Source: a virus. Taken from it: a stretch of 32,409 nt of DNA. The notes beneath the pieces are model-generated. The model had not been told where the DNA came from. It ran no database searches and worked only from the letters and a program-made list of their open reading frames with translations. Position 1 is the first letter of the stretch. The number at the start of each line of letters is the position of its first letter. Below, in pieces: positions 1 through 32,409 of this stretch. Position numbers and translations under genes: made by a program. The stretch spans positions 1 to 32,409 of IMG/VR virus record IMGVR_UViG_3300021964_000278; one strand, written 5' to 3'.

Positions 1-2
1 TG

Positions 3-176
3 CTTTTTGTTTACATTGGTACGGGAGAAAGCAAGGTACTCAAAAGCAACGACCTTTACTTTAGATCAGTCGATGATTGCGTTTACTTTGCTCAGAGACT
101 GCACAAGCAAGGTCAGAATATAACAGCCTACTGTCTGCCGGTGCAGGTAGATGCAGAACGTGTAAAGGTGTACTGA
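3..176 (+). CDS. Small phage protein, 5' end cut by the window
   Basis: An open frame enters from the left edge and gives 57 codons before TGA at 174-176. The visible C-terminal part includes FRSVDDCVYFAQRLHKQG and ends in VKVY. I see no enzymatic motif or membrane segment; it looks like a small soluble protein of a type I loosely associate with marine phage lysis/fibre regions. The stop overlaps the next start as ATGA, the coupling used throughout this plus-strand operon, which supports it being a real gene. The start lies outside the window, so its length is unknown. Function unknown. Confidence 0.65.
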   Translation, partial: LFVYIGTGESKVLKSNDLYFRSVDDCVYFAQRLHKQGQNITAYCLPVQVDAERVKVY

Positions 177-607
177 TGCTTGCAGAATTAGCCGCAGCTA
201 ACGCAGCCTTTGCCGTTATCAAACAAGCCGTCTCAAACGGCAAAGAGATTGCCGCTGCTGGCAGTGCCATTGCTGAGTTTGTAGGTGCCAAGGAGAAGCT
301 GCAAGCCAAAGCCCAGAAGAAGGGTGGTGGCTCTGATTTAGAAGAGTTCATGGCTCTTGAGAAGATCAGGCAGCAAGAAGAAGAACTCAAGACTATTATG
401 ATATATGCCGGTAGACCGGGCCTGTGGGCCGACTGGCAGCGTTTCCAAGCAAAGGCCAGGGTGGCTAGGCGGGAGGCTGAGCTGGCCGCTGCTGCGCGTC
501 GTAAGCGCATTGTCGAGGCTTTTATTATTGGGGCGTTTGTTGTTTGCTGCTTGGCTGTAGTTGGCTCTTTGTTATTCTTAATACTGCACCATCAGGGGAG
601 GCTGTGA
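176..607 (+). CDS. Tail-anchored membrane protein of the lysis region
   Basis: 143 residues starting at the ATG that overlaps the previous stop (an in-frame start 99 bases upstream would run through the preceding gene). The N-terminal half is Ala/Lys/Glu-rich and helical, with a Gly-rich hinge near residue 70 (KKGGGSD). A long charged helix follows with RPGLWADWQRFQAKARVARR around residues 90-110. A single hydrophobic segment near the C-terminus (about residues 115-137) follows an RRKR cluster, so by the positive-inside rule the N-terminal domain is probably cytoplasmic. I recognise the WADWQRFQAKA type from marine phages but know no function. It precedes two holin-like genes and a lysozyme, so a lysis accessory role is possible; spanin is not supported because there is no lipobox or signal peptide. 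Confidence 0.75.
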   Translation: MLAELAAANAAFAVIKQAVSNGKEIAAAGSAIAEFVGAKEKLQAKAQKKGGGSDLEEFMALEKIRQQEEELKTIMIYAGRPGLWADWQRFQAKARVARREAELAAAARRKRIVEAFIIGAFVVCCLAVVGSLLFLILHHQGRL

Positions 608-810
608 TGGAATTTACTATGGAGCGTTTCTTGGCGTGGAAAATTCTGCCAAGGCTCATGATGTTTATTATGACGTTCATGTATATCAGGGTCATTGAAT
701 GGGGAATGAGCCTTGAAGATTTGTCTACTCAGCAAAGCGCAATGGTGAGCGTGGTTAGTGGCGCAATGACTGGTGCTTTTGCAGTCTGGCTTGGGAGTGA
801 AAAGAAATGA
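607..810 (+). CDS. Holin-like small membrane protein (two helices)
   Basis: 67 residues starting at ATG 607, which overlaps the preceding TGA. Two hydrophobic segments are visible: LMMFIMTFMYIRVIEWGM (about residues 17-34) and VSVVSGAMTGAFAVWLG (about 48-64), separated by a short polar loop (LEDLSTQQSA), with a charged C-terminus (SEKK). Size, topology and position directly before another holin-like gene and the lysozyme fit a class II-type holin or a holin/antiholin partner. The assignment rests on topology and context, not on a recognised family motif. It overlaps the next gene by four bases (ATGA). Confidence 0.65.
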   Translation: MEFTMERFLAWKILPRLMMFIMTFMYIRVIEWGMSLEDLSTQQSAMVSVVSGAMTGAFAVWLGSEKK

Positions 811-1184
811 TTCAAGCTTTGATACCTATTGTTGGTGAGCTGGCGGGTGGCTGGCTTAAAGGAAAGGCAGACGAGAAAGCTGCAATATCTAAGGTTAAAG
901 TTGCCAAGGCGGAGGCCGAAGCCGAGGTCATGCGCGTTGCAGCTACGCATGAAGCCGGTTGGGAAAAGGTTATGGCCGAAGCCAGCAGAAGCAGCTGGAA
1001 GGATGAGGCATGGACTATTCTCTTCATAGTTATAATTGCGATGTGTTTCATACCGCCGTTGCAGCCATATGTGGAGCGTGGCTTCATTGCGCTAGAGTCA
1101 ACGCCGCAGTGGTTCCAGTGGGCGATGTACGCATCCATAGCGGCCAGCTTTGGACTCCGTGGCTTGAAAGGGATGAAGAAGTGA
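807..1184 (+). CDS. Holin of the GTA three-transmembrane type
   Basis: 125 residues. The pattern matches the holin family first described in alphaproteobacterial gene-transfer agents: an N-terminal hydrophobic segment (ALIPIVGELAGGWL), a long Ala/Lys/Glu-rich amphipathic helix, a WKDEAWTILF motif entering a second membrane helix (about residues 69-86, ILFIVIIAMCFIPPL), and a third near the C-terminus (WAMYASIAASFGLRG). It should permeabilise the inner membrane for the lysozyme encoded directly downstream. Start and stop are coupled to both neighbours (ATGA upstream, GTGA downstream). Having this and a second holin-like gene next to each other suggests a holin/antiholin or pinholin-type pair. 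Confidence 0.8.
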   Translation: MIQALIPIVGELAGGWLKGKADEKAAISKVKVAKAEAEAEVMRVAATHEAGWEKVMAEASRSSWKDEAWTILFIVIIAMCFIPPLQPYVERGFIALESTPQWFQWAMYASIAASFGLRGLKGMKK

Positions 1185-1633
1185 ACGTCGAAAAACTAAT
1201 CAATGACTTGGAAGTGGATGAAGGTTGTAAGTTTGAGATCTATAACGATCATCTAGGCTACCCAACATTTGGCATCGGCCACCTGATTACCGAAGATGAT
1301 CCAGAACACGGCCAGCCTCTCGGCACCCCGATTTCTGTGGATCGGGTGCGAGAGGCTTTCGAAAAAGATGTAGATCGTGTGCGTATGGATTGCTTGAAGC
1401 TTTACCCAGACTTTACCAGCTTGCCTGACGATGCTCAGCTTATCATTGCCAATATGATGTTCAACATGGGCTTGCCGCGCTTGTCTCAGTTTAAGAAGAT
1501 GAAGGCGGCTGTTGATGCTGGCGACTGGGACGAGGCTGCTAACCAGATGGAAGACAGTCGTTGGTATCGTCAGGTCCAGAATCGAGCGGAGAGACTGATT
1601 GAGCGTATGCGGCTTCTCGCCGTTCCTGTTTAA
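1181..1633 (+). CDS. T4-type lysozyme (endolysin, glycoside hydrolase 24)
   Basis: 150 residues from a GTG start at 1181 that overlaps the holin stop; the longer frame upstream runs through the holin gene and is not needed. The sequence aligns by eye with T4 gpe: the active-site region DEGCKFEIYNDHLGYPTFGI carries the expected Glu (E14), Asp (D23) and Thr (T29), corresponding to T4 E11, D20 and T26, followed by GHLI, then MFNMG in the C-terminal lobe and a final SRWYRQVQNRAERLIERMR motif. It cleaves the MurNAc-GlcNAc bond of peptidoglycan. There is no signal peptide or SAR helix, so export depends on the upstream holins. The 3' end is overlapped antisense by the next minus-strand gene. Confidence 0.93.
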   Translation: MNVEKLINDLEVDEGCKFEIYNDHLGYPTFGIGHLITEDDPEHGQPLGTPISVDRVREAFEKDVDRVRMDCLKLYPDFTSLPDDAQLIIANMMFNMGLPRLSQFKKMKAAVDAGDWDEAANQMEDSRWYRQVQNRAERLIERMRLLAVPV

Positions 1634-1760
1634 GAATCTCTATGGCCGCTTGCTGAAATCTAATTGCCATGTGCATCATTTGCTCTGGCGTCATGGTCAT
1701 GTGATGTAGCTTACCGTCTATGCTTACAATCACGCCGTCATTTCTTGGTGCGATAATCAT
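1539..1760 (-). CDS. Small protein of unknown function, antisense to the lysozyme end
   Basis: 73 residues. ATG 1760 is chosen because GGAG sits six bases upstream; the frame is open to 1787 but the earlier starts lack a Shine-Dalgarno. The N-terminal part (IIAPRNDGVIVSIDGKLHH) looks like a small beta hairpin, followed by the helix MTPEQMMHMAIRFQQAAIEI and a polar tail. This is not typical shadow composition. The last 95 bases are antisense to the lysozyme C-terminus, so the two operons converge here. No family recognised. It lies beyond the hairpin at 1779-1804 and so may be expressed only by read-through. Confidence 0.55.
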   Translation of the reverse strand: MIIAPRNDGVIVSIDGKLHHMTMTPEQMMHMAIRFQQAAIEILKQERREAAYAQSVSPLDSGPDDTNDCLPSG

Positions 1761-1778
1761 TGCTTGCTCCATAAGAAA

Positions 1779-1804
1779 GGCGGACAAGCCGTAGCCTGTC
1801 CGCC
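1779..1804 (-). terminator. Hairpin, probable terminator at the end of the leftward operon
   Basis: A perfect 8-bp stem GGCGGACA/TGTCCGCC with a 10-base loop. Read on the minus strand it is followed by TTTCTTAT, a short U-rich tail, so it most likely terminates or attenuates leftward transcription after the SSB-like gene. On the plus strand it could also stop read-through from the lysozyme operon, though its 3' flank there (AGTTTG) is weaker. The loop can add two further G-C pairs after an A-C mismatch. Confidence 0.6.
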
Positions 1805-1844
1805 AGTTTGCTAGGAGGTTGATCGGAGAACCAAAACCGACCGC

Positions 1845-2237
1845 CTAGAAAGGTATATCATCTTCCACCTCTTGTGAAGCAGCTTCTTGCTGTGGCTCTG
1901 GTTCTTGCTGCTGTTTCTGCTTTTCGCTGACTTTGAGCGACATGAACTTGCGTCCATCTTTCTCGCCGCGCCAGCCAGCAATGCGCCAGTCTTGATGCAA
2001 GCCGTCGAGTGGGCCTGAGTAATCCGGTGCTTTGTCGTTGCCGTTCTTGTCGTTACTAAACAGAACACCGATCTTCTGGAAGATCTCAAGGCGCTTCTCG
2101 CCTGTGTTTGTTTGCGCTGTGACAATGACAACTTGCATGTCTTCGCCCATAACATTCAGCTTGCCGTTGAGCAGCAGGTTTTGTTCAGGCCAAGGCTTGC
2201 CAGCGATGCCGGAGTTAGTGTTGTCGTAATCAGCCAT
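1845..2237 (-). CDS. Probable single-stranded DNA-binding protein, DUF736-like body with SSB tail
   Basis: 130 residues with a clear ribosome-binding site (AAGGAG). The C-terminus ends in acidic VEDDIPF, the hallmark tip by which bacterial SSBs recruit partner proteins, preceded by a Gln/Glu-rich linker (about residues 105-123). The body is not a standard OB-fold SSB by eye. NGKLNVMGEDMQVVIV, NDKAPDYSG and RIAGWRGEKDGRKFMSLKV resemble the DUF736 pattern of a beta-rich body with a PDY motif. I infer an SSB function from the tail and from the company: ERF annealing protein and YqaJ-type exonuclease lie just upstream in the same operon. It overlaps the preceding gene by eight bases. Confidence 0.7.
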   Translation of the reverse strand: MADYDNTNSGIAGKPWPEQNLLLNGKLNVMGEDMQVVIVTAQTNTGEKRLEIFQKIGVLFSNDKNGNDKAPDYSGPLDGLHQDWRIAGWRGEKDGRKFMSLKVSEKQKQQQEPEPQQEAASQEVEDDIPF

Positions 2238-2559
2238 TCTTGATTGCTCCTTTGGCTAGTTTGTATTCGGTTGGTGCGCGTCCGCGTGTGAGTATTTTCA
2301 CCCCGTCTTTGCGCATCATCTTGAGATATGTGTGAACAGATAACTCAGTCGATCCGATTTTTTCTGCGATCTTGTCGACTGTTTGATATCTGCCTGACAT
2401 AGCCTTCACAATTTTGTCTGGGTATCTTTTGAGATCAGGTTGCTTTTGTGGCTTATGCACAACAACAGACTTTTTTGCTGTCAGCATGTCTTCAAGCATC
2501 TTGTCGATACGTGCGAGTCGATACTCGATCTTGTCGAGTCGTTTGTTGATTCCTAGCAT
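2230..2559 (-). CDS. Coiled-coil plus winged-helix DNA-binding protein
   Basis: 109 residues from ATG 2559, which overlaps the ERF stop as TAATG and has GGAG eight bases upstream; a TTG two codons earlier is less likely. Residues 1-30 (INKRLDKIEYRLARIDKMLE) form a probable coiled coil that could dimerise the protein. Residues 45-105 look like a winged helix: PDKIVKAMSGRYQTVDKIAE, GSTELSVHTYLKMMRKDG, then a wing with TRGRAPTEYKL. Probably a transcriptional regulator or DNA-structure-binding factor. The operon position between SSB-like and ERF genes also allows a recombination-accessory role. Family not recognised. Confidence 0.7.
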   Translation of the reverse strand: MLGINKRLDKIEYRLARIDKMLEDMLTAKKSVVVHKPQKQPDLKRYPDKIVKAMSGRYQTVDKIAEKIGSTELSVHTYLKMMRKDGVKILTRGRAPTEYKLAKGAIKNG

Positions 2560-2999
2560 TACCAAGTCTCCTCTATTTGCTTGCTTTCTTTCTTTGCAAC
2601 CTTGGTTACTTTGACCGATGACACGCTGGCTGCGTTGCCATCGTCGTCCTCTGACGGCAGACCGAAGGCTGATTGCAACCCATAACGCTTGGCGTATGTG
2701 ATGCCGCTGCCCATCTTTTGTGGGTCAGTGTTGTCCTTGGTCAGCACAGGTGTGCGGCCAGTCACTGACTCGCCGGACTCGTGCATCAGGATTGTGGTTA
2801 CAAAGATGTGATGCTCGTCGAAGTCAACAAGCTGGGTGAATGTCAGCCCAACCTTGCCAGCTTCTGCTCGGACAGTCTCAATGACTTCCTCTAGGCTGGC
2901 ATACTTGGACTTGAAGAAGGGGTTGGCTGCACCCTTCTTGGCTGCTGCCCCACTGTCATGGAACTTGATCAGCGCAGTTGCGAGGTTCTTAGTCGTCAT
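2559..2999 (-). CDS. ERF-family single-strand annealing protein
   Basis: 146 residues. NPFFKSKYASLEEVIETV near residues 26-43 and GSGITYAKRYGLQSAFGLPS followed by an acidic DDDGN stretch are the two conserved blocks of the ERF superfamily, first known from P22 Erf. These proteins anneal complementary single strands. The start has GGAGAACC upstream and overlaps the exonuclease gene by 11 bases. Pairing with the adjacent YqaJ exonuclease forms a two-component recombination system analogous to lambda Red. The short Lys-rich tail (about 25 residues) is shorter than in some ERF proteins. Confidence 0.88.
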   Translation of the reverse strand: MTTKNLATALIKFHDSGAAAKKGAANPFFKSKYASLEEVIETVRAEAGKVGLTFTQLVDFDEHHIFVTTILMHESGESVTGRTPVLTKDNTDPQKMGSGITYAKRYGLQSAFGLPSEDDDGNAASVSSVKVTKVAKKESKQIEETW

Positions 3000-3792
3000 A
3001 GTGGTTCTCCTTTACTGCGATACGAAGTGATCCGCGCTTGTCGCGCTTGATGGTGAGCAGGTCGCAGTAAACCTCCCGCTCGTCATCGCCTACCATTGCC
3101 TTGAGATCGGCCTTGGCAGATTCGAATAGCTGTGCGTTGTCTTGATGATCGATGTAGTCATGGCACCGGCTGATGAACTCGTTGTCAGCAGACGCATCGC
3201 GCTTGACCATATCGTTGACAGGGATCTTGTCTTGATTGGGCGAGGCAACGTGGTTTCCGTACACCTCGTCAGCCTCTGCTGGCGGTGTGTCATCTACAAC
3301 AAGCTGCCAGAATGTCTTGAGATGCACGCGCATACGCTCAACGTAATCGTCAGCGCGAGATACACGCACTGATTCCCAGCGCCTGTTGCCGAACAAGACT
3401 GACAGATAACATTCTGTGTAGCCACCAATCCACATATAGAACTGGATCTGTGGCATGTACTGCTTGAGTACATTGTCGATGGTGTTGTTGTCATAGGTGT
3501 GCTTGCACTCGATTGGTGTTACACCCTCGACAAGACCGTCAAGCATACCCTTACAAGGCACACCGTCTACATCCAGCTTGATCTCATGCTGGCTGAAAGA
3601 AACTTCTTTGCCTGTCTGTTGGCCAAACCAGTTGATGTTGAACTGTTCGGTGAATGTGCCAAGCTGCACTGGCAATACATCTGATAGATCGTCAGGCTTC
3701 TTGCGTCTTGTCTTCTCTTCCCAGAGTGATATCCAGTCACCTTCCATGATGCGGCGCATGTCGCTGCCGCCGATAAATCCTATGCGGTTCAT
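2989..3792 (-). CDS. YqaJ / lambda-exo-type recombination exonuclease
   Basis: 267 residues of the RecB-like PD-(D/E)XK fold. Visible residues: GGSD near the N-terminus, E49 in LGTFTEQ, D85 in GMLDG, E95-C-K97 (the ExK pair), and Q115/Y119 in QIQFYM, which is the usual QxxxY motif. The enzyme should resect double-strand ends 5' to 3' and hand the 3' tail to the ERF protein encoded next. The start at 3792 has GGAGAACC four bases upstream, directly after a candidate promoter at 3814-3842. The C-terminal 80 residues are helical and charged with no separate domain recognised. Confidence 0.88.
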   Translation of the reverse strand: MNRIGFIGGSDMRRIMEGDWISLWEEKTRRKKPDDLSDVLPVQLGTFTEQFNINWFGQQTGKEVSFSQHEIKLDVDGVPCKGMLDGLVEGVTPIECKHTYDNNTIDNVLKQYMPQIQFYMWIGGYTECYLSVLFGNRRWESVRVSRADDYVERMRVHLKTFWQLVVDDTPPAEADEVYGNHVASPNQDKIPVNDMVKRDASADNEFISRCHDYIDHQDNAQLFESAKADLKAMVGDDEREVYCDLLTIKRDKRGSLRIAVKENHYDD

Positions 3793-3813
3793 TTGGTTCT
3801 CCTTTGCATAGTT

Positions 3814-3842
3814 AGTTTACTGCGAACTTGCAGTTAGTGCAA
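3814..3842 (-). promoter_or_regulatory. Candidate internal leftward promoter before the exonuclease gene
   Basis: On the minus strand TTGCAC (3842-3837) is followed after 17 bases by TAAACT (3819-3814), a moderate sigma70-type match. It lies 22 bases upstream of the exonuclease start and largely inside the end of the preceding gene. The spacer contains the same palindrome found at the stronger promoter near 8930, which raises its credibility. It would give the recombination genes their own expression level. Confidence 0.45.
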
Positions 3843-4455
3843 CCTTCTTGGCTGTTAATGCCTCCATTAGCTTGCGACGTTTCTCGACACGCCATTCGAT
3901 GTGTTTGTGGAACTCGGCGTATGCCGGCCAGAAGGTGCAAGACTCCCCGACCTTCTGGACGGCATACAGCACGATGTCCGCAGGATACTTTACTAACTGA
4001 GCGGTGAGCGACTTGATCCTGATTGCCTGATCTTTGGCAGTCTCTCCTGCTGGCTTCACCACAAGCGTTGCCAGCATAGTTAGCTGCTCACCTATCTGTT
4101 TGTCAGGAAGGGGCGTCAGTGAGGCTTGTACGGCGTTTAACGCACGGTCTAGCGATGCTTCGTCAGTCACCTGCACATCGTAGCGCAGCAATGTAATCTG
4201 AACATCAGCATCACGAGGGAAGCGAGTGCGTTCTACTTTAGAAATCGTCAAGCCCGGTAATGAGGCCAGCGAAGTGGCTAGATTCTTGTCCACCTCTGCT
4301 GGATCTCCGACCTCCACCAGCCGAGCCACCGCTCGTTGCTGCTGTTCCCCACTCAACGGCATTAGTACACCATTTTTTGTAGGCAAGGTCTGGTCGCTTG
4401 AACGTGTTGCCTTTTGATCTGTGGTGATCACGGAACCTAACGGCTTCAATGTCAT
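3817..4455 (-). CDS. Conserved phage protein of unknown function in the recombination operon
   Basis: 212 residues. ATG 4455 is supported by GGAG seven bases upstream, although it lies far inside the preceding nuclease frame; a later in-frame ATG exists at 4362. The first 45 residues are low in order. Two helical regions follow, then a C-terminal block (about 155-205) with ADIVLYAVQKVGESCTFWPA and EFHKHIEWRVEKRRKLMEAL. I recognise this Trp/Arg-rich block as recurring in alphaproteobacterial phages. It vaguely resembles primosomal or helicase-loader proteins in its all-helical make-up, but I cannot assign a function. Confidence 0.75.
   Translation of the reverse strand: MTLKPLGSVITTDQKATRSSDQTLPTKNGVLMPLSGEQQQRAVARLVEVGDPAEVDKNLATSLASLPGLTISKVERTRFPRDADVQITLLRYDVQVTDEASLDRALNAVQASLTPLPDKQIGEQLTMLATLVVKPAGETAKDQAIRIKSLTAQLVKYPADIVLYAVQKVGESCTFWPAYAEFHKHIEWRVEKRRKLMEALTAKKVALTASSQ
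3818..3835. promoter_or_regulatory. Operator-like palindrome, copy 2
   Basis: TACTGCGAACTTGCAGTT is an imperfect palindrome that matches the copy at 8913-8930 in 15 of 18 positions, with half-sites close to ACTGC/GCAGT. It occupies the spacer and -10 edge of the candidate promoter at 3814-3842, although most of it also encodes the last codons of the upstream gene. A phage repressor, perhaps one of the HTH proteins of this operon, could bind both sites; the partner is not known. Confidence 0.45.
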
Positions 4456-4870
4456 GGTCTATCTCCACTCCTAGCAAGTGATTCAATATTCCTTTTTGTT
4501 TTCCTGTTGGCTTCCAGTCTTCTGGCAGCTCTGCTTTGGTTGCGCGTTTCTTTTTGGTTAGTAACGGAGCAATGTCACGCTCGAACACATCACCATCAAA
4601 GATAACAAGCGTTTTGGGCTTGCCGACTTTGCGTTTATAAAACGCAACGTCACGCACAACAGTGAATGGGTTGGGGAAATTTGACTTGTCTCGGTATTTT
4701 ACTTCCACCACCAACTCAAGTCGTCCGAGTTTCCAGATGATGTCGCCGGAGTATTCTCCGCCGAGTGCGCCTGATAGGGGCTGGCGTTTGGCTTGGAACC
4801 CAAGCTCTTGGAGCCAGTTGACGAACCACCTTTCGTGGTAGTTTCCCTTGTCGCGATTCTTGTTTGCCAT
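4238..4870 (-). CDS. Hjc-like PD-(D/E)XK nuclease, probable Holliday-junction resolvase
   Basis: 210 residues with GGAGAACC before the start. The N-terminal 65 residues carry the archaeal Hjc/RecB-type active site: E13 in KGNYHERWF, S33-G34 in QPLSGA, D43 in SGDIIW, and E56-V-K58 in VVEVKYRDK. It should cleave branched DNA, a natural end step for the exonuclease/annealing pathway encoded downstream. The last 73 codons (4455-4238) overlap the next gene in another frame, and the final 30 residues are Gly/Ser/Arg-rich, so the C-terminus may be an overprinted tail. The 5' end is overlapped by the zinc-ribbon gene for 172 bases. Confidence 0.8.
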   Translation of the reverse strand: MANKNRDKGNYHERWFVNWLQELGFQAKRQPLSGALGGEYSGDIIWKLGRLELVVEVKYRDKSNFPNPFTVVRDVAFYKRKVGKPKTLVIFDGDVFERDIAPLLTKKKRATKAELPEDWKPTGKQKGILNHLLGVEIDHDIEAVRFRDHHRSKGNTFKRPDLAYKKWCTNAVEWGTAATSGGSAGGGRRSSRGGQESSHFAGLITGLDDF

Positions 4871-5031
4871 TGGTTCTCCTGATAGCAGTCAAGGCAGATT
4901 GTGTACCATGACGGCGGGTTGATGGATGCCACTGGGCAGACAAAGTAGCTAGTGTAAGCCTGACAGGCTTCACACTGCTGCGGTCTGCCTTCATTCAGCT
5001 TCTTTTTTGTGCGTCTGTTTTTTGCTGGCAT
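4699..5031 (-). CDS. Small zinc-ribbon protein with an overprinted C-terminus
   Basis: 110 residues. The first 55 include a basic N-terminus (KNRRTKKK) and two Cys pairs, C20-x2-C23 and C46-x2-C49, with an extra C32; this fits a zinc ribbon for nucleic-acid or protein binding. The remaining half is Ser/Thr/Gly-rich and lies in the region also encoding the catalytic core of the nuclease, so it is probably a non-conserved overprinted tail. It overlaps the preceding HTH gene by 41 bases and has no good Shine-Dalgarno, so translation is probably coupled. Confidence 0.55.
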   Translation of the reverse strand: MPAKNRRTKKKLNEGRPQQCEACQAYTSYFVCPVASINPPSWYTICLDCYQENQWQTRIATRETTTKGGSSTGSKSLGSKPNASPYQAHSAENTPATSSGNSDDLSWWWK

Positions 5032-5227
5032 CGGTGATGTAATCGAATACTAGTTTTGCTGTTTCGTATCGTAGCTCCTTGCCTTGATTGGCTCGATAAT
5101 AGGTTGAGTCCTGAACACCAGCCTTGAGGAACGCATCCTTGAGGGGTATTCGGTGGCGCTTTGCCCTGTTCTTGAGCGTTGTCATGTAGCTTTTCATGCA
5201 CGGATAGTCCTGCATACTCGCAGTCAT
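4991..5227 (-). CDS. Small helix-turn-helix-like protein
   Basis: 78 residues from ATG 5227, two bases after the preceding stop; an in-frame start 39 bases upstream would overlap more. The core LKNRAKRHRIPLKDAFLKAG followed by VQDSTYYRANQGKELRYETA reads as a Cro/C1-like helix-turn-helix: recognition helix at about residues 38-48 and then a scaffold helix. It ends in a Lys-rich tail. It lies in a run of three DNA-binding-type genes. Probably a transcriptional regulator of the phage; target unknown. Confidence 0.65.
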   Translation of the reverse strand: MTASMQDYPCMKSYMTTLKNRAKRHRIPLKDAFLKAGVQDSTYYRANQGKELRYETAKLVFDYITDASKKQTHKKEAE

Positions 5228-5228
5228 G

Positions 5229-5462
5229 TCAATCTTTCTTGGGTACTGGCTTGAGTGTGTAGCCAAGATAGTTGAGGGCGGCTTCGATATCGTTGATTCG
5301 TGGCGTATGTGTAGTGCGCCACTTCCTCAACGTATCCCTGTGAAGCCCGACCCTCTCTGACAGATCCATCTGGCAGCATCGTTGCTTGTGCATTTCCTTA
5401 AACAGAAACTGTACAATCGGGTTGCCATTAACAATGGCTGGCCGATATCTAAACTTCCGCAT
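5229..5462 (-). CDS. Cro/C1-type helix-turn-helix regulator
   Basis: 77 residues. NGNPIVQFLFKEMHKQRCCQ, then MDLSERVGLHRDTLRKWRTT, then INDIEAALNYLGYTLKPVP is the classical XRE layout: helix 1, HTH with recognition helix HRDTLRKW (about residues 41-48), and a C-terminal helix ending in the LGY-L motif common in DNA-binding prophage and plasmid regulators. It may bind one of the palindromes in this operon, but nothing links it to a specific site. It overlaps the upstream gene by 14 bases. Confidence 0.8.
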   Translation of the reverse strand: MRKFRYRPAIVNGNPIVQFLFKEMHKQRCCQMDLSERVGLHRDTLRKWRTTHTPRINDIEAALNYLGYTLKPVPKKD

Positions 5463-5781
5463 CTTCTGTGTAGAACTCCTTTGCCCACATGATTAGCTGC
5501 TGCCGACCAGACTCAGCCTTGCGTTTGCGATGGTCGGTAAAGATCAAGCCTTTCTCTTTGAGTTGCTTGTATCTGGCGGTGATTGTGCTGTAGCGATAGC
5601 CAGGAAGGATGCGTAACACATCGTCAGAAATGCAGCCGTTTGCCGCGAAGCTGGTGATTGCAGCCAGCACAACACGCTCCATCTTGTTTACATCAAGCTG
5701 TTCTGCTGCATCGTGGCTGGTGCTTGGATCGTCACGGCGAACCAGCTTGTAAGCTGGCGTCTCAAAAAGATCATTCATCAT
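5449..5781 (-). CDS. Winged-helix protein
   Basis: 110 residues from ATG 5781, preceded by GGAGAACC; the open frame extends to 5838 but the earlier start lacks a Shine-Dalgarno. PSTSHDAAEQLDVNKMERVV leads into a winged helix: TSFAANGCISDDVLRIL, then GYRYSTITARYKQLKEKGLI (recognition helix STITARYKQL) and a wing TDHRKRKAESG. Similar domains with DPxTSxxAA starts are widespread in phages and plasmids, where the short region is used for DNA binding. Exact role unknown. Confidence 0.72.
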   Translation of the reverse strand: MMNDLFETPAYKLVRRDDPSTSHDAAEQLDVNKMERVVLAAITSFAANGCISDDVLRILPGYRYSTITARYKQLKEKGLIFTDHRKRKAESGRQQLIMWAKEFYTEDAEV

Positions 5782-6230
5782 TTCGGTTCTCCATATGTTA
5801 GTTTGTAAATCAAACTGTCTGGGTCGTAAGACCACCATTTTCGTGGCGTATTAATATGGTTTAGTCTGTATTCATCCTCCGTTAGTTTGTCTTGTTCGAA
5901 TCGGCCGTATCTTTCTATTCGACAATTCCAGAAGTAATAGTAGCCATAGAACTTTTTGCCACATGTGACTGGAATTACAGGTGCATATAAAACATCCCAT
6001 TTGCCTTGGTCATATTTGAAGCCTTTGTATTCATCTTTTGGTATTACCAAGGGCTGTAAAAAATGGCGATGCCAGTGATGTATACACATATAGCCAAGCT
6101 CAGATATTGAATCTGCACTGAAAGATTCTGTGTAATCTATTCTCGTGCCATCATTTGTGTACCAAACATCTACTGTAGCTTTGTATTTTGAGCCTTGTTT
6201 TGTTGGCCAGTTTGGGTTTGGTTCAGTCAT
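5778..6230 (-). CDS. Unknown protein, aromatic-rich
   Basis: 150 residues from ATG 6230 with GGAGG five bases upstream (the codon before it is a TTG). Unusually rich in Tyr, Trp and charged residues, for example KFYGYYYFWNCRIERYGRF and NTPRKWWSYDPDSL. No signal peptide, membrane helix or recognised motif. The DNA is more AT-rich than the recombination genes, which may point to separate acquisition. It is coupled to both neighbours (four-base overlap at the 3' end, eight at the 5' end). Function not assigned. Confidence 0.65.
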   Translation of the reverse strand: MTEPNPNWPTKQGSKYKATVDVWYTNDGTRIDYTESFSADSISELGYMCIHHWHRHFLQPLVIPKDEYKGFKYDQGKWDVLYAPVIPVTCGKKFYGYYYFWNCRIERYGRFEQDKLTEDEYRLNHINTPRKWWSYDPDSLIYKLTYGEPK

Positions 6231-6402
6231 CAATACCTCCTAGCTTTTGATTGATGAACATGACACAGGCATCGTGCTTTAGTTCTAACCTGCGCCATTC
6301 TTTGTCAGTGTAATGATCTCTGTCTTTACACTGGATCTCGAAGTGAGTTGCGATTGAGTCCATAAGGTAGTGGTACATGTCATAGTTAATTAGGTTTTCC
6401 AT
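6223..6402 (-). CDS. Small protein of unknown function
   Basis: 59 residues. ATG 6402 is selected because GGAGGG lies at good spacing; upstream codons of the open frame overlap the previous gene. Charged and helical, with YMTF-less core MDSIATHFEIQCKDRDHYTD and ends in KLGGIDD. No motif recognised. It overlaps the next gene by eight bases and belongs to the run of small early genes at 5.8-7.2 kb. Confidence 0.6.
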   Translation of the reverse strand: MENLINYDMYHYLMDSIATHFEIQCKDRDHYTDKEWRRLELKHDACVMFINQKLGGIDD

Positions 6403-6602
6403 TGTACCCTCCACGCTACAGGCCACACTGAGTTCTTGCCCAGCGGTGGGTTGTTAGCCACAGCTTTCCTTACATAGATATCGTCACCCTTAGCGGCGTT
6501 GCCTTGATATGGCTCCTCTTGAAAGTTGATATCTATTGGACCGCTGAACATAGTGTCGAAGTCAGGGTCTACGACAAGACCGTACCAGTAACTGCGTTCC
6601 AT
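6390..6602 (-). CDS. Small protein of unknown function
   Basis: 70 residues with GGAG eight bases before ATG 6602. It contains many aromatic and acidic residues early (SYWYGLVVDPDFDTMFSGPI) and a Pro/Gly-containing C-terminal half. No domain recognised. It starts inside the zinc-ribbon gene (34-base overlap) and ends inside the following small gene (13-base overlap). Confidence 0.58.
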   Translation of the reverse strand: MERSYWYGLVVDPDFDTMFSGPIDINFQEEPYQGNAAKGDDIYVRKAVANNPPLGKNSVWPVAWRVQWKT

Positions 6603-6823
6603 TCGTCTAGCTCCATAGCAGTGTTGGCAGCATCCACTTCGTCGGTGGCCAGCACTTGTTGGTATACTATGTACGATGTCAGAAGTTTGAGATCGTCACT
6701 ACCGCAGCCGGGGCAAAAGCCCCCGCTGTCTTCGCTGTAGTGTTTGAGTTGACTGTAATCTTCTGTCTGTAACTCACAAGATCTACATTCATACATCTCA
6801 ATCGGGGTACGGAATGTAATCAT
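6569..6823 (-). CDS. Small zinc-ribbon protein
   Basis: 84 residues. ATG 6823 has GGAG seven bases upstream; the open frame extends 45 bases further without a good site. Cys pairs C13-x2-C16 (MYECRSC) and C37-x2-C40 (FCPGCG) are spaced as in a treble/zinc ribbon, followed by an acidic helical tail. Likely a nucleic-acid or protein-interaction module, for instance a host RNA-polymerase or repair modifier, but there is no direct evidence. Overlaps its neighbours by 26 and 34 bases. Confidence 0.65.
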   Translation of the reverse strand: MITFRTPIEMYECRSCELQTEDYSQLKHYSEDSGGFCPGCGSDDLKLLTSYIVYQQVLATDEVDAANTAMELDEWNAVTGTVLS

Positions 6824-7010
6824 CGACTGGCTCCATTGGGTTTGCTTCTTCCCATGCTTTAGTTGCACGTTGAATGAATTTTTCCTTGTTGAAGCGTGGA
6901 TTGGTTGCGGCCAGTTCGTCAGCCATCTTGCTGATCTGTGTAGGCCATGCGAGTAGCGGAGCCACGTTGTCCGCTAGATATTCAAAGTGGCGTTGCTGCA
7001 TGAGCGACAT
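6798..7010 (-). CDS. Small helical protein of unknown function
   Basis: 70 residues from ATG 7010, overlapping the preceding stop (TGATG) with AGGTGA upstream. Helical, with ADNVAPLLAWPTQISKMADE and FNKEKFIQRATKAWEEANP, ending in an acidic DDYIPYPD tail. No recognised family. Part of the compact leftward operon. Confidence 0.6.
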   Translation of the reverse strand: MSLMQQRHFEYLADNVAPLLAWPTQISKMADELAATNPRFNKEKFIQRATKAWEEANPMEPVDDYIPYPD

Positions 7011-7219
7011 CACTTCACCTCCTTGATTGATGGTTCGATTGGTTCGGCAGCGAATCTGTCAAGCGACTCGTTGTATTTGTTACTGATGCTGTTGAGCGTG
7101 AACAAAGCGTTCTCAACCTCGTAACGAAAGGCGTCCTTTCCTGTGTCGTTGATGTTGTCTTTGGCTCTGTCGAGGAGGCCGATGGCCCCCTCGATCAATA
7201 CGATGAATGGTGTGGACAT
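7010..7219 (-). CDS. Small helical protein of unknown function
   Basis: 69 residues with GGAGACAAC before ATG 7219. Predominantly helical (FIVLIEGAIGLLDRAKDNIN; YEVENALFTLNSISNKYNES). The first 15 residues are moderately hydrophobic but too short and too interrupted to call a membrane anchor. Lies directly after the DUF932 gene with an eight-base gap. Function unknown. Confidence 0.6.
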   Translation of the reverse strand: MSTPFIVLIEGAIGLLDRAKDNINDTGKDAFRYEVENALFTLNSISNKYNESLDRFAAEPIEPSIKEVK

Positions 7220-7227
7220 GTTGTCTC

Positions 7228-8079
7228 CTAGACTCTGTGCCAGTTGGCTGGCTTGAGTGCTTTGATAAGCAGGTTCTCACGGTTGCGACTAGCAACGTGC
7301 GGTGTGTTGGTGTCGCCAGTATGCGTGGCCCAGTGGGTGCAAGCGTTGTACAAAGCCCACTTGTTGCTGCCGAGTTGTGTCTTTTCTTTGTGCCACTGGC
7401 GGCAAAGCTGCTCGTAACGACGCTCGTTGATCTTGATGCTAGCGTCTTGTGTTGGATAACGACACAGCTTCATCTTGAAGAACATGAAGGCTGTCTCGTC
7501 ATCGACGCTGGTTGTCATCCAGCTTTTGTACACATCCTTGTCCTGCATGAATGTCTCAAGGCCAGCTACAATCTTGGCTGTGCTGCCTTTAACATTCACG
7601 TTGGTGGTGTGCTTGGCCCATGTGTTGCTGACTGTCATGGCATTGGTGCAGCCGTTTTTGCACCAGAGTCTGTGACCACGGCTGGTCTGTTGGAACGCCC
7701 AGCTACCGTCGTAGCTGTTGTAAAACAGAATCTCGTGTTTGATGACATCGCCAACGTCAGGTTCGATGACCAGATCGTTGAACAAGAAGCGGCCACGCAT
7801 CTTGGCTCCACCATCTAGTGAGTCGATGGTCAAATCATAGTCACGGCTGATGCCTGACTCATGCACTGCATCGACCATTGCATTGACGACAGTCATGTTG
7901 GTGATTGGCTTGTATTTTTTTCCATGCACACCCAGCACTTGATTGGTGTCTGTGCGCACGATTGCACGCGCCATATTTTCTGGCACCTCAAGATTGTCGG
8001 TGTAGATTGACGATGCGTGTAAGCTGCACATCTCAACTGGGAAATGCCACAGGTCTTCTTTGATAATAGTTCCGTCCAT
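7228..8079 (-). CDS. DUF932 phage/plasmid protein
   Basis: 283 residues, GGAGAACCAAG before the ATG. The middle and C-terminus follow the DUF932 (TIGR03299-like) pattern: LGVHGKKYKPITNMTVVNAM near residue 50, then GGAKMRGRFLFND, then the region with RLWCKNGCTNAM, and finally NKWALYNACTHWATHT plus Arg/Asn-rich TPHVASRNREN. Members occur widely in phages, plasmids and genomic islands; the biochemical role is unknown. It is the largest gene of the early part of the operon and has the common GGAGAACC ribosome-binding signature, suggesting co-regulation with the recombination genes. Confidence 0.85.
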   Translation of the reverse strand: MDGTIIKEDLWHFPVEMCSLHASSIYTDNLEVPENMARAIVRTDTNQVLGVHGKKYKPITNMTVVNAMVDAVHESGISRDYDLTIDSLDGGAKMRGRFLFNDLVIEPDVGDVIKHEILFYNSYDGSWAFQQTSRGHRLWCKNGCTNAMTVSNTWAKHTTNVNVKGSTAKIVAGLETFMQDKDVYKSWMTTSVDDETAFMFFKMKLCRYPTQDASIKINERRYEQLCRQWHKEKTQLGSNKWALYNACTHWATHTGDTNTPHVASRNRENLLIKALKPANWHRV

Positions 8080-8090
8080 CTTGGTTCTCC

Positions 8091-8459
8091 TTATTGTTGG
8101 ACAATTTTAACGTCAGATCTTTGGTCTTCTGTCGAGACATAAAGCTTGCTTACAGATCCAGATGCACCAACAGCTCTCATTGCTACCGTCTGTTTGGGTG
8201 CTTTCTCGTAGTGGAACTTGTAAGAAAACTCTTCGCCTTCTTCGTCATAGCCACGCACTTCCATTACGCAGCCGTCTGTTGTGTGAAACATTACACACAA
8301 ACCTGAATCTAAATGCTTGTCAGGGGCAAAGGACAAGCTGAGTTTTTTCTCTGGCTTTTCTGGCAAGTCTTTAACCTTGCAGACTTTGATGTCCTTCGTT
8401 GTTTTGATTGCATTGAGATGCTTGTGACGTATCTCAGCAGCTAATCTAAAGACGTCCAT
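8091..8459 (-). CDS. Unknown protein upstream of DUF932
   Basis: 122 residues preceded by GGAGAACCAAA. The N-terminus is a basic helix (RLAAEIRHKHLNAIKTTKD), the rest beta-rich with VMEVRGYDEEGEEFSYKFHY. No motif recognised. Its spacing of 11 bases to DUF932 and the shared ribosome-binding signature suggest the two work in the same expression group. Confidence 0.65.
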   Translation of the reverse strand: MDVFRLAAEIRHKHLNAIKTTKDIKVCKVKDLPEKPEKKLSLSFAPDKHLDSGLCVMFHTTDGCVMEVRGYDEEGEEFSYKFHYEKAPKQTVAMRAVGASGSVSKLYVSTEDQRSDVKIVQQ

Positions 8460-8477
8460 TTTGGTTCTCCTTGTTGG

Positions 8478-8648
8478 CTACTCAGCCATTGTGCGGACAA
8501 TGCCGCCGATGATGGCGACACATAGGCCGCCGATAAGGCATGTGATCTGGAAGAAAAAGGCACTGTTATCCATTGGCTCTGCCATGGATGTGCCAAACAA
8601 CAGACCGAACATGCCAATGCCGATCAGGGTGTTACCTAGAATTGTCAT
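8478..8648 (-). CDS. Small two-helix membrane protein
   Basis: 56 residues from ATG 8648 (GGAG ten bases upstream; the open frame continues upstream into the preceding gene). Two hydrophobic helices: LGNTLIGIGMFGLLFG (about residues 4-19) and FFFQITCLIGGLCVAIIGGI (about 31-50). Its location in the early operon, far from the lysis genes, argues against a classical holin; a superinfection-exclusion or membrane-modifying role is conceivable but unsupported. Overlaps the upstream gene by 17 bases. Confidence 0.62.
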   Translation of the reverse strand: MTILGNTLIGIGMFGLLFGTSMAEPMDNSAFFFQITCLIGGLCVAIIGGIVRTMAE

Positions 8649-8901
8649 CTGAAAATTTCTCCTCATAGATATCGAGTCCGTATGCCATGCGTCGTTTCTC
8701 TCCGCTGGCAATGGTTTGCTCGGTGTGTTCAATGGTTGTGCAAAGATAACGGTAGTAGTGAGTGTTTGTTTCTCCATCACGTTGCATCTTCGCAACCTTG
8801 TCATATATGCGACTGACCTTCCGATCTAAACGATTTAGATGATTAACGCTTGGGCAATAAACTGGAACGAGATCCGAAGCTTTTTTTGTCAGAGTTCTCA
8901 T
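8632..8901 (-). CDS. Small basic helical protein, first gene after the main leftward promoter
   Basis: 89 residues from ATG 8901 (GGGAG six bases upstream); the much longer open frame runs through the terminator and the next gene and is not coding. Basic N-terminus (MRTLTKKASD) then helix-rich SVNHLNRLDRKVSRIYDKVA. The start codon lies about 20 bases after the predicted transcription start. Early codons include an A7 run, which can be slippery. No family recognised. Confidence 0.65.
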   Translation of the reverse strand: MRTLTKKASDLVPVYCPSVNHLNRLDRKVSRIYDKVAKMQRDGETNTHYYRYLCTTIEHTEQTIASGEKRRMAYGLDIYEEKFSDDNSR

Positions 8902-8912
8902 TTTTTTCTCCC

Positions 8913-8930
8913 TACTGCATACTTGCAGTA
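8913..8930. promoter_or_regulatory. Operator-like palindrome, copy 1
   Basis: TACTGCATACTTGCAGTA, with half-sites TACTGCA/TTGCAGTA around a short centre. It overlaps the -10 box and the expected transcription start of the promoter at 8927-8954, exactly where a repressor would block initiation. A near-identical copy lies at 3818-3835 in a second leftward promoter. Confidence 0.6.
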
Positions 8931-8954
8931 TAGCAGTGATTGTTGTAGTTGCAA
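8927..8954 (-). promoter_or_regulatory. Main leftward sigma70-type promoter
   Basis: On the minus strand TTGCAA (8954-8949) is separated by 16 bases from TATACT (8932-8927), and the base context TGC directly before TATACT gives an extended -10. It sits between the terminator at 9005-9035 and the start at 8901, so it would drive the whole operon down to about 1.8 kb. The overlapping palindrome implies repression. Confidence 0.7.
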
Positions 8955-9004
8955 CGCAGTTATATGGCCGGGCAACCGGCGCTGGCCACGCAGTACCGAG
9001 CATG

Positions 9005-9035
9005 AAAAAAGCCCCGCAGCCGAAGCTGCGAGGCT
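9005..9035 (-). terminator. Rho-independent terminator
   Basis: Read leftward: AGCCTCGCAGC, loop TTCG, GCTGCGGGGCT, then TTTTTT. The stem is 11 bp with one mismatch-type pair, followed by six T. It lies 12 bases after the stop at 9047 and separates that gene from the main leftward operon, which has its own promoter immediately beyond. Confidence 0.9.
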
Positions 9036-9046
9036 GTGTCAGCGTG

Positions 9047-9472
9047 TTAGGCTGACTTGGTGAAGAAGGAACCTGCATCCGCAGTGGCTGCTGCGTTCTG
9101 CTTGGCAGCGTTGACTTGATCAGGGAACATCTGCTCCTGTGCTTGCTTGAAGTATGCGAGCATCTCTTCAGCGACGTTCTGCTGGTCATTGTGCCAGTTC
9201 CAGTCACGCTCCCATTGCAGAAGCTGACCGACATCGAAGGCTGGTGCGCCTTCGATGTCTCCGGCACGGTTGGCGTTCATCTCTACGCCTTTGTCGAAGA
9301 TGTCAGACTTGATCTGTTCCTTGCGGTCAATCGACCATACAAGATGATCAATGAACTTTTGTACATGATACTGTACTGACTTGTTTGTTGTGTTGTTGTG
9401 TTCAACAGCAGCAAGAGAAAAGATGGTGGTCAGGTTCTTGGCAAGTCCATTTACGTTTGATTGCTTTGACAT
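9047..9472 (-). CDS. Unknown early protein, own transcription unit
   Basis: 141 residues, GGAG before ATG 9472. Composition is soluble and helical, with LAAVEHNNTTNKSVQYHVQK, QIKSDIFDKGVEMNANRAGD and the Trp-rich QLLQWERDWNWHNDQQN, ending in an Ala-rich tail. No family recognised. It is the first leftward gene after the divergence region, is closed by its own strong terminator and has a potentially very structured leader (hairpins at 9492-9510 and 9514-9656). This isolation suggests very early, high or specially regulated expression. Confidence 0.7.
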   Translation of the reverse strand: MSKQSNVNGLAKNLTTIFSLAAVEHNNTTNKSVQYHVQKFIDHLVWSIDRKEQIKSDIFDKGVEMNANRAGDIEGAPAFDVGQLLQWERDWNWHNDQQNVAEEMLAYFKQAQEQMFPDQVNAAKQNAAATADAGSFFTKSA

Positions 9473-9491
9473 TAGTCACTCCTTAGCAAAG

Positions 9492-9510
9492 AGGCGAGAC
9501 GATCCCGCCT
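9492..9510 (-). promoter_or_regulatory. Small leader hairpin next to the 9472 start
   Basis: AGGCGAGA and TCCCGCCT pair with one mismatch around a 3-base loop. On the minus strand it is followed by CTTTGC and then the GGAG of the 9472 gene, so it could act as an attenuator or as part of a translational control element with the long hairpin immediately upstream. Confidence 0.4.
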
Positions 9511-9513
9511 TAC

Positions 9514-9656
9514 GAGATACCCCAATCACGGCTGGCAGACGGAATCCAGTCAGGCTCGGTCGGCATTGGCATGATCGACCCAGCTTTAGCTGGCTAGGCG
9601 ATCACCAATGGGCGAGACTGGATTCAGGCTGACAGTTGATGATTGGTTGGTATCTC
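9514..9656. ncRNA. 143-base near-continuous hairpin (structured RNA or cruciform element)
   Basis: The two halves pair along almost their full length: GAGATACC 9514-9521 with GGTATCTC 9649-9656; CCAATCA 9522-9528 with TGATTGG 9640-9646; CTG-x-CAG 9532-9538 with the partner at 9629-9635; GAATCCAGTC 9542-9551 with GACTGGATTC 9616-9625; CATTGG 9564-9569 with CCAATG 9605-9610; TGATCG 9572-9577 with CGATCA 9599-9604; CCAGC 9580-9584 with GCTGG 9589-9593 around a TTTA loop. About 48 base pairs are interrupted only by small bulges and internal loops. Many short blocks with separate mismatches point to selection for structure rather than a recent inverted duplication. No tRNA or known RNA family recognised. 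Strand undecided; leftward it would be the leader of the 9472 gene. Typing it as RNA is an inference. Confidence 0.55.
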
Positions 9657-9838
9657 TTGGCGGATTGGCTCGTTTCTTTGGTTAGGAGTGCTATGTCAAT
9701 GCTAGCAAACGTGGACTTGCCAAGGTTCTGCCAACAGCTTTTCTCGCAGTCTGATGTTGTGGTAGGGCATGATAATACATGAGGTATATCCCCCCTCTCC
9801 TGCGCGTGTTGCTTTGCGCGGTGCAACGTCCGTCAGTG

Positions 9839-9858
9839 CAGCAGTCAACAGACTGCTG
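9839..9858. repeat. Perfect inverted repeat in the divergence region
   Basis: CAGCAGT and ACTGCTG, seven bases each, separated by CAACAG. No T-run follows on either strand, so it is not an obvious terminator. It could be a protein-binding palindrome or part of an origin. Confidence 0.45.
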
Positions 9859-10009
9859 TGATGTCGCAACGGCCACTCGCGCAAGCATAGGTCACGCGCA
9901 CAGAACAGATGCTGAAGCATGTCATAAGATACTGCTATGCTGATAATGAATGACATCAAATGTTGGTATGCTGTGCGTTTTATGCGTTGACAAAGGGTTG
10001 ACAGATCGG

Positions 10010-10045
10010 TGACTGTGGGGGGGAACACAGGGGGGGCAACAGTCA
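10010..10045 (+). other. Stem-loop holding two G7 tracts before the small terminase gene
   Basis: TGACTGT (10010-10016) and ACAGTCA (10039-10045) pair perfectly and enclose GGGGGGGAACACAGGGGGGG (10017-10036). An alternative inner stem CTGTG/CACAG is also possible. It ends nine bases before the small terminase ATG. Candidate packaging-initiation or regulatory element; the G tracts may also form quadruplex-type structures. Confidence 0.5.
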
Positions 10046-10054
10046 GGTTTGAGT

Positions 10055-10426
10055 ATGACAGTAGCTAAGACACTAACCAGCAAACAAATGGCTCTCGTGG
10101 ATACGCTCGTAGCCGAAGGATGTACGATCAAGGAAGCAGCACATAAGGCTGGATATGCTGATGGTGAATCCGGAAGAGTGACAGCCAGCAAGGCTTTGAA
10201 GCTGCCACACGTCCAGCAGTATATGATGCAGGCTGTCACTGAGTCGTTAGGTGTTAATGCTACCTTTGCTGCCAGCAAGCTTCTAAAGCTAGCGTCAGGT
10301 GCTAAGAGTGAGTATGTTCAGCTAGAAGCGAGTAAGGACATACTTGATCGGGCTGGCTTCAAGCCGGTAGATAAGTCCATGCACTTGCATGCTGGGGAAA
10401 TCAAGGTGAGCATAGACCTGACGTAA
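10055..10426 (+). CDS. Terminase small subunit
   Basis: 123 residues from ATG 10055; a TTG two codons upstream is less likely. N-terminal HTH: LTSKQMALVDTLVAEGCTIK, EAAHKAGYADGESGRVTASK, then LPHVQQYMMQAV, the usual small-terminase DNA-binding layout. The C-terminal part (AASKLLKLASGAKSEYVQLE, ILDRAGFKPVDKS) matches the oligomerisation and tail region of this family. It recognises the packaging site and loads the large terminase. The gene opens the rightward late operon and follows a G-rich stem-loop that may be its own target. The Shine-Dalgarno is weak. Confidence 0.82.
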   Translation: MTVAKTLTSKQMALVDTLVAEGCTIKEAAHKAGYADGESGRVTASKALKLPHVQQYMMQAVTESLGVNATFAASKLLKLASGAKSEYVQLEASKDILDRAGFKPVDKSMHLHAGEIKVSIDLT

Positions 10427-10500
10427 GGGGTGGCCCCCAAAAGTTGTGCTATGCCAGTGTGACGTAGTACCCCACAGACATTAGGAGCGAAAAAGGTTCG

Positions 10501-11052
10501 ATGTGTACAGGCGGAGATCCCGGCGGGGCAGCGGCGCAAGACTTTCGGCTAGAGGAGCAGAAGCGTGCGATGGGTGGTCCGCCCATAGGAAAGGCGCAGG
10601 AGTCTTTCAGGCGGAACATTGAGGCTGCACAGGAGTTAGAGTCTCGTGCTGCTGCTACCAAGCCGACGCTTCCGACACCTGCTGGCATTGGTTTGAGTGG
10701 CATAGCCAAGGCATCTTTGCGCAATCAGGCGAACATTTTACGCAAGCAGTCTGTGAGTGCGACTCCTGTGCGTGATGAGGGTGGTCGCACTGTTGGGGTA
10801 GTTTCTAAAAATATTTTTGGTGGAGAGGTATATTCGGGTCGTTCTGAGTTTAATCCTCTTGGTGATCGTCCTGAGCAGCAGCGCAGTGAGCCTGAGCCTG
10901 TCAAGGCTGCTTCTGAGCCTATTGAAGAGGTTGAGGTTGCGATGACTCCTGTTGGTCAGGGTAGTGGGCGTACTACCAAGTCTCGGCGTGGTGTTGGGCG
11001 TCGGACTGCATTTGGCACTCGTCAGAGTCTTGTGAATCTTAGGAACGTGTAA
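10501..11052 (+). CDS. Disordered MC-x-GG protein, longer paralogue
   Basis: 183 residues. Starts MCTGGDPGG and is rich in Gly, Pro, Ser, Glu and Arg with no hydrophobic core, so probably disordered. A helical stretch (FRRNIEAAQELESRAAA) lies near residues 39-55. The C-terminus TKSRRGVGRRTAFGTRQS resembles the end of the 68-residue protein at 14676, which also begins MC-x-GG. Such proteins occur in the head region of marine podoviruses; role unknown, possibly virion- or packaging-associated. The preceding 74 bases hold no gene. Confidence 0.68.
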   Translation: MCTGGDPGGAAAQDFRLEEQKRAMGGPPIGKAQESFRRNIEAAQELESRAAATKPTLPTPAGIGLSGIAKASLRNQANILRKQSVSATPVRDEGGRTVGVVSKNIFGGEVYSGRSEFNPLGDRPEQQRSEPEPVKAASEPIEEVEVAMTPVGQGSGRTTKSRRGVGRRTAFGTRQSLVNLRNV

Positions 11053-11387
11053 TGGCAAGGACACCGGCATGGCAGCGCAAGGAAGGACAGAACCCTCGCG
11101 GTGGCCTCAACGCTGCCGGACGCGCATCATACAAGCGGGAAACCGGCGGCACACTCAAGGCTCCGGTCAAGGCCAAGGCGGACACACCGCAGAAGAAGCG
11201 GCGCAAGGGCAGCTTCTTGGTAAGGATGGGCAGCGCCAAGGGTCCGTTGTACAAGGATGGGGAGAAGACCAGATTGAAGCTCTCACTAGAGGCATGGGGG
11301 CATCGTGGTGACAAGGCCAGTGCTGTACGCAAGGGTCGTTCTTTGTTAGCCTCTTATCAGAAGTCTAAGGAAAGGGCTAAATCATGA
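11052..11387 (+). CDS. Small basic protein, DUF6321-like
   Basis: 111 residues, very Lys/Arg-rich, starting at the ATG overlapping the previous TAA. GQNPRGGLNAAGRASYKRET followed by GTLKAPVK, KKRRKGSFLVRMGSAKGPLY and LKLSLEAWGH fits the pattern I know as DUF6321: GGLN, Gly/Lys-rich loop, SF-x-R-M, then S-L-x-x-W. Found in marine phages and large viruses; function unknown, nucleic-acid binding is plausible from charge. Downstream gene overlaps by four bases. Confidence 0.7.
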   Translation: MARTPAWQRKEGQNPRGGLNAAGRASYKRETGGTLKAPVKAKADTPQKKRRKGSFLVRMGSAKGPLYKDGEKTRLKLSLEAWGHRGDKASAVRKGRSLLASYQKSKERAKS

Positions 11388-11593
11388 AGAAGTCATTACT
11401 TGCAGGGAAGAGCGAAGATCGTGGCAAAGTTGCTGCTGCTTCTGAGTATCGTCGCACTCTTGCCAAGGCAGAGAAGACAGCCAATGAAACTATGACCTTC
11501 AAGAGCAAATCTGACTTCATGAAGAAGGTCGAGTCTCAGGCGCGTAAGCTGTATGGTATGCGTGTTTCGTTCATGGCTAGTGGAGATAAGTGA
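11384..11593 (+). CDS. Small basic protein
   Basis: 69 residues, highly charged and helical: VAAASEYRRTLAKAEKTANE and SDFMKKVESQARKLYGMRVS. ATGA overlap with the upstream gene and TGATG with the downstream one. No family recognised; the composition resembles its neighbours in this run of small basic proteins. Confidence 0.62.
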   Translation: MKKSLLAGKSEDRGKVAAASEYRRTLAKAEKTANETMTFKSKSDFMKKVESQARKLYGMRVSFMASGDK

Positions 11594-11745
11594 TGCCTAA
11601 TGTTGCCGGAAAGAAGTATGCCTATACTCCTGCGGGAAAGAAGAAAGCCAAGAAGGCTGCTAAGTCTTTGCTGACTTCTGCACAGAAGAAGCTTCCACAG
11701 GACTTGCAGCAAAAAATTATGAAATCTAAGATGCGTGGTGCTTAA
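11593..11745 (+). CDS. Very small basic protein of the GKKYAYTPAGKKKAKKAAK type
   Basis: 50 residues starting at the ATG that overlaps the preceding stop, ending TAA at 11743-11745. MPNVAGKKYAYTPAGKKKAK then KAAKSLLTSAQKKLPQDLQQ. I recognise the MP-x-V-x-GKK-x-Y-x-YT-x-x-GK-x-x-AK opening as recurring in marine phage genomes. Strongly basic, likely disordered at the start and helical after. Function unknown. Too short for many gene-callers, but it bridges two coupled genes. Confidence 0.72.
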   Translation: MPNVAGKKYAYTPAGKKKAKKAAKSLLTSAQKKLPQDLQQKIMKSKMRGA

Positions 11746-11746
11746 G

Positions 11747-12013
11747 ATGCAAAAGAAGCCTATTAGCCTTGCAAGATTTAAGCGCGATGTTACATCTGCG
11801 ATTAAAGAAAAAGACTCAAGCGCAAAGCCAAAGTTAACAAAGGTTGGCCTTATTGACCTTCTTCCTGAGAATGTCGCAGAGAACATAAGAGACAACGAAA
11901 AATATGGTGATGCGTTAGGCGGGATGCTCGGTGGAGATTATGACACGAACTCTTATCAGAAGGCTGTAAAACGAGCTGCTATCAGATATTTCAAAAAGAT
12001 GAGGGGTAAGTAA
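11747..12013 (+). CDS. Small basic helical protein
   Basis: 88 residues from ATG 11747, two bases after the previous stop; a GTG four codons upstream is possible. Regions: ISLARFKRDVTSAIKEKDSS, VGLIDLLPENVAENIRDNEK, then GGMLGGDYDTNSYQKAVKRA. The Gly-rich DALGGMLGGDYD segment may be a turn between two helices. TAATG overlap with the next start. No family recognised. Confidence 0.62.
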   Translation: MQKKPISLARFKRDVTSAIKEKDSSAKPKLTKVGLIDLLPENVAENIRDNEKYGDALGGMLGGDYDTNSYQKAVKRAAIRYFKKMRGK

Positions 12014-12276
12014 TGCCTAAGTATCAGTTTAGAGATGGCACAGCTTATAATGGCCCAACGGTTACTATGCCAGACGGCAGGGTTATGTCTGGTGCAACAC
12101 TCACCTCTGACTCACAGCGTCTAGTGGAGATTGAAGATGGCGGTCAACGAAGCGGGGAATTACACGAAGCCAGCGTTGAGAAAGCGCCTGTTCCAGCGAG
12201 TAAAAGCCGAGGGAAAGGGCGGAAAGCCGGGTCAGTGGTCAGCAAGAAAAGCGCAAAGGCTAGCACTTCTGTATAA
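12013..12276 (+). CDS. Small protein with FRDGT-x-Y-x-GP and MSGATLT motifs
   Basis: 87 residues. The first 42, QFRDGTAYNGPTVTMPDGR then VMSGATLTSDSQRLVEIE, look like a small beta-rich conserved protein. From about residue 42 on the same DNA also encodes the start of the next small protein in another frame, and the C-terminal Lys/Ser-rich half is probably an unconstrained, overprinted tail. The start is coupled by TAATG. Confidence 0.6.
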   Translation: MPKYQFRDGTAYNGPTVTMPDGRVMSGATLTSDSQRLVEIEDGGQRSGELHEASVEKAPVPASKSRGKGRKAGSVVSKKSAKASTSV

Positions 12277-12304
12277 GAAGGCTGGCGGAGGATATACAAA
12301 CTAA
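12137..12304 (+). CDS. Conserved small protein nested in the previous gene
   Basis: 55 residues, ATG 12137 with GGAG seven bases upstream and TAA at 12302-12304 overlapping the next ATG. AGNYTKPALRKRLFQRVKA, then GGKPGQWSARKAQRLALLYK and GGGY is a pattern I recognise from many marine and T4-like phages (x-GNYTKP-x-x-RK-x-LF ... GQWSARKAQ-x-LA-x-x-YK-x-x-GGGY). Overlaps the preceding frame by 140 bases. Shorter than usual gene-calling cut-offs and easily missed. Function unknown. Confidence 0.8.
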   Translation: MAVNEAGNYTKPALRKRLFQRVKAEGKGGKPGQWSARKAQRLALLYKKAGGGYTN

Positions 12305-12648
12305 TGTCCGATCTTAGAAAGCTAACAGTCTCTCAGTTTAATGCTGCAGTGAATCGTGGTGTAAAGCAGCGTGAAGAAAAGATTCCATCTAATCTGCGTG
12401 CTATTGCTAGAAAGATTGTAGCTGGCATGTCGGCTCCTACTGGCTCTAAGTCGCAGTCTTCTCTGATTGCTCAAGTTGATGAAGACAAGCAGCGCAGGAT
12501 TAAAGATCTGGCTGACTACCAGCGCCGCATGGACAAGATGCGCAGATCTCTTCTTAAGATTGGCAAGAGTGCATCACTGGATGCATATAGGGACGCTGGT
12601 TTGCCTTTGGTCAACAAAGACGCAATCAGTGAGTATGTTCCGCGATAA
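12304..12648 (+). CDS. Small basic helical protein
   Basis: 114 residues. LTVSQFNAAVNRGVKQREEK and KIPSNLRAIARKIVAGMSA open it, then QVDEDKQRRIKDLADYQRRM suggests a coiled coil at about residues 56-85. Coupled start (TAATG). No recognised domain. The 48 bases after it are strikingly AT-rich (two CGATAA repeats, TATACGAATATACC) and could hold a promoter. Confidence 0.62.
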   Translation: MSDLRKLTVSQFNAAVNRGVKQREEKIPSNLRAIARKIVAGMSAPTGSKSQSSLIAQVDEDKQRRIKDLADYQRRMDKMRRSLLKIGKSASLDAYRDAGLPLVNKDAISEYVPR

Positions 12649-12696
12649 CGATAATATACGAATATACCAACCCCTAAGGGTAGGAATAATGGAATA

Positions 12697-12948
12697 ATGG
12701 CACTAGCAGCTTCACAGAGATCCTTGAGAGCATGGACGCGACAGAAATGGCGCACCAAGTCAGGGAAGCCCAGCACTCAGGGCAGGGAAGCTACTGGTGA
12801 ACGTTATCTCCCTGCGTCTGCCATCTCTGCCCTGAGTGACGCAGAGTATCAGCGCACAACAAAGAAGAAACGTGCTGCCCTACGTCGAGGCAAGCAGTTC
12901 TCAAAGCAACCAGAGAGCATTGCCAAAAAGACAGCGAGGCACAGATGA
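12697..12948 (+). CDS. DUF5872-like small basic protein
   Basis: 83 residues. SLRAWTRQKWRTKSGKPSTQ, then ATGERYLPASAISALSDAEY and GKQFSKQPESIAKKTA follow the DUF5872 pattern closely (W-x-x-x-x-W-x-TKSGKPSTQG, ATGERYLP, QP-x-x-IAKKTA), shared between phages and large eukaryotic viruses. Strongly basic; no function known. Overlaps the next gene by four bases (ATGA). Confidence 0.8.
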   Translation: MALAASQRSLRAWTRQKWRTKSGKPSTQGREATGERYLPASAISALSDAEYQRTTKKKRAALRRGKQFSKQPESIAKKTARHR

Positions 12949-13139
12949 GTTTTTTACACACGCTCAAACCAGAAGAGCGAGAGATCCTGCGAAGAGTGGT
13001 GAAGAAAGTACACCTTGTTCACCACCCCAAAGAATTTTGCACTAACCACGAGGCTGACAAAGTTATCTCTGTCATTGGCCCAGAGGTGGTTGAGCGAATG
13101 ATTAAGTTTGGCAAGGATCACAAGGTTGACCAACTTTAG
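12945..13139 (+). CDS. Small conserved protein before the large terminase
   Basis: 64 residues: LKPEEREILRRVVKKVHLVH, HPKEFCTNHEADKVISVIGP then EVVERMIKFGKDHKVD. I recognise this helix-helix type directly before large terminases in marine podoviruses. No catalytic motif. The terminase frame begins inside it (32-base overlap), so the two are probably translationally coupled. Confidence 0.72.
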   Translation: MSFLHTLKPEEREILRRVVKKVHLVHHPKEFCTNHEADKVISVIGPEVVERMIKFGKDHKVDQL

Positions 13140-14646
13140 CTACAAGCCTGATGGCCAAGTCCTCAAGGCATTTATGAAAGATAATACGTTCTTTCGTGGC
13201 ATCAGGGGGCCGGTAGGCTCTGGCAAGTCGGTGGCTTGTTGCGTTGAGGTGTTCCGCCGTGCGCTAGAGCAGAAGCCAAACAAGGACGGTATCCGGCGCA
13301 GCCGGTGGGCAATCATCCGAAATACCAACCCACAGCTTAGAACAACGACAATCAAGACTTGGCTTGACTGGTTCCCAGAGGATCAGTGGGGCAAGTTTAT
13401 GTGGTCGGTGCCATACACGCACAACATCAAGCAGGCGGATCTGGAACTTGAGGTCATCTTCTTGGCTCTTGATAGGCCGGAGGATGTAAAGAAGCTGTTG
13501 TCATTGGAGCTTACCGGCATCTGGATCAACGAGGCTAGAGAGGTTCCGAAGTCTATCATTGACGCCTGTACCATGCGTGTGGGTCGTTTTCCTTCCATGC
13601 GTGATGGAGGTCCGTCGTGGTCAGGGGTAATCGCTGACACTAACGCACCAGAGGAAGATCACTGGTGGCCGATTATGTCTGGCGAGGTGCCTGTCCCTGA
13701 CCACATTCCTCACGAGCAAGCGCGTATGCTGGTTAAGCCAGACAACTGGAACTTTTATGTGCAACCTGCTGGCATGAAAGAAGCGCTGGATAAGAACGGC
13801 AATGTCTTGGACTATGCGCAAAATACTAGTGCTGAAAACGCAAAGAACATGCTTGAGACTTATTATTCGAATCTGATTCGAGGCAAAACAAAGTCTTGGA
13901 TTGATGTGTATGTGATGAACCGCCTTGGCACTATTCAAGAGGGTAAGCCTGTCTATCCGATGTTTAATGCTGAGACACACATTGCAACAGAGGAGATTCC
14001 GATTGCTGATGGCATACCGTTGTACATTGGCATCGACTTTGGCCTGACACCTGCTGCTGTGTTTGGGCAGAAGGTAAGGGGTAGATGGCTGATCCAAGCT
14101 GAGATTGTCGCCATTGATATGGGTATTGTTCGTTTTGCTGAGATGCTGCGCCAAGAGATTGCTACTCGGTTTGGCAACCTTGATGTGCATATCTTTGGTG
14201 ATCCTGCGGGTGACTTCCGTGCGCAGACTGATGAAAGCACACCGTTCCAGATTCTTCGCGGTGCTGGCCTTCGCGCACAGCCTACACACAGTAACTCGGT
14301 AGATTTGCGCCTTGAGTCAGTGTCTAGCAACTTGAACAAGATGGTAGATGGCAAGCCAGCGTTCCTGATTGATCGACGCTGCCCTACGCTAATAAAGGGC
14401 TTTGAAGGTGGCTACAGCTACAAACGATTGCAGGTGTCTGGTGAGAGGTTTGATGACAAGCCAGAGAAAAACATGTATTCGCATATCCACGATGCTCTGC
14501 AATATCTGATGCTTGGCGCTGGCGAGGGGCGTAATCTTATCTCAGGGCAGAAGCCATTGAGAGCGTTCAACGCTAAGAAAGAGTTTGATGTCTTTGCTCG
14601 AAAGACCAAGCAGCCAAAGCGCAGTGGCTTGTGGGCAAGGATGTAA
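13108..14646 (+). CDS. Terminase large subunit (packaging ATPase/nuclease)
   Basis: About 512 residues, assuming a TTG start at 13108; a second TTG at 13126 and ATG 13174 are alternatives, and no start has a strong Shine-Dalgarno. N-terminal ATPase: Walker A GPVGSGKS (34-41), Walker B TGIWINEA (136-143, E142 catalytic). C-terminal RNase H-type nuclease: D310 in YIGIDFGLTPAAV, D365 in HIFGDPAGD and D462 in HDALQYLML. It cuts concatemers and drives DNA into the procapsid through the portal encoded downstream. Length and motifs are complete. Confidence 0.93.
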   Translation: MARITRLTNFSYKPDGQVLKAFMKDNTFFRGIRGPVGSGKSVACCVEVFRRALEQKPNKDGIRRSRWAIIRNTNPQLRTTTIKTWLDWFPEDQWGKFMWSVPYTHNIKQADLELEVIFLALDRPEDVKKLLSLELTGIWINEAREVPKSIIDACTMRVGRFPSMRDGGPSWSGVIADTNAPEEDHWWPIMSGEVPVPDHIPHEQARMLVKPDNWNFYVQPAGMKEALDKNGNVLDYAQNTSAENAKNMLETYYSNLIRGKTKSWIDVYVMNRLGTIQEGKPVYPMFNAETHIATEEIPIADGIPLYIGIDFGLTPAAVFGQKVRGRWLIQAEIVAIDMGIVRFAEMLRQEIATRFGNLDVHIFGDPAGDFRAQTDESTPFQILRGAGLRAQPTHSNSVDLRLESVSSNLNKMVDGKPAFLIDRRCPTLIKGFEGGYSYKRLQVSGERFDDKPEKNMYSHIHDALQYLMLGAGEGRNLISGQKPLRAFNAKKEFDVFARKTKQPKRSGLWARM

Positions 14647-14675
14647 GGTGATACAGGTTAATAAAGGAGACTGAC

Positions 14676-14882
14676 ATGTGCATTGGAGGCAGCGGCCCAT
14701 CCGGCCCAGCAGTTGATCCTGCGGCAGAAGCAGAAGCCGCTGAAAGAAAGCGTACTGCGCTTGAAGAGCGTAAGCAGCGCAAGCAAGAATCTCTTGCCGA
14801 AACTGTTGAGGCGACCACTCGTGGCGCTGGGCGTCGTTCTTTGATCACTGGAAGCGGCGGTGGTAGAGGCTACTTTGGGTAG
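14676..14882 (+). CDS. MC-x-GG small protein, shorter paralogue
   Basis: 68 residues with AAAGGAG before the ATG. MCIGGSGPSGPAVDPAAEAE, a charged helix (RKRTALEERKQRKQES), then TTRGAGRRSLITGSGGGRGY. It shares its MC-x-GG start and G-x-GRR C-terminal feature with the 183-residue protein at 10501. This short type often sits between large terminase and connector in podoviruses. Role unknown; possibly a minor virion or connector-associated protein. Confidence 0.7.
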   Translation: MCIGGSGPSGPAVDPAAEAEAAERKRTALEERKQRKQESLAETVEATTRGAGRRSLITGSGGGRGYFG

Positions 14883-14887
14883 GGATC

Positions 14888-16471
14888 ATGATTGTAAACA
14901 CTGACGTTGGGCAAACCGCATACAGCAACGACAAACTTGCTGGCATGTACATGAAGAAATACGAAAAGGCGAAGTCTCTGCGAGAGAACTTTGTTGATCT
15001 GTTTGAGGAGTGCTACGAGTATGCACTGCCTCAAAGAGAGTCGTTTTACTATGAAGCGGTAGGTCAGCGTCGTGATGACAAGATCTTTGATGAGACGGCT
15101 GTTGTTGGTGTGCAGGAGTTTGCATCACGTTTGCAGCAAGGTTTGGTGCCAAATTTTGCGCGATGGGCGGATTTTCGTGCGGGATCTGAGGTTCCAAATG
15201 AAGCGCGTGAAAGCGTTGATAACGAGCTTGATGAAGTAACTGAGTACGTCTTTGAGGTAATTCAGAACAGCAACTTTGGTCAGGAGGTGCATGAGTCCTT
15301 CCTTGATCTGGCTGTAGGCACTGGTGTGCTGTCTGTCTCTGAGGGTGACGCAATCAATCCGATTATGTTCTCGGCTGTGCCGTTGCCTCATGTGGTGTTG
15401 GACACTGGCCCTGATGATCGCATTGACCATGTATATCGTGAGCGTCAGGTACGCGCATCTGATGTGCCATTGATGTACAAGCAAGCTAGGATTGGCAGCA
15501 AGCTACAGCACAAGATTAAGAACGCGCCTGATGATAAGGTGAAGATCCTTGAGGTTGTTGCTAGAGATTACTCAGTAAAGAACGACGAAGCCTACTTGTT
15601 CTATGCTATTGACTGCACCAACAAGGAAGTAGTCAGAGAGGAGAAGTATCGTGGCGTGGGGTCAAATCCTTTTATATGCTTCCGCTGGTCGAAGTGCAGT
15701 GGCGAGGTCTATGGGCGTGGCCCACTCATCAATGCGCTTAGCGCCATTAAGACTACGAATCTCACTATTGAGCTTATACTTGAGAACGCGCAAATGGCTA
15801 TCTCAGGTATCTACCAAATGGAAGACGACGGAGTAGTCAACCCTGACACTATTAGCTTGGTACCGGGTACGGTTATTCCGAAGGCAGCTGGATCTCGTGG
15901 CTTGGAGCCAATCCGTGCTGCTGGCTCGTTTGACGTAGCTAACCTTGTGTTGTCTGATATGAGGCTCAACATCAAGAGAGCCTTGTACAATGACATGCTG
16001 GGTAATCCTGATCGAACCCCTGCTAGTGCAACAGAGGTTGCCGAGCGAATGGCTGATCTCTCACGCCGTATTGGTTCTGCATTTGGTAGGCTACAGGCTG
16101 AGTTGGTACAGCCTGTGCTACAGCGTGTAGTTTATATCCTGAAGAAGCAGGGGCGTATTGAACTGCCGACTATCAATGGCAGGGAGGTAAAGGTTCGTTC
16201 TGTATCGCCACTTGCACAGGCACAGGCAAACCAAGACATTACATCTGTGGCGCGTTGGCTTGAATTGGTTCAAGCAACCTTTGGCCCACAGGTAGTACAG
16301 ATTTTGATCGACTCAGAAGAAACAGCAGCATACTTGGGCAAGAAGTTCGGTGTGCCAGATTCATTGATCCGCGACCTTGAGGAACGCAGACAGCTTGTGG
16401 CTTTGGCACAACAGTATGCACAAACTCAACAGGGAGCGATGGGTGGCGCAGAGCAACTACCTCAGTCTTGA
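14888..16471 (+). CDS. Portal / head-to-tail connector protein (T7 gp8-like)
   Basis: 527 residues. Characteristic features: LFEECYEYALPQRESFYYEA, then FDETAVVGVQEFASRLQQGL, VGTGVLSVSEGD, and C-terminal TPASATEVAERMADLSRRIG followed by LQAELVQPVLQRVVYIL. This is the head-to-tail connecting protein family of T7-like podoviruses, which forms the dodecameric portal for DNA passage. Size is normal (T7 gp8 is 536). Preceded by AGGG and overlapping the next gene's 5' end by 29 bases. Confidence 0.92.
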   Translation: MIVNTDVGQTAYSNDKLAGMYMKKYEKAKSLRENFVDLFEECYEYALPQRESFYYEAVGQRRDDKIFDETAVVGVQEFASRLQQGLVPNFARWADFRAGSEVPNEARESVDNELDEVTEYVFEVIQNSNFGQEVHESFLDLAVGTGVLSVSEGDAINPIMFSAVPLPHVVLDTGPDDRIDHVYRERQVRASDVPLMYKQARIGSKLQHKIKNAPDDKVKILEVVARDYSVKNDEAYLFYAIDCTNKEVVREEKYRGVGSNPFICFRWSKCSGEVYGRGPLINALSAIKTTNLTIELILENAQMAISGIYQMEDDGVVNPDTISLVPGTVIPKAAGSRGLEPIRAAGSFDVANLVLSDMRLNIKRALYNDMLGNPDRTPASATEVAERMADLSRRIGSAFGRLQAELVQPVLQRVVYILKKQGRIELPTINGREVKVRSVSPLAQAQANQDITSVARWLELVQATFGPQVVQILIDSEETAAYLGKKFGVPDSLIRDLEERRQLVALAQQYAQTQQGAMGGAEQLPQS

Positions 16472-16706
16472 TGGCTACAAACGCAGTCGTCCAGATGACG
16501 AGAAGATAAGCATCAACATAGCCGCCTTGTTCAAAGATGAACTAGGCAAAGATGTGTTGAAGTATCTACGTTCAATTACAATTGAAGCAGTTAATGGCGC
16601 AGCAGTTTCTGATGCGGAGCTACGTCATATGGAGGGGCAGCGATACATCGTGGGCCTAATAGAGTCGCGCATCCGGCATGGTCAAAAGGTGAAATCAAAT
16701 GAATGA
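16443..16706 (+). CDS. Small Bbp19-like phage protein
   Basis: 87 residues from GTG 16443, chosen because GGAG lies six bases upstream; the open frame extends further into the connector gene. Pattern: FKDELGKDVLKYLRSITIEA then DAELRHMEGQRYIVGLIESR resembles the Bbp19-type protein found between connector and scaffold (F-x-x-x-x-G-x-x-VL-x-x-L ... EGQR-x-x-x-x-x-I). Likely a small virion or assembly factor. The downstream scaffold overlaps by eight bases. Confidence 0.68.
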   Translation: MAQSNYLSLDGYKRSRPDDEKISINIAALFKDELGKDVLKYLRSITIEAVNGAAVSDAELRHMEGQRYIVGLIESRIRHGQKVKSNE

Positions 16707-17436
16707 AGCAGAACCTACAGCAGAAGAGTCTGGAATTGTAACCGAGGGTGGCAATCCGATGCTTGAGCCAGAAGCGGCACCTGATCCTCTTGCTGCTCTG
16801 CCTGAGAAGTTCAAATCTATTGATGATCTTGTTGAGTCCTACTCAAACCTTGAGAGCAAGATTGGTGCAAAGGAAGAAACATTCCGCGACCAGTTTATGA
16901 AGGAGATGGAAGAGCAAGCATACGCTAACAGGCCGGAATCTGTTGGTGACTATGTGCTTCCTGATAGCATTGACGATGAAATGGCTACCGATAACCCGCT
17001 GCTACAGTGGTGGGCCAATCAAGCGTTTGAGAATGGTTACAGCCAAGACGAGTTTGCAGAAGGCATTGAGATGTATGTTAATGCAATCAACGCAGATGTG
17101 CCTGACTATGACGCAGAGGTAGGCAAGCTTGGCGACAATGCTAACGCTAGGACAGAGGCTGCTAGCTTGTTTGCAAATCAGTTTTTTCCAGAGGAAATGC
17201 TTGGTGCTGTAGAGCGTATGTGTGAGACAGCCGAAGGTATTATGGTTGTTGAGCATATTATGGAAGCTCTAAAAGAGGGTGGCCCATCTAACGGTGCTGT
17301 AGAGGTTTCACGTGAAACAGAGGCAGATCTTCGCCAGATGATGCTCGACCCGCGTTATCATGACCCAGCGCGGCGTGACCCGACTTTTGTTAAACAAGTC
17401 GATGACGGCTTCAAGCGTATGTTTACCAATGGCTAA
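16699..17436 (+). CDS. Capsid assembly scaffolding protein (T7 gp9-like)
   Basis: 245 residues, highly acidic and rich in Glu/Asp/Pro. KFKSIDDLVESYSNLESKIG (about residues 38-57) is the scaffold signature, then VLPDSIDD, and a C-terminal helical-basic end (RRDPTFVKQVDDGFKRMF), the usual capsid-binding part. It lies between connector and capsid as in T7. It directs procapsid assembly and leaves before or during packaging. Confidence 0.88.
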   Translation: MNEAEPTAEESGIVTEGGNPMLEPEAAPDPLAALPEKFKSIDDLVESYSNLESKIGAKEETFRDQFMKEMEEQAYANRPESVGDYVLPDSIDDEMATDNPLLQWWANQAFENGYSQDEFAEGIEMYVNAINADVPDYDAEVGKLGDNANARTEAASLFANQFFPEEMLGAVERMCETAEGIMVVEHIMEALKEGGPSNGAVEVSRETEADLRQMMLDPRYHDPARRDPTFVKQVDDGFKRMFTNG

Positions 17437-17950
17437 TGAAGTGTTGCGAGTTGGCAGGCTCTCGCTGATTAAAAGCCTGCCCGAACATGCTGAGCGTGTT
17501 GCTGACAACATGCGCAAGGCGGATGTCAGGGAGTGCTATATACACAACCTGACTCCGCTAGAGGCACTTACTGAGCCTATGGTTATAGAGGGTGCAGTTA
17601 CTTACACACTGCGACTTGATGAGACGCCTATTGGGATGTGCGGGAGCGTACCTATAGACGATAATTACGGACGCATTTGGCTGCTTGGCACCAATGCGAT
17701 TAGTTATAACTTCCGCCCATTTCTTAGGGGTTGTCGCCCAACTATAGAACTGCTGCAAGGTCATTACGCTAGCATAGAAAACTTTGTTCCCGCTGACCAT
17801 CACGACACGATTATGTGGCTAAGTTGGTGTGGGTTTACGTTTGATGAGAGTATGTATGAAATGAATAGCCATACTTTCATGCGATTTGAGCGTTGCGCTG
17901 TAGATAAAAATGATGGTATTGGTGAATTAAGTCGGCCTGTAATGCACTGA
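17429..17950 (+). CDS. T7 gp13-like protein with GNAT-type fold (DUF2833)
   Basis: 173 residues from ATG 17429 (eight-base overlap with the scaffold). EHAERVADNMRKADVRECYI, TPLEALTEPM, GMCGSVPIDDNYGRIWLLGT and IMWLSWCGFTFDE match the gp13/DUF2833 family: an acetyltransferase-like scaffold with a WLLGT strand and a W-L-x-x-x-GF end. T7 gp13 is required for virion assembly. No clean acetyl-CoA loop is visible, so catalysis is doubtful. The frame is open for another 26 codons after its TGA (next entry). Confidence 0.8.
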   Translation: MANEVLRVGRLSLIKSLPEHAERVADNMRKADVRECYIHNLTPLEALTEPMVIEGAVTYTLRLDETPIGMCGSVPIDDNYGRIWLLGTNAISYNFRPFLRGCRPTIELLQGHYASIENFVPADHHDTIMWLSWCGFTFDESMYEMNSHTFMRFERCAVDKNDGIGELSRPVMH

Positions 17951-18031
17951 GCGACCCGCAAGGACAATCGCGTTGAGGAAGCTAAGCAGACAACCGAAGC
18001 AACCGTAACCTTACAGAAGGAACTGAGATAA
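17951..18031 (+). other. In-frame open stretch between gp13-like stop and capsid start
   Basis: Directly after the TGA the same frame reads 26 sense codons (ATRKDNRVEEAKQTTEATVT then LQKELR) and stops at a TAA that overlaps the capsid ATG as TAATG, the junction type used elsewhere in this operon. There is no ATG, GTG or TTG in the stretch. It may be a read-through extension, a relic of a longer gene cut by a recent nonsense change, or chance (a 27-codon open frame is not rare). It also contains the AAGGAAC ribosome-binding site of the capsid gene. Confidence 0.35.
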
Positions 18032-18843
18032 TGGCTAACACGATTGATGTAGCATTTATCAAGCAGTTTGAGTCTGAGGTTCACATGGCTTATCAGCGCA
18101 TGGGTTCCAAGCTTCGGAACACTGTCCGCATGTCTAACAATGTGACCGGGACGACAACTCGCTTTCAAAAGATTGGTGCTGGCTCTGCCTCCACCAAAAC
18201 TCGCAATGGCAACGTAACCGCAATGGAGCTGGTGCATACGCAAGTAGAAGCCACCATGGCGGACTTCTATGCTGCTGAGTACATTGATAAGCTCGATGAG
18301 CTTAAGATCAACATCAATGAGCGTCAGGCTGTGGCACAATCTGCTGCTGCTGCTCTTGGTCGTAAGACTGATGAGATCCTGTACACAGCAATGGATTCCG
18401 GCGCTAATGCAACCCAAATTGCTGACGCGACTGGTGCGCTTGTAAAGGGTGATCTGCTTACTTTGTTTGAGACCTTTGGCTCGGCAAACATCCCAGAAGA
18501 CGGTAACCGTTACATTGCCATGCACCCTGCTGGCTATGCAGATCTGTTCAATATCACTGAGTTTGCTTCTAGCGACTTTGTTGGTGATCAGAACCTGCCG
18601 TATGCTGGTGGTATGACGATGAAGGAGTTTCTTGGCTTCAAGATCTTCTCCACCTCAGCCATCACTGCCGGTAAGAACATGGCTTACCACACATCTGCGG
18701 TAGGTCTTGGTGTCAATGCAGATGTGACTACCGAGATCAACTATGTGCCGGAAAAGGTTGCTCACCTTGCCACGTCGATGATGTCGATGGGTGCTGTTGT
18801 CATTGACGACAATGGTGTGTACGAAGTTCTGGACAACAACTAA
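18031..18843 (+). CDS. Major capsid protein
   Basis: 270 residues. The N-terminus DVAFIKQFESEVHMAYQRMG, GTTTRFQKIGAGSAST, then DFYAAEYIDKLDELKININE and AAALGRKTDEILYTAMD match the HK97-fold capsid family common in alphaproteobacterial podoviruses (capsid_2-like). It continues with GNRYIAMHPAGYADLF and ends in GVYEVLDNN. It should form the icosahedral shell with the scaffold. AAGGAAC precedes ATG. A strong TTCG-capped hairpin follows the stop, consistent with a need for high, differential expression. Confidence 0.93.
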   Translation: MANTIDVAFIKQFESEVHMAYQRMGSKLRNTVRMSNNVTGTTTRFQKIGAGSASTKTRNGNVTAMELVHTQVEATMADFYAAEYIDKLDELKININERQAVAQSAAAALGRKTDEILYTAMDSGANATQIADATGALVKGDLLTLFETFGSANIPEDGNRYIAMHPAGYADLFNITEFASSDFVGDQNLPYAGGMTMKEFLGFKIFSTSAITAGKNMAYHTSAVGLGVNADVTTEINYVPEKVAHLATSMMSMGAVVIDDNGVYEVLDNN

Positions 18844-18850
18844 GTAGGGA

Positions 18851-18870
18851 GAGGGGGCTTCGGCCCCCTC
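18851..18870 (+). promoter_or_regulatory. UUCG-capped hairpin between capsid and tail-tube A genes
   Basis: GAGGGGGC, TTCG, GCCCCCTC: a perfect 8-bp GC-rich stem with the very stable UUCG tetraloop. There is no T-run after it, so it is not a complete rho-independent terminator; an mRNA 3'-end stabiliser, an attenuator or a start-site element is more likely. The ATG of the next gene lies only seven bases after it, and the GGGAGA upstream of the stem is the only nearby Shine-Dalgarno-like sequence. Confidence 0.75.
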
Positions 18871-18877
18871 AACTGAA

Positions 18878-19471
18878 ATGGCAGTTAGCAGCACCGCAGC
18901 AAACTCATCTATCGACATCTGCTCAAGAGCGTTGATTCTTATTGGGGCAGATCCGATCACATCATTTGATGATGGAAGCACAGAGGCTCTTGTCTCTGTG
19001 AATATGTATGAGGATGTTGCTAGAGCATCTCTGGTAAATGCTAGGTGGCGCTTTGCCACAAACCAGTCTGTGTTGAACAGACTAACAGATGCACCTACCG
19101 GTCGTTATGACTATGCCTATCAACAGGCCACAGGCACATTGATGGTACACGCTGTTACCGTTAATGACTTCCCGCTTGAGTATCAGATTTACGGCGACAA
19201 GATTTATGCAAACACATCTCCGAGTGATGTGGTAATTGCTGACTATACATACAGGGCTAATGAAGAAGATTGGCCTTCTTACTTTACACTTGCCGTTGAG
19301 TATGCGCTGGCAACGTTGTTTGCAACGTCTATTGCCAGAGATGCTGGCTTGGCTTCTCTAATGAAGCAAGCTGCAACAGAAGCAATGGCAAAGGCTCGTA
19401 GCTTGGATGCGCAGCAGCAGACAACACGCAAGCTGGTAACGTCGAGGTTTATTACTGACAGGCGAAGTTAA
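18878..19471 (+). CDS. Tail tubular protein A (T7 gp11-like)
   Basis: 197 residues. IDICSRALILIGADPITSFD, then EALVSVNMYEDVARASLVNA, RWRFATNQSVLNRL and AVEYALATLFATSIARDAGL are the typical pattern of the gp11-type gatekeeper/adaptor. It joins the portal to the tail nozzle. ATG 18878 is supported by the family start (S-x-x-DIC), though no free Shine-Dalgarno is adjacent because of the hairpin. TAATG coupling to the next gene. Confidence 0.88.
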   Translation: MAVSSTAANSSIDICSRALILIGADPITSFDDGSTEALVSVNMYEDVARASLVNARWRFATNQSVLNRLTDAPTGRYDYAYQQATGTLMVHAVTVNDFPLEYQIYGDKIYANTSPSDVVIADYTYRANEEDWPSYFTLAVEYALATLFATSIARDAGLASLMKQAATEAMAKARSLDAQQQTTRKLVTSRFITDRRS

Positions 19472-21735
19472 TGGCTAGAATCCGCGTACCGTTAAGTAAC
19501 TTTCAGTATGGTGAGATCAGCCCATCGCTTGTTTCGAGAACTGACACCCCGCTCTATAACAACTCGGCAAAGAAGATTGAAAACTTCTTCTTGCGCAACG
19601 AGGGCGGGCTGCTCAAACGTTTTGGCACCCGTCGCATATATGAGTTTGACACCACCGTGGACTCCTCCGCCACGCAGCAACTCAGACTGGTGCCATTCAT
19701 CTTCTCTGATGACGAGCGTTATATTGTCAGTCTTGAGAACGCACAGATTCGCGTGTTTCAGATTGACCCCACTACTGGGGATGTTTCGCTTATCCAGACT
19801 ATCACGCAGGATGTTGATGCAAACGCCCTGCCTATGACTACGGCTATCTTGCCTGAACTTACTTACGCCCAAGCTGGTGACGTGATGTTTATTGCTCACC
19901 AGACATTTATGGTGCGCAAGCTGGTACGTACCAGTCTGACTACGTTTGAGGTTCAGCTAATGACCTTTGACGAAAGCGCAGATGGATACCGCATTGAGCA
20001 GCCCTATTATTCTTTTCAAGGCGTTGGTGTGACTCTTGATCCGTCTGCATCCACAGGCACAGGTGTAACGCTTACAACAAGCTCTGCATACTTTGACACT
20101 ACCGGCGCACAAACTGGTGGTGATTATCTTGATTCAAAGCATGTTGGCACTGTTCTGCGGTATCATAACAACGAGATTGAGATCACATCTGTACAGTCTG
20201 CTACTCAGGCAACTGGCGACATAACAGATGAGTTGCTAGTGCATCTTGATAATGACGCTATTGAAACAACAGATACCAGCGCAGACATTGAGATTACATT
20301 CCCGCTGCACGGATTAAGTGTTGGCGACTCGATAACGATCTCTCATGCTGGCGCTGTTGGCGGTATTGCAGCCAATCAAATTAATGGCACACGCACGATC
20401 ACAGAAGTTATTGATGATAATGTGTTCATTGTTGCTGCTGGTTCAACAGCAAATGAATCTACTCTTGGCGGTGGCTCACCCAAAATTGTAACACACGCTC
20501 CGACAACAGAATGGTCTGAGCAGTCCTACAGTGGGCTTAGAGGCTATCCCGGTGCTGTTACACTTCATGAAAACAGATTGTGGCTTGCTGGCACTCTAGC
20601 CCAGCCAGACGGGATCTGGGCAAGCAAGTCTGCAAATTACTTTAACTTTGATGTTGGCAATGCAGAGGACGATGACGCCATTGATCTGACCGCATCTATT
20701 GGTGAGATCAACACGATTAGGCACATTGTTTCTAATCGTGATTTGCAGATCTTCACCAGTACATCAGAGATGTATATTCCATCATTTACTGAGAAGCCAA
20801 TTACGCCAACTAATGCACAGGTGCGTAGACAGACATCGTATGGGGCAAACTTTGTGCGTCCCGGATCGTTTGATGGTGCCACTATCTATGTGCAGAAGAC
20901 TGGATCTGTGGTGCGTGAGTACATCTACTCTGACGCAGAAGCAGCGTATGTATCTACTGGTATCTCGGTGCTGTCACCGCATTTGATTAGCAGCCCGGTG
21001 CAGATGTCTATTTTGCGCGGTGCAATCAATCGTCCTGAGACCTATGCCTTTGTCCTAAATGATGATGGCACATTGGCTGTGTTTACATCAAACAGGGCAG
21101 AGAAACGCGCTGGCTGGACGCAGTGGACTACATCAGGCAAGTTTCACTCTGTATGCACAGTAGATGACCGTGTGTTCTGTATTGGCACCTATGATACTGG
21201 CGCTGGCACAGATAAGCATATTCTAATGGAGTTTGAGTCCACGTTGAATATGGACTTCTCTGACAGCTTTACTGGCACAGCCGGTGTCTTTGATGTCTCT
21301 AGCCACTTTGAGAATGGTGCTTCTGTTAAGGTTGTAGACGGCACCAACTATCTTGGCGAGTTTACCGTGGCTAGTGGCAATGTAGACGTATCCGCTGTCG
21401 AAGAGATAACATCTGCCGAGATTGGCTTTGACTTTAATGTTGAGGCTGAGACGCTGCCACTTGATGCGCAGGTGACAAATGGCCCGCTGACAGGTGAGCC
21501 ACGCTCTGTAAACCGCGTTGTGGTAGACCTGCTTGATACATTGTCTTTGTCTGTGAACGGCAAAAGACTTGTCATTCGCACAGTAACGGACGATTTTAGT
21601 CAGGATCGGGTAGCGGTAACTGGCAAGCGTGAGTTTAGGTTGCTTGGCTACAGCAAAGATCCGACTGTTAAAATAACCCAGACCGCGCCTATGTCACTAC
21701 AGGTGAATGGTATTGTTGCGGAGGTAACGTTCTAA
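19471..21735 (+). CDS. Tail tubular protein B / nozzle (T7 gp12-like)
   Basis: 754 residues. FQYGEISPSLVSRTDTPLYN, NFFLRNEGGLLKRFGTRRIY, FIFSDDERYIVSLENAQIRV and NRLWLAGTLAQPDGIWASKS are the familiar blocks of this nozzle family (GE-x-SP, GG-x-x-x-R-x-G-T, RL-x-x-AG-x-x-x-x-P). A central insertion (about residues 190-340) of Thr/Ser/Asp-rich beta structure and a C-terminal beta domain with VNRVVVDLLDTLSLSVNGKR complete it. It forms the tail tip through which DNA leaves. Coupled to both neighbours. Confidence 0.92.
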   Translation: MARIRVPLSNFQYGEISPSLVSRTDTPLYNNSAKKIENFFLRNEGGLLKRFGTRRIYEFDTTVDSSATQQLRLVPFIFSDDERYIVSLENAQIRVFQIDPTTGDVSLIQTITQDVDANALPMTTAILPELTYAQAGDVMFIAHQTFMVRKLVRTSLTTFEVQLMTFDESADGYRIEQPYYSFQGVGVTLDPSASTGTGVTLTTSSAYFDTTGAQTGGDYLDSKHVGTVLRYHNNEIEITSVQSATQATGDITDELLVHLDNDAIETTDTSADIEITFPLHGLSVGDSITISHAGAVGGIAANQINGTRTITEVIDDNVFIVAAGSTANESTLGGGSPKIVTHAPTTEWSEQSYSGLRGYPGAVTLHENRLWLAGTLAQPDGIWASKSANYFNFDVGNAEDDDAIDLTASIGEINTIRHIVSNRDLQIFTSTSEMYIPSFTEKPITPTNAQVRRQTSYGANFVRPGSFDGATIYVQKTGSVVREYIYSDAEAAYVSTGISVLSPHLISSPVQMSILRGAINRPETYAFVLNDDGTLAVFTSNRAEKRAGWTQWTTSGKFHSVCTVDDRVFCIGTYDTGAGTDKHILMEFESTLNMDFSDSFTGTAGVFDVSSHFENGASVKVVDGTNYLGEFTVASGNVDVSAVEEITSAEIGFDFNVEAETLPLDAQVTNGPLTGEPRSVNRVVVDLLDTLSLSVNGKRLVIRTVTDDFSQDRVAVTGKREFRLLGYSKDPTVKITQTAPMSLQVNGIVAEVTF

Positions 21736-22199
21736 TGGCTCCAATTAACTTTGCTGCGATTCAAGCTATTGGCACAGCTGTATCTGTTGTTTCCTCTTTA
21801 AGCGCAGGACGCGCCGCAAGGCGTGAGGCCGCATTTAATCGGCAGCAGCTTGAGTTCAAAGCCAAGATGCAAAAGCTGGAAGCGCAGGAAAAAGCAAATT
21901 TGCGCTTGCGTGACCTTGATACTGCTCAAGCATCAAACCGTGCGTTTGCTGCATTTATTGGCAGAGATCCCGGTGACAGGTCTATGAAAGCATTTATGGA
22001 TCGGCAAGAAGAGATTGCATATCAAGACGTTGCTGCACTTGAGTCTGGCGCATTGATTGAGGCATCTCAGACAAGGCGCATGGCTGCAATGGAAGGTGTG
22101 CGTGGGCGTAATGCCATTGTCCAGTCTTACTTTAATGCTGGAAGCGCAATCACTACTGGCTTGTATCGATATCATGTTTACAAAACGGATGAAACATAA
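21735..22199 (+). CDS. Internal virion protein B (T7 gp14-like)
   Basis: 154 residues. Short hydrophobic/Ala start (IQAIGTAVSVVSSLSAG) followed by a long charged helix (RREAAFNRQQLEFKAKMQKL), then RAFAAFIGRDPGDRS and LIEASQTRRMAAMEGVRGRN. Size and position before two large ejection proteins match gp14, which is expelled first and inserts into the outer membrane. Function assigned by context and architecture. Starts at the stop of the nozzle gene. Confidence 0.75.
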   Translation: MAPINFAAIQAIGTAVSVVSSLSAGRAARREAAFNRQQLEFKAKMQKLEAQEKANLRLRDLDTAQASNRAFAAFIGRDPGDRSMKAFMDRQEEIAYQDVAALESGALIEASQTRRMAAMEGVRGRNAIVQSYFNAGSAITTGLYRYHVYKTDET

Positions 22200-24955
22200 T
22201 GGCAGTAATTAAGCAACGGCGTCAGTTTCTTCCGCAAAGCATTGGTGTAGTACGCGCCAATACTGGCGCTGCTGAGGTCGCTCGTAGTGTTGGCGGTCTT
22301 GCCAATGCGATGATTGAAACGTCATTTGATGAGCTTAAAAAACAGGCTCGTGATCGCGGACAGGATCTTGCAGAGCTTGCAGATCTGCGTGCTATTGATC
22401 CAAAGACAGGCAAGATTCAGGCACTTACTGTGCCTACTAGCCTTGGTCGAGCTGCTGCTGACTCTTATGAAGAGCTTATTGAAAAGCGGTATGTAAGCCA
22501 GACAGAGCAAGACTTTAAGACAAAGGCTGCTGAGCTTGCCGTTGCATATGAGTTTGACCCTAATGGAGTTGCCAAGTTTAGCACTGAGTTTGGTGAGTAC
22601 ATTGAAGAAACGGCAAGTAACGCATCGCCAAAGTTTGCTAGCGCCTTTCGTAACTTTGGTGCCGCTCTGCTTTCGTCTAACAAACTTAGCTTGCAGCAAG
22701 ATGCTAACCGACGTGAGCGGCGCAGCCTTGCGTCAGGGGCGGCTGTAACTCTTGATAATGAGGTAGAGGCATACAGAGACATGATCTCTTTGCCTACCTA
22801 TGCACCGGGTTCTCCATCAGCAGAAGACGCTGAGATTCTGCGTGACATTGCTTTGATGGAGTTTGAAAAAGCTCAGAAGTTGTTTCCAGATTTGATTACA
22901 CCTGCCGAGGTTGAGAAGGCTAGGGCTAACTTTGATCGTGTAGCCGATGTTGCTATTGGCAACCGGATTATTAATAAGATCGAACTATCTGGTGATATGG
23001 ACTATGCAACCGTTAATAACGTGTTGCGTGTTATTACATCTAGCGGCGCAAATGTTCAAGATTTGCCTAAGGAAATTCAGACAGATGTGTTTGAAATTCT
23101 TATGTCGCCAACATTTGATGCAAATCGTGACACAATTGTACAAGACTTAAGGCAGTTTGCTGCTTTGAAGTCTAATGAGGCGACTATTGCTCGTTCGCAG
23201 CAAACTGACCAAGAAAGAAAAGACGCAGAAGACCAGAAAAACCTTAAGATTGAAACCAGATTTGAGCTTATGCCAAAGCGTAAGACGGCTGTTTCTAATA
23301 TTAGCGACGCTCTTGGCAATAATGATTTTGCCACTGCTGGCAAGCTTTTCAATGAATACTCACAAAGTGCGATTGCGTCTATAAAGGACACAGAAGATGA
23401 AGGCGCACTAAACGCAGTAAATGGCAATATTGCCTATGTGCGTAACTTTATGCTGGATCAGATTAGAAACAAAGCCAACAGAACAGCAGCAGATGCTAAC
23501 GAATTGGCCGTATTTTCAAACTATGTTATGAGCAATGGCAGGGGTGCTAATAAGCCAGAAGGTGACATGCTTGTGCTAGCAGATAACTTTATTGAGTTGT
23601 CTCGCGGTTTTAATGTGCAGGAAAAGCTAAATGGCATTGCATCAGATGCAAGTTCTCGTGCGTCTAATGAGGCAATAACGAGAGAGCAACAAGCTAATTT
23701 AGATCATATTGATGCCATGAGTAAAAGTATGGCAGATAATAAAAGTGCCAGAACAAAAAAGTTAGCAGATGATCTTATACGCCCACCGGGGACATCTACT
23801 GATTGGTATTTTCAAGACGGCTTTGAAACTCGCGCAGAGTGGGGAACAAAGTTAATGATGCAATTTAATGGAGCATTGCCAGGCTACCTTATCACTGGTG
23901 TTAAGGGTGCTATTGCTGGCAGCTTTGATAATGAGCCAGATAAACTTGTTCAATTTGCCCAGTATTATGCTCAGTTTAGTCAGAAACCCAGCGCCTCTGG
24001 CACACCTATAAATCTTTGGAGAGACCATTTAAGTGCAAGTGAAATTGGCTTGATTGAGGGTGCGCTTACTGTTGCTGGATTTGAGGGCATTGGTGATTTT
24101 CCAACGACCCTTGCTACATTGCGTGGCGCATGGCCGGATGATAATCCAGAGAATCAAAAGAAGTTTAATGACAAACTGCGCAGCCTGTTTGGTGATGGAA
24201 AGACCCTGAACGATATAACGGCAGAGTATTCCGTTACAGAAACGTTTGGTCTTACCAGCGATGTGCCAAACCCAAACATTGCTGGTGAGATTGAGCCGCT
24301 TGTTAAGTGGGCAATATTATCAAACAACGACTCTGATGGTGTTAAGGACTTGGTGATGCGTTATGTCGATCAACACTACCCAGAGACTAATGGTATTATT
24401 ATTGATACTGTTTTTGGCACGATAAACAGGTCTAAGTTTGCACTTTCAAAGACCTTTCACGAAAAAACACCGCAAGCCATTGCGGCATTGAACAGTATTA
24501 TTCAAAGAAAAGTACAACTAAGCGGCGCAGAAGATGACCCGCGTAATGACTATCACTTTGGTGTCAGCATCGATAATGATCGTTTGCGTGAAAGCATGTT
24601 GGTTGGTGGACGCCCATTGCCTCCGGGCTACAAGTCTCCTTATGAGCGGCGTATGGATGAGCAAGAAGCAATTTTAGCGGGAGAGATGGATCCATCAGAA
24701 GGCACCCCGCTTGGATCTGATGTCGGCATCAGAGTCTATTTGTCTCCACAGCCCTTGGCCCCTGTTGGCGGTGAAGAAAACGTTGATACAGTTTATCAGA
24801 TGTACAAAGTGAATGATCGCACTGGCCAAATGACCCCTGCTTTTATTTACAAAAAAGATGCAAATGGAAACGTCTTTGCAGAAATGGTGACTATACGCAT
24901 GTCAGAGATTTATGCTGAGTTGGGTGTGGCGCAGACAGGATATGTTTATCCATGA
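22199..24955 (+). CDS. Internal virion protein C (T7 gp15-like ejection protein)
   Basis: 918 residues, almost entirely helical and soluble. N-terminal RQFLPQSIGVVRANTGAAEV and ELKKQARDRGQDLAELADLR resemble ejection proteins of podoviruses, with helical repeats through the middle. No enzymatic motif found. By synteny it should form the periplasmic tube with the gp16-like protein during DNA ejection. T7 gp15 is 747 residues, so this is longer. TAATG and ATGA couplings to neighbours. Confidence 0.75.
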   Translation: MAVIKQRRQFLPQSIGVVRANTGAAEVARSVGGLANAMIETSFDELKKQARDRGQDLAELADLRAIDPKTGKIQALTVPTSLGRAAADSYEELIEKRYVSQTEQDFKTKAAELAVAYEFDPNGVAKFSTEFGEYIEETASNASPKFASAFRNFGAALLSSNKLSLQQDANRRERRSLASGAAVTLDNEVEAYRDMISLPTYAPGSPSAEDAEILRDIALMEFEKAQKLFPDLITPAEVEKARANFDRVADVAIGNRIINKIELSGDMDYATVNNVLRVITSSGANVQDLPKEIQTDVFEILMSPTFDANRDTIVQDLRQFAALKSNEATIARSQQTDQERKDAEDQKNLKIETRFELMPKRKTAVSNISDALGNNDFATAGKLFNEYSQSAIASIKDTEDEGALNAVNGNIAYVRNFMLDQIRNKANRTAADANELAVFSNYVMSNGRGANKPEGDMLVLADNFIELSRGFNVQEKLNGIASDASSRASNEAITREQQANLDHIDAMSKSMADNKSARTKKLADDLIRPPGTSTDWYFQDGFETRAEWGTKLMMQFNGALPGYLITGVKGAIAGSFDNEPDKLVQFAQYYAQFSQKPSASGTPINLWRDHLSASEIGLIEGALTVAGFEGIGDFPTTLATLRGAWPDDNPENQKKFNDKLRSLFGDGKTLNDITAEYSVTETFGLTSDVPNPNIAGEIEPLVKWAILSNNDSDGVKDLVMRYVDQHYPETNGIIIDTVFGTINRSKFALSKTFHEKTPQAIAALNSIIQRKVQLSGAEDDPRNDYHFGVSIDNDRLRESMLVGGRPLPPGYKSPYERRMDEQEAILAGEMDPSEGTPLGSDVGIRVYLSPQPLAPVGGEENVDTVYQMYKVNDRTGQMTPAFIYKKDANGNVFAEMVTIRMSEIYAELGVAQTGYVYP

Positions 24956-27900
24956 AGATTGTTTTAGATCCATTCGCTCACAATGATGTTCTGTACTCTG
25001 GTGTGCAGACTCAACTTGCTGCTGATGACCCAACGTTCTTTGATGTGGTCGAAGCATCCGTTGGTTACACCTACGATCCGGTCATTGAAGCTATTAGCAA
25101 CAGGATTAAATACGATGGCCTAGAGGACATAAACTATCGTCCGCTAGATGACATTGATGGTTACGAGGCATACCGTGATGACCTTATGGATGCTAAGAAC
25201 GCCGAGCATATGGTCGATCTTAAACGCGCTATTGATGAGAACCTTGCAAGGCGCGACGTACTGGCTAAAGCAACTTTTGGTCAGCACTTTTTTGCTGGCC
25301 TTGCTGATCCTATCAATCTTGTTGCACTTCCTTTTGGTGGGCCTACCGTGGGTATGGCTAGGTCTTTTCTAAAGACAGGCGGCTCTGTTGCTGGTCTGAC
25401 TGCGCTGCAAGAAGCTGGTCGAGCAACCTTTGATCCTGTTGGCACGAAGACAGAAGTAGCCATCAACATTGGCTCTGCCTTTGTTATTGGTGGTTTGCTT
25501 GGCAGTGCAATATCCATCCCTGCATCTCGTCGTGCTGCTGCATTTGAAGCTACTGAGAAGTCTCTAGGTGAACATGCTGCTGTTCTTCGTGCGCAGCCTG
25601 ATGTGAACAAGAATCTTCCAGCACCCACTACTGAGCGTCCCTTGTCTCAGGTAGAAAACTATGAACTTGATGCTGTTACTAGTACTGCTCCAAGAGTCAT
25701 ACAGCAGCTACAGGAATCTGCAGATGATGCTGCAAGGCTCGTAGATGAGCGTAGAGCGGAGTTTGATCGCGCCACTACCCCAGATGACATGACAAGGACC
25801 AAGGCCGCTCTGGACGAAGCTGAAGAGTCTGCAAGCAACATTCAAGCAGAACTCAATGCGCGTAAGAACGAATATGACATGTTCCAGCGTGAAGCAGATC
25901 TGCGCAAAGCCGACCAAGCTGCCATTGATGCTATGGATAACCCTATGGGTTTGCCAAAGAATCTGTGGACCGACAGCGTATTTTACAAGTTTGTCACCAC
26001 GCCTATGAAACGAGTGCTGCAAGATACAGGGATTACCGATAACGCTAAGAAGATTATTCTTGGCATTGCTGGTGATAGCGGCATCTTGCTTAACATGCAC
26101 CGTGGTGGATTGCGTCTTGGCCCATCTGTTTATCAGAAGGCAGCTATGCGTGATGGCGAATGGGTGCAGGTTTATGATGGTCTGCGCAACATTTATGGTG
26201 CTGAGTTTGGCAAGGGTAAGCAGACATTTCTTGATTACGATATGGGTGGCATCACACAGAAAGTGGCTGAGAAAGTAAAAGTCCAGCCTAAGAACATGTC
26301 GTTCCAGCAATACATCACAGAGCTTAACAAGAAACGTATGCGCGGCGAAGCGGCGGCAACAGACGCTGAGTCTCGCGGCATGAAGCTGCTTGATGACTTC
26401 TACGAGACTTGGGAAAAGCGCCTTAATCAGACTGGATTGATTGGCAACCAAGCATTTTACAAGAACAAGTCGATCTTGCTTGAAGGCGATATTGCCAAGA
26501 GACAAGCAATCGTTGACGACTTAAAAGCAAAGAAGAACCGTACTGCGGCTGACGATGATCGTCTTGCGCACAACCAGCGTATGCTTGGTCGTCTCAAGGA
26601 TCAGAAGGAAGACATTGATCTACAGATCGAAGCGATGAAAGACTTTCCTGCTACTGGCAACTTTGCAGAGAAGTTTCACCCACGTTACTGGCTCAAAGGC
26701 GAGGTTGAGTCTCGCAGGGCTGATCTGCACAGGATTCTAACTGAATGGTACCAGAAGAATCCGTATGTGTATGTTCTTAATGAGAAGACCGGCAAGTATC
26801 AAAGGGTGCGCACAGACCCTGATACAGCAGGTCAACGAGCGGACGAAACAATCGACAAGATTCTTGGCCTAGATGACGTTACCGCAGAAGGTAACGCTTT
26901 CTATGGCTATGGACGCTCAAAGCATTTTCGGCATCGTGACGTTGATATCCCTAACGAGCTTGTGCTGGACTTCATTGAGACCAATCCTGTTGCTGTTATG
27001 AAGGCATACACAGCAAAAGTTGCGCCGCAGTATGAGATGCAAGCTAAGTTTGGCAAGGGCATTGATGATCTGCTTGATGAGGTAGAGGACGACTTGCTTG
27101 CTGCTGGTGTTGGGCGGCTGCGCATTAACAGAACGCTGCGTGACATTCGACACCTTAATGATCGTGTACAGGGTCAAGTTATTCGTAACCCTGATGCTCT
27201 AAATTACAAGGCTGCTATCGTTCTCAAAGATTTAGCTATGCTGAACTACCTTGGTTCTGCTGGCTTTGCCACTCTTCCTGACTTTGCCAAGATCATGATG
27301 GAGCATGAGATGGGTACAGTATGGAAGAGTCTGTTTGGCGTTATGTCTGACAATCGTGTGCGGATGACAGCAGAAGAAGGCCGTCTTGCTGGCGAGATAA
27401 TCGATATTCTTAAAGGTGATGCTCACCTGCGGTTTAGCGAGAACATGATGAACAACCCTTTGAATGAAGGGTTGATGTCAAATGTGCGTTCAACGTTCTT
27501 TATGCTTAATGGCGTCGCACCTATGACTGCAACATTTAAGAAGCTGGATGCCATTGCGCGTGGGCATACGTTGATTGATTACTCAATCAAGCTGACTCGT
27601 GGTGAGGCTACTGAGCAAGAAATTGCTTATCTAGCTCGTTACAACATTGGCAAGCAAGAAGCTGCTGAGATTGCTAATGCTCCGTGGGATAAGACTGACG
27701 GTGGCTTGTACTTGCCTAACACACGCGAATGGACGACAGGACGCCAGACTCAAGCCAATTATGTAGATCTTGGCTACGATACTATTGTCTATCGGTATGG
27801 TAATGAGTTTAACGTAAAGCAGATTATCTCTGATCCAGAAGAATATGCTGCTGCGCGTAAGCGTTTTGGCTGGAAAGATGATGAAGCCGGTATTCCTCTT

Positions 27901-29010
27901 GGGCAGCATGAGTATGTGCATAATGAAAAAGGCATTGTGTATCTAAACTTTGACAAGATATCAGAGATGTTTGCTGCTCTGAAAGATCAGGCCAAACGCT
28001 CTGAGTTTGAAGCTTTGATAAAGACTAAGAAGGCAGAAATTAAAAATATGCCTGATGGTCCAGCCAAAGATAGACGTGCTGAGTTTATCATGCACGCTGA
28101 GTTTCGTCTTAAGAACGCAGACTCGTTTAAGACAGAAAAAGATCTGCAAGACTATGTGCTTTTGCACGAGATGTTCCACGGCAAGTTTGTTCGTCGTAAG
28201 GGCGAAAAGAGTATTGATTATGAGCGTCGGATTAATAACCACGCTCTGAAGCGCCTCAACAAAGAAAAGCCCATCAAGGAACGCAAGGCATCGCAAGGTA
28301 CAGTTGAAAACTTCCGCACAGCAATGAACAGCGGTATTGGCAACACAGTCCTTATGGGTACGCCAGCAGACAAGCCGATTGCTGTTGATGGCGTGTTCTA
28401 TGTGCCTATGCACATTGCGCGTCAGGTGGGCATGAAAGAAGACCCTAAGTTCAAGGGGTATGCTCGTATTGAAAACGGCTTGCTGTCTATGCCGTTCCAG
28501 TTCTTGTCTTATAGCCTTGCTGCTTCTAACAAGATTACAGCTTCTATTGCACAGGGTCAGGTAAAGAACCGTGGCATAGCAATAGCTGCTGCTATGGGTC
28601 TTGGGTATATGGGCATGGAGCTAAAGTATAAAGACTGGCAAATGGAGCGTATGACCTTGGATGAAAAGATTGCCAGATCTTTTGACGCTTCTGGTGTGAT
28701 GGCTCTGTATTCAGATTTGTTCTACACATCTATGGGCATTAGCATGGCACTTGGTGGGCCTGATATTGGTGCTGGCCTTATTAAGCCTAAGTTCCAACAA
28801 GAGAAAAACGCTCTTGATGCGATTACTGGTGTAGCTGGCGCTGGCCCATCTTATGCTGTAGATGTGGGGCGTGGCGTTGCTAAGTTTATTGAAGGTGATT
28901 ATGGAGAAGGTGCCGCTGATCTTCTAAGGCGTATGCCATTTGCACAGCTTCACTTCCTCAAGGACACAACCAACGAAACAGCCAGAGCCTTCGCGGGTGG
29001 ACGTTATTAA
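24952..29010 (+). CDS. Internal virion protein D (T7 gp16-like) with embedded HEMFH motif
   Basis: 1352 residues. The N-terminal part contains a membrane-compatible region (GQHFFAGLADPINLVALPFG, about 104-123, and SAFVIGGLLGSAIS). Helical domains follow, with a coiled-coil-type segment at about 250-310. The T7 gp16 N-terminal lytic transglycosylase is not visible. At residues 1072-1076 LLHEMFHGKF gives a zinc-metallopeptidase HExxH pattern, followed by YERRINNHAL with Glu as a possible third ligand (E1091). The C-terminus (FLSYSLAASNKITASIAQGQ, FAQLHFLKDTTNETARA) is typical of ejection proteins. Probably ejected into the cell with the genome. Confidence 0.82.
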   Translation: MKIVLDPFAHNDVLYSGVQTQLAADDPTFFDVVEASVGYTYDPVIEAISNRIKYDGLEDINYRPLDDIDGYEAYRDDLMDAKNAEHMVDLKRAIDENLARRDVLAKATFGQHFFAGLADPINLVALPFGGPTVGMARSFLKTGGSVAGLTALQEAGRATFDPVGTKTEVAINIGSAFVIGGLLGSAISIPASRRAAAFEATEKSLGEHAAVLRAQPDVNKNLPAPTTERPLSQVENYELDAVTSTAPRVIQQLQESADDAARLVDERRAEFDRATTPDDMTRTKAALDEAEESASNIQAELNARKNEYDMFQREADLRKADQAAIDAMDNPMGLPKNLWTDSVFYKFVTTPMKRVLQDTGITDNAKKIILGIAGDSGILLNMHRGGLRLGPSVYQKAAMRDGEWVQVYDGLRNIYGAEFGKGKQTFLDYDMGGITQKVAEKVKVQPKNMSFQQYITELNKKRMRGEAAATDAESRGMKLLDDFYETWEKRLNQTGLIGNQAFYKNKSILLEGDIAKRQAIVDDLKAKKNRTAADDDRLAHNQRMLGRLKDQKEDIDLQIEAMKDFPATGNFAEKFHPRYWLKGEVESRRADLHRILTEWYQKNPYVYVLNEKTGKYQRVRTDPDTAGQRADETIDKILGLDDVTAEGNAFYGYGRSKHFRHRDVDIPNELVLDFIETNPVAVMKAYTAKVAPQYEMQAKFGKGIDDLLDEVEDDLLAAGVGRLRINRTLRDIRHLNDRVQGQVIRNPDALNYKAAIVLKDLAMLNYLGSAGFATLPDFAKIMMEHEMGTVWKSLFGVMSDNRVRMTAEEGRLAGEIIDILKGDAHLRFSENMMNNPLNEGLMSNVRSTFFMLNGVAPMTATFKKLDAIARGHTLIDYSIKLTRGEATEQEIAYLARYNIGKQEAAEIANAPWDKTDGGLYLPNTREWTTGRQTQANYVDLGYDTIVYRYGNEFNVKQIISDPEEYAAARKRFGWKDDEAGIPLGQHEYVHNEKGIVYLNFDKISEMFAALKDQAKRSEFEALIKTKKAEIKNMPDGPAKDRRAEFIMHAEFRLKNADSFKTEKDLQDYVLLHEMFHGKFVRRKGEKSIDYERRINNHALKRLNKEKPIKERKASQGTVENFRTAMNSGIGNTVLMGTPADKPIAVDGVFYVPMHIARQVGMKEDPKFKGYARIENGLLSMPFQFLSYSLAASNKITASIAQGQVKNRGIAIAAAMGLGYMGMELKYKDWQMERMTLDEKIARSFDASGVMALYSDLFYTSMGISMALGGPDIGAGLIKPKFQQEKNALDAITGVAGAGPSYAVDVGRGVAKFIEGDYGEGAADLLRRMPFAQLHFLKDTTNETARAFAGGRY

Positions 29011-29032
29011 ACAGAAAGAGTAGGATTGCGTC

Positions 29033-31546
29033 ATGACAATCAACCTTGCAGACAACACACCGCGCGTATCATACGCAGTAGCCGAAGGGGTCACACAGAC
29101 CTCTTTTGCTGTATCGTTTGAGTTTTTTGATGACGCAGATCTGAATGTCTACGTTGATGAAACACTTAAAACGCTCACTACTGATTATACAGTTACTGGC
29201 GGTGACGGCTCTACTGGTACTGTTACAATCTCTGTTACCGGTGCTTCTGGCGGCAGCACTATTGTTATTACCCGCGACATTGACCTTAAGAGAACGACTG
29301 ACTTTCCTGCTTCTGGCGCGTTTCAGGTTGGCTCTCTAAACACAGAACTCGACAAGCTTGTTGCTATTGCTGCTGATCTTGATGACAAGGCATCACGCGC
29401 ACTACAGCTTACTGACTATGACACTGCTGTATCTTTGGTGCTGCCGGATGTTGATACTCGCAAAGGCACTGTGCTTGCGTTTGATTCAACCACAGGCGCA
29501 GTTACTGCTGGCCCGGCAAGCACAAACGTAAATACCTTGGCTGATGTGGCTGATGATATTGCCACGCTGGCAGACATTGAAGATGGCACTGATGCAACTG
29601 ATGCCATTCAGACTGTTGCTGGGATCTCGGCAAATGTAACTACAGTAGCTGGTGTATCTGCTAATGTGACAACTGTAGCTGGTCAGACGACCAATATGCA
29701 GAACATCACAGATAACTTGACTGATGTTCAAAACGCGGCAACCAACGCGACCAACGCTGCTGCTAGTGCTACTGCTGCTGCTGCAAGCGAAAGCGCCGCT
29801 GCTACAAGTGAAACTAACGCAGCGACAAGCGCCACTAATAGCGCAACATCGGCCACCTCTAGTGCGACAAGCGCAACTGCCAGTGCAGCAAGCGCAACGG
29901 CTGCTGCTGCAAGTGAGTCAGCTGCCGCTACTTCTGAGTCAAATGCGTCAACAAGCGCCTCAAATGCCTCGACAAGCGAGACTAATTCCGCCGCAAGCGC
30001 ATCTTCTGCCTCGACATCGGCAACTAACGCGGCAACGTCAGAGACAAATGCGGCAACATCCGCATCCAACGCCAGCACGAGCGAGACAAATGCAGCAACA
30101 TCTGCATCGGCAGCGGCTGCATCACAGACTGCTGCGGCGGCTAGCGCTGCATCTGCTGCTTCTGCGTATGACAGCTTTGATGACCGCTATCTTGGCGTAA
30201 AGGCAAGCGACCCGACTGTGGACAACGACGGCGACCCGCTGTCAGCCGGTCTGCTTTATTTCAGTTCGTCTGAAAACATTATGAAGGTGTATGATGGCGC
30301 GTCTTGGATTGCTGCCACATCTGCTGGGAATGTTAGCCTCATCCTGTACGAATACACCGCCACCTCCGGGCAGACCACGTTCTCTGGGGCTGACGACAAC
30401 GCTGCCACTCTGTCTTATACAGTAAACAATATTCAGGTGGTGATGAACGGTATTGTTCTTGACCCATCAGACTTTACAGCTACCACCGGCACCAGTGTTG
30501 TGCTGGCCTCTGGTGCTGCCGCCAATGACCTTGTGAACATCTATGCCTTCAAGAGCTTCACCGTGGCTGACACGGTGTCTGCGTCGGCTGGTGGCACGTT
30601 CAGCGGGAATGTGACTGTCAATGCGTTGCTCAACGTGGATAACCTTCGCCTCGACGGAAACACCATCAGCAGCACCGACACGAATGGCGACATCACTCTC
30701 GACCCGGATGGGACAGGGGATGTGGTTGTTTCTGGTGCTACCCTGACTGCAAACACAACGGACAATTTCCCGATTACTTGGCAAGGGGCTTCCGGCGGTG
30801 CCACTGGCGCACTGTACGGCGACGGTTCTTCTGTCGGCATGTTCAATGGTGCAGCGTTTACCACTGGCGTTTGGGCTAATACCTCAAACGAGGTTTATAT
30901 TAGGAACAACGGAAGCAACACTGTAAAAATCAACAGCAATGGAACCGTCGGCATAAGTTATGCGGATGCGGCCCAAACAAGCCAACTTTCTGTGCATCAG
31001 GCTGCTACAAACGCCCCTGTTATTGACTGTCGTTCCACTAGTTCGTCTTACACAAACATTTGTCTTCTAGTGGGGTCAAATACCAATACAACAGACAACA
31101 CATATGAGATGATTCGTGCTGACATTCACGGAGTAGCGCAGAAGTTTTCAGTTCGTGATAGCGGCAACGTAAAGAACACTAACAATAGTTACGGCGCACT
31201 GTCTGATAGCCGCATGAAAGAGAACATTGTTGACGCTAATAGTCAGTGGGACGATATAAAGGCGTTACAGGTTCGTAGATACAATCGCATTGGAGAAAGC
31301 GCCACAGAACTTGGTGTGATTGCTCAAGAACTTGAAGCGTCTGGCATGAGTGGGCTGGTCGAAGAGGGTGCTTACTTTGATGTGGCAAACAACCCTAATG
31401 AGGAAACCCGCAAGAGTGTTAAGTATTCCATTCTCTACATGAAAGCGGTCAAAGCCCTGCAAGAAGCTATGGACCGGATTGAAACACTTGAGACGCAACG
31501 TGCCGACCTTGAGGCCCGACTGACCGCACTGGAGAACGCATCATGA
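29033..31546 (+). CDS. Tail fibre with T7-type N-terminus and S74 chaperone
   Basis: 837 residues. Residues 1-150 match the phage T7 tail-fibre N-terminal domain, which attaches to the tail (YAVAEGVTQTSFAVSFEFFD; ITRDIDLKRTTDFPASGAFQ). Residues about 230-378 are an Ala/Ser/Thr/Asn heptad region forming a long trimeric shaft. Then comes a beta-rich receptor-binding region with DGNTISSTDTNGDITLDPDG. The C-terminus from S724 (SDSRMKENI, then LGVIAQELEASG and a final coiled coil) is the intramolecular chaperone/protease S74 with the Ser724/Lys729 dyad; it should be cut off after trimerisation. Confidence 0.93.
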   Translation: MTINLADNTPRVSYAVAEGVTQTSFAVSFEFFDDADLNVYVDETLKTLTTDYTVTGGDGSTGTVTISVTGASGGSTIVITRDIDLKRTTDFPASGAFQVGSLNTELDKLVAIAADLDDKASRALQLTDYDTAVSLVLPDVDTRKGTVLAFDSTTGAVTAGPASTNVNTLADVADDIATLADIEDGTDATDAIQTVAGISANVTTVAGVSANVTTVAGQTTNMQNITDNLTDVQNAATNATNAAASATAAAASESAAATSETNAATSATNSATSATSSATSATASAASATAAAASESAAATSESNASTSASNASTSETNSAASASSASTSATNAATSETNAATSASNASTSETNAATSASAAAASQTAAAASAASAASAYDSFDDRYLGVKASDPTVDNDGDPLSAGLLYFSSSENIMKVYDGASWIAATSAGNVSLILYEYTATSGQTTFSGADDNAATLSYTVNNIQVVMNGIVLDPSDFTATTGTSVVLASGAAANDLVNIYAFKSFTVADTVSASAGGTFSGNVTVNALLNVDNLRLDGNTISSTDTNGDITLDPDGTGDVVVSGATLTANTTDNFPITWQGASGGATGALYGDGSSVGMFNGAAFTTGVWANTSNEVYIRNNGSNTVKINSNGTVGISYADAAQTSQLSVHQAATNAPVIDCRSTSSSYTNICLLVGSNTNTTDNTYEMIRADIHGVAQKFSVRDSGNVKNTNNSYGALSDSRMKENIVDANSQWDDIKALQVRRYNRIGESATELGVIAQELEASGMSGLVEEGAYFDVANNPNEETRKSVKYSILYMKAVKALQEAMDRIETLETQRADLEARLTALENAS
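29725..30165 (+). repeat. Heptad-type low-complexity shaft in the fibre gene
   Basis: About 147 codons almost entirely of Ala, Ser, Thr, Asn and Glu arranged in seven-residue units such as TSETNAA, TSASNAS and TSATNAA. The DNA is correspondingly repetitive. Such tracts occur in lambda Stf-type fibres and change length by recombination between units, which alters fibre reach. Confidence 0.85.
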
Positions 31547-32409
31547 GCAGAGCAAGAGATTTCGCTGACCTCGCCGGTTCGGCTGATGCTGGTGGCATTA
31601 CCGGCAGAAATATGGTGGTGAATGGTGCGATGCAGGTGGCGCAGCGGTCAACCTCAGTTACTGGCATCACGACAACAGGTTATAGGACTGTAGACAGGTA
31701 CCAAGTAAATATTAATGCAGCTGGCACTTGGAGCATTTCACAAAGCACGACTGCACCAACAGGGTTTGCGAACAGCCTGAAAATGGATTGCACTACAGCA
31801 GATGCGTCTCTTGCCGCAGGTGATTACGTCCTAATCAAAATGCACATTGAGGGCCAAGACCTTCAACAGTTGAAAAAAGGCACTGCTGATGCAGAAGCTG
31901 TTACTGCGTCGTTTTGGGTGCGGTCTGCCAAAACAGGAACCTACACTTTTGAAATTGTAGACGGGGACAACAGCAGGACCATAAGCGCAAGCTATACGAT
32001 TTCGGCAGCTAACACTTGGGAATACAAAACCATCACGTTTCCGGGCGACACAACTGGCACCCTCGACAACGATGCAAACAGCAGCTTCCAAATTAATTGG
32101 TGGCTTGCGGCGGGGACCGATTTTACCAGCGGAACCCTTGCAACAGCGTGGGCGTCACAAACAAATACCAACCGTGCTGTTGGGAACGTGAACCTTGCAG
32201 ACAGCACCAGCAACGATTGGTACATGACAGGGTTCCAGCTTGAGGTCGGCGAAGTGGCCACGCCGTTTGAGCATCGGTCGTATGGCGATGAGTTGCGTAG
32301 GTGTCAGAGGTATTATCAGCAAATCGGTTCAGGATACGGTAAAGCGTCTAGTACTTCTGCTTTTGACTGTTCTGTTACATTCAATCCACCTATGAGAACC
32401 AGCCCCACT
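31543..32409 (+). CDS. Tail fibre or receptor-binding protein, 3' end cut by the window
   Basis: 289 codons with no stop before the window end; ATG 31543 overlaps the fibre stop (ATGA). N-terminal NMVVNGAMQVAQRSTSV (a common marine phage opening N-x-x-VNGAMQVAQR), then TVDRYQVNI, a beta-rich jelly-roll-like body (ASLAAGDYVLIKMHIEGQDL, ASFWVRSAKTGTYTFEIVDG) and WYMTGFQLEVGEVATPFEHR before RCQRYYQQIG. The domain has the look of a carbohydrate-binding fold, so it may bind host surface glycans. Complete length unknown. Confidence 0.82.
   Translation, partial: MSRARDFADLAGSADAGGITGRNMVVNGAMQVAQRSTSVTGITTTGYRTVDRYQVNINAAGTWSISQSTTAPTGFANSLKMDCTTADASLAAGDYVLIKMHIEGQDLQQLKKGTADAEAVTASFWVRSAKTGTYTFEIVDGDNSRTISASYTISAANTWEYKTITFPGDTTGTLDNDANSSFQINWWLAAGTDFTSGTLATAWASQTNTNRAVGNVNLADSTSNDWYMTGFQLEVGEVATPFEHRSYGDELRRCQRYYQQIGSGYGKASSTSAFDCSVTFNPPMRTSPT

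Follow-up and report, generated by a model that had tools for sequence, protein, structure and literature searches.

A giant RNA hairpin of up to ~1.2 kb, in which a protein gene of the opposite strand forms one arm and a mirror arm co-evolves with it through G-U pairs, appears to be widespread among marine podoviruses of the Hodr group, and we give this reading a probability of roughly 0.65. The window (the whole 32,409-nt stretch of IMG/VR virus record IMGVR_UViG_3300021964_000278) is, judging from its sequence, DNA of a marine podovirus that has Pelagibacter phage Hodr among its relatives. Its terminase large subunit is 64% identical to that of Pelagibacter phage EXVC031P Hodr, and a nucleotide search of the window against known phages gave no match. 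The hairpin sits in a divergence region, with the leftward gene 9047-9472 on one side and the terminase small subunit gene terS (10049) on the other. To its left lies a leftward operon with genes for an Erf annealing protein, a RecE-like exonuclease, and a RusA/Hjc-like resolvase, and to its right lie genes for the terminase, head-tail connector, major head protein, and tail tube. The features in this region are the following.

9390-9778 (approximate), + strand (favored by the wobble asymmetry): full giant hairpin, 154 pairs in the RNA fold
9514-9656, + strand: apical hairpin with the type A core; fold z = −8.0, pairing kept in six relatives
9403-9583, + strand: left arm, antisense to the ribosome-binding site (RBS), first ~25 codons, and leader of the leftward gene; from self-alignment
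9594-9759, + strand: right arm, a non-coding, sense-like mirror of the left arm; from self-alignment
9693-9782, + strand: degenerate mirror of the gene start, with an ATG and a 29-aa frame; from sequence inspection
9047-9472, − strand: leftward gene of 141 aa, partly inside the left arm, predicted helical hairpin
9010-9035, − strand: intrinsic terminator of the leftward gene
10049-10426, + strand: terS, the right neighbor and the anchor for finding relatives (PHROG 2538, E = 1e-13)

The first-pass annotation had described a long imperfect hairpin at 9514-9656, made of pairing blocks around a TTTA loop. Our fold agreed with this description in both blocks and loop, and the hairpin proved real on both strands. 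The 143 nt folded at −75.2 kcal/mol on the + strand (z = −8.0) and at −69.7 kcal/mol on the − strand (z = −8.35). Shuffled sequences folded much worse (−44.9 kcal/mol on the + strand, standard deviation 3.8), and none of 200 was as good on either strand. The extent of 143 bases was, however, too short. Pairing extends unbroken outward to an outermost pair at ~9390/9778 and mirrors the gene start, and 9514-9656 is merely the apical third of this larger hairpin. The region 9390-9780 (391 nt) folded as a single hairpin at −207.5 kcal/mol (z = −13.8) on the + strand and at −172.3 kcal/mol (z = −13.1) on the − strand. Outside 9514-9656 lie 99 of the 154 pairs, and the flanking arms folded without the apical part gave z = −13.2. 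The limits of the hairpin are approximate, because the outermost closing pairs shift with larger fold windows.

Alignment of the region with its own reverse complement revealed one palindrome, centered at 9585, with a score of 141 compared with at most 34 in 200 shuffles. The rest of the window had no comparable palindrome, with self-alignment scores not exceeding 44. The local alignment of the palindrome, scored with Watson-Crick pairs only, spans ~9403-9759; an RNA-weighted scoring was dropped as too permissive. The right arm lies in non-coding DNA and the left arm enters gene 9047-9472, so the earlier statement that neither a gene nor a terminator explains the hairpin stood for the terminator but only in part for the gene. 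An intrinsic terminator was ruled out, since 9514-9656 harbors no terminator-like site (GC stem and T run). The 29-aa frame at 9693-9782 resembles the N-terminus of the leftward protein; it is probably not coding, because an extra base shifts the frame in two relatives (L013 and L014, by eye). The Rfam search that had been suggested for the hairpin matched no family: with Rfam 15, nothing reached the gathering score in the window (including GOLLD, ROOL, OLE, pRNA, and 6S) or in eight relatives, and nothing was found in 8900-10100 at E values up to 1. Between the giant hairpin and terS, at 9822-9872, lies another and smaller hairpin (AGCAGTC..AACA..GACTGCT, extended by flanking pairs), which relatives also have.

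Using the leftward protein and terS as queries, we found the palindrome in many relatives. Fourteen IMG/VR contigs encode a conserved version of the leftward protein, and the hairpin occupied the same position as in the window in all of them except L012, whose contig ends too early. The terS search yielded 80 loci. Among the 69 with at least 600 nt of upstream sequence, 48 had a palindrome scoring at least 60, our cut-off, in the interval between the leftward gene and terS, and across 87 loci the best palindrome elsewhere scored no higher than 43. The cultured Pelagibacter phage Hodr carries a palindrome at the corresponding place (12089-12480; center, 12285), and the gene to which it would be antisense lies at 12374-12817. 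No comparable palindrome was detected in MEP301 or in the more distant Mwe-JY08, VA-RY-3, Y3, and Pmp11, which are relatives by large terminase.

The apical core occurs in versions that we name A, A′, and B, which differ on both sides of the stem with pairing kept. Compared with its A′ relatives, the window has three core base pairs altered on both sides, and in six relatives 98.1% of cells were paired compared with 27–44% when the partner was slid; the set is small, and the shuffle control for the count of double-changed pairs alone was not exceeded. By eye, the type B core is found in L003-L007, L009, L010, and L014 of the window clade and also in L038 and L100 of a long-armed clade, and a third core is common to L068 and L096. 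The cores thus seem to have been swapped among phages with unrelated arms, which suggests a recombining functional module.

In the long-armed clade, the palindrome measures 1150–1260 nt with arms of ~550 nt, and the left arm spans the entire leftward gene together with its terminator, which falls inside the outer end of the arm. Alignment of the leftward proteins of this clade led to 64 loci, and most of those with enough upstream sequence had the full mirror. The mirror arm of this clade (e.g., L022, L038, L087) also contains two copies of TTTTAG, ~12–17 nt apart at a fixed place. The gene arm lacks them in most loci, as does the window. These copies bulge opposite conserved VINxHKG codons and are a candidate protein-binding site.

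The mirror arm follows the gene as it diverges. In 16 dereplicated long-arm loci, at sites differing between the genes of two phages, the mirror was Watson-Crick paired in both phages at 61%, and this tracking dropped to 3–5% when the partner was slid by one to three bases. At third codon positions the figure was 60%, so the mirror follows even synonymous changes. Among close relatives, one-sided changes dominated (Watson-Crick to G-U, 244; Watson-Crick to A-C, 81; Watson-Crick to a transversion mismatch, 244), and double paired changes numbered 175 and rose with divergence. The closest pairs differed almost entirely on one side (L108/L113, 15 single changes and no doubles; L114/L117, 30 single changes and no paired doubles), which indicates that there are no conversion tracts. 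The arms therefore evolve by stepwise compensation through G-U pairs, and neither by gene conversion nor by recent duplication. These results suggest that the feature is very probably selected for base pairing. The compensatory changes that the first-pass annotation had asked for in relatives are thus present. Its proposal of a degraded inverted-repeat element was rejected: arms drifting without compensation do not account for 61% in register against 3–5% out of register, and pairing persists through sequence turnover.

Two further explanations are a neutral inverted duplication whose arms are kept alike by gene conversion and an artefact of metagenome assembly. Inverted duplications do arise, and the right arm is indeed a non-coding copy of the gene. 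However, the arms differ by ~25%, conversion tracts are lacking in the closest pairs, and the mismatches are asymmetric between strands; an assembly artefact would have to recur in independent contigs from many samples and in a cultured isolate. We regard both explanations as very improbable.

The mismatches between the arms bear on which strand is selected. In the 16 dereplicated long-arm loci, the + strand carried 621 G·T mismatches versus 79 A·C, and the other classes were similarly uneven (G·A 385 vs. C·T 154; T·T 190 vs. A·A 50; G·G 125 vs. C·C 26). G·T exceeded A·C in coding (518:51), non-coding (64:20), and terminator (39:8) parts, and in 29 of 33 dereplicated loci. Taken by itself, the window offers few wobbles to count (7 vs. 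3). Base composition alone predicts a G·T:A·C ratio of ~1.5, and the keto fraction at four-fold sites of left-operon genes on the same strand was 0.56–0.59, which is too mild for a pure mutation bias. A·C was also rarer relative to G·U among standing mismatches (79:621) than among recent changes in close pairs (81:244). When letters were shuffled among the mismatched columns of each locus, the mean G·T:A·C ratio was 6.7, which the real ratio of 5.7 did not exceed; the asymmetry is therefore an enrichment of G and T in mismatches as a class. Such an enrichment fits selection on mismatch stability, and it also fits a strand-biased mutation process. The + strand was more stable than the − strand in every locus folded (−774 vs. 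−553 in L022). Taken together, the asymmetry suggests that the selected molecule is probably a + strand RNA that runs toward terS and is antisense to the leftward gene. That the interval between the leftward gene and terS produces a giant, rod-like structured RNA, ~390 nt here and ~1.2 kb in one clade, is a somewhat better than even proposition, and with the shuffle and compensation tests both positive, the earlier suggestion of a structured regulatory RNA survives.

The same asymmetry bears on two other readings. The palindrome might act as the 5′ leader of the leftward mRNA, a − strand transcript hiding its own RBS until RNase III or a protein opens the fold. The RBS and start codon do lie within the stem, the − strand also folds strongly, and the long-clade palindrome ends at the terminator of the gene. 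Yet each G·U of the + strand would be a C·A mismatch in the − strand, the − strand fold is the less stable one in every locus folded, and in the long-armed clade a duplex would take in the entire coding sequence. The leader role, which the first-pass annotation had also raised, is thus doubtful, and we consider it improbable. A role at the DNA level, as a replication origin, packaging (pac) site, or recombination site folded as a cruciform or as single-stranded DNA and possibly handled by a phage resolvase, seems a little less unlikely. It would suit the divergence point adjoining terS, the resolvase, Erf, and exonuclease genes in the window, and a GC skew that rises rightward from the hairpin. 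Imperfect arms (75–80%) extrude poorly as cruciforms, which counts against such a role, and a cruciform exposes both strands, so that a preference for G·T over A·C on one strand is unexpected; the origin-type cruciform proposed earlier is accordingly not favored, as the two strands were not symmetric. Among DNA forms only folded single-stranded DNA of the + strand would fit, and it would predict much the same mismatch pattern as the + strand RNA.

How a + strand RNA would work can be outlined from the positions of its arms. The left arm is by position complementary to the opposite-strand mRNA, over the gene start in the window and over the whole gene in the long-armed clade. The working molecule would be transcribed toward terS, and it may, on a weaker footing, act on the leftward gene. 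Its 5′ arm would be a perfect antisense to the translation start (window) or to the whole mRNA (long-armed clade), and the stem would keep it paired with a G-U-rich, sense-like arm that matches it imperfectly. The genuine mRNA would pair better and could displace the sense-like arm, and the resulting duplex would block translation and expose the mRNA to RNase III, switching the leftward gene off. Antisense control of this kind is the leading mechanism suggested by the sequence, and a tentative one. Promoter scans at both ends of the palindrome revealed no conserved site that would drive transcription into it from the left, and no rightward terminator was found at its right end. Antisense RNA alone does not require the long-clade palindrome to end at the terminator of the leftward gene, and such control leaves the need for a full mirror arm unexplained.

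The main rival to antisense control, possible but slightly less so, is that the rod itself is the product: a long + strand dsRNA that binds or saturates a host factor such as RNase III, another dsRNA-binding protein, or a defense sensor. The gene would then be embedded in the arm to save space, and the apical core would be the one part where sequence matters. The rod keeps its length and pairing despite sequence turnover, the apical cores look modular (by eye), and bulges and mismatches are scattered along the whole rod, all of which would suit this rival, and the decoy idea of the first-pass annotation thus stays in play. On the other hand, the left arm reaches the gene start in the loci examined, and a pure decoy needs no such thing.

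The presumed target of antisense control, the leftward protein, has further relatives at 27–37% identity. Comparison of the leftward proteins with Pfam and PHROG gave nothing convincing, and searches of known phages and the phage collection gave no match, nor did bacterial and archaeal genomes contain a relative. An AlphaFold2 model of the protein (pLDDT 77) was all helical. Foldseek returned no significant match for this model (best E = 0.16); a lengthened ROP variant aligned well (E = 0.6), which says "helical hairpin" only.

Large structured non-coding RNAs of bacteria and their phages whose function was likewise unknown at discovery include GOLLD, ROOL, and OLE, which are ornate, multi-branched, sequence-conserved Rfam families (PMC12286853). 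The giant hairpin differs from them in being a single long rod without an Rfam match, whose arms are defined by a protein gene. With the cis-encoded antisense RNAs of plasmids and phages (RNA I/RNA II and CopA/CopT type) it shares an arm complementary to the translation start or mRNA of a neighbor; those RNAs are short with small stem-loops, unlike the giant hairpin, and we know of none that includes a mirror of its target at full length. Eukaryotic hpRNAs are long hairpins made from inverted gene duplicates, and they too form long dsRNA from an inverted partial or full gene copy, whereas the phage hairpin has no Dicer/Argonaute pathway and its arms are kept paired by compensation over deep divergence. 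Obelisk and viroid-like RNAs are rods of ~1 kb with an embedded reading frame; unlike them, the giant hairpin belongs to the genome of a dsDNA phage, with the reading frame carried by the other strand.

No description of a giant hairpin mirroring a gene was found within openly licensed papers, and we rate as new the arrangement of a protein gene that doubles as an arm of a giant structural RNA of the other strand, with a co-evolving mirror. We know of no phage precedent for a gene in which every codon is also under pairing selection with a distant mirror, here one lying hundreds of bases away. If the + strand RNA is real, it would be among the longest near-continuous dsRNAs put forward for a bacterial system, and the phages that carry it are abundant in the ocean; its escape from RNase III and its effect on the host would then call for explanation. 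Because Hodr is a cultured isolate, these questions are directly testable.

The region around the hairpin has other elements. A pair of G tracts (GGGGGGG AACACA GGGGGGG, 10017-10036) directly follows a TTGACA promoter-like box and precedes terS. It is conserved in most of the loci L018-L097 and might serve as a packaging site, as a regulator site, or as an element for slippage or quadruplex formation. The left operon has a sigma-70-like promoter at 8927-8954 (TTGCAA-16-TATACT), distinct from the isolated leftward gene and the terminator that follows it. In L106, L114, L119, and L129, a TGACGTAACGTCA-like palindrome is present at both divergent promoter regions, near terS and near the left-operon promoter, and looks like an operator for a phage regulator.
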